Assembly: GCF_019443505.1 (NCBI RefSeq)
Contig: NZ_CP080377.1
Coordinates: 1,860,001 to 1,924,000 of the forward strand
DNA: 64,000 nucleotides
DNA from: Janthinobacterium sp. PAMC25594
GTDB taxonomy: Bacteria > Pseudomonadota > Gammaproteobacteria > Burkholderiales > Burkholderiaceae_D
Direction: 5' to 3'
Position 1 is the first letter of the stretch; each line of letters begins with the position of its first letter. Below the pieces are notes generated by a model. The model was given only the letters and a program-made list of their open reading frames with translations, did no database searches and was not told the origin of the DNA. This document shows, in pieces, positions 1 to 64,000 of this stretch. Both the position numbers and the translations under genes were made by a program.

Positions 1-2
1 CA

Positions 3-86
3 CAGGGAGTAGACCTGAGTTCCTCGGGAGTCTCCAAGAAAGCCGCAATTGCGGATTTAAACAAGCCATATGACGAAAGGAACTGA
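3..86 (+). CDS. Possible 3' end of an unidentified gene cut by the window edge
   Basis: A frame stays open from the first bases of the window to a TGA at 84-86, giving 27 codons that end in DLNKPYDERN. The residues look protein-like (hydrophilic, mixed charge), but this is too short to assign to a family. It lies in the AT-richer left-hand island, just before the XRE regulator. It may equally be chance. Only sequence to the left of this window can decide. Confidence 0.25.
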   Translation, partial: QGVDLSSSGVSKKAAIADLNKPYDERN

Positions 87-248
87 GGAGACGGCATAGC
101 GTTTTGGCTTAAAAAATAGACTATTAGGCAACAAACTGTTTTGTGTTCTGCTGCTATACAAAACCACTATAAGTCGTTGATGTTTAACTACACTGATGTT
201 GCGGATGGGCAAGCTAGCAAATTCGCAAGAATAATAGCCTCAAAGGCT

Positions 249-308
249 GTAGATGTAAAGCGTGTAGACTCAAAGGCTGTGGATTCATGGGCTGTAGACA
301 CAAAAGCT
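249..308. repeat. Four tandem 15-bp iterons upstream of the XRE regulator
   Basis: Four consecutive 15-base units start at 249, 264, 279 and 294. All begin GTRGAY and most end in AAAGCT, AAGGCT or TGGGCT; a partial unit sits at 240-248. They end 24 bases before the preferred ATG of the XRE regulator at 333. If that gene instead starts at 180 (ATG) or 141 (TTG), the units encode four VDxxx pentapeptides. The placement suits an iteron-type operator for the adjacent repressor. That role is inferred. Confidence 0.6.
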
Positions 309-332
309 TCTCTCGGCGACGCTGCTTGCTAT

Positions 333-560
333 ATGTTTAAACCAACTTCCGAAGCAGAATTGCGTGCCATAGTTGCCAAAAATCTCCGAGCCAGTCGAGC
401 ACTTAGGGCTATCTCGCAAGAGGACCTTGCCGCTCTGGCGGGCGTTCATCGTACGTTCGTGAGCCAAGTCGAGCGCGAGTTAAAAAACATTTCAATCGAT
501 AGCTTGCGCAAATTGGCTAACGCGCTGAGCGTTGATGTACATGTGCTTTTACAGCCCTAG
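333..560 (+). CDS. XRE-family helix-turn-helix regulator, 75 aa
   Basis: This is a small DNA-binding protein consisting of little more than one XRE/Cro-C1 HTH domain. Residues ~10-70 show the family pattern: SQEDLAALAGVHRTFVSQVE forms the two helices of the HTH, followed by a KNISIDSLRKLANAL helix. Single-domain proteins of this type include restriction-modification controller (C) proteins and phage-like repressors. The frame is open from 141, but ATG 333 begins right before the domain, and the extra upstream codons would translate a 15-bp repeat array, so 333 is preferred. No convincing ribosome site precedes any of the candidates. The gene lies in AT-richer DNA beside a decayed helicase, which suits a leftover island regulator. 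The target is unknown, perhaps the iterons just upstream. Confidence 0.75.
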   Translation: MFKPTSEAELRAIVAKNLRASRALRAISQEDLAALAGVHRTFVSQVERELKNISIDSLRKLANALSVDVHVLLQP

Positions 561-851
561 CGCACAGTTGATTTTAGGTTCAAGACGTGGAGCGACGCCT
601 ACGAACGCATGTCGTAAAGTTCGTGGCACAGATTCTCGCGGACTTTAAAAAACAGATACGGATTTTTCATCAAGGTAAGGTCCGAGCACAACTGTAAGCG
701 TGCCGCCCTGTGGCGAGCTGCCGACACGGATTTGTTTGGTCAGCAGGATGTTTTTACACCTTCAGCCTTGGCATAGCGACTTGTAGCAGTAGTGACATTC
801 TTTTGTAGTCGCCGCTATATAAGCGGCGCGCCCGCAGCAGTTGAAGGTGCT

Positions 852-1997
852 TTAGCTTCGAGTCGTAGGGGTGATGGTTAGACTTTTTGACCGTACTATT
901 ATCTTTCGCGAGCCCTTGGTTAATGCAACATACAGATTGTTGGCACTCATGCTGTCCGCGTCGTTGATGAACACGTTGTCGGCCTCAATGCCCTTTAGCA
1001 GCAGTGTGCTGCCAACTGCAATGGCTGGAACTGAGGCAACGAAATGTCTTCTGTGTTCGCGGTACTCCGTGACACCAACCAATAGATTGCTTGCTTGGCC
1101 TGTTGTAGCGATGCGGAGGACTTTCAGCGCTGCGTAAAACATAGAAGGCAGGAAAAGGCGAACTCCTTTTTGCGCTTCCAAGCACTCCAGGAAGGCTAGG
1201 ACTGACCGATATGTGAGCGAAGCAGCTAGGTCAATGCCAGCCTGTTCATGGGCGGCGGCCGGAGCTTTATTCTTCCCGTTTTGGATTGAGGCTAAGCGCT
1301 TAAGTAGCGTGGTCGCGCTGACCTTTGTCATAACACTTGAAGCAAAACCCAAAACTATCTCTTGGATTCGGGAGACGGCAGGGGCCTTCCTGCAATGGCT
1401 GCATCAATATCTTCGGCCAACCTCACAAGGCATTTCAATTCGACGGTCTCGACGACAAGTGCACCTGGGAATCCACGTGCCAGCTCCCAACGTCTCAGTT
1501 CACTTGTAGCGTCCCCAACCACAAGGGTGCGCCCGGTCGTCACGGATATGGAGGCCATAGAGTTGGAGTAACTCGCATCTTTGCCTTCATTTTTAATGTG
1601 AGTCAAAGACTCCTTCGATGCAGTCGAGAGGTCAACATTTTTTTGCTGGCGTATCTCTTCGCGAAGTTCGAGCAACCAATAGCCTAGGGGGCCGGTGCCG
1701 ACACGCAGCCATCGCTGAGGTTCCGTAAGCTCGTGGGGTCTGGAACTTTTTTTGTACATCCTCCCAAGTCGGCATCGCTTCGTTGAAAGTGAAAATTTGT
1801 TGTAGTGGGTCGCCCAGGACTGCAACTGGCAGCAACTCAGTAGGACGCGAAACTATGCTGTGTTGGACAACATCACAATCCTGAAACTCATCGACTATAA
1901 CCCTGCCGTAGTTTGCGACTAGAAGCGAGTCGATATGCTGCATCATTCGCATAGCTGGCAAGGCTCTAGATTTTGCTCTGCCTGCCGCGTGAGTGCA
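852..1997 (-). pseudogene. UvrD/Rep-type helicase remnant: N-terminus missing, two frameshifts
   Basis: Three stretches together read as one superfamily 1 helicase. The first (about 1997-1750) has the Walker B-like motif VIVDEFQDCD and the motif III-like VLGDPLQQIF. The second (about 1747-1370, shifted frame) begins TEPQRW. The third (about 1370-852, back in the first frame) ends with the motif V/VI-like GSTLLLKGIEADNVFI and NLYVALTKGSRK. The first shift falls at a run of seven T at 1747-1753, and a compensating shift falls near the C4 run at about 1376-1385. The Walker A region is absent: an in-frame TAG lies at 1998-2000 and island DNA ends soon after. Related helicases accompany OLD-family nucleases in Gabija-like defence pairs, but no partner is present. 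The copy is most likely dead. Bases 561-851 downstream hold no gene I can recognise. Confidence 0.75.
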
Positions 1998-1999
1998 CT

Positions 2000-2254
2000 A
2001 ATTTACGGCGCCAAGCAAATTTATGTTTTTAGGAAGTGCAGATGCTATAAAGCGAAGCGAGCTGAAGAGAATCGGCGTCCCAAAATTGGCTCAAGATTGC
2101 CAGATAAACACAACCAATGAAGGTGCGCATAGGGTAGTGTTGACTGTGGCATGATATGAGACAGACACGGCTCACGAATTTCTAAATGACGGCTTCAGGG
2201 TTTACGAAAGTGAGTGCTACTCGGACATTTACATGCGTAAACCGGGATGCGTCA
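2000..2254. other. Island-chromosome junction region, no intact gene
   Basis: No supported gene lies here. AT-richer DNA gives way to GC-rich DNA at about 2250. Immediately to the right, at 2255, the conserved coding sequence of a FemAB-like protein starts abruptly in mid-domain. This marks the breakpoint where foreign DNA or a deletion removed the 5' part of the chromosomal gene. I see no clear direct repeat within the window to serve as an attachment site, because the other end lies outside. Confidence 0.55.
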
Positions 2255-3145
2255 TATGTGTTCGACTGGGCCTGGGCCGACGCGTATCAGCAGCATGGCC
2301 TGGAATATTACCCGAAACTATTGTCGGCGATCCCGTTTACGCCCGTCAGCGGCACGCGCTTGCTGGCCCGCGATGGCCAGGCGCGCGCGGCCCTGCTGGC
2401 CTTCCTCCAGACGCAGCAGCAAGCCAGCGAGGTGTCGTCCTGCCACATCCTGTTCCCGCCGGAAAGCGAAGCGCGCCAATTGGAAGAAGCCGGCTACCTG
2501 ATGCGTAGTGGCGTGCAATTTCACTGGCTCAATCCCGGCTACACGGATTTCGAGCAATTCCTCGCCACCCTGGAACACAAGAAACGCAAGAATATCCGCG
2601 CCGAGCGGCGCAAGGTACAGGAAGCGGGCGTGACCATGCGCCAGGTACGCGGCGTCGATGCTGTTGATGCCGACTGGAAGCTGTTCCATCGGTGCTACAG
2701 CAATACCTATGCGGAACACCGCTCGTCGCCGTACTTAAGCCTGGACTTCTTCCGGCGCATAGCCGCCAGCATGCCGCAGAACATTTTATTGGTGATCGCC
2801 GAGCGCGAAGGCCGGGCCATCGCCGCCTCGCTGGTGATCTACACGGCCGACACCCTGTATGGCCGCTACTGGGGCGCGCTCGAGCACGTACCCTGTTTGC
2901 ATTTCGAGACGGCCTACTACCAGCCGCTGGAGTTTTGCATCGCCAACGGCATCGCCACCTTCGAAGGGGGCGCCCAGGGCGAGCACAAGATGGCGCGCGG
3001 CTTCCTGCCGCAAAAGACCTGGTCCGCCCACTGGCTGGCGCACCCGGCGTTTGCCGACGCCGTGCAGCGCTTCCTCGAACGCGAACGGGGCGGCATCGAT
3101 GCCTACCTCGATGAATTGAACGAGCACAGCCCGTTTCGCGCATAA
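2186..3145 (+). pseudogene. FemAB-like/GNAT N-acyltransferase (DUF482 family), 5'-truncated
   Basis: From residue 24 on (base 2255) the protein follows the FemAB-like DUF482 family: YVFDWAWADAYQQHG, then YYPKLLSAIPFTPV, HKKRKNIRAERRK, and the end motif FEGGAQGEHKMARGFLP. These proteins carry a GNAT-type fold and are usually about 380-400 residues. Here only some 296 family residues remain, and the first 80 or so are missing. The 23 residues before position 2255 match nothing and come from AT-rich DNA, and the ATG at 2186 has no ribosome site. The gene was therefore probably broken by the island to its left and is likely not expressed as a working enzyme. The 3' end is intact and is followed at once by a terminator. 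Confidence 0.75.
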
Positions 3146-3186
3146 AAAAATGCTCCCGGCCATGGCTGGCGGGGAGCGTTTTTTAA
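3146..3186. terminator. Bidirectional intrinsic terminator between the FemAB-like gene and ppa
   Basis: An inverted repeat (GCTCCC at 3152-3157 pairing with GGGAGC at 3172-3177, with further pairing inside) is flanked by seven A on the left and six T on the right. It can therefore end transcripts from both convergent genes. Confidence 0.8.
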
Positions 3187-3195
3187 CTGGTGCAG

Positions 3196-3738
3196 TTAGG
3201 CTTTTGCGGCATCTGCCTTGTAGGCGGCGACGCCGTTCAGGATTTCTTCCTTGGCCACGTCAGGGCCATACCAGCCGTCGATCTTGACCCATTTGCCTTT
3301 TTCCAGATCTTTGTAGTGCTCAAAGAAATGCTGGATCTGGCGCAAACGCAGTTCGTTCAGATCTTCCGGCTTTTGCCAGTGGCTGTAGATCGACAGGACC
3401 TTGTCGACTGGCACGGCCAGCACTTTCGCGTCTTCGCCCGACTCGTCGGTCATTTTCAGCACGCCGATAGGACGGCAGCGCACGACCACGCCCGGGATCA
3501 GCGGGAACGGGGTGATGACCAGCACGTCAACCGGGTCGCCATCCGGCGACAGGGTGTTCGGCACGTAGCCGTAGTTGCACGGGTAATGCATGGCGGTACC
3601 CATGAAGCGATCAACGAAGATCGCGCCGCTTTCCTTGTCGACTTCGTACTTGATCGGATCGGCATTCATCGGAATTTCGATGACGACGTTGAAATCGTTC
3701 GGCAGGTCGCGGCCGGAAGAGACTTTATTCAAACTCAT
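3196..3738 (-). CDS. ppa: Inorganic pyrophosphatase, 180 aa
   Basis: This soluble cytoplasmic enzyme hydrolyses pyrophosphate to two phosphates and so pulls nucleotide polymerisation and activation reactions forward. The sequence is a typical family I bacterial enzyme along its whole length. It has [21 protein letters not shown], the signature DGDPVDVLV with the metal-binding aspartates, [18 protein letters not shown], and [16 protein letters not shown] near the C-terminus. Length matches the family. The start at 3738 is chosen because MSLNKVSSG aligns with the usual N-terminus and a GAGG ribosome site lies about 8 bases upstream; a start four codons earlier is possible. The gene is monocistronic, convergent with the broken FemAB-like gene, and shares its terminator. 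Confidence 0.97.
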
Positions 3739-4362
3739 GGGGTTCCTCATTAGCGGATGGTGTTTTAACCGCGTAATTATAGCGAAGTACAGGCGGCTTG
3801 TGCGATGCAGCAGCGGCCCGCCCGCGTTTTGCGCATCCAGCCAACAACAGTGGCAGGCACGGCCCGCCAGCGCGCGCGGCCTGCCACAGAGAAAATAAAC
3901 AGACCATCGACAACAATAAGTATAAACACTTAAGTAATACTACGACCAGTCCAGAGATAATACCTTGACTACCTGTGTATTTTCATTTCAATATCACCCT
4001 GCAGCAGGCATGGTTATTATAAGACGAATTGTATTTATTGCAGCAGTTTATAACAACAATTTTATTGTCATTCATCCAGCGATGTCTTCGCATAATGACG
4101 CAAGCGCTTCAATATGCTACGCCGAACGTCTACGCAGCCCGGCAATCCACTCTTCCAGCATAATATTTGCGCTTATTTGAAGCATGTATTTGATTCAAAT
4201 AGTGCCCCAGCCAAAAAAGGGCGCGACCAGAAGACAATCATCAATTCTGATAAACTGTCACATTCTGGTGATTCCAAACTTTGTATATTCTGCAATCGAC
4301 GCCTTCCCTGAATTCAATATGACGCATCAACGCGCCACCGATAAATCCTTGCAAAAAGGAAT
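3739..4362. other. Long AT-rich intergenic region between ppa and gcd
   Basis: This 624-base stretch between two divergent genes carries no ORF with family features. It is much more AT-rich than its flanks and must hold the ppa promoter (right end, leftward) and the gcd promoter (left of 4363). A TTGACT hexamer lies at 3965-3970, but no good -10 box follows at the right distance, so I do not call a specific promoter. A small RNA cannot be excluded. Confidence 0.5.
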
Positions 4363-6789
4363 ATGATGATTCCCTCTTTCCGGCCCGGTCCTTTATTAAA
4401 GGTCACCGGCGTTATTTTCATTCTGTTCGGCCTCGCCCTGCTGGGCGGCGGCATCTGGCTGGCCATGCTCGGCGGCTCCTGGTACTACTTGCTGGCCGGC
4501 ATAGGCATGCTGATCGCAGGCGTGCTCGTCTTCAAAGGCAAGCGCAATGCGCAACCATTCATGGCGCTGCTGCTGCTCGCCACCCTCATCTGGTCCGTGA
4601 TTGAAGTGAAATTCGACTGGTGGCAATTGCTGCCGCGCCTCGATATCTGGTTTGCCGCCGCCGTCTGGCTGCTGCTGCCCTTCGTCAGCCGCCGCCTGGC
4701 GCCACCCGCCGCAGCGAAACAGGGGCAAGCGGGCAAGACAGCCCTGTCCGCCGCCGTGGCCCTGACCGTCATCGCCGGCGTCATCGCCCTGTTCCAGGAC
4801 TACCATGACCTGCATGGCGACGTGCCGGCCGAAAACATGGCAGCCACCGCCACTGGCGACCTGGCGCCCGGCGTCGAGCACAATGACTGGTCCGCGTATG
4901 GCCGTTCCGGCTATGGCGACCGCTATGCCCCGGCCGCGCAGATCACGCCCGCGAATATTTCTGGACTGAAAGAAGCCTGGACCTACCACACAGGCGACTT
5001 CAAGGGGCCAAACGACCCGGGCGAGATCGCCAATGAAGTCACGCCGCTGAAGGTCAATGACATGCTGTACCTGTGCACGCCGCACAATATCGTCATCGCC
5101 CTGAATCCCGACACGGGCAAGGAAATCTGGCGCCACGATCCGAAGATCAACCGCGACGCGGCCAGCTACCAGCACATGATCTGCCGTGGCGTCGCCTACT
5201 GGGACGTCAACGCGGGCCGCGCCAAGAACAACCCCGCCCCCGAGGCGGCTGGCATGGAATGCCCGCGCCGCATCCTGGCGCCGACCATGGATGGCACCAT
5301 GATCGCCGTCAACGCCGATACGGGCGAGTCGTGCAAGAGCTTTGGCAACAACGGCGTCGTCAACCTGTATAAAAACATGGCCATGATCAAGCGCGGTTTC
5401 CTGATGCCAACGTCGCCACCGGCCGTGGCGCAAAACGTGGCCGTGATCGCCGCCAGCGTGACGGACAACCATTCGACGGAAGAACCATCGGGCGTGATCC
5501 GCGGCTACGATCCCGTCACGGGCAAGCTGCTGTGGAACTGGGACCCGGCCACGCCGGAAGATACCAAGCCCTTCCCTGAAGGCAAGAACTACACCAACAA
5601 CTCGCCCAACTCGTGGGGCGTGGCCAGCATCGATGAAAAGCTGGGCATGGTCTACATTCCGATGGGCAATGAAACCCCCGACACCTGGGGCGGTAACCGC
5701 AACAAGAACGGCGAGAAATTCAACAGCGCCATCGTCGCGCTGGACCTGGCGACGGGTAAGGTACGCTGGGTCTACCAGACCGTGCACCACGATATCTGGG
5801 ACATGGATATCGGCGGCCAACCTTCGCTGGTCGACATCGACACGCCGAAAGGCAAAGTGCCGTCCGTGGTCGCCACGACAAAACGGGGCGATATCTATGT
5901 GATCGACCGCCGCGATGGCAGCCTGGTCGTGCCGGCGCCGGAAAAGCCTGTGCCAACGAGCAATCCTGCCGCCGGCGACACCCTGTCGCCCACGCAGCCG
6001 TTCTCGGCCCTCACCTTCTTGCCAGAGCGCAATATCAGCGAAGCGGACATGTGGGGCACCACGCCGTTCGACCAGCTCGCTTGCCGCATCATCTTCAAGG
6101 AACGCCGCTATGAAGGCCCGTTCACGCCGCAAACGGCTGGCAAGGGCGCCGTCATCTCGCCCGGCCCGCTCGGTATCTTCGAATGGGGCGGCGCGGCCAT
6201 CGATCCCGTGCGCCAGTTGTTGATCGTCAACCCTGACTACATGGGCTTCCTGGAAAAACTCGTGCCGCGCGCGGAAACGACGGCCAAGGGCGGCACGGGT
6301 GGCGAAATGGGCTTGCAGCCACAGACGGGCGTCCCGTTCGCCGTGGAAATCAAGGCCTTCCTGTCGCCGCTGGGCTTCCCATGCCAGGCACCGCCGTGGG
6401 GCTATGTGGCCGCCGTCGACCTGCGCACCATGAAAAAAGTGTGGATGCACAAGAACGGCACCACGCGCGACAGCGGCCCCGTGCCGATCCCGTTGCCACT
6501 GGGCGTGCCCAGCCTGGGCGGCATGGTCACCACCGGTGGCGGCGTAACCTTCCTCAGCAGCACGCTCGACTACTATATCCGCGGCTACGACGTCAGCAAC
6601 GGTAAAGTCATCTGGAAAGCCCGCCTGCCGGCAGGTGGCCAGGCTACGCCGATGAGCTACGTGTCGAACAAGTCGGGGCGCCAGTTCGTCGTCGTCATGG
6701 CTGGCGGCCACGGTTCGCTGGGTACCAAGATGAGCGACACCCTGATCGCGTATGCCTTGCCCGAAGGCACGGCCATCTCGAAGAAGTAA
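4363..6789 (+). CDS. gcd: Membrane-bound PQQ-dependent glucose dehydrogenase, 808 aa
   Basis: This enzyme oxidises glucose to gluconolactone in the periplasm and passes electrons to ubiquinone, giving direct glucose oxidation and acid-driven phosphate release. About five hydrophobic segments fill residues 1-145, which is the membrane anchor of this family. A quinoprotein beta-propeller follows from about 165 to the end, with family motifs such as WSAYGRSGYGDRYAPAAQI, HHDIWDMDIGGQPSLVDI and TTKRGDIYVIDRRDG, and the closing GGHGSLGTKMSD. Length agrees with the roughly 800-residue E. coli enzyme. The ATG at 4363 follows an AAAAAGGA ribosome site; the next codon is also ATG. No pqq cofactor biosynthesis genes lie in this window, so PQQ must come from elsewhere in the genome or from outside. 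Confidence 0.97.
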   Translation: MMIPSFRPGPLLKVTGVIFILFGLALLGGGIWLAMLGGSWYYLLAGIGMLIAGVLVFKGKRNAQPFMALLLLATLIWSVIEVKFDWWQLLPRLDIWFAAAVWLLLPFVSRRLAPPAAAKQGQAGKTALSAAVALTVIAGVIALFQDYHDLHGDVPAENMAATATGDLAPGVEHNDWSAYGRSGYGDRYAPAAQITPANISGLKEAWTYHTGDFKGPNDPGEIANEVTPLKVNDMLYLCTPHNIVIALNPDTGKEIWRHDPKINRDAASYQHMICRGVAYWDVNAGRAKNNPAPEAAGMECPRRILAPTMDGTMIAVNADTGESCKSFGNNGVVNLYKNMAMIKRGFLMPTSPPAVAQNVAVIAASVTDNHSTEEPSGVIRGYDPVTGKLLWNWDPATPEDTKPFPEGKNYTNNSPNSWGVASIDEKLGMVYIPMGNETPDTWGGNRNKNGEKFNSAIVALDLATGKVRWVYQTVHHDIWDMDIGGQPSLVDIDTPKGKVPSVVATTKRGDIYVIDRRDGSLVVPAPEKPVPTSNPAAGDTLSPTQPFSALTFLPERNISEADMWGTTPFDQLACRIIFKERRYEGPFTPQTAGKGAVISPGPLGIFEWGGAAIDPVRQLLIVNPDYMGFLEKLVPRAETTAKGGTGGEMGLQPQTGVPFAVEIKAFLSPLGFPCQAPPWGYVAAVDLRTMKKVWMHKNGTTRDSGPVPIPLPLGVPSLGGMVTTGGGVTFLSSTLDYYIRGYDVSNGKVIWKARLPAGGQATPMSYVSNKSGRQFVVVMAGGHGSLGTKMSDTLIAYALPEGTAISKK

Positions 6790-6824
6790 AGTAACAGCGC
6801 ACTCTTCCATGGAGTGCGCCCATA

Positions 6825-6860
6825 AAAAAAGCCGTTCAGTCTGCACTGAACGGCTTTTTT
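6825..6860. terminator. Strong bidirectional terminator between gcd and hemY
   Basis: A perfect 10-bp stem (GCCGTTCAGT at 6831-6840 with ACTGAACGGC at 6845-6854) closes a 4-base loop. It is preceded by seven A and followed by six T, so it serves both convergent genes. A second 8-bp inverted repeat without a T tract lies just upstream at 6797-6819. Confidence 0.92.
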
Positions 6861-6877
6861 ACGTCTGATGAAATGGC

Positions 6878-8074
6878 TTACAGGATGGTAGCCAGCGCGC
6901 ACTGCCGGTAATGCGCGGCGGCCTGTTCCGTTTGCTGCAAGGCATCGTGCATCTGTGCCAGCTTCAGGTGGGCGTCGCGCACCATTTGCGGCTCGCTCGC
7001 GTCCGACAAAGCCTGCTCCAGGTGGCGCTGGGCCTTGCCCCACAGTTTTTGCTTGAGGCACAGGGTGCCCAGGGTCAGCGCCAGTTCCGCATCGAGCGGA
7101 CGCTGTTTCATCCATTGCTCGCAATGCTCGATCTGCAGCAGCAGGGCCGGCGTGCCGGCCGGCGCCGCCGCTTCGCGGTAGGCGCGCACGACGCGCTCGT
7201 CCCAGTCGGCGGCCAGCGACTCTTCGCACACGAGGCGCGCTTCGTCGTGCAGGCCGCGCGCATTCAGGGCCGTGGCGGCGCGGCAGGCGATATACGGCTT
7301 GACCCGATCGCTGCTGGGCACGGTGGACCAGACGCGCATCAGCGATTCGGCGTCATGCGAGGGGTCGGACAGCAAATGGTCATAGGCCAGCTCGCGCAGG
7401 CGCGACGACAGGGCCGGATGCAGGGCGCGGTGCTTGTCGAGCGAACGCACGAGGCGCAGCACTTCCGGCCAATTCTTCGCCTGCTGCTCGGCCTTCAGCG
7501 ACCATTGCAGCGCGTGGATGTGGCGCGTGCCGCTGGCATTGAGTTCGCGCACGGCCGCCAGGGCCGCTTCCGGCTGGTGGTCGTCGACCAGCAATTCCGT
7601 CACCGTCATCAAACGGGCCGTTTTCAGGCTGGCATCGCCCTCGACACGGGCCAGCCAGCTGTCGCGGCGCTCGGACTGACGCATGCGGTGGGCGGCGCGC
7701 GCGCCGATCAGCGCGGCCAGGCCGGCATTTTCTTCCAGCTCGGCGGCGCGCAGGGCGGCCTTCTCGGCATGGCCGAAACGGCCTTCGAACAGGGCTTTCA
7801 AGGCTTCGCGCAAGCCCTTGTTGCCATCGCGCTCACGCTTGCGCTGGCGGTAGGCCGCCACTTGCGCCGGCATGCGCACGGTGGCGCGCACGGCGCGCAC
7901 CAGCAGGTACAGCAGCACGAACAGCGCGACCTGCAGCAGCAGGAAGAAGTTCAGCGACAAATCGATGCGGTACGGCGGATAGAACAGCACCACGTTGCCG
8001 GGATTAAAACGGGCCGTCACGGCGATACCGATCGCTGCGGCCATCAGGGCGAGTAACCAGAGAAATAGACGCAT
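6878..8074 (-). CDS. hemY: HemY protein, TPR inner-membrane protein of the heme cluster, 398 aa
   Basis: This is the proteobacterial HemY, not the protoporphyrinogen oxidase of the same name in Bacillus. Two hydrophobic helices occupy residues ~1-20 and ~40-62 (FFLLLQVALFVLLYLLV), followed by a long helical tetratricopeptide-like region with repeats such as AELALTLGTLCLKQKLWGKAQRHLEQAL near the end. The precise biochemical role is not settled; conserved linkage to hemC, hemD and hemX suggests a scaffold for late heme synthesis. It begins four bases after the hemX stop, so it is the last gene of a hemC-hemD-hemX-hemY operon, and it ends at the gcd terminator. Confidence 0.93.
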   Translation of the reverse strand: MRLFLWLLALMAAAIGIAVTARFNPGNVVLFYPPYRIDLSLNFFLLLQVALFVLLYLLVRAVRATVRMPAQVAAYRQRKRERDGNKGLREALKALFEGRFGHAEKAALRAAELEENAGLAALIGARAAHRMRQSERRDSWLARVEGDASLKTARLMTVTELLVDDHQPEAALAAVRELNASGTRHIHALQWSLKAEQQAKNWPEVLRLVRSLDKHRALHPALSSRLRELAYDHLLSDPSHDAESLMRVWSTVPSSDRVKPYIACRAATALNARGLHDEARLVCEESLAADWDERVVRAYREAAAPAGTPALLLQIEHCEQWMKQRPLDAELALTLGTLCLKQKLWGKAQRHLEQALSDASEPQMVRDAHLKLAQMHDALQQTEQAAAHYRQCALATIL

Positions 8075-8078
8075 GGGC

Positions 8079-9239
8079 TCAGGACTTCGCTTTGTAGTTG
8101 CGCACAGCCGTCAGGCTGTCGGACAAGGTTGGCATTTCGATGGCCAGGTTGCTGCCCTGCACCTGGCGCAGCAAGGCTTGCGCCGTCTGCGTGCTCTTGG
8201 CGCGGGTGTCGAAATACTTGGCCAGCGCATCCTGGGCGGCGATCAGGTCATTCCTGAACGCCGTTTCATTGCGCGACAACAAGGCCATGCGGGCATTCAG
8301 CAGGCGCAGCTTGACGTTTTCCCGCAAGAAATACGATTGCGTCGGCGACAGCATCAGCGCTTCCGGCGTATCGACTCGGCGGATGCGGATCAATTGACGC
8401 ACGTCATTCCACATGTCGCCGCTCCAGGTATTGAAGCCGTCGCGCACTGTTTGCAGCAGCGGTTCCGGCGCCGGCGGTCCGACCAGCTTGCCGCTGGCAT
8501 CGCGCACGGGCTTGGCCCCGGCCTTGGCCTTGCCCGGTTTTTCCGGCGCGGCCGGCAAGGCCGGCGTTTCGTCGGACAGCATCGGCAAGGCGTCGATCTG
8601 GGCGATCACGGCATCGAGGCGCAGGGCCACGCCCGTCGAATCGACGCTGGGCAGGGCCTTGAGTTTTTCCATGTCGCGCCCGATGGCGCGGCGGATGGTG
8701 ATGAATTGCGGCTTGTCGGAACGCGACAGGCTGCGGTCCGCGTTTTGCAGAGCGATCAACGCGCCGGGCACGTTGCCGGCCAGTTGCAGCTGCTGGCTGG
8801 CCGTCGACAGCACTTGCTCGATTTCCGTCAGCGCCCACTCGTCGCGGTTCTTCGACAAGTCGTTGTACAGTTGTTCCAGCGCAAGCTGCTGGCTTTGTGT
8901 TTCGCTCTGGCGGTTTTCCAGCGCGCCCACCTTGATTTGCAGCTCTTTCGTGCCTTCTTGCACGTTGCGCGCCAGCACACCCGTTTCGGCGTTGCTGACA
9001 TCGCCCTTTTGCAGGCGCTTGGCCACTTCTTCGCGCAGGTTGCGGATCTGCTTGCTGGTCGACCAGCTTTGCGCCGCCAGCAGCACGGCCAGCACGATGA
9101 CGGCGATGCTCATGGGCTTTTGCAGCTGTTCCAGCAGGGTCGGCGCGCGGCCGGCAGGTTGGTCGGCCGCCTGCGGCGCCGTCTTCACGGTGCTGCCAGG
9201 CGTTGCATTCGGTTCGGAGAGTGTAGGCATTTCGTTCAT
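8079..9239 (-). CDS. hemX: HemX, membrane-anchored protein of the heme cluster, 386 aa
   Basis: This protein is often labelled uroporphyrinogen-III C-methyltransferase, but the sequence shows the HemX architecture rather than a SAM-methyltransferase fold. It has a short Pro/Thr-rich cytoplasmic N-terminus, one transmembrane segment at residues ~46-62 (AVIVLAVLLAAQSW), a coiled-coil-like stretch to about 130, and a helical periplasmic domain with RLWNDVRQL-type motifs (here DMWNDVRQLIRIRRVD). The methylase activity is therefore doubtful. The start ATG overlaps the hemD stop (ATGA), which indicates translational coupling within the operon. Confidence 0.92.
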   Translation of the reverse strand: MNEMPTLSEPNATPGSTVKTAPQAADQPAGRAPTLLEQLQKPMSIAVIVLAVLLAAQSWSTSKQIRNLREEVAKRLQKGDVSNAETGVLARNVQEGTKELQIKVGALENRQSETQSQQLALEQLYNDLSKNRDEWALTEIEQVLSTASQQLQLAGNVPGALIALQNADRSLSRSDKPQFITIRRAIGRDMEKLKALPSVDSTGVALRLDAVIAQIDALPMLSDETPALPAAPEKPGKAKAGAKPVRDASGKLVGPPAPEPLLQTVRDGFNTWSGDMWNDVRQLIRIRRVDTPEALMLSPTQSYFLRENVKLRLLNARMALLSRNETAFRNDLIAAQDALAKYFDTRAKSTQTAQALLRQVQGSNLAIEMPTLSDSLTAVRNYKAKS

Positions 9240-10018
9240 GGTCGTGATTGTAACGCGGCGAGCACGCCTGCGTCGCCTGATCCTGTCAAGGTGACACGGG
9301 CAAAACCCAGGGCCGCCGCCGTTTGTGCAATGCGCGCGTGCGGCACGATCAAATGCTGCTGTTGCATTTTTGCAACAACCATCTTTTCATCGCCCATTTC
9401 GCCCAGCAGCGCCAGCAAACCGCGCAGCGCTTCCGAGCTGGTGATGATCCAGTCATTATTATGCTGCAACAGGTTTTCCAGGGTCGCCCGCAAGGCCGGC
9501 GTCAGCTTGGGCACCTGGCGGCGATAGGCTGTGACGAACTCGACTTCGGCGCCGGCCGCGCGCAAGCCGTCGGCCAGGTAGTCGCGTCCGCCGTCGCCGC
9601 GCACGATCAGCACGCGCTTGCCGCGCAGGGCCGGCAAGTCCAGCGCCAGCAACAGATGTTCGGAATCGCTGCGCGCCGTGTCAAACGGGCTGGTGATGCT
9701 GGCGTTGGCATCCGTGACGCCATGCGCGGCCAAGGCCATCCGGCTGCCCTCGCCCACCACGGCCAGCGGCACGCCAGGCGGCCAGGCGGACAGCTGCGCA
9801 AAGACGCAATCGATGGCGTTGGGCGAGACAAAGGCCACCAGGTCGTATTCCACCAGGCGCGCCAGCACGGCTTGCAGCTGCGCGCATTCATCGTCGCCAT
9901 CGAGCGCGTGGATTTCCAGCAGCGGCAGCAGGGTCACGCGCCAGCCCAGCGCCGCGATCCGGGCGGCCAGCGGCCCCGCTTGCGCCGCGGGCCGCGTGAT
10001 CACCACGCTGTCAGGCAT
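9236..10018 (-). CDS. hemD: Uroporphyrinogen-III synthase, 260 aa
   Basis: The enzyme closes the linear tetrapyrrole hydroxymethylbilane, flipping ring D, to form uroporphyrinogen III. Overall identity in this family is always low. Recognition rests on the two-lobed pattern [17 protein letters not shown] at the N-terminus, [11 protein letters not shown], the hinge region with [20 protein letters not shown], and [12 protein letters not shown] in the second lobe. The ATG at 10018 is chosen because the frame, although open to 10228, has family-like sequence only from [10 protein letters not shown]. The start overlaps the end of hemC by 8 bases and the stop overlaps hemX. Confidence 0.93.
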
Positions 10019-11045
10019 GCGGCGCCAGGCCTTCATGGTTGTCGGGTGTAACGGCGCACGAGGCGAGGATGCCGGCGGCGTCCTGGCCGCGCAGCAGTTC
10101 GGCCACCTGTTCGCCCAGCAGTTCCGGCGCGCTGGCCGGGCCTTCAAGCTCGGCGCTGGCCATGCGCGCGCCGTCCGGCGTGGCGACCATGGCGCGCAGG
10201 CGCATCTGTTCGCCCTCGACGGTGGCAAACGCGGCCAGCGGAATCTGGCAGCTGCCGCCGAAAATCTTCGACACCTTGCGCTCGGCCGTGACGGCTTGCG
10301 CCGTGGCCGTGTGGTTCAGCGGCGCCAGCAGGCGCACCAGGTCGGCGCCGTCAACGCGGCCGCTGCGGATTTCAATCGCCATGGCACCCTGCCCTGCGGC
10401 CGGCAGGCTGTCTTCCGGCGCCAGCACGGCGCGGATGCGCGCTGCCAGGCCCAGGCGTTTCAGGCCGGCGGCGGCGAGGATGATGGCGGCGTAATCGCCA
10501 CGGTCCAGTTTGCCCAAACGCGTATCGAGGTTGCCGCGCAGGGGCAGAATCGTCAGGTGCGGGTAGCGCGCGGCGATCAGCGACTGGCGGCGCAGGCTGC
10601 TGGTACCGACCACGGCGCCGTGCGGCAGCTCGGCCAGGCTGGCATAGTCGTTCGAGACGAACGCGTCGCGCGGGTCTTCGCGCTCGAGGATGGCGGCCAG
10701 GCTGTAGCCTTCTGGCAACTCCATCGGCACGTCTTTGAGCGAATGCACGGCCAGGTCGGCGCGGCCTTCTTCCATCGCCACTTCCAGCTCCTTGACGAAC
10801 AGGCCCTTGCCGCCTACCTTGGACAGGGCGCGGTCCAGAATCTGGTCGCCGCGTGTGGTCATGCCGAGAATTTCAACGCTACACCGCGGATACAGGGCGG
10901 CCAGGCGCGCACGCACATGTTCAGCTTGCCACATGGCAAGACGGCTCTCGCGCGTGGCGATCACCAGGCGGGCAGGAATATTTTGGGTCAATTCGGATGC
11001 TTTCAAAACAAGTTCTTTCGCTGTGGCTGTCGTTGTCGTTGCCAA
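10011..11045 (-). CDS. hemC: Porphobilinogen deaminase (hydroxymethylbilane synthase), 344 aa
   Basis: This enzyme joins four porphobilinogens into hydroxymethylbilane. The motifs are textbook: [18 protein letters not shown] near the start, [51 protein letters not shown], and the cofactor-attachment motif GGSCQIPLA. The Cys of that last motif carries the dipyrromethane. The gene seems to start with TTG at 11045, because no ATG or GTG lies between there and the conserved start; an AGGCG sequence precedes it. The first ~22 residues form an unusual Thr/Ala-rich leader before the conserved domain. First gene of the hemCDXY operon, divergent from ppc. Confidence 0.96.
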
Positions 11046-11066
11046 TTCGCCTGCCCGATATCAATT

Positions 11067-11098
11067 TTGTATCGGGTGGCGCCCGGCATCGCTATAAT
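11067..11098 (+). promoter_or_regulatory. Candidate ppc promoter (consensus -10 box)
   Basis: A perfect TATAAT lies at 11093-11098 in the hemC-ppc divergent region, about 145 bases before the ppc start. The nearest -35-like hexamer, TTGTAT at 11067-11072, sits 20 bases upstream, which is longer than ideal. The -10 box is clear; the assignment to ppc is inferred from direction. Confidence 0.4.
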
Positions 11099-11242
11099 CG
11101 TTATCCCTTAGCCTAGAAGGCCAAGTCAGGCTAGCGTCCATGTTGAAGACCACAAATTTTATCATGCGCCCCTCCCCTCTGCGGCCAAACGCCCGGTGCG
11201 ATCCACATTCCCTTGCTTTTACACTTACTTTGGTTCTTTATT

Positions 11243-14083
11243 ATGCTCAATGACGCAGTAGCACCAGAAATAGTTCCAGCGGCCGCTTCCGACAAGGATG
11301 CGCCACTGAAAGAAGATATCCGCCTGCTGGGCCGCCTGCTGGGCGACGTGTTGCGCGAACAGGAAGGCGACGCCGTCTTCAATGTGGTGGAAACCATACG
11401 CCAGACCTCCGTGCGCTTCCGCCGCGAAGCGGACGCGGACGCCGCGCTGGAACTCGACGCCATGCTGAAAGAACTGAGCCGCGAACAGACGATTTCCGTG
11501 GTGCGCGCCTTTTCCTATTTTTCGCACCTGGCCAACATTGCCGAAGATCAACACCACATCCGCCGCCGCCGCGCCCACCTGCTGGCCGGCTCACCGGCGC
11601 AAAAGGGCAGCGTCAGCTTCGCGCTGAAAAAACTGCGCGCCGCCGGCGTGCCGCGCAAGACGGTCGACACCTTCTTCCAGGACGTGCTGATCGCCCCCGT
11701 GCTGACGGCCCACCCGACGGAAGTGCAGCGCAAGAGCATCCTCGACGCCGAGCACGACATCGCCCGCCTGCTGGCCGAGCGCGACCTGCCGCAGACGCCG
11801 AAAGAGCGGCACGCCAACATGCAGCTGCTGCGCTCGCGCGTCTCCACGCTGTGGCAGACGCGCATGCTGCGCTACTCGAAGCTGACGGTGGCCGACGAGA
11901 TCGAAAACGCCCTGTCCTATTACCGCATCACCTTCCTGCGCGAACTGCCGGGCCTGTATGACGACATCGAGGACGATATCGCCGCCGAATACCCGAACGG
12001 CGACGGCACGATCGAGCCGATCAATGCCGCCTACGTGCAGATGGGCAGCTGGATCGGCGGCGACCGCGACGGCAACCCGAACGTCAACGCGGGCACCATG
12101 CAGCACGCGCTGGCGCGCCACGCCACCACCATCCTCGACTTTTACCTCGACGAAGTGCACGCGCTGGGCGCGGAATTGTCCGTCTCGACGCTGATGGTGG
12201 GCGTGAGCGCCGCACTGCAGGCACTGGCCGATCAGTCGCCGGATGCCTCGCCGCACCGCAGCGACGAACCGTACCGCCGCGCCCTGATCGGCATCTATGC
12301 GCGCCTGGCCGCCACCGCCCGCGCGCTGGGCGCCACCAACATCCTGCGCAAGGAAGTGGGCGCGGCCGCCGCCTACCCGGACGCGGCCGCCTTTGTCGCC
12401 GACTTGCGCACCATCGTCGCCTCGCTCGAAGCGCACCATGGCGCGGCCCTGGTGCGCCCGCGTTTGGCCACGCTGGCGCGCGCGGCCGACATCTTCGGTT
12501 TCCACCTGGCGTCGCTGGACATGCGCCAGACCTCCGACGTGCACGAGCGCGTGCTGGCCGAGCTGTTCGCCAAGAGCGGCGTGGCCGCCGATTACACGTC
12601 CCTGTCCGAGGAAGACAAGCAGGCACTGCTGCTGAGCGAACTGGCCCAGCCGCGGCTGCTGTACTCGCCCTATATCAGCTATGCCACGGAAACGGATTCC
12701 GAGCTGGCGATCCTGCGCGCGGCGCGCGACATCCGCCAGCGCTACGGCGCGCGGGCCATCCGCAACTACATCATCTCGCACACGGAAACCGTGTCCGACC
12801 TGCTGGAAGTGTTGCTGCTGCAAAAGGAAACGGGTTTGCTGCGCACCGACTGGCAAGCTGGCGACAGCAGCTGCGAGCTGATGGTCATCCCCCTGTTCGA
12901 GACGATCCCCGACCTGCAGCGCGCGGCCGGCATCATGAGCGAGGTCATGGCCTTGCCTTTGGTCAAACAATTGATCGCCAAGCAGGGACAGTTGCAGGAA
13001 GTCATGCTCGGCTATTCCGATTCGAACAAGGATGGCGGTTTCCTGACCTCGAACTGGGAACTGTACAAGGCGGAACTCGCATTGGTGAGCGACTTCCAGA
13101 AGGCCGGCGTCAAGCTGCGCCTGTTCCATGGCCGTGGCGGCACCGTGGGCCGTGGCGGCGGACCCAGCTATGAAGCCATCCTGGCCCAGCCGCCGGGCAC
13201 CGTCAACGGCCAGATCCGTCTGACGGAACAGGGCGAAATCATCGCCTCGAAGTTTTCCAATGCGGAAATCGGCCGGCGCAACCTGGAATTGCTGGTGGCC
13301 GCCACCCTGGAAGCGAGCCTGGCGCCGCAGGCGGCCAATCCCGCGCACGCAAGCGAGCTGGCGCAGTTCGAAGCCGTGATGGCGCAGCTGTCGGACCTCG
13401 CCTACCACGCCTACCGCCACCTCGTGTATGAAACGCCAGGCTTTACGGAATATTTCTTCTCGGCCACGCCGATTGCGGAAATCGCCGAGCTGAACCTCGG
13501 TTCGCGCCCCGCCTCGCGCAAGGCCAACCAGCGCATCGAAGACTTGCGCGCCATTCCCTGGGGCTTTTCCTGGGGCCAGTGCCGCTTGCTGCTGCCGGGC
13601 TGGTTCGGTTTCGGCAGCGCCATCGAGGCCTGGATCAACGATGGCGAGCCAGCATCGAAAGATGACAGGATCGCCACCCTGCGCGCCATGTACGCCAAAT
13701 GGCCGTTCTTTGCCACCCTGCTGTCGAACATGGACATGGTGCTGGCCAAGACGGACCTGGCGATTGCCTCGCGCTATGCGGAACTGGTGGCAGACCAGGA
13801 ATTGCGCGAACGCATCTACAAGCGCATCACGGACGAGCATGGCAACACCTTGCGCTGCCTGGAGCTGATCACCGGCAACACGGAGCGCCTGGCGGGCAAT
13901 CCGCTGCTGGCCCGCTCGATCCAGAACCGCTTCGCCTATCTCGACCCGCTGAACCACTTGCAAGTGGAATTGATCAAGCGCAACCGCGCCCTGTCGGCGG
14001 AAAGCAAGATCGACGAAAGGGTCCACCGCGGCATCCAGCTGTCGATCAACGGCGTGGCGGCCGGCCTGCGCAACACGGGCTGA
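11243..14083 (+). CDS. ppc: Phosphoenolpyruvate carboxylase, 946 aa
   Basis: This cytoplasmic anaplerotic enzyme carboxylates PEP to oxaloacetate to refill the TCA cycle. Signature sequences are all present: [13 protein letters not shown] around the catalytic His, [14 protein letters not shown], the second active-site block [34 protein letters not shown], and the C-terminal [20 protein letters not shown] and [14 protein letters not shown]. Length matches the bacterial enzyme. The ATG at 11243 is preferred over a TTG ten codons upstream because MLNDAVAP is followed by the usual variable leader, although its ribosome site is weak. It is monocistronic, with its own terminator about 30 bases after the stop. 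Confidence 0.97.
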
Positions 14084-14110
14084 TCACGCCAGGCTGCCAT
14101 CGGCAGACAA

Positions 14111-14139
14111 GGGCCGGCACTGCAAGGGCCGGCCCTTTT
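14111..14139 (+). terminator. Intrinsic terminator after ppc
   Basis: An 8-bp GC-only stem (GGGCCGGC at 14111-14118 with GCCGGCCC at 14128-14135) closes a 9-base loop and is followed by TTTT. Confidence 0.8.
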
Positions 14140-14260
14140 GCTTGCCCAATTGCAAAATATTCTCAATAAAACAACAATTAGTATTACACTAGCGGTAGAC
14201 ACCTTCCTCACTTCGGCCCCATGCACACCGCAGCGGCCAACCATGACGCCAGGGACGCGG

Positions 14261-16057
14261 ATGAGCAAATGGTCGATTGAAACGCTGAGTGCGGCCTGCG
14301 CCGCCCTCATCCTGATCATGCTGGGTGGGCTGGCGGGCGCGGCCTGGCCGGCGCTCGGCTTCTGGGAACATGTCTGGCTGGCCCTGCTGCTGGCGACCGC
14401 CGCCGGCACGGCCATGTGGCTGATGCGCAGGCTGCGCGCCCACCTCGCCAGCACGCGTTCGCAGCTCGATGCCAGCGTCATGCGCTACCGGCACCTGAGC
14501 GAAACGGCGCAGGACGGCATGTGGCAGACGGATGCGCAAGGCCGCATTCTGTACGTCAACCAGCGCCTGTGCGACATGCTGGGCGTCCCCGCCGAGCAGC
14601 TGCTGCTGCACTCCATGGAAGAATTCCACGACGAGGCCACCTTGCTGCGCCTGTGTCCGCTGCGCCAGACGGCGAGCGATAGCTGCATGGGCGAACTGCA
14701 TTACCAGCATGGCGACGGCACACAGCGCTGGGCGATGCTCAGCGGACGGCGCCTGTACGACCAGCACGGCACTGTGACGGGCGCACTGGTGCTGGCCAGC
14801 GACATCACCGAACACAAGCGAGCCGAACACGCGTTGAGCCTGGCCCATGCGGAGCTGGAAAGCCGCGTGGCCCTGCGCACGGCCCAATTGCTCGATGTAA
14901 ATATCCAGCTCTCCGCGGAAATCGCCATGCGCGCACAAACGGAAGCGGCCCTGGCGCGCAGCGAAGAGCGGCTGCAGGACATCATTTCCATGATGCCCCT
15001 GTCGCTGTTCCTGAAAGATGCCGATTCGCGCATCGTGCTGATGAACCAGGCCTGCGAGCAGCAATGGGGCGTGCGCCACCAAGACATCGCCGAAGGGCGC
15101 GACCTGCAACACTTTCCCAGCGATCAGAACACGGGCTTCCACGCGGCCGACCAGGAAGCGTTTGCCAGCCGCAAGGTGGTGATACGCGAAGAACTGGTAT
15201 GGAACGCGCAATTGCAGGAAAATCGCCTGGTGCAGACGCACAAGAAACCCGTGTTTGACGCGGAAGGCCGGCCGCAGATGATCATCGCCATGGCCGTCGA
15301 CATCACCGACAGCAAGCGCAACGAGGAAAACCTGGAGCGCACCTTGGCGCAATTACGCGAACTGAGCGACCACCAGCAAACCATCAAGGAACAGGAAAGA
15401 CGCCGCATCGCGCTCGATATTCATGACGACCTGGGCCAGAATCTGATGGTGCTGCGCATCGATGTGTCGCTGCTGCACGCGCGCACGGCCACCACCCACC
15501 CGCACCTGCATCGCCACGCACAGCGCGTGCTCGACACCATCGACGCCACCATCCGCTCCGTGCGCACCATCATCAATGACTTGCATCCCAGCACCCTGGA
15601 GCTGGGACTGGGCCCGGCGGCCGAGTGGCTGATCCGCCAGATGGAGAGCCGTGGCACCATCCGCTACCAGCTCACGCTCGACAGCGAGGCGCCCGACCTG
15701 GGCCTGGACCAGCGCCAGACATCGGCCATCTTCCGCGTGCTGCAGGAATCGCTGTCGAATATCGTGCGCCACGCCCAGGCCAGCGAAGTGGAAGTGGCGC
15801 TGACGCAAGATGCGGACGCCATCGTGCTGCGCATCAGCGACAACGGCATCGGCATGCAGCCGGGCGACCACGGCAAGCGGGCCGCCTTCGGCCTGAAAAG
15901 CATACGCGAACGTGTCCATGCGCTGGGCGGCGAACTGCGCATCGACAGCCAGGCGGGCCGCGGCACGGCGCTGGCCATCCACCTGCCCCAGCAGGCAGGC
16001 CAGCAGCATGTCGATCATGCCAAAACACAAAAATTAGCAAAAACAGTAGTAAATTAA
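14261..16057 (+). CDS. NarL-type hybrid-free sensor histidine kinase with two PAS domains, 598 aa
   Basis: The order is: two hydrophobic segments at residues ~10-50, PAS 1 (about 75-185, ending LVLASDITEHKRAEHAL), a coiled coil, PAS 2 (about 230-350, ending IAMAVDITDSKRNEENL), a HisKA_3 dimerisation helix with phospho-acceptor His388 in ALDIHDDLGQNL, then a HATPase_c domain with RVLQESLSNIVRHAQAS (N box) and ISDNGIGM (G1). It should phosphorylate a LuxR/NarL-class regulator, but none is adjacent, so it is an orphan kinase here. The start at ATG 14261 follows GGGACGCGG and directly precedes the first membrane helix; a longer reading from 14138 overlaps the ppc terminator and is unlikely. The signal sensed is unknown. 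Confidence 0.9.
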   Translation: MSKWSIETLSAACAALILIMLGGLAGAAWPALGFWEHVWLALLLATAAGTAMWLMRRLRAHLASTRSQLDASVMRYRHLSETAQDGMWQTDAQGRILYVNQRLCDMLGVPAEQLLLHSMEEFHDEATLLRLCPLRQTASDSCMGELHYQHGDGTQRWAMLSGRRLYDQHGTVTGALVLASDITEHKRAEHALSLAHAELESRVALRTAQLLDVNIQLSAEIAMRAQTEAALARSEERLQDIISMMPLSLFLKDADSRIVLMNQACEQQWGVRHQDIAEGRDLQHFPSDQNTGFHAADQEAFASRKVVIREELVWNAQLQENRLVQTHKKPVFDAEGRPQMIIAMAVDITDSKRNEENLERTLAQLRELSDHQQTIKEQERRRIALDIHDDLGQNLMVLRIDVSLLHARTATTHPHLHRHAQRVLDTIDATIRSVRTIINDLHPSTLELGLGPAAEWLIRQMESRGTIRYQLTLDSEAPDLGLDQRQTSAIFRVLQESLSNIVRHAQASEVEVALTQDADAIVLRISDNGIGMQPGDHGKRAAFGLKSIRERVHALGGELRIDSQAGRGTALAIHLPQQAGQQHVDHAKTQKLAKTVVN

Positions 16058-16112
16058 GTATGCATTTGCGGCATAAAAAAGTATAGTAAGTTTTTTCTTT
16101 GAGGAAACTATC

Positions 16113-17252
16113 ATGCCGCCACGGTTCGCCTGCTTCCCCGCCCCACTGCTCGGCCTGCTCCTGCTGGCCGCCATTCCCACCGCCAGCGCCACCATGTATG
16201 CCGAACGCGGCTTTGGTGAAAGGGATGGCAATGGCAGCATCGCCTCCGACCTGAACCCGGCCGGTCTGGTGGCCGGCATCATCATGGAAGAAGCAGGACG
16301 GCGCCGCGCCGTGACCTATCAGCATGGCCGCATCCGCGAACTGGGCACCCTGGGTGGCAATGAAGGCTTCACCAAGGCCATCAATACCCATGGCGTGGTG
16401 GTGGGCTCGGCGCAGACGGCCGCCGGCGCCTGGCACGCCTTCCGCTACGACGCGGCGGGCGGCATGCGCGACCTGGGCACCCTGGGCGGCACCAGCAGCT
16501 ATGCCACGGCCATCACGCGCGACGGCATGATCGCCGGCTATGCCGACACCAGCGCCGGCGATTTCCACGCCTTTGTCACGAAAGCCGACCACAGCCTGCA
16601 GGACCTGGGTACCCTGGGCGGCGCCAGCAGCTATGCCAGCGGCTTGAACAGCCATGGCGTGGTGGTCGGCACGGCGCAGCGCGGCGACGGCTACCGCCGC
16701 GCCTTCGTCTACCGCCCCGGCACGGGCATGCAGGAAATCGGCACCCTGCCCGGCGGACGCATCAGTTCAGCCACCGCCATCAATGACGCCGGCCTGATCG
16801 TGGGCGCGTCGGAAACGGAGAAGCGCCGCTGGCACGCGTTTGCCTGGGACGGCAAGCGCATGCTCGACCTGGGCGCCCTGATCGGCCAGGGCGACAGCTA
16901 CGCCACGGCAGTCAACGCGGCCGGACACGTCGTCGGCAGCGTCAGCATCAAAGGCTTTGAACCGATGACTTTTGTCTACAAGGAAGGCGTGATGACGGTG
17001 CGCCGCCGCGACGACGGCCTGTACCTGACCAACAAGATCACCGATGCGGGCCTGGTGGTCGGCGCCATCTACACGGGGCACAAATTCCAGGCCTTCGCCG
17101 TACCGTCGCAAGCGGCTCCCGCACCACAGCGCAGCAATCCATTGGACTGGCTGCTCATCACCATCCTCATCTCCGCCAGCGGCGTGGTGCTGTACAAATT
17201 GCAGCGCAACTATCGCATGGGCCTGCTGGGCGCGCGCACGCGTTTCATGTAA
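16113..17252 (+). CDS. HAF-repeat surface/extracytoplasmic protein with C-terminal anchor, 379 aa
   Basis: The protein opens with a signal peptide (residues ~1-25, ending ASA). It then has about six repeats of 40-odd residues, each with the pattern (R/Q)(E/D)LGTLGG..SYATAI...G.VVG.A....HAF, the HAF extracellular repeat family. Such repeats probably fold as a beta-propeller-like structure; no enzymatic role is known. A hydrophobic stretch near residues 344-361 (WLLITILISASGVVLYKL) followed by basic residues could anchor it in the membrane. It is not a PEP-CTERM tail because no PEP motif precedes the helix. The ATG follows a GAGGAAA ribosome site. The gene is convergent with rpoD and shares its terminator. 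Confidence 0.8.
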   Translation: MPPRFACFPAPLLGLLLLAAIPTASATMYAERGFGERDGNGSIASDLNPAGLVAGIIMEEAGRRRAVTYQHGRIRELGTLGGNEGFTKAINTHGVVVGSAQTAAGAWHAFRYDAAGGMRDLGTLGGTSSYATAITRDGMIAGYADTSAGDFHAFVTKADHSLQDLGTLGGASSYASGLNSHGVVVGTAQRGDGYRRAFVYRPGTGMQEIGTLPGGRISSATAINDAGLIVGASETEKRRWHAFAWDGKRMLDLGALIGQGDSYATAVNAAGHVVGSVSIKGFEPMTFVYKEGVMTVRRRDDGLYLTNKITDAGLVVGAIYTGHKFQAFAVPSQAAPAPQRSNPLDWLLITILISASGVVLYKLQRNYRMGLLGARTRFM

Positions 17253-17269
17253 GCCAACGCTACGGATGG

Positions 17270-17302
17270 ACGAAAAAAAAGAGGCTTGCGCCTCTTTTTT
17301 TG
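17270..17302. terminator. Bidirectional terminator between the HAF protein and rpoD
   Basis: The stem GAGGC (17281-17285) with GCCTC (17290-17294) is extended by eight flanking A and seven T, so it works in both directions. It ends the rpoD transcript leftward. Confidence 0.85.
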
Positions 17303-17318
17303 TGTGCTTGCCCTACGC

Positions 17319-19871
<2,553 letters not shown>

Positions 19872-19967
19872 GAGATATCTCTTAATGCGAGACCAGATGG
19901 TGTCGGCGCGAAGTGAATGATTCCACCTAAGCCTGCGAAACCGGACTCGATGGAGCGTATTGTTGCG

Positions 19968-19985
19968 GCTGCCGTTAACGGCAGC
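19968..19985. promoter_or_regulatory. 18-bp perfect palindrome upstream of rpoD
   Basis: GCTGCCGTTAACGGCAGC is fully self-complementary and lies about 100 bases before the rpoD ATG. It has no T tract, so it is not a usual terminator. It could be a protein operator or an RNA hairpin in the rpoD leader. The function is unknown. Confidence 0.5.
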
Positions 19986-20085
19986 GGCGCCTGCTTATCA
20001 GGGCGCTCAAAGCCCGCGCATCCCGTAATGAGGGCGGCGGGGCCGAAGCCGGATCAGATAAATAAGCGATGTACATTGCGGAATG

Positions 20086-20112
20086 AAAAAAAGCCCGTAC
20101 CAGAACGGGCTT
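20086..20112 (-). terminator. Leftward intrinsic terminator in the rpoD upstream region
   Basis: AGCCCGT (20092-20098) pairs with ACGGGCT (20105-20111) around a 6-base loop. On the minus strand the stem is followed by seven T (20092 down to 20086). It stands about 215 bases before rpoD on the same strand, so it must end a separate short transcript or attenuate rpoD. Confidence 0.75.
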
Positions 20113-20307
20113 GAATCTATTGTTCTTCAGTGAAGACACAGCGGAGAGCAAGATTATGCACGAAGGCCAGTTATCTGGATAATTGATAAGCAAAATATCC
20201 GATATCAAAAATACTAATAATTGAGGCCCTGCACCGCACTGCTCCTATCCCCTGCCCACCTGAGCCAGACCGTCAAACACGGGGTCCAGTCATCAGCGCA
20301 AGCCGAC

Positions 20308-20313
20308 ATTATA
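20308..20313 (-). promoter_or_regulatory. Candidate leftward -10 box (TATAAT) for a short transcript or rpoD leader
   Basis: A consensus TATAAT reads leftward at 20313-20308. No good -35 hexamer lies 16-18 bases upstream, so support is limited to the -10 box. A transcript from here would meet the terminator at 20086-20112 after roughly 190-210 bases and contains no convincing ORF. Confidence 0.35.
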
Positions 20314-20438
20314 CACATTTCCCGCATTTCGCGCTGCGGGCACTGTAGTACGGACCCGCTTATCTCTGTGCAAGTTGCCAAAAAAGACAATGCACTTGCC
20401 TGTGGCGCGTGCTATGCTCCCCTTTTATAGCCCAACCA

Positions 20439-20948
20439 ATGATGTCGATGACCAGCTCCACGCCAGACCAGCAAGCCACCACTCCTGACACGCCAGTCGA
20501 TGCAGCCCCAGCGGCGGCACCGGCCGCAGCGACCACGCCGGCGCCTGCCGGCCTGACCGCACGCGCCCTGCTGAAGCAGTTCCAGGAGCAATTCCCGCCA
20601 TTCCGCGATTGTCTGCCCTTGTCGATCGGTATCGACAAGCAGATCCTGGCGCGCCTGCCGGACCTGGACCGCAAGCTGATGCGCACGGCATTGGGCATCC
20701 ACACGGGTTCGCTGCGCTACCTGCGCATGATGGAAAAAGCCAAGATCCGCTACGACCTCGACGGCACGGCCGGCGCGGAAGTGACGCAAACCCACCGCGA
20801 CCACGCCACGCAAGTATTGCAGCAGCGCTTCAAGAAAGAAGCCGAGCGCAAGAAAGCCGAACGCGACGCGGCCGCCGCCGAAGAAGCGAACCGTTTGCGC
20901 CTGGAAAAACTGAATCAGCTGACCGCGAAATTCTCGCGCAAAGGCTGA
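20439..20948 (+). CDS. proQ: ProQ/FinO-family RNA chaperone, about 169 aa
   Basis: ProQ/FinO proteins bind structured RNAs and small RNA-mRNA pairs. After an Ala/Pro/Thr-rich linker (residues ~1-40), the FinO domain runs from LTARALLKQFQEQFPPFRDCLPLSIGIDKQI through RTALGIHTGSLRYLRMMEKAKIRYDLDG. A highly charged helical tail (KKEAERKKAERDAAAAEEANRL) follows. It lacks the E. coli ProQ C-terminal Tudor domain, like many short beta-proteobacterial members. Three ATGs (20439, 20442, 20448) and a GTG at 20409 are possible starts, none with a clear ribosome site. The stop is 9 bases from the exonuclease gene, so they are probably co-transcribed. Confidence 0.88.
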   Translation: MMSMTSSTPDQQATTPDTPVDAAPAAAPAAATTPAPAGLTARALLKQFQEQFPPFRDCLPLSIGIDKQILARLPDLDRKLMRTALGIHTGSLRYLRMMEKAKIRYDLDGTAGAEVTQTHRDHATQVLQQRFKKEAERKKAERDAAAAEEANRLRLEKLNQLTAKFSRKG

Positions 20949-20957
20949 TCCGGTTTC

Positions 20958-21605
20958 ATGGACACAGCTGCCGCACCGCCACTGCCCCCGTATCAAGGCA
21001 TTGCACTCGAGCACGTCAAACTGGTACGCACCAGTGACGATGCCAGGGCAGCCATGGCCGCCCTGCTGGCCGCCGATGCCATCGGCTTCGACACGGAATC
21101 GAAGCCCACGTTCGTCAAGGGTGAGTCCTCCACGGGACCGCACCTGATCCAGCTGGCCACCGACGACATCGCCTACCTGTTCCAGGTGGGCAGCACACCG
21201 GCGCCGGCCCTGGCCGAACTCAAGGCCATCCTCGAATCGACCACCACCCTGAAGGTGGGCTTTGGTTTGTCCGACGACGTCAAGCGCCTGCGCAACAAGC
21301 TGGGCATTGCGCCAGCGCAGGTGCTGGACCTGTCCGTCGCCCTGCGCGGCGGCCAGCGCAACGACCTGGGCGCCAAGACGGCCGTGGCCAAGTTCTTCGG
21401 CCTGCACCTGCAGAAATCGAAAAAGATCTCCACCACCAACTGGGCCACCTCGCGCCTGACGGAAAAGCAGATCCTGTACGCGGCCGACGATGCGCAAGTG
21501 GCCCTGCGCGTGTACCGCCGCTGGATCGCCGATGGCGGTAAAGTCGCGCCGCAAAAAGCCCCGCGCGCCAGCACGCCGCCTGTCCCGCCGCCTATCGCCG
21601 CCTGA
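20958..21605 (+). CDS. DEDD-family 3'-5' exonuclease (RNase D-like), 215 aa
   Basis: A single 3'-5' exonuclease domain fills the protein. The three Exo motifs are visible: motif I in IGFDTESKPTF (D and E), motif II in VGFGLSDDVKRL, and motif III in ILYAADDAQVALRVY (Y..D type). Members act on RNA or DNA ends; without an HRDC domain this is not RNase D itself. The Pro-rich tail is probably disordered. It sits 9 bases downstream of proQ, which supports an RNA-related role, though the substrate is unknown. Confidence 0.87.
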   Translation: MDTAAAPPLPPYQGIALEHVKLVRTSDDARAAMAALLAADAIGFDTESKPTFVKGESSTGPHLIQLATDDIAYLFQVGSTPAPALAELKAILESTTTLKVGFGLSDDVKRLRNKLGIAPAQVLDLSVALRGGQRNDLGAKTAVAKFFGLHLQKSKKISTTNWATSRLTEKQILYAADDAQVALRVYRRWIADGGKVAPQKAPRASTPPVPPPIAA

Positions 21606-21625
21606 GCCGGGCACCTTCCTGCAAC

Positions 21626-22054
21626 ATGAGCAAGAGCAAGTCCATCGGCACCACGCCTGACGCGATCGCCGCCGCCGAACAGGCACTGGGGCGAACGCTG
21701 CCCCTGTCCTACGTGCAATGGTTATTGGTCAACAATGGCCGCGCGCTGGGCGCCTTGAGCGTGTTTCCCGTCTACGACGCGGACTATGCGCGCAAGACGT
21801 GGGAATCGATAGAGCGCCATTACCGCACGAGCTGGCAGGAATGGCTGGAGAATGTGGGCGCGAACGACAGCGATGCCAGCGCCCTGCTGCCCTTTGCCCA
21901 GTTCGGCACAGGCGATTACTATTGTTTTGATTATGCGCAAACGGGGCCCACCGGTGAGCCGGTGGTCGTGCTGTGGTCGCACGAAACAGGCGCCACCAGC
22001 ACGGTGGCGCCCGACTTTGCCGCCTTCCTGGTCCTGCCCGGCCGTCCGGGATGA
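21626..22054 (+). CDS. SMI1/KNR4 (SUKH) family protein, 142 aa
   Basis: The N-terminal half shows the SUKH pattern: AIAAAEQALGRTLPLSYVQWLLVNNGRA, a helix plus the LP..Y..WL..NNG motif. The C-terminal half has GTGDYYCFDYAQTGPTGEPVVVLWSHETG, the family's G.GD..CFD...G....V..W.HE. SUKH proteins often act as immunity proteins to contact-dependent or polymorphic toxins, and others have unknown housekeeping roles. No toxin gene is adjacent. It follows the exonuclease by 20 bases in the same direction, so it probably shares the proQ transcript. Confidence 0.85.
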   Translation: MSKSKSIGTTPDAIAAAEQALGRTLPLSYVQWLLVNNGRALGALSVFPVYDADYARKTWESIERHYRTSWQEWLENVGANDSDASALLPFAQFGTGDYYCFDYAQTGPTGEPVVVLWSHETGATSTVAPDFAAFLVLPGRPG

Positions 22055-22075
22055 AACCCGGCGGCCGAGGCAAGC

Positions 22076-22423
22076 TTATTTGACGAGGCGCAAGGTCAAG
22101 GGATAACGGTAAGTGATGCCATTGCTGGCCTTGACGGCGGCAATGATGGAAAACACCAGATTGCCCAGCGCCACCAGCCAGAACATAAAAATGCCGATGA
22201 TGACGAAAGTCAGGATAAAGCAGACGACGTACCAGATGATCAGGGTGATCTGGAAATTCAGCGCTTCGCGGGCGTTCTCAGCCGAAAATTTATCCGCATC
22301 ATCCTTCTTGATCAAATAAATGATCAGCGGCGCCACCCATCTGGTGAACAGGCCGCCAATATGGGACAGGATGGCGATCGTCGTATCTTGCGTACGACCC
22401 ACTTCCGGCTGCGTGTTATCCAT
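22076..22423 (-). CDS. DUF4870/Tic20-like small membrane protein, 115 aa
   Basis: The polypeptide has a short N-terminal head (DNTQPEVGRTQDTT) and hydrophobic segments at about 20-38, 57-85 and 86-103. Family features include ILSHIGGLFTRWVAPLIIYLIKKDD and FSAENAREALNFQITLIIWYVV, typical of the DUF4870 group. The function is unknown. A start at 22423 is chosen because GGGA lies about 8 bases upstream; ATGs at 22438 and 22435 are also in frame. It is convergent with the SUKH gene, with only 21 bases between stops. Confidence 0.85.
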   Translation of the reverse strand: MDNTQPEVGRTQDTTIAILSHIGGLFTRWVAPLIIYLIKKDDADKFSAENAREALNFQITLIIWYVVCFILTFVIIGIFMFWLVALGNLVFSIIAAVKASNGITYRYPLTLRLVK

Positions 22424-22512
22424 TATCATTCCCATCATTAGTTATAGATACATCAATATAACAGTAATATTTCTTTTTGAAATGAAACACTTGCTGCCGC
22501 AAGGGACTTTTT

Positions 22513-23934
22513 TCATGCGGCGCTTGCCGCCGCCAACGCCAGCCGCCCCAGCGTGGCGATGGCTTCTTCCAGCTGCGGACTCCACGGGTGGCCGTAATTG
22601 AGACGGATGCAATGGCGAAACGCGCGCGTGGCGGAAAAGATGGGACCGGGCGCGATGCTGATGCCGGCCGCCAGCGCGCTGCGGTGCAAGGCCAGCGCAT
22701 CGATGCCCACCGGCATTTCCACCCAGACGAAATAGCCGCCCTGCGGCCGCGTGACCCGCGTGCCGGGCGGAAAATGCACGGCGATGGCTTGCAGCATGGT
22801 GTTTTGCTGCGCCGCCAGGGTCAGCCGCAACTGGCGCAAATGGCGGTCGTAGCCGCCGTGCGCCAGGTAATCGGCCAGCGCCATCTGCAGCGGTATCGGC
22901 GCCGACAGGCTCGTCGTCAGCTTCAGGCGCTCGACCTGGCGCGCATGGCGGCCCGCCACGGCCCAGCCCAGGCGGAAACCGGGTGCCAGGGTCTTCGAAA
23001 ACGAGCTGCAATGCATGACCATGCCCGCGCTGTCATGGCTTTTCGTCAAGCCGGGGCGCTGCTTGCCGAAATACAGCTCGCCATACACGTCATCTTCGAT
23101 CAGCGGCACGCCATGGCGCGCCAGCAGTTCCACCAGTGCGCGTTTCTTTTCCGGCGGCATCAGGCTGCCCAGCGGGTTCTGGAAACTCGTCATCAGCCAG
23201 CACGCCTTGGGCTGGTGGCGTTGCAGCAACTCTTCCAGCGCCGCCAGGTCGACGCCGTCGCGCGGGCTGGTGGCAATTTCCACCGCCTTGAGTTCCAGCC
23301 GCTCCAGCGCCTGCAAACAGGCATAGAAGCTGGGCGACTCGATCAGCACCGTGTCTCCGGGCCGCGTGACGGCTTGCAGGCACAGGTTCAGCGCTTCCAG
23401 CGCGCCATTCGTGATGACAATGTCGTCGCTGGACACGAGCACGCCGTCGAGCTGGTAGCGCAGCGCGATCTGGCGGCGCAATTCCGCATTGCCCAGGGAT
23501 AAATCCGTGACCGTGCTCCACGGATCGAGGCGGCGCATGCTGGCCGACACGGCCCGCGCCAGCCGTTCCATCGGGAACAGATGCGGACTGGGAAACGCCG
23601 AGCCGAACGGCACGATATCGCGCGCGCCGACGGCGCCCAGCACCTCGAACACGAGGTCGCTGACATCGACGGTGGTGCTGGCGTCGAGCGGGCGCGAACT
23701 GTCCGGCTCAGGCGCCAATGCAGCGCGCTGCGGCGCCACGTAATAGCCGGAGCGGGGACGCGAGACGATCATGCCGCGCGCTTCGAGCAAATAATAGGCC
23801 TGGAACACCGTCGACGGGCTCACGCCGCGCCGCGCATGCTGCTGGCGCACGGAAGGCAACTTGTCACCAGGCAGCAACAGCTGCGTGCTGATCATGGCGG
23901 CGACTTCTTCCGCCAATTCCTCATATCGTTTCAA
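22513..23934 (-). CDS. MocR-type regulator: GntR HTH fused to a PLP aminotransferase-like domain, 473 aa
   Basis: Residues 1-70 form a GntR winged helix (YEELAEEVAAMISTQLLLPGDKLPSVRQ, then SPSTVFQAYYLLEARGMI). A linker leads to a fold-type I aminotransferase domain from about 110 to the end, with NGALEALNLCLQAVTRPGDTVLIESPSFYA, the EDDVYGELYF segment, and the PLP lysine in CSSFSKTLAPGFRLGW. MocR proteins use PLP as an effector and often control vitamin B6, GABA or amino acid genes. It is divergent from the cytochrome pair, with about 140 bases between, so it may regulate them; the ligand is unknown. Confidence 0.93.
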   Translation of the reverse strand: MKRYEELAEEVAAMISTQLLLPGDKLPSVRQQHARRGVSPSTVFQAYYLLEARGMIVSRPRSGYYVAPQRAALAPEPDSSRPLDASTTVDVSDLVFEVLGAVGARDIVPFGSAFPSPHLFPMERLARAVSASMRRLDPWSTVTDLSLGNAELRRQIALRYQLDGVLVSSDDIVITNGALEALNLCLQAVTRPGDTVLIESPSFYACLQALERLELKAVEIATSPRDGVDLAALEELLQRHQPKACWLMTSFQNPLGSLMPPEKKRALVELLARHGVPLIEDDVYGELYFGKQRPGLTKSHDSAGMVMHCSSFSKTLAPGFRLGWAVAGRHARQVERLKLTTSLSAPIPLQMALADYLAHGGYDRHLRQLRLTLAAQQNTMLQAIAVHFPPGTRVTRPQGGYFVWVEMPVGIDALALHRSALAAGISIAPGPIFSATRAFRHCIRLNYGHPWSPQLEEAIATLGRLALAAASAA

Positions 23935-24075
23935 CCTTGCTCCTCAAACTGATCCGTATTTTTATTACACAACTGATCCTGTCACAGTGACAGCGCCCGT
24001 TATATGCTAGGGTAACAACATCCGGGCAGCAACACCGGCACGCCATATCGACCGATGAGACAGGTGATTTTTCCC

Positions 24076-24816
24076 ATGCAACTCTCCATGCTACCGCATT
24101 CCCCCCTCGTGCTGGTGCTGGCCCTGGCTTGCGCCTTGCCCGGCATGGCGCTGGCCGCACCGGCCAGCGTGCCGGCCGGCCACGACAGCCTGGAACAGCG
24201 CATCAAGGCGTGCACGGCCTGCCATGCGCCGAAGGAACGCCACGACGCCTTCTTTCCCCGCATCGCCGGCAAGCCGGCCGGCTACCTGTACAACCAGCTG
24301 CTCAATTTCCGCGAGGGAAGGCGCCAGTATCCGATGATGAACTACATGGTCGAGCACTTGCCGGACGATTACCTGCGCGAAATCGCCGAGTATTTTGCGG
24401 CGCAACACCCTGCCCCGCCGCCGGGCCAGCCCAGCAACGCCGGCACGACAGCCCTGGCGCGCGGCAAACAGCTGGTGCTGCACGGCGACAGCGGGAAAAA
24501 GATTCCCGCCTGCATCGCCTGCCATGGCGAGAAGCTGGCCGGCGTGGCGCCCGCCATCCCCGGCTTGCTGGGCTTGCCACGCGACTACATCAACGCCCAG
24601 CTGGGCGCCTGGAAGAACGGCATCCGCCGCGCCCATGCGCCCGACTGCATGGCGCAAGTGGCGCAGCGCCTGTCGGATGCGGACGTGGGCGCCGTCTCGG
24701 CCTGGCTGGGCACGCAAGTGGCCAGCGCCGACGCGCGCCCCGCCAGCGGCATCACCCTGCCCCTGCCGCTGCACTGCGGCGGCGTGCCGGGTTCTGCCGC
24801 GCAGGTGGCGCCATGA
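24076..24816 (+). CDS. Periplasmic di-heme cytochrome c, 246 aa
   Basis: A signal peptide (residues ~1-30, ending GMALAA) is followed by two class I cytochrome c domains with heme sites CTACH (near residue 47) and CIACH (near 147). Each is followed by family-type GKPAGYLYNQL and ALLGLPRDYINAQL segments, as in cytochrome c4-like proteins. It would carry electrons in the periplasm. The start at ATG 24076 gives a normal signal peptide; an upstream in-frame ATG at 24055 is less likely. The stop overlaps the tri-heme cytochrome start (ATGA), so the two are translated together. Confidence 0.9.
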   Translation: MQLSMLPHSPLVLVLALACALPGMALAAPASVPAGHDSLEQRIKACTACHAPKERHDAFFPRIAGKPAGYLYNQLLNFREGRRQYPMMNYMVEHLPDDYLREIAEYFAAQHPAPPPGQPSNAGTTALARGKQLVLHGDSGKKIPACIACHGEKLAGVAPAIPGLLGLPRDYINAQLGAWKNGIRRAHAPDCMAQVAQRLSDADVGAVSAWLGTQVASADARPASGITLPLPLHCGGVPGSAAQVAP

Positions 24817-26087
24817 AGAAATGGATGATCGCGGCCGGCCTGGTGCTGATCGCCGGCGGGAGCGCCAAGTTCCTGCTGTACCCGGACGACGACATCGGCC
24901 CGCCCGCCGTTGCCAGCACCCTGAGCCAGCAACAGCTGGTCGCGCGCGGCGCCTACCTGGCCAAGGCCGGCGATTGCATGGCCTGCCACACGACGCGCGG
25001 CGGCGTGCCCTACGCGGGCGGACGGGCCTTGCAGACGCCGTTCGGCAAGGTGCTCTCGCCCAACCTCACGGCCGACAGGGAAACGGGCATCGGCAGCTGG
25101 ACGGCAGACGATTTCTGGCGCGCCATCCACAACGGCAAGTCGAAAGATGGCCGGCTGCTATATCCGGCCTTTCCGTACACCAGCTACACCAAGGTGCAGC
25201 GCGAGGACAGCGACGCTCTGTACGCGTATTTCCAGAGCGTGCCGCCGCACCGGCAAGCGAACGCGCCGCACGCGCTGCGCTTCCCCTACAACCAGCAGAT
25301 CGCGCTGGCCGCCTGGCGCGCGCTGTATTTCAAGCCGGGCGTGTACCAGCCGCTCACCAGTAAAAGCATGGAGTGGAACCGCGGCGCCTACCTGGTGCAG
25401 GGCCTGGGCCACTGCAGCGCCTGCCATAGCAGCCGCACCACCCTGGGCGGCAGCGACGACGGCCTGTCCGGCGGCCTGATCCCCGTGCTGGGCTGGTATG
25501 CGCCCTCGCTGACGTCGGACGCGGAAGCGGGCCTGGGCGACTGGGACACGGCGCATATCGTGGAATTGCTGCAAACGGGCGTCTCGCCGCGCGCCACCGT
25601 CTTCGGTCCCATGGCCGAGGTGGTGCGACAAAGCTTGCAGCACATGGGCACCACCGACGTGCAGGCGATGGCCGTGTACCTGAAAAGCCTGCCCGCCCCC
25701 GCGCAGCCGTCGAAAAAGGCGCCGCGCGACACGTCGGAGCAAGCCCGGCAGCAACTGGCGCTGGGCGCGAAACTGTATGAGGCGCAATGCGCGAGCTGCC
25801 ACCAGGCCGACGGCAAGGGCGTGCCGCCCGGCTACCCGCCGCTGGCCGGCAACCGCGCGCTGACGACGGACTCGGCCGTGAACGCCATCCGCCTCGTGCT
25901 CAACGGCGGCTTTGCGCCCGGCACCAGCGGCAACCCGCGCCCCTACGGCATGCCGCCGTTCGGCCCCGTCATGGATGATGCGGAAGTGGCGGCCGTGGTG
26001 ACGTATCTGCGCGCGTCGTGGGGCAATGATGCGCCGGCGGTGTCGGCGCTGGAAGTAAACAAGTACCGCAGCGTGCCGCTGGAGTAG
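24813..26087 (+). CDS. Tri-heme cytochrome c, dehydrogenase cytochrome-subunit type, 424 aa
   Basis: An N-terminal hydrophobic helix (residues ~5-17) anchors or exports the protein. Three heme c sites follow: CMACH (near 50), CSACH (near 200) and CASCH (near 325). The spacing and the blocks FGKVLSPNLTADRETGIGSW, HNGKSKDGRLLYPAFPYTSYTKV and EWNRGAYLVQGLGHCSACH match the cytochrome subunit of membrane alcohol, gluconate or aldehyde dehydrogenases. The subunit accepts electrons from a flavin or molybdenum dehydrogenase and passes them to quinone or oxidase. No dehydrogenase lies next to it here. The nearest candidate partner in the window is the GMC oxidoreductase at 41.5-43.1 kb, which is only a guess. 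Confidence 0.92.
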   Translation: MKKWMIAAGLVLIAGGSAKFLLYPDDDIGPPAVASTLSQQQLVARGAYLAKAGDCMACHTTRGGVPYAGGRALQTPFGKVLSPNLTADRETGIGSWTADDFWRAIHNGKSKDGRLLYPAFPYTSYTKVQREDSDALYAYFQSVPPHRQANAPHALRFPYNQQIALAAWRALYFKPGVYQPLTSKSMEWNRGAYLVQGLGHCSACHSSRTTLGGSDDGLSGGLIPVLGWYAPSLTSDAEAGLGDWDTAHIVELLQTGVSPRATVFGPMAEVVRQSLQHMGTTDVQAMAVYLKSLPAPAQPSKKAPRDTSEQARQQLALGAKLYEAQCASCHQADGKGVPPGYPPLAGNRALTTDSAVNAIRLVLNGGFAPGTSGNPRPYGMPPFGPVMDDAEVAAVVTYLRASWGNDAPAVSALEVNKYRSVPLE

Positions 26088-26095
26088 CAGACATG

Positions 26096-26121
26096 AAAAA
26101 GCCGGCTCGCGCCGGCTTTTT
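26096..26121. terminator. Bidirectional terminator after the cytochrome pair
   Basis: GCCGGC (26101-26106) and GCCGGC (26111-26116) form a stem around TCGC, flanked by five A and five T. It serves the cytochromes and the convergent RlmI-like gene. Confidence 0.88.
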
Positions 26122-26140
26122 ACTTGTCAGGCAACCGCTC

Positions 26141-26776
26141 TCAGCGGAACTTGCTCTTGTGCCCCGTTTTCAAGTCCAGCGCATAGCGCACGCCGTTGTC
26201 CGTCAGCATGACTTCATCGGGCGGCTCCTCGCCGGCCAGGGCGCCGTCGATCAGGGGCAAGCCTTCGCCCTTGCGCATCAGGTCATCGCAGCGCTCATAC
26301 ACGTTCGCACAGCCCGTGGAAGCCATCAGCGATTGCACGATGGCCACTTTCCACGCGTCGACGCCGCCGGCGTTGAATTCGCAGATCAGATAGCCTTGCA
26401 CGCCGCCAAACAGCTGTACCACCAGGCCCGGCAAGCCCTCGTCTTCGCCCTTGATCAGGGTCAACAGCTGGTTCTCGCCCGCCTTCTTGATAGCCGGCAG
26501 CTTTTTCTCGATGGCGGCCTTGACGCGGCGCTTGATCAGCGCGTGGTCGACCGGTTCGTCTTCCTTGAAGCTCCAGATGCGCGCGCGGATCTGCGACTTC
26601 GAATTGTAGGCGGCGCGGGCGATGAATTGCTTCGACGAGCTTTGCACGATGGCCGTCGAGCCGGGCTTCATTTTTTCCTGCGGCTTGCCTTCGACTTTTT
26701 CAATCGCGGACGCGTAAATCCACGATTGGCCCAGCAAGCTCTTTTCCTTGCCCTGTTTGATGGTGATGATCAGCAT
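26141..26776 (-). CDS. RlmI-like protein lacking its methyltransferase domain, 211 aa
   Basis: The protein matches the first half of RlmI-type 23S rRNA cytosine methyltransferases. It has a PUA domain at residues ~1-80 (GKEKSLLGQSWIYASAIEKVEG, then SKSQIRARIWSF) and a small central domain (LIKGEDEGLPGLVVQLFGG, NVYERCDDLMRKGEGL). It then ends at DLKTGHKSKFR, exactly where full-length members continue into the SAM-binding Rossmann domain (GHKTGFFLDQR in relatives). Only 53 bases and a terminator separate the stop from the next gene, so no catalytic remnant remains. It may be an RNA-binding PUA protein that has lost, or never had, enzyme activity. Start ATG 26776 begins at the conserved MLIITIKQGKEKSL. 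Confidence 0.75.
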   Translation of the reverse strand: MLIITIKQGKEKSLLGQSWIYASAIEKVEGKPQEKMKPGSTAIVQSSSKQFIARAAYNSKSQIRARIWSFKEDEPVDHALIKRRVKAAIEKKLPAIKKAGENQLLTLIKGEDEGLPGLVVQLFGGVQGYLICEFNAGGVDAWKVAIVQSLMASTGCANVYERCDDLMRKGEGLPLIDGALAGEEPPDEVMLTDNGVRYALDLKTGHKSKFR

Positions 26777-26964
26777 GTAATTCCAGTAGTGTGAGCGGCG
26801 CGTACCGCTCGTCGTATGTCCAATACCGGCATGATACCTCATGCCATCCTGTCGCATCCTCCTGCATTCCATGCCGCTGCCGGCGCAGTCTGTCGCAGCG
26901 CGGTTCGCAGGCGCCACCGGCTGGCATACCATGCCTGCAGTCCAATTCAAAACAGGGAGCAAGA

Positions 26965-27759
26965 ATGACACAGCCACTTTTCCACCCGCGCCACCGCCGC
27001 CACGCTGGTGCCGCCACCGCCCTGCTGCTGGCCGTCTGCGCCCTGGCCATCCCGGCCGCACCGGCGCTGGCGTCGCCGCTCGACTGGATCTCTGGCAACA
27101 GCATCCAGGGCAGCGGCAAGCTGCAAAAGCAGACGCGCGAAGTGGGCAGTTTCCATGCCGTGGCGCTGAACGTGCCGGGCACGGTCGAATTGCGCATTGG
27201 CAACACGGACAGCATCACCATCGAGGCCGACGACAATATCCTGCCGCTGATCGAGACGGTGGTGGAAAACGGCACCTTGCGCATTCGCCCCGCCAGGCGC
27301 AATACGTTTTTCCGCCAGAGCAACCTGACCATCGTCATCCAGGCGCGCCAGGTGGAACGCATCAGCGTGGGCGGCTCGGGCAGCATCACGGCGACGGGCT
27401 TGCGCGCCGAGAAGCTGCGCTTCGACGTGGGCGGTTCCGGCTCCATCGATGCGCGCGACCTCGACAGCCGCATGACCTCCATTTCCATCGGCGGCAGCGG
27501 CAACTTCAAGGCCAGCGGCAAGACGGAACAGCTGACGGCCTCGGTCGGCGGCTCGGGTAATATCCAGGCGGGCCGCCTGGCCGCGCGCGAGGTGCAGGTG
27601 AGCATCGGCGGCTCGGGCGAGGCGCAAGTATGGGCCAAGGATGACCTGAGCATCAGCATCGGCGGCTCGGGCGAAGTGAGCTACTACGGCGATCCGCGCA
27701 TCAGCCGCAGCATGCAGCGCTCAAGCAGCATCAAGCGCCTGGGTGCCGCGCCGAATTAG
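26965..27759 (+). CDS. DUF2807 (GIN domain) secreted beta-helix protein, 264 aa
   Basis: A signal peptide with a long basic start (residues ~1-37, ending ALA) leads into a DUF2807 domain (FHAVALNVPGTVELRIGN, then SITIEADDNILPLIETVVENGTLRI). The rest is seven or so GGSG-containing rungs at about 20-residue spacing (ISVGGSGSITATG, FDVGGSGSIDA, ISIGGSGNFKA, and so on), which would stack as a right-handed beta-helix. The protein is probably periplasmic or surface-exposed; its function is unknown. The start at 26965 follows AGGGAGC. Its stop overlaps the convergent DHDPS-like gene by 4 bases. Confidence 0.85.
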   Translation: MTQPLFHPRHRRHAGAATALLLAVCALAIPAAPALASPLDWISGNSIQGSGKLQKQTREVGSFHAVALNVPGTVELRIGNTDSITIEADDNILPLIETVVENGTLRIRPARRNTFFRQSNLTIVIQARQVERISVGGSGSITATGLRAEKLRFDVGGSGSIDARDLDSRMTSISIGGSGNFKASGKTEQLTASVGGSGNIQAGRLAAREVQVSIGGSGEAQVWAKDDLSISIGGSGEVSYYGDPRISRSMQRSSSIKRLGAAPN

Positions 27760-28643
27760 GCCGTCAGGCTGGCCAGCACGGCGGCCAGCTCGCGCGTGGC
27801 CGCCTCGCCCAGCGGCTGCAGCGGCGCTCGCGGCGTACCCACATCAAAGCCCCGCAGCGCCAGGCCCGCCTTGACGGTGGGCGGCAAGCCCCCTTTCATC
27901 AGGCATTGCAGCAATGGCAATTGCTGGAAGAACAGTTCGCGCGCGCGCGGCAAGTCGCCCGCCTGCACGGCCGCATACAGGGCCAGCGGCAAGCCCGCAT
28001 GCAGGTTCGGCGCGGCCGTGCACCAGCCGCGGGCGCCGGCCGCCAGCGCGGCGAAGGCCAGGGTGTTGCTGCCGTTGTAGAACGGCAACTCGCCCCCGCT
28101 CAGCTGCGCCAGCCGGTGCATGCGCTGAACGTCGCCCGTGCTTTCCTTGACCATCGTCACATTCGGCACCTCGCGCCAGATGCGCACGATCAACTCGGGC
28201 GACATGTCGATACCGCTGGTGGCCGGATTGTTGTACAGCATGATCGGAATACCCACGGCAGCGCCGATGCGCGCCACGTGGCGCACGATTTCTTCCTCGC
28301 TCAATTTCCAGTACGACACCGGCAAGACCATCACGGCGTCGGCGCCCTGCTTTTCCGCAAAGCGGGCGCGGCGCATGGCGCCCGCCGTGGTCAGGTCGGA
28401 AATGCCCACCACCGTGGGCACGCGCCTGGCGACGGCGGCCAGCGAGGTGGCGGCGACGGCATCCCATTCCCCATCCTGCAGGTAGGCGCTCTCGCCCGTG
28501 CTGCCCAGCGGGGCGATGCTGTGCACGCCGTCGGCGATCAGGCGCTCGATCAGTTGCTGCAGGCGCGGCAAGTCGACGTCGCCGCCGTCGGCCATGAACG
28601 GGGTGACAGGGTAGGCAATGATGCCTTGAAATAAGGTTTGCAT
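27756..28643 (-). CDS. Dihydrodipicolinate synthase-family lyase/aldolase, 295 aa
   Basis: This is a DapA-superfamily TIM-barrel enzyme that forms a Schiff base with a pyruvate-like substrate. Family motifs include YPVTPFMADGGDVDLPRL, PLGSTGESAYL, the catalytic Tyr137 in LYNNPATSG, and Schiff-base Lys166 in VTMVKESTGD. The true lysine-pathway DapA is normally elsewhere; paralogues like this usually split sugar acids, hydroxyproline derivatives or sialic acid. It follows the class II aldolase gene by 26 bases, so a small catabolic operon is likely. The ATG at 28643 has a strong GGAGGA ribosome site; the longer upstream frame is not coding. Confidence 0.9.
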   Translation of the reverse strand: MQTLFQGIIAYPVTPFMADGGDVDLPRLQQLIERLIADGVHSIAPLGSTGESAYLQDGEWDAVAATSLAAVARRVPTVVGISDLTTAGAMRRARFAEKQGADAVMVLPVSYWKLSEEEIVRHVARIGAAVGIPIMLYNNPATSGIDMSPELIVRIWREVPNVTMVKESTGDVQRMHRLAQLSGGELPFYNGSNTLAFAALAAGARGWCTAAPNLHAGLPLALYAAVQAGDLPRARELFFQQLPLLQCLMKGGLPPTVKAGLALRGFDVGTPRAPLQPLGEAATRELAAVLASLTA

Positions 28644-28669
28644 GATGTGGTGTCCTCCAGTGTATGTCG

Positions 28670-29485
28670 TTAAGCCAGGCAATCGGCATGCTGGCGCAGG
28701 GCGCGCCGCGCGTAATAGGCGAAGGTCACGCTGTCGCGCCGCGCCGTAGAAATCCAGTCGTGCGCCTCGCGCGCCAGGGCCGGCGGCAGCGGCAGGATGG
28801 TGCCGGCGGCCATGGCCAGCAATTGCAGGCGGGCTGCCCGTTCCATCAGCAAGGCCAGCATGCACGCCTCTTCCACCGTGCGGCCCACCACCAGCTGGCC
28901 GTGATGGGCCAGCAGGATGGCGCGCTTGTCGCCCAGGGCGCTGGCGATGATCTCGCCCTCTTCATTGCCTACCGGCACGCCCGGCCACGAGGGCAGGAAG
29001 GCGCAATCGTCGAACAGGGGGCAGGTATCCATGTGTGACACGATCAGCGGCTGCTCCAGCATCGACAGCGCCGCCACATGCGTGGGATGCGTGTGGATGA
29101 TGCAGGCCACGTCCGGGCGCTGGCGGTAGATCCAGCTGTGGAAACGGTTGGCCGGGTTGGGAATGCCCTCGCCGTGCACCACGCGCAGGTCGTGGTCGAC
29201 CTCGATCAGGTTGCTGGCCGTGATTTCATCGAAGCCCAGGCCCAGCTGTTGCGTGTAAAACGTGCCGTCCTGGCCACCACGGCAGCTGATCTGCCCTGCC
29301 AGGCCGGAATCATGCCCGCCATCGAACAGGATGCGGCAGGACAGCGCCAGGGTTTGCCGCGCCGACCACGGGCTGTCCTGCGTGACGCTGGCCAGGCGCC
29401 GCTCGGCGATGGCCACCAGCGCGTCTTTCGACAAGGCCAGGCTGGCGCCCGGGGCGGCCACTTCATACGGAGTATTTTGCTGCAT
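28670..29485 (-). CDS. Class II aldolase/adducin-domain protein, 271 aa
   Basis: A class II aldolase domain spans most of the protein. The zinc ligands are visible as CIIHTHPTHVAAL and LLAHHGQLVVGRTVEEA, and the N-terminal block ILFDGGHDSGLAGQIS is typical. Relatives are fuculose- or ribulose-phosphate aldolases/epimerases and decarboxylase-like proteins of oxo-sugar acid catabolism. The actual substrate cannot be told. ATG 29485 is preferred because GAAGGAAAG stands just before it; ATG 29503 is possible. It is first in a two-gene operon with the DHDPS-like gene and divergent from an XRE-cupin regulator. Confidence 0.88.
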   Translation of the reverse strand: MQQNTPYEVAAPGASLALSKDALVAIAERRLASVTQDSPWSARQTLALSCRILFDGGHDSGLAGQISCRGGQDGTFYTQQLGLGFDEITASNLIEVDHDLRVVHGEGIPNPANRFHSWIYRQRPDVACIIHTHPTHVAALSMLEQPLIVSHMDTCPLFDDCAFLPSWPGVPVGNEEGEIIASALGDKRAILLAHHGQLVVGRTVEEACMLALLMERAARLQLLAMAAGTILPLPPALAREAHDWISTARRDSVTFAYYARRALRQHADCLA

Positions 29486-29574
29486 CGTCTTTCCTTCACT
29501 CATGCTGACTACGCTTCCCGGCATGCACGGCAGTGGCCGCGCAACCCAATCCAAGGAAACTGAGTGTATTTTAG

Positions 29575-29587
29575 GACACTTTGTGTC
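29575..29587. promoter_or_regulatory. Perfect 13-bp dyad between the aldolase operon and its divergent regulator
   Basis: GACAC-TTT-GTGTC is a perfect inverted repeat in the 141-base divergent region, 40 bases before the regulator start and 90 bases before the aldolase. It is a likely operator for the XRE-cupin protein. The binding is inferred from position and symmetry only. Confidence 0.5.
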
Positions 29588-29626
29588 ATGAGGTACAATA
29601 GTTTTTTAAAATCGACCGATGCAACC

Positions 29627-30175
29627 ATGGCTATGCGTCTGAAACTGCTGAGAAAACACAAGGGCTGGACCCTGGAACAGCTGGCGGAAAAAAGCGGCTT
29701 GACGAAGAGTTACCTGTCCAAGGTGGAGCGGGGCCTGAGCGTGCCCTCGATCGCCGTGGCGCTGAAACTGTCGCACGCGATGCAGGTGGATGTGGAGCAG
29801 CTGTTCAGCGACAGCCACCGGCAGGCGGCCGTCACCATCACGCGCGCCGACGATCCGGCCAGCGCGGGGGCGATGCCGCCGCTGCCGCATTTCGCCAGCA
29901 TCGCGGCCGGCGTGGCACCGAAGAAAATGCTGCCCTTCATGGTCTATCCGGCGCCCGATTTCGTCGCCTCCGCCTTCAAGGAACATGCCGGCGAGGAATT
30001 CCTGTTCGTGCACCAGGGCACGATTGAAATCGAATTCCCCCAGGAAACCGTGCAGTTGCACACGGGCGACTCCGTGTATTTCAACGCCCTGATTCCGCAT
30101 CGCACGCGCAGCATCGGCGCACAGCAGGCGCAGTTGCTGGTGATCGTCAGCAATGACGAAGACGCGGCTCCATAA
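29627..30175 (+). CDS. XRE-family regulator with C-terminal cupin, 182 aa
   Basis: An XRE HTH occupies residues ~3-60 (LRKHKGWTLEQLAEKSGLTKSYLSKVERG). A cupin sensor domain follows at ~115-180 (EFLFVHQGTIEIEFPQE, then LHTGDSVYFNALIPHRTRS). This build is common in local regulators of catabolic genes, where the cupin binds a small metabolite. It is divergent from the aldolase/DHDPS operon and probably controls it. Start ATG 29627 is followed by another ATG at 29633; the frame upstream to 29564 is not family-like. A bidirectional terminator follows. Confidence 0.9.
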   Translation: MAMRLKLLRKHKGWTLEQLAEKSGLTKSYLSKVERGLSVPSIAVALKLSHAMQVDVEQLFSDSHRQAAVTITRADDPASAGAMPPLPHFASIAAGVAPKKMLPFMVYPAPDFVASAFKEHAGEEFLFVHQGTIEIEFPQETVQLHTGDSVYFNALIPHRTRSIGAQQAQLLVIVSNDEDAAP

Positions 30176-30192
30176 AAGCGGCGGCGCAACGC

Positions 30193-30220
30193 AAAAAGCC
30201 CGGAGCGATCCGGGCTTTTT
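30193..30220. terminator. Bidirectional terminator between the XRE-cupin gene and yaeQ
   Basis: The 7-8 bp stem AGCCCGGA / TCCGGGCT is extended by AAAA and TTTT flanks to a near-perfect 12-bp inverted repeat around a 4-base loop (GCGA). Confidence 0.9.
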
Positions 30221-30239
30221 GCGTTTCAAACAGTCAACA

Positions 30240-30782
30240 TCAGCGCGCCGGCTTCACCGGTTCGCGGTCGATCAAGACCGTGTTGACGCTGTCGGTCAGC
30301 CAGATCTGGCCATCCTGGATCGTGCATTGCAGCTGCATGTTGCGCTGTGCCAGCTTGCTCATGTCTTGCGCCGCCTCGGATGGCAGGTTGATGACGGTCA
30401 AGTTCTTCGCCCGTTCCAGCTTGTTGGCGATCTGCTTCCACCAGATGTGGCTGGTTGCGCCGTAGCTATACACGATGACCTGTTCCGAACGCCCGCACGC
30501 CTTCAGGATGCGCTTTTCGTCGGGCTGGCCCACTTCGATCCACAACTGGATGGCACCCGTCAGGTCCTTCTGCCACAGGTCGGGCTCTTCCGTGTCGAAC
30601 AAGCCCTTGGTGAAGGTCAGCGCCTCGTCGGCGTGGATGGCGAACGCCAGCAGGCGCACCATCATGCGCTCATCCGTTTCGGACGGGTGGCGCGCCAGGG
30701 TAAGCGCGTGATCCTGGTAGTAATTGCGGTCCATGTCGGCGATCTGCAGATCGGCTTTGAAAATTGTTGCTTTGAGGGCCAT
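30240..30782 (-). CDS. yaeQ: YaeQ family protein, 180 aa
   Basis: The whole length matches YaeQ: MALKATIFKADLQIADMDRNYY at the start, ETDERMMVRLLAFAIHADEALTF, GLFDTEEPDLWQKDLTG, the IELWIEVGQPDEKRI-like block and the closing LSxAAQ/TVINLP region. The fold resembles a PD-(D/E)XK nuclease, with acidic residues in DEPDLW-like and WIEVGQPDEK segments, but no nuclease activity is established. The E. coli protein was linked to suppression of rfaH defects. It stands 40 bases after the purU start region's end on the same strand, so it may be co-transcribed with purU. Confidence 0.93.
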   Translation of the reverse strand: MALKATIFKADLQIADMDRNYYQDHALTLARHPSETDERMMVRLLAFAIHADEALTFTKGLFDTEEPDLWQKDLTGAIQLWIEVGQPDEKRILKACGRSEQVIVYSYGATSHIWWKQIANKLERAKNLTVINLPSEAAQDMSKLAQRNMQLQCTIQDGQIWLTDSVNTVLIDREPVKPAR

Positions 30783-30821
30783 CGTGTTTCTGTCTCGGTA
30801 AAGTGAATAGTGAAGTCGGTA

Positions 30822-31703
30822 TCAGCGGAAAACCACCGTCTTGTCGCCATTTTTCAGGATGCGGTGCTCAACGAACCATTTCACGGCGCGCGCCAGCACC
30901 ACGCACTCGACGTCGCGGCCGATGGCCGTCAGGGTGTCGGCATCCATCGCATGGTCGACGCGCTCGACATCCTGCTCGATGATCGGGCCTTCGTCCAGGT
31001 CGCCCGTGACGAAATGGGCCGTCGCGCCGATCAGCTTGACGCCGCGGTGGTGCGCCTGCGCATACGGCTTGGCGCCCTTGAAGCTGGGCAGGAAGGAATG
31101 GTGGATATTGATGGCGCGGCCGTCGAGCGCCTGGCACAGGCCGGGCGACAGGATTTGCATGTAGCGCGCCAGCACCACCAGGTCGATCTTGTGCGTGTCC
31201 ATCAGCTCGATGATCTTCGCTTCCTGCGCCAGCTTGGCCGCTTCCGGCGCACCGGCCGCCAGCGGCAGGTGGTGGAAGGGAATATTGTAGCTGGCCGCCA
31301 GCTGGTAGAACTCCATGTGGTTCGAGACGATGGCGGGGATTTCCACGTTCAGCAAGCCGCTCTTGTAGCGGAACAGCAAATCGTTCAGGCAATGGCCGAT
31401 CTTCGACACCATCAGCATGACGCGCGGCTTGACGCGTGCATCGTGCAATTGGCCATGGAATTGGCCATTGAGCTGCATGACTTGCGACAGGTCGGCGAAG
31501 TCGCTGCGCAACTGGGCGTCGCTGACGGCGCCGTCTTCCAGCGCGAAATGCACGCGCATGAAGAACAGCTGGGATTCCTGGTCGCCGAACTGGGCGGAAT
31601 CGAGGATGTTGCAGCCGTGTTCGGCCAGAAAGCCGGACACGCGGTGCACGATGCCGCGCTGGTCCAGGCAGGACAGGGTCAGGATATATTCGGGATGCGT
31701 CAT
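30822..31703 (-). CDS. purU: Formyltetrahydrofolate deformylase, 293 aa
   Basis: PurU hydrolyses 10-formyl-THF to THF and formate, balancing one-carbon pools and supplying formate for PurT. An ACT-like domain fills residues ~1-85 (YILTLSCLDQRGIVHRVSGFLAEHGCNI). A formyl-transferase hydrolase domain follows, with catalytic residues in INIHHSFLPSFKGAKPYAQA and the Asp in GDLDEGPIIEQDVERVDH. Length and order match the family. Start ATG 31703 begins MTHPEYILTL; an upstream ATG is less likely. Confidence 0.95.
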   Translation of the reverse strand: MTHPEYILTLSCLDQRGIVHRVSGFLAEHGCNILDSAQFGDQESQLFFMRVHFALEDGAVSDAQLRSDFADLSQVMQLNGQFHGQLHDARVKPRVMLMVSKIGHCLNDLLFRYKSGLLNVEIPAIVSNHMEFYQLAASYNIPFHHLPLAAGAPEAAKLAQEAKIIELMDTHKIDLVVLARYMQILSPGLCQALDGRAINIHHSFLPSFKGAKPYAQAHHRGVKLIGATAHFVTGDLDEGPIIEQDVERVDHAMDADTLTAIGRDVECVVLARAVKWFVEHRILKNGDKTVVFR

Positions 31704-32047
31704 GGTCGCGGAATAAGGCAAAAAATAGGGCTATGCTCGGCTCAGCCACGCGCGCCGGCCATCGGCTGCGCTGCCGCGAGCCGGCTATTGTCGCACGGCC
31801 GGGCCTGTAAACCTGCATTTTCCACACAAGCAGCGTGGCTGCCCGCAGCGGCAAGCAGATTGACGTTCCTTTGATCTGGCACAAAGCCATCGCGTTTTTC
31901 CATCTGCCAGGCACCATTCTCGCGCCAAACCCGCCTCCCGCGTGGAACCTGGCACGCCGTCCGGCGTCTATCTCTTTGCTTGTTTCAGCACACGTCGCAT
32001 CCGGTACACCGGGTGTTTCTCGGACCAGATTTTCATTGAGGTAGAAC
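31704..32047. other. Divergent intergenic region, purU and phasin promoters expected
   Basis: This 344-base region has no ORF with family features. It must contain the leftward purU promoter and the rightward phasin promoter. A TTGACG hexamer at 31860-31865 lacks a convincing -10 partner, so no promoter is called. Confidence 0.45.
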
Positions 32048-32560
32048 ATGTTCACAAACAGTATTTCCCCCAGTCTCAGCCCCGCCCTGAAGTCCCACCT
32101 GGAGGCCCAGTGCAATTTCGCCACAGAACTATCGCGCAAGCTGTTCGATACGGCGCAGCAACTGAGCGAGCTGCATCTGCGGCTGGCGCAAGACTTGCTG
32201 CAGGAATGGAGCAACGCCAGCCAGCAACTGCTGTCTGCGCGCGACACGGGCGAGTTCATGTCGCTGGCCGCCGCCCAGTTGCAGCCGGGCAGCAACAAGC
32301 TGCGCCAATACCAGCAGCAACTCGGCAATCTCGTCGCCAGCGCCAATGTCGAGATGAACCGCACGGCAGAGAACCACCTGCCCGAAACAAGCCGCACGGC
32401 CGTGGCCTTCGCTGACGAAGTGGTGCGCAAGACGGCCGAAGAAACAGAAAAAGCCACGCAGCGCCAGCGTGACATGATCGAAAAAATGCACGCCACGGGC
32501 CGCAGCGACGGTGTAGCCCGCGGCCGCGAGAGCAGCCGGCAATCCGATCAGGCACATTGA
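32048..32560 (+). CDS. Phasin family protein, 170 aa
   Basis: Phasins coat polyhydroxyalkanoate granules and keep them from fusing. The sequence is amphipathic and helical, with the phasin_2 pattern ISPSLSPALKSHLEAQCNFATELSRKLFDTAQQLSELHLRLAQ, no signal peptide and no Cys-rich region beyond one Cys. The C-terminal 40 residues are charged and probably flexible. The ATG follows GAGGTAGA. It is followed by the KGG stress protein in the same direction (30 bases), so both may respond to stationary phase or stress. Another PHA-granule protein lies at 35.9 kb. Confidence 0.9.
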   Translation: MFTNSISPSLSPALKSHLEAQCNFATELSRKLFDTAQQLSELHLRLAQDLLQEWSNASQQLLSARDTGEFMSLAAAQLQPGSNKLRQYQQQLGNLVASANVEMNRTAENHLPETSRTAVAFADEVVRKTAEETEKATQRQRDMIEKMHATGRSDGVARGRESSRQSDQAH

Positions 32561-32590
32561 ACACCCCCACTCGACAGCAAGGAGAGCGAC

Positions 32591-32995
32591 ATGGCTAGCA
32601 ATCAAGGTAATGAACAGGGCAAGGGCGCTGGCAGCAGCCAGAAAGCCGGCGAAGCGGGCAGCGCCAAAGGCACGAGCAAGCGCGGTTTCGCCGCCATGAA
32701 CGAAGAGCAGCAACGCGAAATCGCCAGCAAGGGCGGTCAGGCAGCCCATCAAAAGGGCACGGCGCATGAATTCGACTCGGAAGAAGCACGCCGGGCCGGA
32801 CAGAAAGGCGGCGAAGCCGTCAGCCGCAACCGCGAACACATGGCGGAAATCGGCCGCAAGGGCGGCGAAAGCCGGCAATCGGCCCAGCGCGCCAATGAAA
32901 GCCGCGGCAGCACGGCGGCACGCGGCGGCGGCGCCGAGCAACAACAGTCGAAGGCTGGCCGGCAGGGCAACAAGGACGAAGACGACAAGGGCTGA
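32591..32995 (+). CDS. KGG-repeat stress-induced protein, 134 aa
   Basis: This is a very hydrophilic, probably disordered protein with the KGG (con-10) motif repeated: RGFAAMNEEQQREIASKGGQAAH, ARRAGQKGGEAVS and MAEIGRKGGESRQ. Such proteins are induced by general stress, desiccation or conidiation-like programmes; their activity is unknown. The tail is rich in Arg, Gly and Gln. A strong AAGGAGAG ribosome site precedes the ATG. Confidence 0.9.
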   Translation: MASNQGNEQGKGAGSSQKAGEAGSAKGTSKRGFAAMNEEQQREIASKGGQAAHQKGTAHEFDSEEARRAGQKGGEAVSRNREHMAEIGRKGGESRQSAQRANESRGSTAARGGGAEQQQSKAGRQGNKDEDDKG

Positions 32996-33043
32996 CCTGG
33001 CTGATCTGGCACGCGGCTTGACGACGGCACGGGGCGGCCCTGG

Positions 33044-33062
33044 CAGCCCCGTGCCGGGGCTG
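33044..33062. other. GC-rich hairpin without T tract after the KGG gene
   Basis: CAGCCCCG (33044-33051) and CGGGGCTG (33055-33062) form an 8-bp perfect stem with a 3-base loop. No T run follows, so it may slow polymerase or protect the mRNA end rather than terminate. Confidence 0.5.
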
Positions 33063-33138
33063 GCACAGCGCGGGGCGCGGCGGTATGGTACATTCTCGCC
33101 TTACTGACACATTCGCGCCCCGCCCCGCCCTTCCCCGC

Positions 33139-33651
33139 ATGCAGCCATCCCTGAAATACCTGAGCGCCTATTCCGAACAAACGCAAGCGCAAGTGCAACA
33201 ACTGATCGCGCAGGACAAGCTGGCCGAAGTCCTGTTAAAACGCTACCCGAACGCGCACGATGTGCGCAACGACAAGGCGTTGTACCAGTACGTGCAAGAC
33301 TTGAAGAATGAATTCTTGCGCAATGCCGAACCCATCAACAAAGTGGCGTTCGACAGCAAGATCCACGTGATCCAGCATGCGCTGGGCTTGCATACCTCGA
33401 TCTCGCGCGTGCAGGGCGGCAAGCTCAAGGCCAAGCATGAAATCCGCGTGGCCACCATGTTCAAGGAAGTGCCGCTGGAATTCCTGCGCATGATCGCCGT
33501 GCACGAACTGGCGCATGTAAAAGAAAAGCAGCACGACAAGCCGTTCTACAAGCTGTGCACGTATATGGAACCGCAATACCACCAGTACGAATTCGACGTG
33601 CGCCTGTACCTGACCCAGCTCGACCTGTCAGGCCAGCGCCTGTGGTCGTGA
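33139..33651 (+). CDS. YgjP-like zinc metallopeptidase domain protein, 170 aa
   Basis: The zinc motif is HELAHVKEKQHDKPFY: HExxH provides two ligands and the second His group (QHDKPFY) the third, as in the YgjP/M48-like domain. The N-terminal half is helical (SEQTQAQVQQLIAQDKLAEVLLKRYPNAHDV), and the block EIRVATMFKEVPLEFLRMIAV leads into the active site. No signal peptide or membrane helix is visible, so it is cytoplasmic. The substrate is unknown. Start ATG 33139 gives the family-like beginning; the frame upstream to 33085 is not convincing. Confidence 0.85.
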   Translation: MQPSLKYLSAYSEQTQAQVQQLIAQDKLAEVLLKRYPNAHDVRNDKALYQYVQDLKNEFLRNAEPINKVAFDSKIHVIQHALGLHTSISRVQGGKLKAKHEIRVATMFKEVPLEFLRMIAVHELAHVKEKQHDKPFYKLCTYMEPQYHQYEFDVRLYLTQLDLSGQRLWS

Positions 33652-33669
33652 GGCGCGGAGCTCAAGATC

Positions 33670-34221
33670 TTACTGCGGCGCGCACTCCTTCAGGCGTTGC
33701 ACCAGCGCTGCGGGATCGGCGTCGGCATTGAGGAAGGCCGCGTGCTGCGGGCGGATGAAGCCCTGTTCCTTGCCGTTTTGCACGAAAGCAATCAAGCCAT
33801 CATAGAAACGGTCGACATTGAGCAAGCCGATGGGCTTGGCGTGCAAGCCCAGCTGGGCCCATGTGAGCATCTCGAACAGCTCTTCCAGGGTGCCATAGCC
33901 GCCGGGCATGGCGATGAAGGCGTCGGACAGGCTGGCCATCATCGCCTTGCGCTCATGCATGTCCTTCACGATGAACTGGCGCGTCAAGCCCATGTGGCCC
34001 ACTTCGCGTTCAACCAGTTGGGTGGGAATCACGCCCGTCACCTCGCCGCCCAGGCGCAGCACTTCATCGGCGATCACGCCCATCAGGCCGACCTTGCCGC
34101 CGCCATACACCAGCGAAATATTTTCCGCCACCAGCACGCGCGCCAGTTCGCGCGCCGCCACCGCATAGTCGGGCGAGACGCCCGCGTTGGCGCCGCAGTA
34201 CACACATAAAGCCTTGATCAC
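33670..34221 (-). CDS. LOG family nucleoside monophosphate phosphoribohydrolase, 183 aa
   Basis: The Rossmann-like LOG fold is clear: VYCGANAGVSPDYAVAARELARVL at the start, LVYGGGKVGLMGVIADEVL, and the signature PGGYGTLEELFEMLTWAQLG containing the catalytic PGGxGTxxE. Family members cleave ribose phosphate from AMP or cytokinin nucleotides; in non-plant-associated bacteria this may serve purine salvage. It overlaps no neighbour but follows the TPR gene by 8 bases on the same strand, so the two are probably co-transcribed. Confidence 0.93.
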   Translation of the reverse strand: MIKALCVYCGANAGVSPDYAVAARELARVLVAENISLVYGGGKVGLMGVIADEVLRLGGEVTGVIPTQLVEREVGHMGLTRQFIVKDMHERKAMMASLSDAFIAMPGGYGTLEELFEMLTWAQLGLHAKPIGLLNVDRFYDGLIAFVQNGKEQGFIRPQHAAFLNADADPAALVQRLKECAPQ

Positions 34222-34229
34222 AGTAATCC

Positions 34230-35003
34230 CTACCCTTTCAATTCATCGATCGCCGCCTCGACCTCGAGGCGTTCCTTGGCGTCCAGTGCCGCGCAGTCGG
34301 CCGCCTTTTCATACAGGGCCAGCGCTTCCGCCAGCTTTTTCTTTCCGTCGAGCATATTCAACGCGCGCGCATATTCGCTGTGCGCCAGCGCCGAATACGG
34401 CGTCAGGGCCAGCGCCGTCTTGAAGTGCTGATAGCCATCTTCCTTGTTGGCGCCGTAGGTCAGGCTGCCGATCATGGCGCCGACCTTGTCGATAATTTCC
34501 GTATGATAAATCCCAAACGCAATATGCGCTTCCGCATGCATGGGCGCCACCGTCATCGTGCGGTCCAGGCTGTTGCGCACGCGCGCCCCCATGCCTTGCG
34601 CCAGGGCCTTGACGACGGAGGTGCCCAGCGCGTAGCGGCCCAGGCTATAGGCATGCCAGTAGTAGCCGGCCGGGTTGTCCGGCTGTTCGCTCTGCTGGCG
34701 CTCGCAGCGCTCCGCCACTTCCTCGTACATGTCGAGTTTCTGGCGGTCGTTCACTTCCAGGTGCGTGGCATGGATGCAGGTCGCCTTGTGCGCCACCGCA
34801 TAGCCGGGCACGCCGACGGCCAGGCCCAGCTTCACGGCGCGTTCGAAGTCGCCCGCGTGGAAGGCCAGCCAGGCTTGCACCAGCGCCGGGTGCGTGGGAA
34901 ACGGTTCCACATCGCCCGCATGCAGGCGCGCCCAGGCCGCTTCCAGGGTCTGCGGCGTATAGACATAGGCTGCGTCCGGATAGGGGAATTGTTTCCAAGC
35001 CAT
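34230..35003 (-). CDS. TPR-like protein of unknown function, 257 aa
   Basis: Most of the protein is helical with tetratricopeptide-like units (ALVQAWLAFHAGDFERAVKLGLAVG, then AEAHIAFGIYHTEIIDKVGAMIG and HFKTALALTPYSALAHSEYARALNMLD). There is no signal peptide. It lies between a TetR regulator (41 bases upstream) and the LOG gene on the same strand. A protein-protein interaction role is likely; nothing more specific can be said. Confidence 0.75.
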   Translation of the reverse strand: MAWKQFPYPDAAYVYTPQTLEAAWARLHAGDVEPFPTHPALVQAWLAFHAGDFERAVKLGLAVGVPGYAVAHKATCIHATHLEVNDRQKLDMYEEVAERCERQQSEQPDNPAGYYWHAYSLGRYALGTSVVKALAQGMGARVRNSLDRTMTVAPMHAEAHIAFGIYHTEIIDKVGAMIGSLTYGANKEDGYQHFKTALALTPYSALAHSEYARALNMLDGKKKLAEALALYEKAADCAALDAKERLEVEAAIDELKG

Positions 35004-35044
35004 ATCTCTCTCCTGTAAATGACGACGTGGCGCCAGCAGCCGCG

Positions 35045-35716
35045 TCAGTCGTTCTTGAGTTTGGTCACATACTCTTCCGACAGTTTGCGAAACAGCAAAT
35101 GCGTTTCATTGCGCAAATATGGCCCGATCAGCGACAGCACCTGGTAGCAGCCGCGTGCCAGCGCATCGGACATCGATTGCTGCTCGCTGTACTTGCGCGG
35201 ATTGCGCACATATTCGTACGACAGCCAGTAGGTGGCGACGACCACCATATTCGTCGCCATCGCGGCCACTTCCATGTCCGACGCTTCCAAAGACTGTTCG
35301 CTGCGCAAATCTTCGCACAGCTGCGTGGCCACCTTGATTTTGTGCGCCAGGATCAGCTTGAAGTGCAGTTCCAGCTTGCGGTTGCGCGACAGCAAATCAT
35401 TGAGGTCGCGATAGAAAAAGCGGTAGCGCCAGATCAGTTCGAACATCAGGTGCAAATACAGCCAGACATCCTCGATATTCGAACGGCGTCCGTCAGGCAC
35501 GGTCAGGATGCGTTCGATTTCCGCCTCGAACTGGACGAAGATCGAGTTGACGATGTCATCCTTGTTACGGAAGTGGTAATACAGGTTTCCCGGCGAAATA
35601 TTCATCTCTTCCGCAATCACGGTCGTCGTGATATTCGGCTCACCAAACTCATTGAACAGGCGCAGCGACAACTCCAGGATGCGTTCGCGGGTACGGCGTG
35701 GTGCTTTTTGTAGCAT
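35045..35716 (-). CDS. TetR-family regulator, 223 aa
   Basis: The N-terminal HTH is typical: RTRERILELSLRLFNEFGEPNITTTVIAEEMNISPGNLYYHFRNKDDI. The C-terminal helical domain (LMFELIWRYRFFYRDLNDLLSRN) matches the TetR_C group that includes regulators near PHA and fatty-acid genes. It is next to a PHA-granule protein gene on the same strand (139 bases upstream), so it may respond to PHA metabolism. The ATG at 35716 is preferred; the upstream frame to 35755 is not family-like. Confidence 0.9.
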   Translation of the reverse strand: MLQKAPRRTRERILELSLRLFNEFGEPNITTTVIAEEMNISPGNLYYHFRNKDDIVNSIFVQFEAEIERILTVPDGRRSNIEDVWLYLHLMFELIWRYRFFYRDLNDLLSRNRKLELHFKLILAHKIKVATQLCEDLRSEQSLEASDMEVAAMATNMVVVATYWLSYEYVRNPRKYSEQQSMSDALARGCYQVLSLIGPYLRNETHLLFRKLSEEYVTKLKND

Positions 35717-35810
35717 GGCGGGCAATCTCTCTGTGTTCTGCCTCAAGCATACCACCTAAGATAGCCGTAATGAAACACTACGCCCCACGGCACCGGCGAA
35801 AAGCGCAGGC

Positions 35811-35834
35811 AAAAAAAAGCCTGCGCGAGCAGGC
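35811..35834 (-). terminator. Leftward terminator after the PHA-granule protein gene
   Basis: GCCTGC (35819-35824) pairs with GCAGGC (35829-35834) around GCGA. On the minus strand eight T follow (35818 to 35811). It separates the granule protein from the TetR gene. Confidence 0.85.
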
Positions 35835-35854
35835 TGGAGGGATGTTGCGCCAGC

Positions 35855-36460
35855 TCAAGCGGCCGGCGCTTTTTTCTTCACCGTCGGCTTGGCGGCGGGC
35901 TTGCTCACCGGCTTGCTCACCGGCTTGCTCACCGGCTTGCTTATTGGCTTGCTTATTGGCTTGGCTACGGCGCGCGGCGCGGCCCTGGCTGCCGGCTTGG
36001 CCGGGGCCTTGGCGACGGCCGCCTTCGGTGCGGCTTTCGGTGCCGCCTTCGGCTTGGCCGCCGGCGCGGCCTTGGCGGACAGCGCCGCCACCTGCAAGCT
36101 CAAGGCATCGATTTTGGCGTGCAGCGCGGCGATATCGTTTTGCATCGGCACGCCGATGGTGGCCAGGGCACGCGCCACGCGCTCTTCAAACACCTGTTCC
36201 AGCTTGTCCCAGGAGCCGCTGGCCTGCTTGCCCACGCCATCGGCCAGCTTGCCGACGCTGTCGCCGACATCGGCCACCTTGTCTTCGGCGCGCTTCTGGA
36301 ATTCCGTGCCTTCCTTGACGAGCTTGGAAAACACGCGCCCGCCCTCTTCCTGCGCCTTGGCGAAGGCACCGAGGCCCGCTTGCCAGATCTGCTGCGCGGA
36401 CGAGCGCACGGTGCTCGCCAATTCCTTGTCTTCCGCCAATTCCTTCAATTTCTTCACCAT
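35855..36460 (-). CDS. PHA granule-associated protein (PhaF/PhaI-like), 201 aa
   Basis: Residues 1-115 form a phasin-like helical domain (VKKLKELAEDKELASTVRSSAQQIWQAGLGAFAKAQEEGGRVFSKLVKEG, then a heptad region IGVPMQNDIAALHAKIDALSLQVAAL that probably oligomerises). The remaining ~85 residues are a histone-like Lys/Pro/Ala tail, typical of PhaF, which can bind DNA and help partition granules. Near the end, KPIS/KPVS tetrapeptides repeat five times, matching a 12-bp DNA repeat. The gene has its own terminator and is probably monocistronic. Confidence 0.9.
   Translation of the reverse strand: MVKKLKELAEDKELASTVRSSAQQIWQAGLGAFAKAQEEGGRVFSKLVKEGTEFQKRAEDKVADVGDSVGKLADGVGKQASGSWDKLEQVFEERVARALATIGVPMQNDIAALHAKIDALSLQVAALSAKAAPAAKPKAAPKAAPKAAVAKAPAKPAARAAPRAVAKPISKPISKPVSKPVSKPVSKPAAKPTVKKKAPAA
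35898..35957. repeat. Five tandem 12-bp repeats coding the KPxS tail
   Basis: Five 12-base units (GGCTTGCTCACC three times, then GGCTTGCTTATT twice, on the plus strand) lie inside the PHA-granule gene and encode KPVS/KPIS. Such in-frame repeats expand and contract by slippage without breaking the frame, so tail length may vary between strains. Confidence 0.85.
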
Positions 36461-36604
36461 CGCCCGCTCCCGTCATATGAAAGGCCATGCCACTTCATGG
36501 ATGCTTTTTATTCTAGAGAGCAAAACTAGAGACGGGAGTCTAATTCGATGGAAAGCTGCTTCTCAACGTGCGCCAGCGCACACAGCGACCTGCACGGCAA
36601 GTGC

Positions 36605-39600
36605 CTAGGCGGCCGCTTTCACCGGGCCATGCAGCAGCTTGTGCAGGCGGAAGCCTTCGCGGATGTTCTCGCGCAGCACGGCGCCTTTCCACGGCTTGGT
36701 ATAGAAGCGGTCGACGGCGCCGCGGTTGATGGCCGCCATGATGGGCGTCAGGTCGGCAAAAGCCGACAACATGATGCGGAAAGTGTCGGGGCACAGGTGC
36801 TTGACCCGTTCCATGAATTCGGTGCCGCTCATGAGCGGCATGCACTGGTCGCACAGGATCACCTGCACCTTGTGGCGCGCCAGGATGTCGAAGCCCTCGG
36901 CGGCCGTCTGCGCCGTCAGGATGCGGTAGCCGTCCTGCGCCAGGAAGTCGCTGAGCACGTCGAGCATGAAGACATCGTCGTCGACGATCAGCAAGGTTTG
37001 CTGCTCTTCGCTGCCGTCATCGTGCGGCGCCTGCAGCAGCTTGCCCGCCATCAGCATCTGCTCGAATTCTTCCTGCGGCACGGGGCGGCTGAAATAATAG
37101 CCCTGCATCTCGTCGCAGCCGTGGCGCCGCAAATAAGCCAGCTGCGCATCGTTTTCCACGCCTTCGGCGATCACTTCCAGCTTCATGCTGTGCGCCATGC
37201 TGATGATGGCCAGCACGATGGCCGCGTCATCGGGATTGCTGGTCACTTCGCGCACGAAGGCGATGTCGATCTTCAGCTTGTCGATGGGGAAGCGCTTCAG
37301 GTAGGCCAGGCTGGAATAGCCGGTGCCGAAATCGTCGATGGAAATCTGGATGCCCAGCGCCTTCAGGTTGCGCAGCACGGCGATGGTTTCCTCGGCATTC
37401 GACATCAGCGAGCTTTCCGTCAGCTCCAGTTCCAGCAGGTCGGGCGCAATATCGTGCTTGCTGATCGCCTTGAGCACCTCTTCTTCCAGGCCGCCGACGA
37501 AGAACTGGATGCCCGACACATTCACCGACAGGTGCACGGGGCCGATGCTGCTGGCGCCCCATTCGCTGATCTTCTTGCAGGCTTCGTCCAGCACCCAGTT
37601 ACCGACGCGCACGATCAGCCCCGTTTCTTCCAGCAGGGGGATGAACACGGCCGGCGAGACCATGCCGTGGCCGGGGCGGCGCCAGCGTATCAGCGCCTCG
37701 GCGCCGCTGATGCGCCCCGAGATGATATTCACCTTGGGCTGGAAGAACAGCACGAATTCCTCGTTGTCGATGGCACGCCGCAGGGCATTTTCCATGTCCA
37801 GCCGCGCCATCGATTGCGCGTTCATTTCCGCCGTGAAGAAGCGGAAGGCATCGCGTCCGGCCTCCTTGGCACGGTACATGGCCGTGTCGGCATACTGAAT
37901 CAGGGTGTCCGCATCGAGGCCGTCTTCGGGGAACACGGAAATGCCGATGCTGACCGTCACCGTCACCTCGTGGCCCTGCAAGTCGAAGGGCTTGCGCATC
38001 GCTTCGCGGATCTTGTCGACCACGCCCACGGCATGCTGGATGCCTTCCGGCAGCACCAGGATGGTGGCGAATTCATCGCCGCCAAAGCGGCCGATGGTAT
38101 CGCGCACGCGCAGGCAATCGACGAGGCGGCTGGAAAACTGGCGCAGCAGGTCGTCGCCGAGGGTGTGGCCCAGGGTGTCGTTGATATTCTTGAAGCGGTC
38201 GATGTCCATGAACAGCACGGCCACGGCCCACTGGTGTTCGGCCGCCTGGGACAGCGAATGGGTCAGCGAGGCGTAAAACTGGCTGCGGTTCGGCAAGCCG
38301 GTCAAGGTATCGAAATGGGCCAGCTTCATCAGGCGCTGCTCGGCATCCTTGCGCTCGGTGATGTCGCGCGCCACGGCCACCAGGATCCAGCTCTGGCCCG
38401 AGCGCAGGGTGCGCCGCTGCACTTCCACCGACAGCGGCGAGCCATCCTTGCGCTGCAGCTGCAATTCCGTCATCGGGCCGCCCTGGTCGCCGGCCAGCAG
38501 CTTGTTGTACAGTTCTTCCAGCTGGGTCTCGCCCTCGCTCGCGCGCCCCGGCCCCACGCGCAGGAAATCCTCGCGTTCAAAGCCCAGCATGCGGCAGGCA
38601 GTCTGGTTGACGTCGACGAAGCACATGCCGGCGCGGTCGACGAGAAAAATCGCGTCGGCCGTGGCATCCATCGCCAGGCGGAAGCGGCGCAAGTCTTCAT
38701 CGAGACGGATGCGCGCCGCCATGTCCAGGGTCAGCTGCTCGTGGTGGCGCTTGATCTCGTCGTACAGCAGCAGGTTGTCGTAGGCGACGGCGATCTGCGC
38801 CGCCACTGTGGCGGCGACCCGCTCGTCGACTTCGGAAAATTCATTCGCCCCAAGCTTGTCGACCAGGTACAGCCAGCCGTGGCTGCGCTCGCGCGAAGCG
38901 ATGGCGACGCCCAGGAAGGAGTGCACGGGCGGGTGCGTGTCGGGCAGGCCCAGCGCGCCGGGGTCGCCCTTCAAGCCATTGACACGGTAGGGCTGGCGCT
39001 GTTCCAGCAAGCGGTTCAGGATGCCCGTGCGCGGCGCGCTGGCAATGCGCTCGAGGTCTTTCTCGGCGCCGCAGGAGGAAAAATAACTGAGCTTTTCGGC
39101 GCCCTCTTCCAGCACGCCGATGCAGGCGTACCTGGAGACGCAGATATTCTGCGCCACCTTGCAGCCCGCTTCGATCAAGGCGCGCGGATCGCGTTCGGCG
39201 CCCAGCTCGATACCGAGCTCGATCAGGGCCGTCAGGCGCAGGCTCACCGCTTGCAGGCTCGACAGAGAGCGCGACAAACGCTCCGTCATGATGCCCAGGT
39301 CTTCGGGCATGGCGGCATGGCCTTCGCGCTGGCTGGCCAGCTGCGAAATCTGCTGGCTGCTGGACTCGACTTCGTCGAGGTAGCCGCTGACCTGGTGATC
39401 GATGGCGGCCAGCTTGCCAGTGACGGGAAGGCCCGCAGCACCGCCCGCGCCCGGCACAACGGACGCCTGGACGGCCGCCGGCATCAGTCCCAGCGCCTCG
39501 TTGACCGTGCGCACGATGACTTCGGGATCGGACGGCTTGGGCAACACCCAGCGCACGCCGCATGCCTGTGCCAGCAAGATCGCTTCCTGCTCGCGGTAGG

Positions 39601-40243
39601 TGGCCGTATAAAAAATGATGGGCACGTCGGTCAGCGCGGGATCGGCATGCACGCGCGTGACGAATTCGTAGCCGTCCATGTTGGGCATGAGGATGTCGGA
39701 GATGATCAGGTCCGGCCGCTCGGTGCGCAGCACTTCCAGCGCGTCGGCGCCATTGGCCGCCTCCAGCAGGCGGTGGCCGCCGTAGCCCAGCAGTGCGGTC
39801 AGGAATTCGCGGTTCAGCACATGATCGTCAACGATCAAGATGGTAGCTATGTCGTTTTTAACTGGCGTCGACGGCGCCCCGGGTAAAAAAGATTCCAGCT
39901 CCGCCACGAACAGATCCGGCTCGATCGGCTTGCCGATATAGCCATTGAAACCCGCTTCGAGCAGGCGTTCGCGGTCACCCACCATGGCCAGCGCCGTCAC
40001 GGCCAGGGCCGGGATCTTGCGCAGCAGCGGGTCTTTCTTCAGCTCGGCCACCACGCCATAGCCATCGAGCTTGGGCAAATGCACGTCGCAGATGATCAAG
40101 TCCGGCAATTCGCTGCGCGCCATGCGCACGCCCTCTTCGCCGTCATAGGCGGCCAGCGGCGTGTACCCGAAGGCACGTAACAGGTACACCATCAATTCCA
40201 TATTGGTGGCGTTATCTTCGATAATCAGGATACGTGCGGACAA
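36605..40243 (-). CDS. Multi-domain c-di-GMP regulator: REC-REC-GAF-PAS-GGDEF-EAL-REC, 1212 aa
   Basis: Domain order, approximate: REC 1 (3-120, phospho-acceptor Asp in IICDVHLPKLDGYG), REC 2 (134-250, ISDILMPNMDGYEF), a coiled-coil linker (280-315), GAF (315-480), PAS (535-650), GGDEF (665-825, RFGGDEFATILV intact), EAL (845-1090, SGAEALIRW, NVSGIQFF, ELTESSLM, DDFGTGYSSLAYL, EGVE) and REC 3 (1100-1205, VILCDQCMPLMSGTEF). Both catalytic signatures are intact, so the protein could make and break c-di-GMP. No HAMP or membrane helix is seen; it is cytoplasmic. No histidine kinase is adjacent; three receiver domains suggest input from several kinases. It is monocistronic. Confidence 0.93.
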   Translation of the reverse strand: MSARILIIEDNATNMELMVYLLRAFGYTPLAAYDGEEGVRMARSELPDLIICDVHLPKLDGYGVVAELKKDPLLRKIPALAVTALAMVGDRERLLEAGFNGYIGKPIEPDLFVAELESFLPGAPSTPVKNDIATILIVDDHVLNREFLTALLGYGGHRLLEAANGADALEVLRTERPDLIISDILMPNMDGYEFVTRVHADPALTDVPIIFYTATYREQEAILLAQACGVRWVLPKPSDPEVIVRTVNEALGLMPAAVQASVVPGAGGAAGLPVTGKLAAIDHQVSGYLDEVESSSQQISQLASQREGHAAMPEDLGIMTERLSRSLSSLQAVSLRLTALIELGIELGAERDPRALIEAGCKVAQNICVSRYACIGVLEEGAEKLSYFSSCGAEKDLERIASAPRTGILNRLLEQRQPYRVNGLKGDPGALGLPDTHPPVHSFLGVAIASRERSHGWLYLVDKLGANEFSEVDERVAATVAAQIAVAYDNLLLYDEIKRHHEQLTLDMAARIRLDEDLRRFRLAMDATADAIFLVDRAGMCFVDVNQTACRMLGFEREDFLRVGPGRASEGETQLEELYNKLLAGDQGGPMTELQLQRKDGSPLSVEVQRRTLRSGQSWILVAVARDITERKDAEQRLMKLAHFDTLTGLPNRSQFYASLTHSLSQAAEHQWAVAVLFMDIDRFKNINDTLGHTLGDDLLRQFSSRLVDCLRVRDTIGRFGGDEFATILVLPEGIQHAVGVVDKIREAMRKPFDLQGHEVTVTVSIGISVFPEDGLDADTLIQYADTAMYRAKEAGRDAFRFFTAEMNAQSMARLDMENALRRAIDNEEFVLFFQPKVNIISGRISGAEALIRWRRPGHGMVSPAVFIPLLEETGLIVRVGNWVLDEACKKISEWGASSIGPVHLSVNVSGIQFFVGGLEEEVLKAISKHDIAPDLLELELTESSLMSNAEETIAVLRNLKALGIQISIDDFGTGYSSLAYLKRFPIDKLKIDIAFVREVTSNPDDAAIVLAIISMAHSMKLEVIAEGVENDAQLAYLRRHGCDEMQGYYFSRPVPQEEFEQMLMAGKLLQAPHDDGSEEQQTLLIVDDDVFMLDVLSDFLAQDGYRILTAQTAAEGFDILARHKVQVILCDQCMPLMSGTEFMERVKHLCPDTFRIMLSAFADLTPIMAAINRGAVDRFYTKPWKGAVLRENIREGFRLHKLLHGPVKAAA

Positions 40244-40544
40244 TTAGCACCCCCCATGAAAACTGCATAAACTCATTTTTTGCCTGCACTCATCTTTCCG
40301 CTTGCGCGGCAACATGCTAATCCTACGACATCCTGCCCTGCATCCCCGCAAATATCTCGCATGCGGATCGCCGTGGCGCGCCATATACGGTCTCGGCAAT
40401 CATTGCTGACCGTCACCTTCGTGATGCTAGCTTAATACAGTACGCCAGTGGAAAACAGCATTTTCTGGGCCAGCACCTGTTAAACATGGGCAACAGCAGA
40501 GTCAAAAGAGACAGTCTTGCCATGCTGATAAAACACAACAGAAT
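40244..40544. other. AT-rich intergenic region, promoter of the REC-GGDEF-EAL gene expected
   Basis: No ORF with family features lies in this 301-base stretch. It separates the large c-di-GMP gene from the end of the hydrolase operon, both on the minus strand, so the promoter of the large gene should be here. I see no clear terminator for the operon that ends at 40545. Confidence 0.45.
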
Positions 40545-41504
40545 TCAGGAAAAATGGAGGCCAGACGGGGACTGGGCGACTTCGTACTTGATAGTGATTT
40601 CCGCCAGCAGCTGGCGCAGCACGCGCGCATCGCTGGCCAGCGCCACGTGGCCGATGGCGCCAAAGGCCAGATTGCGCGCGCCGGGCAAGTGCGCGGAAGT
40701 TTGCGGCGCGACAATATTATCGTGGTGCGAATAGATCGAGGTGATCAGGGCGCGCGTTTCAGGTGCCTCGCTGGCGGCCAGTTGCGCCAGCCAGCCGCTG
40801 GGCGCGCCACCGATACGGCTCATCTGGCGCGCATTCGTGCCCGCCGCCAAGTTGGCCAACGCCGTGCCGTGGTGCGGCGTGCCGATGGTGATGATGCGCG
40901 CCACGCGGGCTGCGCCGTAATGGCGCAGCCAGGCGCGCGCCACCAGGCCGCCCATGCTGTGCGCGACGATGATGGCTTGCGACTTGCCCGTGAGCGTGCA
41001 CAACACCTGCAGCGCCTGCTCCACTTGCGTCACGTAGCCATCGATGTTGGCATCGATCGGCTCCAGGTCGATCGCCTTGTGCACGATGCCCGCCTGCGCC
41101 AGCTGCCGGCTCAGCTTTGTCCAATAACCGCCGTTGCACACATAGCCGTGCACCAGCAGCACCGGCAGGCCCTGGCCAGGCGTGATGCAGTCGGCCGCAT
41201 GCAGGCGCGGCCGCAGCATGCCCCACGACGACGTCCACAGGGTGGCGCGCAACTCGCCCAGGAACAGGCGCGCGGCGCCCCGGACACCGAGCTGATATTC
41301 CTGTGGCACGGGGCTGCCAAAACTCCGGCTCTGCCAGAAATTGCGCGCCACGATCAGCGCGCGCACGGCCAGCAGCATGGCCAGCGCCAGCAGCACGGCC
41401 ATGACGGGCGACGCGACGCCCCACGCATGCATGGCCAGGTAGGCAAAACCCAGCACGGCCAGCACTTGCAGCAGCATCAGCCACTTGAGGATGCGCGCGA
41501 TCAT
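40545..41504 (-). CDS. Membrane-anchored alpha/beta hydrolase (lipase/esterase type), 319 aa
   Basis: Two hydrophobic segments at residues ~5-25 and ~33-54 anchor the protein. An alpha/beta hydrolase domain follows with the oxyanion block LPVLLVHGYVCNGGYW, nucleophile Ser183 in IIVAHSMGGLVAR, a TPHHGTALA element typical of lipases, the acid near SIYSHHDNIVAP, and the catalytic His in GAIGHVAL. Its start overlaps the GMC oxidoreductase stop by 4 bases, so the two are coupled. Together they suggest turnover of a hydrophobic ester or alcohol; the substrate is unknown. Confidence 0.88.
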   Translation of the reverse strand: MIARILKWLMLLQVLAVLGFAYLAMHAWGVASPVMAVLLALAMLLAVRALIVARNFWQSRSFGSPVPQEYQLGVRGAARLFLGELRATLWTSSWGMLRPRLHAADCITPGQGLPVLLVHGYVCNGGYWTKLSRQLAQAGIVHKAIDLEPIDANIDGYVTQVEQALQVLCTLTGKSQAIIVAHSMGGLVARAWLRHYGAARVARIITIGTPHHGTALANLAAGTNARQMSRIGGAPSGWLAQLAASEAPETRALITSIYSHHDNIVAPQTSAHLPGARNLAFGAIGHVALASDARVLRQLLAEITIKYEVAQSPSGLHFS

Positions 41505-43141
41505 GCCGTGGCCGAGGCAGGCATGGGAACGGGCGCAGGCTTGCCCGTCACCGCTTGCGCCAGGCCGCTGGCCAGGCGCGCGGCCAGCGCATAGATCGTC
41601 AATTGCGGATTGGCGCCGATCGAGGTGGGAAACAGCGAGCCGTCGTGCACCGACAGGTTGCGCACGCCGTGGTAGCGGCCGTCGGCCCCCGTCACGCCCA
41701 GGCGCGCATCGTCCGACATGGCACAGCCGCCCATCACGTGGGCCGAGACCACCCGCGCCAGCAGCGCCTTCATCGGCAAGCCGTTGATGGCCTGCTTCGC
41801 CTGCGCCCAGCTCGTATAGTGGCTGGCCAGCTCGTGTACGGGATACACGCTCTTCGCGCCGGCGGCGAACTGGATTTCCGCCATCGACAGCAGCGCGCGC
41901 CGCACGCCATCCCAGATGAAGGGCGTGAGCGGATAGTCGAGCACGGGCGCGCCGAAACTGTCGATGGACACGCTGCCGCCCGCCGCCTCATGGTGAAAGC
42001 CGTCGCGCAGCAGCGCCAGCAAACCGTGCGCATGGGGGAATTCGCGCATGGTGCGCGCATGTTCGTCGCCGAAGCCGCCCATGGTGGTGGCCATCAGCAG
42101 CGGGTGCAAAGGCGGCGCCTCAAGCTTGTAGCCGATGGGACCATCGATGGGCGCCGTGTGCAGGAAATGGTCGGAATAAATCGTCTGCGGCGCGCCCGCA
42201 TAGGCATCGACGCGCTGGGGGAACAGACCGGCCGAGATCACCGTCGGGTGCAAAAAGGTGCGCTGGCCCAGCAAGCCATGCGGGTCGGGCGCCTGCGAGC
42301 GCAGCAGCAGCGCCGGCGAGTTGATGGCGCCGCCGGCCAGCACAAAGTGTTTGGCGCGCAAGGTGAGGCGCACGCCTGTGGGTACTTGCCAGGCGGCGTC
42401 CAGCGCCGTCACCTGCAGGCTGTCGATGCGCTCGCCCTTGAAGAGGAAACGCTCGGCGCGCGCATGCACGAGCAACCCCGCACCCAGCGCCAGCGCCGAG
42501 GGGATCGTCGTCACCAGCATCGACTGCTTGGCGTTGGTCGGGCAACCCATGCCGCAGTAACCGAGGTTCCAGCAGCCGTTCACATTGCGCCGGATGGCGG
42601 CGGTGGGGATGCCCAGCGCCGTGGCGCCACGGCGCAATAAATCGTTGTTTTCGTTGGGCGGCGCGGCCCAGTCGCTCACGTGCAGGCGTTTTTCCATCAT
42701 GGCGAACCACGGCGCCATGGCGTCCACGGAATAGCCGGACAAACCAAAATGCTGGCGCCAGTATTCCAGGGTGCCGGGCGGCGTGCGAAAGCTCGAGGTC
42801 CAGTTGACGGTGGTCGAGCCGCCGACGGTGCGCCCCTGCAGGATGTTGATGGCCTTGTCGCGCGTCTTGCGCGCGGCCGATTCCTGGTACAGCGCGGGAT
42901 AGGCCTGCGCTTCGCGCATCTTGAAGTCTTTCGAGGACTTCAGGCCGCCCTCCTCGACGATCAAGACTTTCAGGCCGGCCAGCGCGAGGATTTCCGCCGT
43001 CACGCCGCCGCCGGCGCCGCTGCCGATGACGACGACGTCCGCCTCGAAGCTGCGGTCGGCGGCCAGGGTGCTGGCGTCGGTGACGTTCCAGCCGGCGGCC
43101 ACGCCGATGGCGATGGGATCGGGTATAGGGGATGTGCTCAT
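41501..43141 (-). CDS. GMC-family FAD oxidoreductase, 546 aa
   Basis: An FAD-binding motif stands at residues 35-50 (VVVIGSGAGGGVTAE). Then come the GMC blocks LQGRTVGGSTTVNWTSSFRTP, the conserved cysteines in CWNLGYCGMGCPTNAKQSM, and the C-terminal SAHVMGGCAMSDD and NLSVHDGSLFPTSIGANPQLTIYALA. Relatives oxidise long-chain alcohols, cholesterol-like compounds or sugar acids. No signal peptide is visible. The 7-base gap to the Tat-signal gene upstream, and the resemblance of that gene to small subunits of membrane dehydrogenases, suggest that the two form a complex exported by hitchhiking on the Tat signal. Confidence 0.93.
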   Translation of the reverse strand: MSTSPIPDPIAIGVAAGWNVTDASTLAADRSFEADVVVIGSGAGGGVTAEILALAGLKVLIVEEGGLKSSKDFKMREAQAYPALYQESAARKTRDKAINILQGRTVGGSTTVNWTSSFRTPPGTLEYWRQHFGLSGYSVDAMAPWFAMMEKRLHVSDWAAPPNENNDLLRRGATALGIPTAAIRRNVNGCWNLGYCGMGCPTNAKQSMLVTTIPSALALGAGLLVHARAERFLFKGERIDSLQVTALDAAWQVPTGVRLTLRAKHFVLAGGAINSPALLLRSQAPDPHGLLGQRTFLHPTVISAGLFPQRVDAYAGAPQTIYSDHFLHTAPIDGPIGYKLEAPPLHPLLMATTMGGFGDEHARTMREFPHAHGLLALLRDGFHHEAAGGSVSIDSFGAPVLDYPLTPFIWDGVRRALLSMAEIQFAAGAKSVYPVHELASHYTSWAQAKQAINGLPMKALLARVVSAHVMGGCAMSDDARLGVTGADGRYHGVRNLSVHDGSLFPTSIGANPQLTIYALAARLASGLAQAVTGKPAPVPMPASATA

Positions 43142-43148
43142 GGATGCC

Positions 43149-43676
43149 TTATGCGCTCAGTTCGGGCAGCGGTCCCGGATAGCCGATGGCTGCCCAGTGG
43201 GCGGCATCGGCGTACCAGGCGCCGAGGATCAGGTCGTGCAGGGCCAGGTAGGCCGTCTGCAGGGTGGCCAGGCGGTGCGTGCGCCATGCCTGCAGAAAGG
43301 CGGCCACCTGGACGGGATCGGCTTCGCGCCAGCCATCTTTTACGCCGGCGACGAAGCGCCGCGCAGGCGCCAGCGCCAGCAAGCCAAACAAATCCTGCAC
43401 TTCCTGCTGCGCCGCCAGGGGCAAGCCATGGATGGCCGTGTCCACGCCGGCAATGGCGTCGTCGAGGGCCTTGCTGCGCGCATCGCCCCCGTGCGGCAAG
43501 GCCTCGCCCAGCATGGCCGGCACGATGGCCGCCAGCGCCGCGCGCGCCGCGCCATCGAGCACGAAGCGACCCGGCGGCGGCGGCCCCCGCAGCGCGCGGT
43601 AGGCGGCGCCGCCGGCGGCCAGCGCACAGGCGCCCAGCACGCCCAGTTTCAGAAACGATCTGCGTTGCAATCCCAT
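43149..43676 (-). CDS. Tat-exported small subunit of the GMC dehydrogenase, 175 aa
   Basis: The start MGLQRRSFLKLGVLGACALAAGGAA is a twin-arginine signal (RRSFLK plus hydrophobic stretch). The mature part is a four-helix-like domain (RAALAAIVPAMLGEALP, then QQEVQDLFGLLALAPARRFV and AAFLQAWRTHRLATLQTAYLAL), like subunit 3 of gluconate 2-dehydrogenase. These subunits guide the flavin subunit across the membrane and help electron transfer. The ATG at 43676 has a CAAGGAGA ribosome site; longer frames upstream lack the signal context. First gene of the three-gene operon. Confidence 0.85.
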   Translation of the reverse strand: MGLQRRSFLKLGVLGACALAAGGAAYRALRGPPPPGRFVLDGAARAALAAIVPAMLGEALPHGGDARSKALDDAIAGVDTAIHGLPLAAQQEVQDLFGLLALAPARRFVAGVKDGWREADPVQVAAFLQAWRTHRLATLQTAYLALHDLILGAWYADAAHWAAIGYPGPLPELSA

Positions 43677-43748
43677 GTGTCTCCTTGTTTTGTACGGCCT
43701 TTTGCAGGCCAGTGTACGCCAAAGGCAGTGGGCGTTTGAACGCAAAAA

Positions 43749-44942
43749 CTAGAGCGGCGCGTCTAGTTTGCGCGACTGGAAGCACAGCAGCAGCATGGCC
43801 AGCAGCGCCGCCAGCGCGCCGCCGATGGCGATGCCGGGCAAGCCGAAGGCGACGATCAGCACACCGCCCAGCGCACCGCCGGCGGCCGTGCCCGCATTGA
43901 AGGCGGCGATATTCAGGCCCGCCGCCACCGCGTCGCTGCCCGGGCAATGCCGCTGCGCCAGGCGCAGGAGGCGCATGGTCGACAGGGTCACGAGGGCAAA
44001 GAACAGCATGCCCAAAGTGCCGCACAGGGCCAGCATGGCAAACCGATGCGCGCGCAGCACATAAAAGCCCAGCAGGTTGAGCGCCAGCGCGGCCAGGGCC
44101 AGCACGGTGGCGCGCAACGCGGAAGGGCGATCCGCGCACCAGCCGCCCAGCAGGTTGCCGCCGATGGCGCACGCGCCAAAGCACAGCATGGCGGCACTCA
44201 GCCAGCCCGCATCGAGCCCGCCCACTTGCAGCAGGAACGGCGACACATACGTGAAAAAGCTGAAGGTGGCCACGCTGACCAGCGCCGCCACCCCGGCCGC
44301 CAGCAGCAGGGGCGGCTGCAGGATGGCGCGCAGGCTGGCCAGGGCCGGCGTGGCGGCGGCCGGCTGGCGCGCGGCCGGCATGGCGCAGCGCAAGCCGGCG
44401 CCGCCGCACAGGGCCAGCACGCCGATGGCCGTAAACACCCAGCGCCACGACGCGACGGCGCCCAGCCACGTCCCCAGCGGCACGCCGCCGGCCAGCGCCA
44501 GGGTCAGGCCCAGCCAGACGATGGATAGCGCCCTGCCCGCGCGGGACGGGTCGACCAGGCTGGTGGCCGCGTGCGAAGCGACGGCCATGAACACCCCATG
44601 CGCCAGACCGACGACAAAGCGCACACACAGCAGCGCGCCCAGTGCCGGCGACCCCGCCATGGCCACGCTGCCGGCCGCCAGCACGAGCATGGTGGCCACC
44701 AGGATCTGGCGCGTGGGGCGGCGCGCCAGCAGGGCCGTCAGCACGGGCGCGCCGATGGCCGCCCCCAGCGCATACGCGGCGATGGCGCCGCCGGTCGCCG
44801 CCACGCTGGCGTGCAAGTCGCGCGCCATGGGAGTCAAGAGGCCGGCGGCGATGAATTCGCACAGGCCGAAGGCAAAGCTGCACAGCGACAGCCAATAAAT
44901 AGAGGGAGGCAGCGCACGGCTGCGCGATGAAACGATGGACAT
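43749..44942 (-). CDS. MFS transporter, DHA1 efflux type, 397 aa
   Basis: Twelve hydrophobic segments span the sequence, with the DHA1 pattern at the start (IYWLSLCSFAFGLCEFIAAGLLTPMARDL) and motif A-like sequence LLARRPTRQIL after helix 2. The resemblance is to AraJ-type arabinose or drug exporters. The substrate is unknown. The ATG at 44942 follows GGGAATT; an in-frame ATG lies at 44957. The LysR gene lies 103 bases upstream on the same strand, and the GMC operon starts 72 bases downstream. Confidence 0.9.
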   Translation of the reverse strand: MSIVSSRSRALPPSIYWLSLCSFAFGLCEFIAAGLLTPMARDLHASVAATGGAIAAYALGAAIGAPVLTALLARRPTRQILVATMLVLAAGSVAMAGSPALGALLCVRFVVGLAHGVFMAVASHAATSLVDPSRAGRALSIVWLGLTLALAGGVPLGTWLGAVASWRWVFTAIGVLALCGGAGLRCAMPAARQPAAATPALASLRAILQPPLLLAAGVAALVSVATFSFFTYVSPFLLQVGGLDAGWLSAAMLCFGACAIGGNLLGGWCADRPSALRATVLALAALALNLLGFYVLRAHRFAMLALCGTLGMLFFALVTLSTMRLLRLAQRHCPGSDAVAAGLNIAAFNAGTAAGGALGGVLIVAFGLPGIAIGGALAALLAMLLLCFQSRKLDAPL

Positions 44943-45045
44943 GGCAATTCCCGACAATCAAAAACGCCATGCTGGCCCCTGGGCCGTCATCTGTAAAATA
45001 TCTTATTTATCTTGAAACGAGACGCTTGACGTCTCAATTTAAGTC

Positions 45046-45948
45046 TCATTGAGTGGCGGACAGCCGCAGTTGCGCCAGCAGCCGCTCGCGCACGGGGGAC
45101 GTGCGCTGCGGATCCCACGCCATGTACAGGTCGAGCTGGCGCAGCGCCTCGGGCGCATCGCTGTGCAGCGGCAGCATGACCACGCCCGCTGGCGCGCAGG
45201 CGGCGAGGCTGGCCGGCAGCAGGGCCACGCCGAAACCGGCCGCCACCAGGCCCAGCACCGTTTGCAAGCGGCGCGCCTGCTGCGCCACGCGCGGCACGAA
45301 GCCCGCATGCAGGCACAGGCTGGCCAGCTGGTCGTGGAAACCCTGGCCCAGGTCGCGCGGCGAGGCGACGAAATCGTCATCGGCCAGGTCAAGCAGGTCC
45401 ACCCGCGCCTGGCCCGCGCAGCGGTGGTTGAACGGCAGCGCGATCACGATGTCTTCGCCGGACAGGCGCTCGAAGCGCAAGCCCGGCGTGCTGCGGCCCG
45501 GCGCGCGCAGCAGGGCGATATCGACCTCGCCTTTTTCCAGCCACTCGACCTGCTGCTGCGTCGACGCTTCGCGCAAGGTAAATTGCACGGCGGGCGAGGC
45601 GGCGCGGAAGGCGCGCAAGGCATGCAATACGTGGGCATACGGCGTGAAGTGGATGAAACTCAGGCGCAAGTGCCCCTCGATGCCCTGCGCCACGCGGCGC
45701 GTGGCCGCCACGCCCTCTTCCAGGCTGGCCAGCACCTGGCGCGCCGTGGCCAGGAAAGCATCCCCTGCCGGCGTCAGGCTGACCTTGCGGTTGGTGCGCT
45801 CGAATACGGGGTAGCCGAGCAAGTCTTCCAGCCGCAGGATCGCCTGCGACAGGGGCGGCTGCGCCATGTGCAGCCGTTCGGCCGCGCGCCGGAAATTCAG
45901 CTCCTCGGCGACGGCGATGAACTGGCGCAGCAGCCGCGTCTCGATCAT
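45046..45948 (-). CDS. LysR-family transcriptional regulator, 300 aa
   Basis: The N-terminal winged helix is clear: LLRQFIAVAEELNFRRAAERLHMAQPPLSQAILRLEDLLGYPVFERTNRKVSLTPAG. The rest is a LysR substrate-binding domain (DIALLRAPGRSTPGLRFERLSGEDIVIALP, then VLGLVAAGFGVALLPASL). The start overlaps the trmJ stop (ATGA), so it is translationally coupled to trmJ, which is unusual for a LysR gene. It reads toward the MFS exporter, which it may control. The longer upstream frame lies inside trmJ and is not real. Confidence 0.92.
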   Translation of the reverse strand: MIETRLLRQFIAVAEELNFRRAAERLHMAQPPLSQAILRLEDLLGYPVFERTNRKVSLTPAGDAFLATARQVLASLEEGVAATRRVAQGIEGHLRLSFIHFTPYAHVLHALRAFRAASPAVQFTLREASTQQQVEWLEKGEVDIALLRAPGRSTPGLRFERLSGEDIVIALPFNHRCAGQARVDLLDLADDDFVASPRDLGQGFHDQLASLCLHAGFVPRVAQQARRLQTVLGLVAAGFGVALLPASLAACAPAGVVMLPLHSDAPEALRQLDLYMAWDPQRTSPVRERLLAQLRLSATQ

Positions 45949-46709
45949 GGGCCTTTTTTGGCGACCGCCAGGATATGGCGCGCGATGCCGCGCAAGATAT
46001 TGACTTCTTCCGTCTCCAGCCCCGTGCGCGAAAACAGGCGTTTTAAGCGCGGCATCAGCTTTTTCGGGTTGTCGGCATCGAGGAAATCGATGGCGACCAG
46101 CGCCTGCTGCAAGTGATCGTACATGCCGTCGACCTGCGCCAGGCTGGCCGCGTCGCCATGAAAACCGACGGGGCTGGCGAGCTGCCCATCGCCGAGGGCC
46201 GCCACGCGGCATTCATAGGCCACGACCTGTGCCGCCTGCGACAGGTTCAGCGACGAGTACTCGGGATTGGCGGGGATGTTGATCAGCACATTGCACTGCT
46301 CGACGATCTCGTTGGGCAAGCCGAAGCGCTCGTTGCCGAAGATGACGGCCGCGTGCAAGTCTTCGCCGGCCGCCAGCTGGGCCGCGATGGCGCGCGGGGC
46401 CGTGACGGGCGGCGAGAATTCGCGCAGACGGGCCGACACGGCCGCCGCGTAATTGCAGCCTTCGAGCGCCTCGGCGATCGAGCCGACGATGCGCGCGCCG
46501 GACAGAATATCCTGCGCGCCGCTGGCAAAGGCCACCGCTTCCGCATCCGTCAAGGCATCGGGGAAGCGGGGGTTGACCAGCACCAGATCGGAAAACCCCA
46601 TCGTTTTCATGGCGCGCGCGACGCCGCCAATGTTGCCAGGACGACTAGTTTCGACAAGAATAAATCGCAGGCGTGTGAAAAGAGACGTGTTGATTTCGGG
46701 CAGATTCAT
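45945..46709 (-). CDS. trmJ: tRNA (cytidine/uridine-32-2'-O)-methyltransferase, 254 aa
   Basis: The SPOUT-fold TrmH-type methylase has its three motifs: VETSRPGNIGGVARAMKTMGFSDLVLVNPRF, then AVIFGNERFGLPNEIVEQC, and IPANPEYSSLNLSQAAQVVAYE. This combination matches TrmJ, which modifies residue 32 of tRNAs. The ~85 C-terminal residues form the usual dimerisation helix. No signal for a start other than ATG 46709. It is divergent from suhB and coupled to LysR downstream. Confidence 0.94.
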   Translation of the reverse strand: MNLPEINTSLFTRLRFILVETSRPGNIGGVARAMKTMGFSDLVLVNPRFPDALTDAEAVAFASGAQDILSGARIVGSIAEALEGCNYAAAVSARLREFSPPVTAPRAIAAQLAAGEDLHAAVIFGNERFGLPNEIVEQCNVLINIPANPEYSSLNLSQAAQVVAYECRVAALGDGQLASPVGFHGDAASLAQVDGMYDHLQQALVAIDFLDADNPKKLMPRLKRLFSRTGLETEEVNILRGIARHILAVAKKGP

Positions 46710-46895
46710 TTAAAATAGCGCTATTGCGCGGTATCGATACAGGAAATTTCGGGAAACGGAGTCACAAAACGCTGACGCCAGGCCGGGATTTTAACCACTT
46801 CGGCACCGCTCCGCTCTTTAATTCATTCTTGCACTCTATCGTACCGGCGCCGCAAGGCGGCCATGGGCGGTCGCGTGCTTTTAACGGAAGCTCAC

Positions 46896-47687
46896 ATGCA
46901 CCCAATGCTCAACACGGCGATCAAAGCCGCCCGCCGCGGCGCCGCCGTCATCAATCGCGCCTCTTTTGACCTCGACCGCGTCGTCGTCACGGAAAAACAA
47001 CATAACGATTTCGTCACCGACGTCGACCAGGCGGCCGAACAAGCCATCATCGAGGTGCTGTCCAAAGCCTACCCGGACCACGCGTTCCTGGCTGAGGAAT
47101 CGGGAGCTTCCGCCAACTCGCACGACGAGAATGAATATCAGTGGATCATCGACCCGATCGATGGCACCACCAACTTTATCCACGGCTTCCCGCAGTACTG
47201 CATCTCGATCGCGCTCGCGCATCGCGGCGTCGTCACGCAAGCCGTCATCTACGATCCGGTACGCAACGACCTGTTCACGGCCACCAAGGGCGCCGGCGCC
47301 TACCTGAACGAAAAACGCATCCGCGTCACCAAGCTGGACCGCATCTCGAACGCCCTGCTGGGCACCGGCTACGTGGCCGGCAGCGCCCGCGCGCTGGACG
47401 AATACCTGAAGATGTACGCGATCATGGGTGAACGCAGCCAGGGCGTGCGTCGCGCCGGCTCGGCCGCGCTGGACCTGGCCTACGTCGCTTGCGGCCGCCT
47501 GGACGGCTTCTACGAAAAAGGCCTGAAGCCCTGGGATATCGCCGCCGGCGCCCTGATGATCACGGAATCGGGCGGCATCGTCGGTGAATTTTCCGGCGAA
47601 TCGGACTACCTGTACAAGGGCGACGTCATCGCCGCCAGCCCGAAGATCTTTGGCCAGATGATCACCCTGCTGACGCCTTTCGCCTGA
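46896..47687 (+). CDS. suhB: Inositol monophosphatase family protein (SuhB-like), 263 aa
   Basis: The metal-binding motifs of the Li-sensitive phosphatase fold are present: [26 protein letters not shown] and the C-terminal [18 protein letters not shown]. In proteobacteria the protein also joins the antitermination complex on rRNA operons. ATG 46896 follows ACGGAAG; the frame upstream to 46863 is not conserved. It is divergent from trmJ, with 186 bases between, and has a strong terminator after it. Confidence 0.94.
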
Positions 47688-47708
47688 TCGCCAGACGCGC
47701 TCTGATGT

Positions 47709-47746
47709 AAAAAAAGCTGCCGGAGGAAACTCCGGCAGCTTTTTTA
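47709..47746. terminator. Bidirectional terminator between suhB and the Ig-repeat lipoprotein
   Basis: An 11-bp perfect stem AGCTGCCGGAG / CTCCGGCAGCT surrounds GAAA, a stable tetraloop, with runs of A and T outside. It also ends the leftward Tad-end transcript. Confidence 0.93.
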
Positions 47747-47765
47747 TTGCCCGCAGGTATAGCGA

Positions 47766-50006
47766 TCAGTCGCTGACGCCATACGACGCCGACGTCAGGA
47801 TGCCATTCGGCGTACGTACCGTCACCGTCAACAGGCCGTTGCGCACACTGTTCGGCTGGCACGCGGTGCCGATCTGGGTCACGTCGCTGATCATCTGCAC
47901 GGGATAGATCCAGTTGGCGGAACTGGCGCTGTCCATGCTCGGCACGACGAAGCTGGCGCCGCTGACGATGCTGCCATTGCTCGCCGAGAAGCTGATCGTC
48001 GTGCCGGCCGGCAGCGGATTACCGGGCAAGTCAAACGCCCGCTTGGTCACATCCTTGCCATTGATCACAAACACGGTGTCATTGTCGTCGCGGATGGCGA
48101 GCTGGAAGGTGTGAACCTTGTTCTCGAACACAGTGCCATCGACGCACTTGTCCAGATCAATGGTGGCAGCGCCCAGCGGCGTGAAACGCGCCGTGCTGCC
48201 CGACAGCACCTGCACCAGTGCCTGGCGTATATGCACGGTATTGGCCGCCGTGGTGTTGACGCTGGACGCCGACCGCAGCACGCCGTTGTACTGCTTGTCG
48301 CCCGTCGCGTCCCATTTTCCGTTGCCGTTCGAATCGATAATGGGTTCGCCATCGGCGCGCACGGCATTGCCCGTGCTGTAGGCGTCATCCTTGAAATTGG
48401 CATTGTTGCCAACGATGGCGCGGTCATTGCGGAACGGCTCGCCCAGGTCGACATACGTCTCGCCGCTGTCGAACAGATTATTGCCATTCGTATCAGCGAA
48501 ACTTTCCTCGCCCAAGGCGTATGCCAGGATGGTCACGCGGCCGTCAAGCGGACGGGGGTTGCCGGGGCAAAAACGCACGCTGCACGAACCCGGTATGCCC
48601 TTCTGCGTGATCACCGTACCGTCCGTCAGGGTAGTGTTGACCAGGCCCGTCAGGCAGGACGCATCGACGGTACCGCCTTCGGCCGTGAAGCTGACGGCCG
48701 TGCCATCGGGCACGGGATTGTGGAAGTGGTCGCCCAGGCGCGCCGTGATGGTGGCACCCGTCGGCGCGGTGCAGCCGGCATAATCCCGGCCTTCCGTATT
48801 GAACATGGACGTGCTCAAGGTAAAGCTGTCTTGCTCGGGCACGCCGGTGGACACCACCAGCTGGTCCGACACCGTCGACAGGCTGGTGCCTTGCAAGGTG
48901 GCCGTGACGCGGATCGGCGTGTTCACGGTGCCGGAGGCCACCGTGGTGCTGACGCTGCCATCGGCGCCGCTGGTCGATTGCGCCGGATTGAGACTCAGGC
49001 CACCAGCCGTGGTGTTCAGCGAAAAGTCAACCACATGGCCACTGACGGGATTGCCATTCCTGTCGAGCACCTTGAAGGTGACGATGGATGACTCTTGTCG
49101 GCCCGCACCGCCCGTGCCTTTCAGGGCGATGTTTTGCGGCAGCGCCGAGACAAAGCCGATCTGGCCGGCAGCGGCCGTCTGCACCGTCAGGGTGCCCGCC
49201 TGGCTCAAGGTGGTGGCATTGAAGACGGTGCTGGCCGTGATCACGTCCGGCGCGCCGCAGCCCTTGTCGATATACGAGGTGCTGGCCACGCCATTGACCG
49301 TATTCACGGGGCTGCTGATGACCGCCTTGCCGGCGCTGGCGCAAGGCGAGCTGAAGATGACCGACTGTACCGGCGCATACACGGCCGCGCCATTCATCAC
49401 CGTCACGCTCAGGCCGGCCGTGCCGCCCGCCGACAGGGTCGCCGGCACGACGCCCACGCCGCCCAGTGTCAGGGTCGGGTAAACCACCGTGTAATTGATA
49501 TTCGACGTCAACACGCTGCCATTCACCGTGGCGCTGGCCGTCAGCGCAAAAGCGCCGCTCTGGCTGCCGGCAGCGATGACGATGCTGGCCACGCCGTTCG
49601 CATCCGTCAGGGCGCTGGCCGCGCCCGGGGTGAAGCTGGCGCTCTTGTCGCTGCTGTTCAAGATCAGCAAGACGCCCGGCAGCACGGCGCCACTGCCATC
49701 CTTCACGACGGCTTGCACGGTGGCGCTGTTGCCAGGGCTGACCGAGGTGGTCGCCTTGCCGGCCCCGTCTTTCAGGCTCAGCGCCAGGGTCGCCGGCAAC
49801 GGCACGACGGGTGTCACGGGAACCACCGGCGTGACGGGCGGCACCACGCAGCCGGGCAGGTTCGGATTGCGGCTCGGGTCCAAGGTGCTGCAATCGCTGC
49901 TGCCGGAACCGCCCCCGCCACAGCCGGCCAGCAACGTCACTGCCGTGCCGGCAGCCAGACACAGCGCCCAGCGCGCCGACACACCGCTACTCATCAATCC
50001 AGACAT
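47766..50006 (-). CDS. Ig-repeat lipoprotein at the end of the Tad locus, 746 aa
   Basis: A lipoprotein signal ends in LLAGC (lipidated Cys29). A Pro/Val spacer (PPVTPVVPVTPVVPLP) then leads to several invasin/intimin-type bacterial Ig domains, each with ALTDANGVASIVIAAG-like or GADGSVSTTVASG turns. Two Asp/Asn-rich loops, FADTNGNNLFDSGE (about 503-516) and DSNGNGKWDATGD (about 558-570), look like calcium-binding EF-hand/dockerin loops. It is 50 bases downstream of tadD on the same strand and is probably part of the same transcript, so a surface adhesin working with the Tad pilus is plausible but unproved. The ATG at 50006 has a CAGGGAGAAG ribosome site. Confidence 0.85.
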   Translation of the reverse strand: MSGLMSSGVSARWALCLAAGTAVTLLAGCGGGGSGSSDCSTLDPSRNPNLPGCVVPPVTPVVPVTPVVPLPATLALSLKDGAGKATTSVSPGNSATVQAVVKDGSGAVLPGVLLILNSSDKSASFTPGAASALTDANGVASIVIAAGSQSGAFALTASATVNGSVLTSNINYTVVYPTLTLGGVGVVPATLSAGGTAGLSVTVMNGAAVYAPVQSVIFSSPCASAGKAVISSPVNTVNGVASTSYIDKGCGAPDVITASTVFNATTLSQAGTLTVQTAAAGQIGFVSALPQNIALKGTGGAGRQESSIVTFKVLDRNGNPVSGHVVDFSLNTTAGGLSLNPAQSTSGADGSVSTTVASGTVNTPIRVTATLQGTSLSTVSDQLVVSTGVPEQDSFTLSTSMFNTEGRDYAGCTAPTGATITARLGDHFHNPVPDGTAVSFTAEGGTVDASCLTGLVNTTLTDGTVITQKGIPGSCSVRFCPGNPRPLDGRVTILAYALGEESFADTNGNNLFDSGETYVDLGEPFRNDRAIVGNNANFKDDAYSTGNAVRADGEPIIDSNGNGKWDATGDKQYNGVLRSASSVNTTAANTVHIRQALVQVLSGSTARFTPLGAATIDLDKCVDGTVFENKVHTFQLAIRDDNDTVFVINGKDVTKRAFDLPGNPLPAGTTISFSASNGSIVSGASFVVPSMDSASSANWIYPVQMISDVTQIGTACQPNSVRNGLLTVTVRTPNGILTSASYGVSD

Positions 50007-50056
50007 GTACTTCTCCCTGTTATTTTGCTGCTGATCATGTGTTACTGCTATCTTGT

Positions 50057-50887
50057 TCAAGCCTGGTCGCGCCCCAGGATCAGGCGGATGCCGGCGCCGC
50101 GCCCCAGGCTGGCGACGGCCACCAGTGGCATGGCCTCCCCCCGCTGCGCCAGGGCTTGCCGCAAGGCATCGGCCTGGCGTGCGTGGCCGGGCGCGTACAG
50201 GATCTGGCTGCGCTCCTGGCGAAAACCGGGCTGGTTGCGCAGCCGGCTGACCGCCATGCCCCGCGCCTGCACGCGCAAGCGCACCTGCGCCGCCATGCCG
50301 CGTATGCCATTGCCATTGATGATTTCGATCTCGGCCGGCGCCTCCGGCGCGACGGCCACGACTGGCGCGGCTGGCGCGGCCGGCACCAACGCCAGCTGCG
50401 CCGCCTGCACCAGTTGCAAGTTATTGCGCGCCAGTGCCGTGCCGCCATCGCACGCCATGGCCTGCTCGAGCATGCCGGACGCTTGCGCCAGCTCCCCTTG
50501 CAGGTAATACACATAGCCGAGATTATTCAGCGGCTGGGCAGCCGCAGGGAAGTCGCGTACCAGCACCAGCAGCGCCGTGGCAGCCTGTTCAAGCCGGCCC
50601 TGGCGCGCGTCGAGCACGGCCAGCGCATTGCGCGCCGCCAGTTGCTGCGGGTCAAGGGCGATCGAGGCGGCATAGGCTTCGGCGGCAAGCGCAAGCTGGC
50701 CCCGCTCCTGGTAAAACTTGCCCAGTTCAAAATACGTGGCGGCATTCTGGCCGGCGGAATGACTGATGCGCTGCACGCCCTGGACTTGCCACTGCGGCGG
50801 AGCATGGCTGGCTGTGCAGCCCGACAACAGCAGGAATGCCAGCATATACAAGCCTGCCATCCCAAACCGGCTGAATGGCAGCCTCAT
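50057..50887 (-). CDS. tadD: TadD-like TPR lipoprotein with LytR-type C-terminal domain, 276 aa
   Basis: A lipoprotein signal ends in LLSGC (Cys24). TPR units follow (AATYFELGKFYQERGQLALAAEAYAASIALDPQQLAARNALAVLD, then PLNNLGYVYYLQGELAQASGMLEQAM). The C-terminal part (IEIINGNGIRGMAAQVRLRVQARG through YAPGHARQADALRQAL) is a LytR_C-like domain, which is not in classical TadD. TadD probably pilots or stabilises the secretin. The start overlaps tadC by 4 bases. Confidence 0.88.
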   Translation of the reverse strand: MRLPFSRFGMAGLYMLAFLLLSGCTASHAPPQWQVQGVQRISHSAGQNAATYFELGKFYQERGQLALAAEAYAASIALDPQQLAARNALAVLDARQGRLEQAATALLVLVRDFPAAAQPLNNLGYVYYLQGELAQASGMLEQAMACDGGTALARNNLQLVQAAQLALVPAAPAAPVVAVAPEAPAEIEIINGNGIRGMAAQVRLRVQARGMAVSRLRNQPGFRQERSQILYAPGHARQADALRQALAQRGEAMPLVAVASLGRGAGIRLILGRDQA

Positions 50888-51816
50888 ACCGCCCCCATCG
50901 CTGGCAACAGGGCGCGGCGGATCTGCAGCAGGGCAGGCCCCATGAGCACCACCAGCAAGGACGGGAAAATGAAGAAAATCAGGGGGAACAGCAGCTTGAG
51001 CGCAATCTTCGCCGCCGTTTCCTCGGCGCGCTGGCGCCGCTTGGTGCGCAGCTGGTCCGATTGCACGCGCAAGGAGGCGGCGATGCTGGTACCGAAACGC
51101 TCCGCCTGTATCAGCAGGGTCACCAGCGCGTCGACGTCTTCCACGCCCGTGCGCAGGGCCAGGTTGCGCAAAGCCTTGTCCTTGGCGCTGCCTGCGCGCA
51201 GCTCCAGCGTCACCAGTTGCAACTCCTCGGCCAGGATCTCACTTTTCATGCCAATTTCCTGCGCCACGCGCGCCAGCGCCGCATCCATCGCCAGGCCCGC
51301 CTCGACGCAGACGGTCATCAAGTCCAGCGCATCGGGAAAGGTTTCGAAGATTTCGCGCTGCCGCTCTTGCAGGCAATGCTTGAGCCAGAAGTCGGGCAGG
51401 TAATAGCCGAGGGCGGCGGCCAGCACCAGCCACAGGAACAGCTGGTGGTCGCCATGGCGCAGCAGCAGATATGCCAGCAGCGGAAACAGCAGGGTCAGCC
51501 CCGTCTTGGCCGCATAAAACAGCGCTGGTGCGGTACTCTTGCGCCAGCCCGCATTGATGAAGCGGATGCGGATGGGCGACACTTCCCAACCCTCTTCAGG
51601 CAAGGATAGCTTGACCAGCGGACGGGTCAGACTGATCAGGTGTCCCAGCCAGCGCTGGTTCATCCGGCCAGCCTTGCCGGTATCTATTTTCTGCACGTCC
51701 AGGGTATCGAGGCGCATTTGCACCGCGTTGCCCGCAAACAAACGCGCCAGCACCAGGACGATGCCGAACACGATCAGGAACAACACCACCAACAAGCCTA
51801 TCTGCATGCCGCTCAT
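50884..51816 (-). CDS. tadC: Tad inner-membrane platform protein TadC, 310 aa
   Basis: This is a T2SSF-family protein with three hydrophobic regions (residues ~5-27, 113-145 and 275-300) and the cytoplasmic domain FPDALDLMTVCVEAGLAMDAALARVAQEIG, then ERFGTSIAASLRVQSDQLRTKRRQRAEE. With TadB it forms the platform on which the TadA ATPase works. The ATG at 51816 follows GGAAGGTGG. It overlaps tadD and follows tadB by 41 bases. Confidence 0.95.
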   Translation of the reverse strand: MSGMQIGLLVVLFLIVFGIVLVLARLFAGNAVQMRLDTLDVQKIDTGKAGRMNQRWLGHLISLTRPLVKLSLPEEGWEVSPIRIRFINAGWRKSTAPALFYAAKTGLTLLFPLLAYLLLRHGDHQLFLWLVLAAALGYYLPDFWLKHCLQERQREIFETFPDALDLMTVCVEAGLAMDAALARVAQEIGMKSEILAEELQLVTLELRAGSAKDKALRNLALRTGVEDVDALVTLLIQAERFGTSIAASLRVQSDQLRTKRRQRAEETAAKIALKLLFPLIFFIFPSLLVVLMGPALLQIRRALLPAMGAV

Positions 51817-51857
51817 CGCGCCACCTTCCGTATAGTCAACTGCCTCATCTCATGGCC

Positions 51858-52832
51858 TCACACGCGAATGCGGATAATCTTGCGAATCACAAAGACGCCC
51901 ACTACCAGCATGCCAAAGGCGCCCCCGACCATCTTGCGACCGCCGCTGTCCGTATACAACACGGCGAGGAAATCCGGGTTAATCACCTGCATCATCAGGG
52001 CTGCGGCGAAGGGTAGCGAACCGAGTATCCAGGCGGACATGCGCCCTTCGGCCGACAGCACGCGCACCTGGCCCATCAATTTAAGGCGGTCGCGGATGAT
52101 GGCGCTGATACTGTTCAGCAACTCCGTCAGGTTGCCGCCCGTTTCACGCTGGATCAGCACGGCGATGACGAAATAGCGCAGGTCCGTACTGGGCACGCGC
52201 GCCGCCAGGCCCGACAGGGCATCGGACATCGCCACGCCGAAATTGACTTCGTCAAACACGGCGCGGAATTCATCGGCCAGGGGACCCGTCATCTCGTCGC
52301 CGACCATTTTCAGGGCCGTGGGAAAGGCGTGGCCGGCACGCATGGCGCGGCTCATCATGTCCAGGGCGTCGGGCAACTGCTGCTCGATGCGCACCAGCCG
52401 GCTGGCCTTGGCACGCATCACGAGCAAGAACGGCAGCGCCGCACAGGCAAGGCTCAGCAGCAGACGCAGATACCAGGGCAAGGGGCTGAGGCTGCCCAGC
52501 AGCAGCCCGAATAGCAAGCCCAACAGGCAATAGCCGAGCAGCTTGCCCACGTTCCAGTTCTTACCCGACTGCAGCAGCAAGCGATCCAGCCATTGCACGC
52601 CGGGAAGTGCCTCCAGCAAGCCCTGTACGCCCGCATGCGAGCTGAGCTGCCGGTTCTTGGTGATCGACACGGTTTTCTGCGCGTCGTCGCTGGCCGTGTT
52701 CATCGCCAGCAAGCGGCGCGCCACGCGCCCAGCGCCGGCGCCGCGCGACTGCAGGTTGAAGTAAACGGCGCCGACCAGCAGCATGACCGCCAGGAAGATC
52801 AGCAGATACACCAGATACGAGAGATAGCCCAT
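51858..52832 (-). CDS. tadB: Tad inner-membrane platform protein TadB, 324 aa
   Basis: A T2SSF domain runs over residues ~160-300 ([30 protein letters not shown], then [23 protein letters not shown]). Hydrophobic helices lie at ~5-25, ~105-140 and ~275-318. TadB is the partner of TadC in the platform. It begins 6 bases after the tadA stop and is in the same operon. Confidence 0.95.
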
Positions 52833-52838
52833 GCCGCG

Positions 52839-54209
52839 TCAGCGCCCGCTGCCGGTCGGCTCGAAGACCGCGCTGGAAATGCCGATGCCAAAACTCTTCA
52901 GGCGTTCCAGGAAATGGGGACGGATGCCGCTGGCCGAGAAATACCCGACGACCGCCCCGCTCTCCCCCACCCCCGTCTGCTTGAAACTGAAGATTTCCTG
53001 CATCGTGATGACATCGCCCTCCATGCCCGTGATTTCCTGGATCGACGTGACCTTGCGCTTGCCGTCGATCAGGCGCGACACTTGCACCACCACCGATATG
53101 GCCGAGCTGATCTGCTGGCGGATGGCCTTGCTGGGCAAGTTGGCGGCCGCCATGCTGATCATGTTTTCCAGTCGCGTAATGGCGTCGCGCGGAGTGTTGG
53201 CGTGGATGGTGGCCATCGAGCCTTCATGGCCCGTGTTCATCGCGCCGAGCATGTCGAGCGCTTCGGCGCCGCGCACCTCGCCCAGGATGATGCGGTCGGG
53301 ACGCATCCGCAAGGCATTGCGCACCAGCGCGCGCTGCGACACTTCCCCCTTGCCTTCGATATTCGGCGGGCGCGTTTCCAGGCGCACCACGTGCGGCTGC
53401 TGCAATTGCAGCTCGGCCGCGTCTTCCACCGTGACGATGCGTTCGGTATGGCCGATAAAGCCGGAAATCACATTCAGCATGGTGGTCTTGCCGCTGCCCG
53501 TGCCGCCGGAAATGAGGATATTCATCTTCGCCTTGCCCAAGCCCTGCAGCACCTCGGCCATCTCGGCCGTCATGCTGGTGTAGGCGACCAGGTCGGCCAG
53601 GCGCAGGGGATCGACGGAAAAACGCCGGATCGACATCACGGGTCCGTCGATGGCCAGTGGCGGGATGATGGCGTTGACGCGCGACCCATCGGGCAGGCGC
53701 GCATCGACCATGGGGCTCGATTCGTCGATGCGGCGGCCCACGCGCGAGACGATCTTGTCGATGATTTTCATCAGATGGGCATCGTCATTGAACACGACAT
53801 CGGTCAATTCCAGCTTGCCGCGCCGCTCGACATACACTTGCTTGTGGCCATTGACGAGGATATCCGACACGGTCGGGTCCGACAACAAGGTTTCCAGCGG
53901 ACCAAAACCGAGCATCTCGTTGCGGATGTCGCGCGTCAGGTTCTTGCGCTCGACATCATTGATGACCACGGCTTCTTCGTCGAGCAGGCGCTCGACCAGG
54001 CCGCGCAACTCGTCGCGGATCTGTTCCTGCGTCAGCCGCTGCATGCTTTCCAGATCGACGCGCTCGAGCAGCAGCGCGTGAATGCGCTGTTTCAGCTCGC
54101 GGTAACTGCGGTTGTCGATGGACGGCGCGCGCTGCGGCGTCAGGGTAGCGATCTTGCCGTTACCGAGACGCTCGCGGATCGACAGGCTGGGGGCGGGAGA
54201 AGTTGCCAT
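52839..54209 (-). CDS. tadA: Tad pilus assembly ATPase TadA/CpaF, 456 aa
   Basis: This is the GspE/VirB11-family secretion ATPase that drives Flp pilus assembly. Key elements: an N-terminal helical domain, [21 protein letters not shown], the Walker A motif [16 protein letters not shown], the Asp box with [31 protein letters not shown] (Walker B) and the His box [19 protein letters not shown]. Length and order match the family. It has an Ala/Pro-rich start and follows tadZ by 24 bases. Confidence 0.97.
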
Positions 54210-54233
54210 AAAAGAATTCCTGTTCGAGTGGTG

Positions 54234-55394
54234 TTAGGCGCGCCGCAGCATACGACTCAGCCAGCCCTGCGGCACGGCTTCGACGCTGACGCCCGTCAGG
54301 CTGGCGGCAAACTCCTGCAGCGAGCGCGTGATGGGGCTGTTCTTATCCAGCTGCAAGATCGGCATGCCCTGGTTGACCGATGCGGCGGCCGACGCATAAT
54401 GATTCGGCACCGTGCGGTCGATCGTGGTGCCATACGCCGCCTCCAGGTCCTGCAAGCGGATTTCGCCGCCCTTGTCGTGCCGGTTGACGATCAGGCGCAC
54501 CTTGTCCTTGTCGTATTCCAGCGAACGGAACATGCCCAGCAGGCGCTTGCCATCGCGGATGTACGGCAAGGTCGTTTGCAGGATGGGGAAAATCAGGTCC
54601 GCGTGGTCGAGCGCACGCACGCTGACCGCATCGAGGTTGCGCCCCACGTCGAGCACCACGAAATCATACTGGCGCCGCGCCAGCTTGATGATGGCGTCGA
54701 TATGTTCGGGCAGCACTTCGCTGGCGTGGGCCGGGTCTTCCGGTGCCGCCAGGACGCTGAAATTGGGCAGCACATTGAGCATGCTCGAAGCGAGGAAGGA
54801 CGGGTCCAGGCGGTGGATGTCGCGCGTCACGTCGGACAGGGTGGCCAGCGGCTTGCTCTCGGAGACAAACAGCGAGGCATCGCCGAAGTGCAGGTTCAGG
54901 TCCAGCAGGGCAACACGCTTGTGGCCGCTGGCTGCCAGGGCATAGCCGAGGTTGGTGGCGATGAAGGTGGCGCCACTGCCGCCCTTGCAGGAAATGAAGG
55001 CCAGCACCTTGCCATTGCCATTGTCGCGCCGCTCGAGTTTCTCCTCGATGCGCTCGAGCGCCGGGTAGATGCTGGCGGCGGCGGCCGGCGACGGCAACAC
55101 TTCGCGCACGCCGGCACGCATGGCTTGCAGCAGGAATTCGGGCGAATGCTGCGGACACAGCAGGATGACGGCCAGGCGCGGAAACTGATTGCTCAGCCGC
55201 TCGATGGCGGCCAGGTCGGCGCCATCGTTGCCGGGCCGGTCGAACATCAGCACATCGGGCAGCTCTTGCGCCGAATACAGTTGCTCCAGCGGTCCGCTGC
55301 GGGCATCGACGTCGTCCGCCGGATTGCGGTTGCCGACCAGGCTGCCCAGCTCGGCCAATGCTTTTTCGTCGCGGGATATGATGGCGATTTTCAC
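54234..55394 (-). CDS. tadZ: Tad locus localisation ATPase TadZ/CpaE, 386 aa
   Basis: A receiver-like N-terminal domain (residues ~1-120, lacking the standard phospho-acceptor set) precedes a MinD/ParA-type ATPase domain with the deviant Walker A block VLAFISCKGGSGATFIATNLGYALA and VALLDLNLHFGDAS. CpaE/TadZ marks the cell pole and recruits the Tad machine. The start is GTG at 55394 with AAGG upstream. Next to the small lipoprotein gene (37-base gap). Confidence 0.94.
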   Translation of the reverse strand: MKIAIISRDEKALAELGSLVGNRNPADDVDARSGPLEQLYSAQELPDVLMFDRPGNDGADLAAIERLSNQFPRLAVILLCPQHSPEFLLQAMRAGVREVLPSPAAAASIYPALERIEEKLERRDNGNGKVLAFISCKGGSGATFIATNLGYALAASGHKRVALLDLNLHFGDASLFVSESKPLATLSDVTRDIHRLDPSFLASSMLNVLPNFSVLAAPEDPAHASEVLPEHIDAIIKLARRQYDFVVLDVGRNLDAVSVRALDHADLIFPILQTTLPYIRDGKRLLGMFRSLEYDKDKVRLIVNRHDKGGEIRLQDLEAAYGTTIDRTVPNHYASAAASVNQGMPILQLDKNSPITRSLQEFAASLTGVSVEAVPQGWLSRMLRRA

Positions 55395-55431
55395 GATATG
55401 CCTTGCCTGTTCTGTGGTAACGGTGACATGT

Positions 55432-55710
55432 TCATTGGCGTCCGAGGCTGATCGTCATGCCGCCCGATTGCGGCACGGGCGCGCTGAACGACTTCTGGTA
55501 CGCGTTGTAGCCCGCCACCGCCGCCGTGCCATCAAGGCCAGTCACCGGGTCGCGGTTCAGTCCCGCCTGCGGGTTGATCACTTGCTGGGCACGCAGCAAA
55601 TCGACGCTGCGGCCAAAGTTGCGGTCGAAGTGCGGCGTGGTGGCGCAGCCGCTGGCGGCAAACGACGCCAGCAGCACGCACAGCAGGGGAAGGAATGGAG
55701 GACGCTGCAT
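55432..55710 (-). CDS. Small Tad-locus lipoprotein, 92 aa
   Basis: The signal peptide (MQRPPFLPLLCVLLASFAASGC) ends in a lipobox with Cys22. The mature 70 residues include HFDRNFGRSVDLLRAQQVINPQAGLNRDPVTGLDGTAAVAGYNAYQKSF, a pattern seen in small pilus-assembly lipoproteins that sit between rcpA and tadZ in betaproteobacterial Tad loci. It is a candidate secretin-associated (RcpB/CpaD-like) factor. An AGGAGAG ribosome site precedes ATG 55710. The frame upstream to 55848 belongs to no real protein. Confidence 0.85.
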   Translation of the reverse strand: MQRPPFLPLLCVLLASFAASGCATTPHFDRNFGRSVDLLRAQQVINPQAGLNRDPVTGLDGTAAVAGYNAYQKSFSAPVPQSGGMTISLGRQ

Positions 55711-55720
55711 GCTCACTCTC

Positions 55721-57259
55721 CTATTGAATGTCGAAGCCAGTCGCCGCTGCGGCGCCCGGTTGTTTGTCGGCCGCTGGCGGCGCCTTGGGATTGCCTTCCA
55801 TCTTCCCTTGCAGGAAGAATTGCGCGCGGCTTGGCGCCACATAGGCATCCGTCGGCAGCACGTAGTCGCTGGCCAGCGGCTTGACCAGATGCGGCGTGAT
55901 GATGAACACCAGTTCGGTGCGGTCGGTCTGGAAATCGCTGCTGCGGAACAAGGCGCCCAGCACGGGAATCTCGCCCAGCATCGGCAGCGCCTTGATATTC
56001 GTGGTCACGTTGTTCTTGATCAAGCCGCCGATGGCGAAGCTCTGGCCGTCGAACAATTGCACCGTGGTGGTGGCGCGCCGCGTGGTAAACGCCGGCAGGA
56101 TGGCGCGGCCGGCGGTGCCGCCCGTGCTGATGCCGATGCCGTCCTTGTTCAGTTCCGACACTTCCGGCGCCACCTTCAGGTTGATGCGCCCGCCATCGAG
56201 CACGGTGGGCGTGAACTTGACGGCGATACCGAACTCCTTTTCTTCCAGGGTGATTTTGTTGGTGGCGCTGTCTTGCGAGACGGGAATGTAGATCTTGCCG
56301 CCGGCCAGGAAGCTGGCCTCCTGGCCGCTGATGGCCATGATGTTCGGTTCGGCCAGCACTTTCACGAGGCCGTCGCGCTTTTGCGCATCGAGCGTGAGGA
56401 AATTGCCGTTTTTACCGTTGAAGCCATCGATCATGCTGGGATTGCCACTCAACAAGTTCGACAGGAAACTGTAAGTCCAGTTGCCGCTGCTGGCGCGCGC
56501 GCCGATGCTGGCGCCCAGCTGGTCGACGAGGGTTTTCGAGACCTCGGCAATTTTTACTTCCAGCATCACCTGCTGCGGCGCGGCGATGGTCAGCATATTG
56601 ATCACGCTCACGCCCGCGGCGCCCGCGCCAGCACCGGCGGCACCGGCGGCAGCGGGCGCTGGCATCACACCCGCTGTCGCAACGGGCGCCGCCGCTTCGC
56701 CGGCACCGCGCTGTGCGAACGCCGTGGCCATGGCCATGATCTGGCTGGCCTTGACGGCATCCGAGACCATGCCCGTCAGCACGATCGCGCCGCCGGCCGA
56801 GCTGGCCTTGAGATCTGTTTCACGGGGAAACACAAGCGCCAGCTGCGCCTGCAAGCCGTCGGCATCGACACCGACTTCGATATCGACGATCACGGGACGG
56901 TGATCCTTGTCCCACAGAATCAGATTGGTGCTGCCCGGTGCCAGGCCCCAGATATACAGCTCGCTGGAACTGCCCAGCAGCCTGGCGCCCGCCACCTTCG
57001 GATCATTGACGGCGATCTGCGAGACGGCACGCGTCAGGCTGCGCAAGGTCGACTTGCCGACGGACAAGCGGATCGGCGGACCCAGCCGGGCGATATCGGC
57101 CCCCAGCGACAACGGGGCCGCCTGGCTGACGGCGTCCACCTTGCGCACGGCGGGCGCGGCGCTGGCGCCGGGCTGCCACAGCAAGCTCGCCGTCAAGCCA
57201 CTCAGGGCCAGGGCCAAGGTCAAGCGGGGCCTGACGATACGGGTACGAAATGAGGTCAT
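55721..57259 (-). CDS. rcpA: Tad secretin RcpA/CpaC, 512 aa
   Basis: The outer-membrane pore of the Tad system. A signal peptide (residues ~1-35) is followed by a BON/N0-like region (RLSVGKSTLRSLTRAVSQIAVNDPKVAGA), a second N domain with a Gly/Ala-rich linker (about 185-215), and the secretin domain with EVSKTLVDQLGASIGARAS, AEPNIMAISGQEASFLAGGKIYIPV and the closing LPMLGEIPVLGALFRSSDFQTDRTELVFIITPHLV. ATG 57259 is preferred over the adjacent TTG; CAGGGATAG lies upstream. Confidence 0.96.
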   Translation of the reverse strand: MTSFRTRIVRPRLTLALALSGLTASLLWQPGASAAPAVRKVDAVSQAAPLSLGADIARLGPPIRLSVGKSTLRSLTRAVSQIAVNDPKVAGARLLGSSSELYIWGLAPGSTNLILWDKDHRPVIVDIEVGVDADGLQAQLALVFPRETDLKASSAGGAIVLTGMVSDAVKASQIMAMATAFAQRGAGEAAAPVATAGVMPAPAAAGAAGAGAGAAGVSVINMLTIAAPQQVMLEVKIAEVSKTLVDQLGASIGARASSGNWTYSFLSNLLSGNPSMIDGFNGKNGNFLTLDAQKRDGLVKVLAEPNIMAISGQEASFLAGGKIYIPVSQDSATNKITLEEKEFGIAVKFTPTVLDGGRINLKVAPEVSELNKDGIGISTGGTAGRAILPAFTTRRATTTVQLFDGQSFAIGGLIKNNVTTNIKALPMLGEIPVLGALFRSSDFQTDRTELVFIITPHLVKPLASDYVLPTDAYVAPSRAQFFLQGKMEGNPKAPPAADKQPGAAAATGFDIQ

Positions 57260-57283
57260 CAACTATCCCTGGTTCTGAAATTT

Positions 57284-58126
57284 TTAAAATTGCTGGACAC
57301 GCGTGTCCATGCCCGTGATCACTTTGACGCTCTCGGCCGGTGGCGCGGGAGCACGCGGCGCCTGCCGCGCTGGCGCTGGCGCAGCCGCGCGCGGCGCGGC
57401 GACCGGCACCAGCGGCTTGAGACCCAGCAGCGATTCCTTGGTGGCGCCGCCCGTGTTGACGGGCGCCGGATCGATCTGGTTGCGCAGCACCAGCGACAAG
57501 GTACCCACGCTGCGCGCCAGGTCGAGCTTTTCCACCTGGTCCGGCGTCAATTCCAGGGTCACCGCATTGACCACCTTGGGCTTGTTGTCGTCGCGGTTCG
57601 ATTCCTGCGCCACGGCCAGCACCAGGATGCGTTCGAGCACGATCTTGGAAATGGCCAGTTCGGCGCCACCGCTGGCCTTGGCGCGGTCGTCCTGGGTATT
57701 GACGAGGATGTCGACAAAGTTGCCAGGCAAGGCAAAGCCCGCCACCCCCACCACATCGTTGACGCGTACGGTCATGGCGCGCTTGCCGTCTGCCACGATG
57801 GACGACAGGCCACCGCTCGTGCCCGGCGGTGCAAGTTTGCTTTCCAGCACCGGTTCACCCAGGCTGATGGCCGTGCGCGTAATGCGCCCGTCGAGCGCCT
57901 TGCTGTCGGCAAAGGCACCGGGCGGCTGCGCGCCGGCGGGCCAGTCCATGCTGCGCAACATGAGCGGAGTGATCTTCGTACCCACGCCGATATCGACCAG
58001 GGCCACGACGATCTTCTGGTTCGACGGCGTACTCTGGCCGCCCATCCAGATCGCCGCCGTCAGCACGGCGGCACCAGCCAGCACCAAGGCCAGCAGCAAC
58101 ATGAGTAAAGCACGGGTATTTCGCAT
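57284..58126 (-). CDS. cpaB: Tad protein RcpC/CpaB, 280 aa
   Basis: An N-terminal membrane helix (residues ~7-27) precedes an SAF/beta-clip domain (KIVVALVDIGVGTKITPLMLRSMDWPAGAQPPGAFADSKALDGRITRTAISLGEPVLESKLAP) and the RcpC core (MTVRVNDVVGVAGFALPGNFVDILVNT). The C-terminal third is Ala/Pro-rich. RcpC modulates secretin gating or binds peptidoglycan. AGAGGAAAA is the ribosome site for ATG 58126. The gap to rcpA is 24 bases. Confidence 0.93.
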   Translation of the reverse strand: MRNTRALLMLLLALVLAGAAVLTAAIWMGGQSTPSNQKIVVALVDIGVGTKITPLMLRSMDWPAGAQPPGAFADSKALDGRITRTAISLGEPVLESKLAPPGTSGGLSSIVADGKRAMTVRVNDVVGVAGFALPGNFVDILVNTQDDRAKASGGAELAISKIVLERILVLAVAQESNRDDNKPKVVNAVTLELTPDQVEKLDLARSVGTLSLVLRNQIDPAPVNTGGATKESLLGLKPLVPVAAPRAAAPAPARQAPRAPAPPAESVKVITGMDTRVQQF

Positions 58127-58142
58127 CGTTTTTCCTCTGACT

Positions 58143-59522
58143 TCAGCTTGATTTCGGTTCACGCCGCTCTTGCACGGCCATGTCATCGGCGCCCTGGCGC
58201 TGATTCGCGCCGGCAAAATAATTGTTCCAGGCCCAGTCCAGCACCTGCTCGTTCAGTTGCGCCGCCGTGCCCTCGTAGCGGGCCAGGTCGCGTACCTGGC
58301 GCAGCAGGTCGCGCGGATAGCAGGCCAGCAAGGGCGTCGCGCCGCGCGCATGGCGCTGCAGCAGGAAGGCAAAGGCGGCCGCGTCGAACTCCATGCCGTA
58401 GGCGGCACAGGTCTGGCGAAAGACGGTTTCGTAATGCGCCGCGCTGAGCGCCGGCACTTCGATCTTGTAGCCCAAGCGGCGCAGGAAGGCCGCATCCGAC
58501 AGGCGCTCGGGCAGGAAATTCGAGGAAAACACCACCACCACGTCGAACGGCACCTGGAAGGTGTGGCCGTTGTGCAGCGACAGGTAATCGATGGCGCGGT
58601 CCATCGGCACGATCCAGCGGTTCATCAGTTCCAGCGGCGAACAGCGCTGGCGCCCCAGGTCGTCGATGATGAAGATACCGTTGTTGGCCTTCAGATGCGG
58701 CGGCGCGCGGTACAAACGCGTCACGCTGTCGAAGCGCAGGTCCAGCATTTCCAGGGTCAGCTCACCGCCGGTGAGCACGGCCGGACGGCGCACGCCGCGT
58801 ACCCAGCGCGCGTCGAGCTGCACGGCGCGCTCGATACCGGCCGGCGCTTCAGGCTGCTGCGCCGCCGGCAGATGCAGCACCGGATCATAAAAGGGCACGA
58901 CTTCGCCATCGACCATGATGGCGTAAGGCAGGGCAATGGCCCCTTGCAGCAAGTCTTGCAGGCGTTCGGCCAGATACGTCTTGCCGCTGCCGGCGGCGCC
59001 GTAGATGAAAATGGCGCGCCCGGAATTCATGGCCGCGCCCAACTGGTCGAGCACGGCAGGATTGACGACCACGCCGTCGAAGCTGGCCTGTACCTGCGGG
59101 CGCGTGACATGCATGTTGGCCACGCTTTGCGCCGCCACCTGCGCGTTGTAGGCGGCCAGCGGCACGGGGCATGGACCCGCATAGGCATTGCGCGCCAGGC
59201 ACTCGAGGGCGCGCTGGCGGCCGCTGTCCGTCAACTGGTAGTGGATGTCGGCATCCGTGCCGCTGGCGCCGCGGCGCATGACTTCGCACATTTTTTCCTG
59301 CCGCATGAAGACCATGACGGGATCGATCACGCCCAGGCCCAGCTTGACGTAGCTGGCCAGCTCGGGCAGGTGCAGCTGTCCCCGCTGGAACAGCACCTTC
59401 ACCAGCAATTCGACCAGGAAAAAGAAGGGCAAGCCCGTCTCTTCGACGGTGCGCGGGGCACGCTGGGCCGCTGGCGCGGCAAGCAGATCAGCAGGCATGG
59501 GCACAGGTACAGAAGACGCCAT
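58143..59522 (-). CDS. AAA ATPase of the Tad operon, 459 aa
   Basis: An AAA+ domain fills residues ~145-420, with Walker A IFIYGAAGSGKTYLAERL, Walker B NNGIFIIDDLGRQ, a sensor 1-like VVVVFSSNFLP and a sensor 2 region ending in LRRLGYKIEVPALS. Its N-terminal 130 residues (FFFLVELLVKVLFQRGQLHLPELASYVKLG) form a helical adaptor domain. It is not one of the classical Tad components (TadA and TadZ are separate here). It sits between tadV and cpaB with 3- and 16-base gaps, so it is in the operon. It may be a chaperone or regulator of the machine. Confidence 0.87.
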   Translation of the reverse strand: MASSVPVPMPADLLAAPAAQRAPRTVEETGLPFFFLVELLVKVLFQRGQLHLPELASYVKLGLGVIDPVMVFMRQEKMCEVMRRGASGTDADIHYQLTDSGRQRALECLARNAYAGPCPVPLAAYNAQVAAQSVANMHVTRPQVQASFDGVVVNPAVLDQLGAAMNSGRAIFIYGAAGSGKTYLAERLQDLLQGAIALPYAIMVDGEVVPFYDPVLHLPAAQQPEAPAGIERAVQLDARWVRGVRRPAVLTGGELTLEMLDLRFDSVTRLYRAPPHLKANNGIFIIDDLGRQRCSPLELMNRWIVPMDRAIDYLSLHNGHTFQVPFDVVVVFSSNFLPERLSDAAFLRRLGYKIEVPALSAAHYETVFRQTCAAYGMEFDAAAFAFLLQRHARGATPLLACYPRDLLRQVRDLARYEGTAAQLNEQVLDWAWNNYFAGANQRQGADDMAVQERREPKSS

Positions 59523-59525
59523 GGA

Positions 59526-60119
59526 TTATGCGAACCTTCCCAGCTGGCCGCTGGCGGCCAGCAGCAGGTAGAGCGAGGTGCCGCTGGCGATGGCGATGGC
59601 ATAGGGCAACTGGCCGCTGGGCTTGGCAGGCGCATCGATATCGGGCCGTTGCGTAGCGATGGCGCGCATCAGGCTATTCAATACCAGGTAATAGCTGTTG
59701 CTCGCAACCTGGCGCAGCGTGCCGTGGAACGCCGCCACGGCCAGCGCCAGCACGCCGCCCGCGAGCAGGCTGGCCAGCAAGCAAAAGAAGACGCTGTGCG
59801 GACCGACAAAAGCGCCCACCATCGCCATCAGTTTCACGTCGCCGGCGCCCAGCGCCTTGATCGCGTACATCGGCATCAGCAGCGCCAGGCCCAGGGCCAG
59901 GCCACCCAGCGCCGGCCAGAAGCCGAGCGCGCCGGGCGCGGCCGTCAACAGTCCTGCACCGGGCGGCAACAGCGTATTGAGCAAGAGTCCGGCCAGCGCA
60001 CCGGCCAACACCAGGCGGTTCGGAATGCGGCGGCTGCGCACGTCGTGATACACGGCCAGCAGCAGCAGAACGGCCAGCAGGACTGCCGGCAACCAGCTCA
60101 GGAAAAGATCGGTGTACAT
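59526..60119 (-). CDS. tadV: Prepilin peptidase TadV/CpaA (A24 family), 197 aa
   Basis: The enzyme cleaves the leader of Flp-type prepilins in the inner membrane. It has five or six hydrophobic helices, with the aspartate protease signature split as DVRSRRIPN (first Asp) and ALGAGDVKLMAMVG (GxGD, second Asp). No N-terminal methyltransferase domain, as expected for TadV. The tail (PDIDAPAKPSGQLPYAIAIASG) keeps the family block. First gene after the terminator that follows flp. Confidence 0.94.
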   Translation of the reverse strand: MYTDLFLSWLPAVLLAVLLLLAVYHDVRSRRIPNRLVLAGALAGLLLNTLLPPGAGLLTAAPGALGFWPALGGLALGLALLMPMYAIKALGAGDVKLMAMVGAFVGPHSVFFCLLASLLAGGVLALAVAAFHGTLRQVASNSYYLVLNSLMRAIATQRPDIDAPAKPSGQLPYAIAIASGTSLYLLLAASGQLGRFA

Positions 60120-60155
60120 GAATTATCCGGCACAGGAAGGACAAGGACTCGGTAC

Positions 60156-60197
60156 AAAAAAAAATGGCCCGGCGCCATGCAAGATGATCCGGGCCAT
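60156..60197 (-). terminator. Leaky terminator between flp and tadV
   Basis: ATGGCCCGG (60164-60172) and CCGGGCCAT (60189-60197) form a 9-bp stem with a 16-base loop; on the minus strand eight T follow. It would let pilin mRNA exceed that of the assembly genes downstream. Confidence 0.8.
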
Positions 60198-60246
60198 CAC
60201 AGTGGCAAGTACACGCTTGGCGTGCGGCTTGCCCTGATGGATATGC

Positions 60247-60414
60247 TTAGGTTGCGGTAATCTTGGCGGCAATTTTGGTAAATACGCCTGCGATGTTAGT
60301 GCCGATCGAGGTCACGGACGCAACGATCACGGCAGCGATCAGCGCAGCGATCAGGCCGTATTCGATTGCGGTAACGCCATCTTCTTCAGCGATAAAATTT
60401 TTGATGAAATTCAT
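60247..60414 (-). CDS. flp: Flp pilin precursor, 55 aa
   Basis: The major Tad pilin. The short leader MNFIKNFIAEEDG ends in the cleavage Gly13, and the mature protein starts VTAIEYGLIAALIAAVIVAS, with the invariant Glu at +5 and Tyr at +6. The C-terminus SIGTNIAGVFTKIAAKITAT is family-like. TadV next door should process it. The ATG at 60414 is the correct start; the frame upstream to 60468 lies in leader DNA. Confidence 0.97.
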   Translation of the reverse strand: MNFIKNFIAEEDGVTAIEYGLIAALIAAVIVASVTSIGTNIAGVFTKIAAKITAT

Positions 60415-60484
60415 GATTAATCCATTCAGAGTAAGTGTTAACAACGTCATGTAGGACTGCTGATGCAAGCAGTAAATCGATCAC

Positions 60485-60631
60485 TTATGAACCCTTGCAT
60501 ATGGCCAGCAGCGCAAGCAGGAACACCACGGCCATCAGCGACAGCAGCAAAGCGTGTTCGAAAAATGAGTTACCACTTTGATCTTGCAAGAAATACGCAA
60601 GCTCACCCGTCCCACCATCGTTCAAGCGCAT
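60485..60631 (-). CDS. Second Flp-like prepilin, 48 aa, short gene found by eye
   Basis: A 49-codon ORF runs from ATG 60631 to TAA 60485. An AGGAG ribosome site lies 6 bases before the ATG. The protein starts MRLNDGGTGELAYFLQDQSG and continues NSFFEHALLLSLMAVVFLLALLAI before ending CKGS. Its layout copies Flp prepilins: a charged leader ending in Gly (residue 20), then a helix with Glu at +5, an aromatic-like His at +6, Ala at +7 and Leu at +8, followed by about 18 hydrophobic residues. It lies 70 bases before flp, on the same strand, and 175 bases after the response regulator. It is shorter and more divergent than normal Flp and lacks the usual tail. It is probably a minor or initiating pilin, cleaved by TadV, though not yet shown. 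Confidence 0.7.
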   Translation of the reverse strand: MRLNDGGTGELAYFLQDQSGNSFFEHALLLSLMAVVFLLALLAICKGS

Positions 60632-60781
60632 TTCCAGCTCCTGTCACCGTTCGCATTTTCAATCTGGCTAACTCAGCGACGATCACCGATTGCTGATAAC
60701 GGTATTGTATGGAAAGACACATTGATACTAATCAGACAAAAGTCATTTTGTTGCCGGTACAAAAGAGCCTTTTTTCCTACA

Positions 60782-60810
60782 TGACATCAGTACATTTGTA
60801 CTGACATCAG
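60782..60810. promoter_or_regulatory. Direct and inverted repeats at the end of the response regulator gene
   Basis: TGACATCAG occurs at 60782-60790 and again at 60802-60810, 20 bases apart, so the copies sit on one helix face. Between and across them, AGTACA (60789-60794) and TGTACT (60797-60802) form a 14-bp palindrome with a 2-base centre. It overlaps the regulator stop codon and lies upstream of the two pilin genes. It is a likely regulator-binding site, or possibly a weak hairpin. Confidence 0.5.
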
Positions 60811-61496
60811 CATTCCTGGGGCGCCGCCAGCCCGTTTTTCACCGCGTAGACATACAATTCCAGCCGGTTGGCAACGTCCAGTTTGTTGTAAATCGACGTC
60901 AAGTGATTGCGCAAGGTTTGCTCGGAAATGAAAGCGCGCTGCGCGATGGTCTTGTTGAGTGCCCCATTGCCTTCGACCATCATGGCGACAATCTTGCGTT
61001 CCTTGAGGGTCAGCAGGGCAATGCGCGCCATTTCGGGATCGGGCGGCGCCGGCATGGGCACCGGCTTGATCAGCGCTCCCAGCAGACTGCCCAGCAAGGC
61101 CTGGTCCAGGCACAATTCGCCCCGATGTACCCTGGCAATGGTATCGATCACCTGCTCCGCCGCCGCCTCCTTGCCGATCACGCCGCGCGCGCCGCTGCGC
61201 ACGGCGCGGCCCAGCACCTCCTGGTCGCGCGTGCCGCTGAACATCACCGCCCGCGTGACGCCATTGGCCAACAGCGCGGGGATGAAATCGACGGAACACA
61301 CGCCGGCGAGGTCCACGTCCAGCACGACAATATCGGGGCGCAAGCTCTCGGCAAGCTCCAGCGCGCCGCCTATCGTGCTGGTACTGGCGACCACCTGCAT
61401 CGCCGGTTGCGCCTCTTCCAGCAGTTTTTCCAGTCCCCACAACATGGTTTTATGATCATCAACCAGCATGACGCGGATGGGATGCAGACTTGACAT
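60807..61496 (-). CDS. NarL/LuxR-type response regulator of the Tad locus, 229 aa
   Basis: A receiver domain spans residues ~7-125: acidic pair VDDHKTM, phospho-acceptor Asp60 in VVLDVDLAGV, the conserved Thr/Ser region MFSGTRDQEV and Lys in IGKEAAAEQ. A LuxR-type HTH follows at ~160-222 (ALLTLKERKIVAMMVEGNGALNKTIAQRAFISEQTLRNHLTSIYNKLDVANRLELY). It follows its kinase by 39 bases and precedes the pilin genes, so it probably controls flp. ATG 61496 with AAAGG upstream. Confidence 0.94.
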   Translation of the reverse strand: MSSLHPIRVMLVDDHKTMLWGLEKLLEEAQPAMQVVASTSTIGGALELAESLRPDIVVLDVDLAGVCSVDFIPALLANGVTRAVMFSGTRDQEVLGRAVRSGARGVIGKEAAAEQVIDTIARVHRGELCLDQALLGSLLGALIKPVPMPAPPDPEMARIALLTLKERKIVAMMVEGNGALNKTIAQRAFISEQTLRNHLTSIYNKLDVANRLELYVYAVKNGLAAPQEC

Positions 61497-61535
61497 ACGA
61501 TGGCCTTTAACAGGGCAGCCGTGACGCTCTTGCCG

Positions 61536-63233
61536 TCAGACTGGAATTTCAATATGCACGGTGGTGGCGCCATCAGCGCCCTGGCTGACCTGCACCCGAC
61601 CGCCCAGCGCCATGGCGCGTTCAGCAATGGAGGCAGGCATGAACTCGACGCGGGACGACGTTTCGCCGGCATTCTCTATCGATATCGACAAGGCATGCGC
61701 ATCGCAGACGAGTGTCACGCGGCCCTCGCGGGCGGTGGTGTGCTTGCGGATATTGCTCATGCCTTCATTGACGATCTGGAATACTTCGGCTGCCAGCCGG
61801 TCGCTGAGATCAAACGCGCTGTCCGAGACGATCTCGATCGTGATGCCAAAAAACTTCTTGAGCTGCTCCGCCTGGCGCCGCAACGCCACCAGCAAGGTCA
61901 CCTGTTCCCGCTCCGCGCCGCCGCGCACCGTCTGCGCCATCCGGCGCAGGTCGCCAATCACCTGGCCACTCATGTCGATCAGCTGATCGAGATCGGCCAG
62001 CAAGGGGCTGTCGGCGGCCACCTTGGCGCGCAAGGCGCTCAAGCCATGGCGCAGGCCGATATACGGCTGGATGGTCGAATCGTGCAAGTCGCGCGCAATC
62101 TTTTGCCGCTCGCGGTACGCCGCGCCGGAGGCCAGCTTGTCGAGAATGGCGATGTTTTCAATCAGGGGGAACACTTGCGCCACGATATGCAGCAGGAATC
62201 TGGCGTCGGCCCGGGTCAGCCGGTTCTTCGCGGAGATCACGTAGATGCGGCCCAGTCCCTTATGCAAAGGCAGGGGCACGCTGATGAAGGAGCGCGCATC
62301 GAGCAGTTCGGCCAGCGCCGTGCCCTGCGGCCCATGCGCATCGAGCCGCTGCCACTTCGCACTGCCGCGTTCGACTCCCGTGAGCACGCTCGCCAGTCCC
62401 AGGCGCGCGCGCAACGACGGCGCGTACAGCACGCTCTGGCTGGCATCGAACACCATCAGCGGCGCCACCGCGGCTTCGCTCAGCTGGCTGACACGCCCAG
62501 CATGTCCGCCTCTCTCTTCGAGCGCCGTACGCAACTGCCACTGCGCCCCATCGCCCTCGCGCATGACGAGGATACAGCTGCTGGCGTCAAAAAAGGCACG
62601 CGCTTTCTGCAAGACCGACGCCACCGTGTGGTCGACGCCAAAGCGGGGATTCGATTGCTGGCTGACCTCGCGCAACAACGCCAGGCGGCGCTTCTGCAAC
62701 AGCCCCAGGCCGCCCCAGTACGCAATCATGTAGCCGAGCGCCATGACAAAGGTGGTGCGCAGCAACAGGTGCGAAATGATCAGCTCGGGGGTCGATGCCA
62801 CCGATGCCAGCACCAGCAGAACACAGGAGGCAAGCGTGATGCGCGCGCCTTCATCGAGTCCGCGCTGAAACGACGCCGCCAGGATAACGAAGAAAAAGAA
62901 AGGGAAAAAATAGCTTTCGGCGCCGCCGGTACCATACACGATCAGGCCGCACCACAGCACGTCGAGCCAGCATATCACCTTGCCATGCACTACCGGATGC
63001 TTGAAATAAAGAAAAACAAACAGCACTGCGCTATGCAGAACGTATGAACACAGGATCAACCAGGCCAGCTGATTCGGCACACCCAGCTTGCCCGGGTTGA
63101 TGATCAGCGTTAATAACGCCGTCACCGACAGCAGCAGGCGCATGCCAGAGATCATGATCAAATCTGCATGATCGACCATTGGCAATGCCGTATCGGCATT
63201 TGGTTCCTCTTGCAGTTGTTGCTGTTGCAGCAT
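61536..63233 (-). CDS. NarL-type sensor histidine kinase of the Tad locus, 565 aa
   Basis: Six or so transmembrane helices (residues ~27-180) form an MASE-like sensor, with GAF-like sequence at ~195-365. The HisKA_3 helix carries His384 in KIARDLHDSTIQPYIGL; the HATPase domain shows VFQIVNEGMSNIRKHT (N box) and a degenerate G1 (SIENAGE in place of DNG). The signal is unknown. The kinase and the response regulator are paired in one operon, divergent from tadE. The ATG at 63233 has only a weak ribosome site. Confidence 0.93.
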   Translation of the reverse strand: MLQQQQLQEEPNADTALPMVDHADLIMISGMRLLLSVTALLTLIINPGKLGVPNQLAWLILCSYVLHSAVLFVFLYFKHPVVHGKVICWLDVLWCGLIVYGTGGAESYFFPFFFFVILAASFQRGLDEGARITLASCVLLVLASVASTPELIISHLLLRTTFVMALGYMIAYWGGLGLLQKRRLALLREVSQQSNPRFGVDHTVASVLQKARAFFDASSCILVMREGDGAQWQLRTALEERGGHAGRVSQLSEAAVAPLMVFDASQSVLYAPSLRARLGLASVLTGVERGSAKWQRLDAHGPQGTALAELLDARSFISVPLPLHKGLGRIYVISAKNRLTRADARFLLHIVAQVFPLIENIAILDKLASGAAYRERQKIARDLHDSTIQPYIGLRHGLSALRAKVAADSPLLADLDQLIDMSGQVIGDLRRMAQTVRGGAEREQVTLLVALRRQAEQLKKFFGITIEIVSDSAFDLSDRLAAEVFQIVNEGMSNIRKHTTAREGRVTLVCDAHALSISIENAGETSSRVEFMPASIAERAMALGGRVQVSQGADGATTVHIEIPV

Positions 63234-63320
63234 GCTGATTTATTCACTTTTCAAAAACACCATCGGCTGGATCACCAGGACAATGGTTGATTATTCTTTA
63301 ATTTATTAAGCCTCCGCATC

Positions 63321-63356
63321 TTACTCTCAGGAACGTTACTCAGGGGTATGGAGTAA
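63321..63356. promoter_or_regulatory. Three phased hexamers between the kinase gene and tadE
   Basis: TTACTC at 63321-63326, TTACTC at 63336-63341 and its complement GAGTAA at 63351-63356 are spaced exactly 15 bases apart, start to start. The last two form an inverted repeat with a 9-base spacer. The site lies in the 276-base AT-rich divergent region between the histidine kinase and tadE and may bind the response regulator. A related TTACTCT occurs on the minus strand just upstream of flp (60435 to 60429). Confidence 0.45.
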
Positions 63357-63509
63357 TCAATTAACTACATTTATTACAAGAAACTTGATTTATATGCACT
63401 TTGGTGCCACCCTTGCGCACTCGAAGCGAGATACAATGAAGAGTGCCCCATGGGCAACAGGCCCGCCATCACACCGATGCCGGCGCGAGCCTTGATACGG
63501 ATACCAGAC

Positions 63510-64000
63510 ATGATGCTCAACCAGGCCACACCCTTCCGGTCCCCGCAAGGCAAATTCAGGCAATGCGGCTCCGCCATCGTCGAGTTCGCCATCATCGCAC
63601 CGGTCTTCCTGCTGTTCATGATAGGCATCATCGAACTGAGCATGGCATATTTCGCCAATCTCACCATGCAGCATGCGGTGCGTGAGGGGGCGCGCTATGC
63701 CGTGACGGGCAACAGCGATCTCGATCCCGCCAGCAGCAACCAGCAGCGCTACCAGGCCGTCATTCAAAAAATGAAAGCCAGTTCGATGGGCATCTACGAC
63801 AAGGTCAATCCCGTCATCACGGTGAACGGCGTCAGCGGCACCAGTGCCGGCATGTTCGGCAACGCGGGCGATATCGTCGTCATCTCCGTCGCATACAACT
63901 GGACATTCGCCACGCCGATGATGGCCGCCTTCTACAAGGACGGCAAGGCGCCCTACGTGGTGGCCGCCACCATGCGCAATGAAAGTTTTGGCGGCCTATG
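63510..64000 (+). CDS. tadE: TadE-family prepilin-like protein, 3' end beyond the window
   Basis: The frame is open from ATG 63510 (or 63513; upstream in-frame ATG at 63450) to the window end, 163 codons so far. After a basic leader ending in RQCG, the sequence SAIVEFAIIAPVFLLFMIGIIELSMAYFANLTM is a typical TadE/TadF pseudopilin helix with Glu at +5 and a Gly cleavage site. A periplasmic domain follows (REGARYAVTGNSDLDPASSN, later NAGDIVVISVAYNW). TadE is a pseudopilin processed by TadV. It is divergent from the kinase gene and probably begins a second Tad-related transcript (tadE-tadF-tadG) outside the window. Confidence 0.93.
   Translation, partial: MMLNQATPFRSPQGKFRQCGSAIVEFAIIAPVFLLFMIGIIELSMAYFANLTMQHAVREGARYAVTGNSDLDPASSNQQRYQAVIQKMKASSMGIYDKVNPVITVNGVSGTSAGMFGNAGDIVVISVAYNWTFATPMMAAFYKDGKAPYVVAATMRNESFGGL

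Follow-up and report, generated by a model that had tools for sequence, protein, structure and literature searches.

A short Flp-like gene at the head of a tad locus

The window, the whole stretch of 64,000 nucleotides analysed here, carries a tad locus that is complete with its prepilin peptidase gene and continues past the window end (Table 1). Between the gene of a LuxR-type response regulator and flp, which encodes an ordinary major Flp prepilin, lies an open reading frame of 48 codons on the same strand, here called mini-Flp. An earlier note on this DNA had described the ORF with an AGGAG ribosome site, a Gly at residue 20 and a Glu at +5; all are present in the sequence, and its placement between regulator and flp was borne out by domain matches. 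The genes of TadE-, TadF- and TadG-like proteins belong to the same locus and are divergent from mini-Flp and flp.

Table 1. Features of the tad locus around mini-Flp (window positions, except where L219 is given)
Feature	Position	Strand	Basis or remark
tadC platform protein	50884..51816	-	T2SSF
tadB platform protein	51858..52832	-	T2SSF
cpaF/tadA motor ATPase	52839..54209	-	T2SSE
cpaE/tadZ-like ATPase	54234..55394	-	AAA_31
cpaC/rcpA secretin	55721..57262	-	Secretin
cpaB/rcpC	57284..58216	-	RcpC, SAF
AAA ATPase gene between tadV and cpaB	58143..59522	-	AAA matches under cut-off
tadV/cpaA prepilin peptidase	59526..60119	-	Peptidase_A24
flp, major prepilin of the ordinary Flp kind, 54 aa	60247..60411	-	PF04964, 60.4 bits
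mini-Flp, short Flp-like ORF, 48 aa, ATG to TAA	60485..60631	-	translation, conservation, dN/dS
Mature peptide (predicted), 28 aa, residues 21-48; a single hydrophobic helix	60488..60571	-	AlphaFold2, hydropathy
Predicted leader, residues 1-20, Gly20 at -1	60572..60631	-	G/XXXXE motif in sequence
AGGAG ribosome site	60638..60642	-	sequence; 6 nt 5' of mini-Flp ATG
TTTGTACC/T box, downstream of palindrome	60756..60763	-	9/9 type A loci
Palindrome CAGTACAAATGTACTG	60788..60803	-	directly 3' of regulator stop codon
LuxR-type response regulator	60807..61496	-	Response_reg, GerE
Histidine kinase	61536..63233	-	HisKA_3 above cut-off, HATPase_c below cut-off
tadE-like minor pilin gene, running past window end	63450..64000	+	PF07811 on L219 551-1102
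tadF-like gene, beyond window after tadE-like	L219 1099-1707		PF07811
tadG-like gene (vWA), beyond window after tadF-like	L219 1704-3068		VWA, Tad

The translation of mini-Flp reads MRLNDGGTGELAYFLQDQSG and then NSFFEHALLLSLMAVVFLLALLAICKGS, up to the stop codon, with Gly at residue 20, Glu at +5 and His at +6. In the AlphaFold2 model it forms a single helix over residues 8-47, with a mean pLDDT of 71.5 and a mean of 95 in the block of residues 31-40. All six frames of the window were scanned for ORFs that combine a start codon with G-x4-E and a hydrophobic stretch of 18 residues, at a hydropathy cut of 2.2. Mini-Flp (2.59) was the sole match, and none of 20 triplet-shuffled windows gave one; the scan is strict, as flp itself narrowly misses the cut (2.15).

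Several features by which Flp pilins are recognised were compared. Mini-Flp has the G/XXXXE motif after its leader (which 0/26 of the type B proteins described below have), a single long hydrophobic helix after this site in the AlphaFold2 model, and a tad locus around it. At 48 aa it falls outside a length of 50-80 aa with a C-terminal stretch past the helix core. Its match to PF04964 is weak (12.8 bits, E 0.1) and does not reach 32.2, the gathering score by which Pfam operationally assigns Flp membership. Searches of mini-Flp against TadE-like (PF07811) and Tad (PF13400) gave no match up to E 10, and a search against NCBIfam gave none.

Conservation and constraint in Janthinobacterium

Forty Janthinobacterium genomes were searched with the ORF and the same 40 with the regulator as an anchor. 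The 51 regulator matches comprised 9 loci of type A, 25 of type B, 11 of type C and similar, and 6 others with no flp seen beside the regulator. Type A is the locus of the window and its orthologues, found in nine genomes with regulators 85-100% identical. The ORF is intact in six of them, at 74-100% identity and with the ribosome site ACAGGAGC kept in all six. In the other three it has decayed, the start codon being lost in every case and the stop or the frame as well in two. At these three loci the kinase, regulator, flp, tadV, tadE and tadF genes were all found, and tadG was matched up to the point where the fetched stretch ends.

Type B is a paralogous Tad locus in 25 genomes, with a regulator 49-54% identical to that of the window. 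All 25 loci hold a homologous 48-aa ORF with a GGAG site in the slot between regulator and flp, for example MRLDKFLPTALITYLQGKEKAAFYRYALVAALMAVVCIIGLLALGESP; it aligns with the type A ORF without internal gaps and shares 31-35% identity with the window protein. Type C and one similar locus have regulators 64-71% identical and no mini-Flp (0/11 in a profile search). Type C keeps the regulator beside flp, and in type C and similar loci flp lies 192-311 bases past the regulator match; the distance was measured in two type A loci as 395-400 bases. The earlier note had held that absence or decay of the ORF at intact Tad loci would speak against it. Part of this was found, at the three decayed type A loci and the 11 of type C and similar, as against the six type A loci with an intact ORF. 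An intact type B copy occurs in all three genomes with a decayed type A ORF and also in four of the six with an intact one, so no meaning is attached to this co-occurrence.

Codon statistics point to a protein. The pairwise dN/dS ratio (NG86) was 0.149 among 25 type B sequences and 0.247 among 6 type A sequences, of which the five close ones alone gave 0.28 with too few changes to say much. The other two frames of the 25 type B sequences, used as a control, gave 1.33 and 2.75. The ORF is therefore under constraint at the protein level. The earlier note had proposed a conserved Gly/+5 Glu pattern and a low dN/dS ratio as checks; within type A the pattern is conserved, Gly at -1 and Glu at +5 each standing in 19/19 distinct proteins. 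Mini-Flp is thus a real, conserved gene under purifying selection.

The two types differ in where they are constrained. In type A (19 proteins) the mean entropy at the site was 0.10 bits. Over residues 2-13 it was 1.65 bits in type A, compared to 0.98 bits in type B; over residues 14-19 type A was the less variable (0.50 versus 0.84 bits). These values come from proteins drawn from a profile search covering both types, which selects for whole-protein similarity. Two type A proteins were trimmed to 48 residues, one at the start and one at the end, and P0015, a longer protein that ends in the 48 residues of P0014, was left out. The type B set was taken without P0006, P0007, P0012, P0013, P0028 and P0032, all of which also have neither Gly at -1 nor Glu at +5; its 26 distinct proteins carry Lys or Arg at -1 and Arg or Gln at +5 throughout. 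An invariant site with a drifting leader is the pattern expected of a cleaved prepilin. As judged from these residues, type A would be a prepilin that is cleaved and whose leader is free to vary, whereas type B probably stays uncleaved.

The flp and tadV genes are of a different version in three of the nine type A loci, with flp 58-63% and tadV 62-63% identical to those of the window. The short ORF in these three loci is 91-100% identical to that of the window; the flanking genes are mostly 95-99% identical, apart from a small lipoprotein-like ORF at 87-96% and tadE to tadG at 76-96%. Mini-Flp is independent of one particular flp-tadV pair, since it was not exchanged along with it. The joint swapping of flp and tadV (59526-60411; L073, L074 and L077) between otherwise close tad loci marks them as a pilin-peptidase cassette.

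Two further observations concern the surroundings of the gene. The palindrome CAGTACAAATGTACTG is kept, allowing one base change, in eight of the nine type A loci; together with the TTTGTACC/T box it is possibly an operator of the response regulator. A similar GTAC-GTAC pattern was found upstream of 0/25 type B ORFs. The AAA ATPase gene flanked by tadV and cpaB is present in 9/9 type A loci (the window and eight fetched relatives) and in many of the tad loci compared, without a Pfam match above the cut-off.

Short relatives in the family and their Flp ancestry

A mini-Flp profile matched in 188 of 392 family genomes at E <= 0.1, a permissive threshold under which ordinary Flps are included too. 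Loci outside the genus were anchored on the regulator to avoid selection by mini-Flp itself. At least 100 regulator matches outside the genus were listed, of which 79 were fetched as regulator-anchored stretches; of 21 others listed, 16 had already been fetched through the short ORF and were kept out, and 5 were unfetched. One stretch obtained alongside these on account of a different hit, L212, was excluded. After 27 stretches without flp in the fetched part had been left aside, 52 were counted. Among these listed matches, a short ORF lies in or next to the slot in 47/52: it has G-x4-E, the canonical form, in 24 and is of type D in 23, and the other 5 show neither form. Each of the 24 canonical loci has one short gene beside 1 to 5 scored copies of the major flp.

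The type D ORF has a GTG start, a ribosome site that is mostly ACAGGAGC, no Glu at +5 in any of the 23 loci and a variable residue at -1; an example is VYDKEDNPEQHYERSGSPAMSYLVLSVLLAVVCFIAALAVWTSA. Fifteen of the loci were assigned by profile score and eight, below that score, by GTG start, ribosome site and alignment. Internal indels are multiples of three, and dN/dS was 0.29 for 23 sequences from 22 loci. Profile comparison gave 94.9% for type D against the mini-Flps versus 6% against ordinary Flps. Relatives resembling Herminiimonas and Collimonas have the short canonical form immediately 5' of tadV; the kinase and regulator are absent from the fetched stretch, and three of the four genomes carry the regulator at another place on that contig. 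One genus (g64; L174, L176-L180 and L182) has arrays of 3-5 near-identical major flp genes, with one short flp each, except L177, whose stretch stops at the contig end.

An extension of the short form to the order was rejected. In a sample of 399 genomes of the order the profile matched at E <= 1e-6 in 32, and loci were given for 20 matches (L220-L238 and L112, the window's own). The Flp-like ORFs passing a motif filter (L221-L238) have 34-46 residues after Glu at +5, and two further ORFs with 125 and 132 residues after it are TadE-like. No short form was found outside the family in this sample with this filter, the Flps that it showed there being of ordinary length; the lone short one (L220) belongs to the family.

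Compared to the ordinary Flps, the window protein has 23 residues after Glu at +5, and the short forms 20-27, mostly 23-24. Comparison of the mini-Flp profile with that of the major Flps gave a probability of 96.7, with the alignment covering the end of the leader and the helix. Members of the canonical profile matched PF04964 in 12 of 14 cases at E up to 10, the best at 1.8e-8. Some 48-aa relatives carry PF04964 in precomputed annotation, and in metagenomic ones, for example MRLVVPLPPVFLHFHGEEDGTSLIEYALVASLIAVVCIIALLALGKGA, PF04964 occurs along with a complete Flp signature. Among the best 120 of 246 relatives found with the canonical profile, 106 are 47-48 aa long.

The earlier note had taken the gene to be perhaps unannotated and below the usual length cut-offs of gene callers. 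The latter does not hold in general, as 48-aa relatives stand in public protein sets. The former is true of many relatives but not of all: some in Janthinobacterium, Duganella, Massilia and Pseudoduganella are named "hypothetical protein", whereas some in Undibacterium, Collimonas and Rugamonas are called "Flp family type IVb pilin" and some other 48-aa relatives "Flp pilus assembly pilin". Relatives are thus already known in databases, some of them as Flp family members, and the 48-aa gene type is named inconsistently. The literature searched yielded no report of a short paralogue of Flp encoded between regulator and flp in members of this family. A transcriptome study of Janthinobacterium HH102 lists an Flp cluster, beginning with flp/pilA, as quorum-regulated (PMC5080296).

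A possible minor pilin or membrane factor

Mini-Flp shares parts of its design with several known components of Tad pili. Like the Flp/Fap major pilins (PF04964; for example, Flp-1 of Aggregatibacter), it has a leader, G/XXXXE and one hydrophobic helix, and its gene adjoins tadV. It differs from them in carrying His rather than Tyr at +6. It is also short: 48 aa, with a predicted mature peptide of 28, compared to the 50-80 aa given for Flps in PMC12075869, and to the 45 residues given for the mature Caulobacter Tad pilin in PMC11067988. TadE, TadF and TadG (CpaJ, CpaK and CpaL) are, like it, pilin-like minor Tad parts encoded in the same locus; here they are 183, 202 and 454 aa long with PF07811 or Tad and vWA matches and, unlike mini-Flp, they are not Flps. 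Extra flp copies are called the Flp-2 type. Second copies such as ESAVTAIEYALL (type B, Duganella-like) resemble mini-Flp in being an additional Flp gene near flp but, in the cases read, they are 57-58 aa long, lie downstream of flp and have Ala or Gly at -1. Further Flp-like genes of ordinary length 3' of flp, with Ala at -1 in cases such as ESAVTAIEYALL, were seen at L061-L063, L119, L120 and L127.

KilK and KilO of the Myxococcus Kil/Tad pilus offer the nearest functional comparison. According to PMC12075869, they are Flp-type minor pilins that join TadEFG-like tips to the filament and are needed for its polymerisation. Like mini-Flp they are of Flp type, with a leader and a conserved cleavage motif, and occur beside a major Flp and TadEFG-like tips (PMC12075869). 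KilO, however, is 59 aa long, and both are encoded in tip gene clusters rather than 5' of flp, and their function is known by deletion (PMC12075869). PMC10191384 describes tip-located minor pilins that begin filament assembly, in a complex capped by a subunit without Glu5.

Mini-Flp may well be a functional gene for a 48-aa Flp-derived prepilin that serves as a minor pilin, either adapter or primer; from the comparisons made here, our confidence in this reading is about evenly balanced. TadV/CpaA would most likely cut the protein after Gly20 and release a helix of 28 residues that lacks the exposed C-terminal portion found in ordinary Flps. This helix would enter the pilus as a minor pilin and might either join the TadE/TadF/TadG tip complex to the Flp filament or prime the filament, while building no shaft. 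A helix-only Flp that heads the pilus genes, occurs once in each canonical locus and is accompanied by TadEFG fits such an adapter or primer, and a single canonical short gene beside 1 to 5 major flp genes is as expected of a low-copy subunit. The earlier note's proposal of a minor or initiator pilin is supported in part, as regards a real, conserved short gene of Flp type with a G/XXXXE invariant in its own subfamily, short canonical relatives and a profile match; the minor or initiator role itself is putative.

Several findings count against the minor pilin. Neither Gly at -1 nor Glu at +5 is found in the type B proteins, which are conserved nevertheless, and type D, with no Glu at +5 in 23/23 loci and a variable -1, is also constrained. 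Where Glu at +5 alone is lost, the protein could suit a cap position; type B and some of type D have lost the cleavage residue too, which is at odds with a filament subunit and raises instead the prospect of a membrane factor or regulator. The window protein scores below the Pfam cut-off, the gene does not move with an exchanged flp-tadV pair, and it is decayed in three of nine orthologous loci and absent from all 11 loci of type C and similar.

The main rival is a Flp-derived membrane microprotein that is no filament subunit but remains in the inner membrane, without being cleaved in types B and D. It might act on the assembly platform or TadV, or signal inventory to the histidine kinase encoded next to it, comparable to the pilin-PilS control in Pseudomonas reportedly described by Kilmury and Burrows in 2016. 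Two lineages without the prepilin signature retain the ORF at nearly the same length, with its helix, slot and purifying selection; residues 2-13 are the better conserved in type B; and mini-Flp, kinase and regulator remain 91-100% identical across type A loci while flp and tadV were exchanged in three of nine. This explanation is tentative and held at clearly below even confidence, however, as the cleavage motif is invariant in type A and kept in the canonical relatives, residues 14-19 are less variable in type A than in type B, in the Herminiimonas- and Collimonas-like loci the gene is beside tadV and the stretch fetched shows neither kinase nor regulator, and type C has the regulator beside flp without mini-Flp. 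Decay and absence could also be read as the signs of a vestigial second flp copy that is heading to loss with no present role, as could the loss of signature residues in two lineages, but dN/dS of 0.15-0.29 in three groups, a length of 48 aa in 25/25 type B loci, ribosome sites that are kept and type D indels in multiples of three make this improbable. That the ORF arose by chance over a leader or operator region, as its shortness and the conserved palindrome upstream could suggest, is hardly credible given its codon-level constraint, the homologues found throughout the family, an off-frame dN/dS of 1.3 and 2.7 and 0/20 shuffled windows; conservation in type A and B loci together with the codon statistics rules it out.

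A broader reading is that mini-Flp is a Flp-derived microprotein dedicated to the Tad loci of this family, in which the membrane helix, and not the pilin signature, is essential, and which would be a cleaved minor pilin in some lineages and an uncleaved membrane factor in two. We regard this as rather unlikely. If true, it would describe a pilin turned regulator or chaperone that acts on pilus assembly or on the kinase and has retained its slot.

The initiation of Tad pili and the joining of tip to filament are only now being worked out, and a conserved pilin of about 28 mature residues would be a small and tractable candidate for these steps. The natural series in this family, from the canonical form and type A through the signature-less types B and D to its absence in type C, lets the features that such a protein requires be tested.
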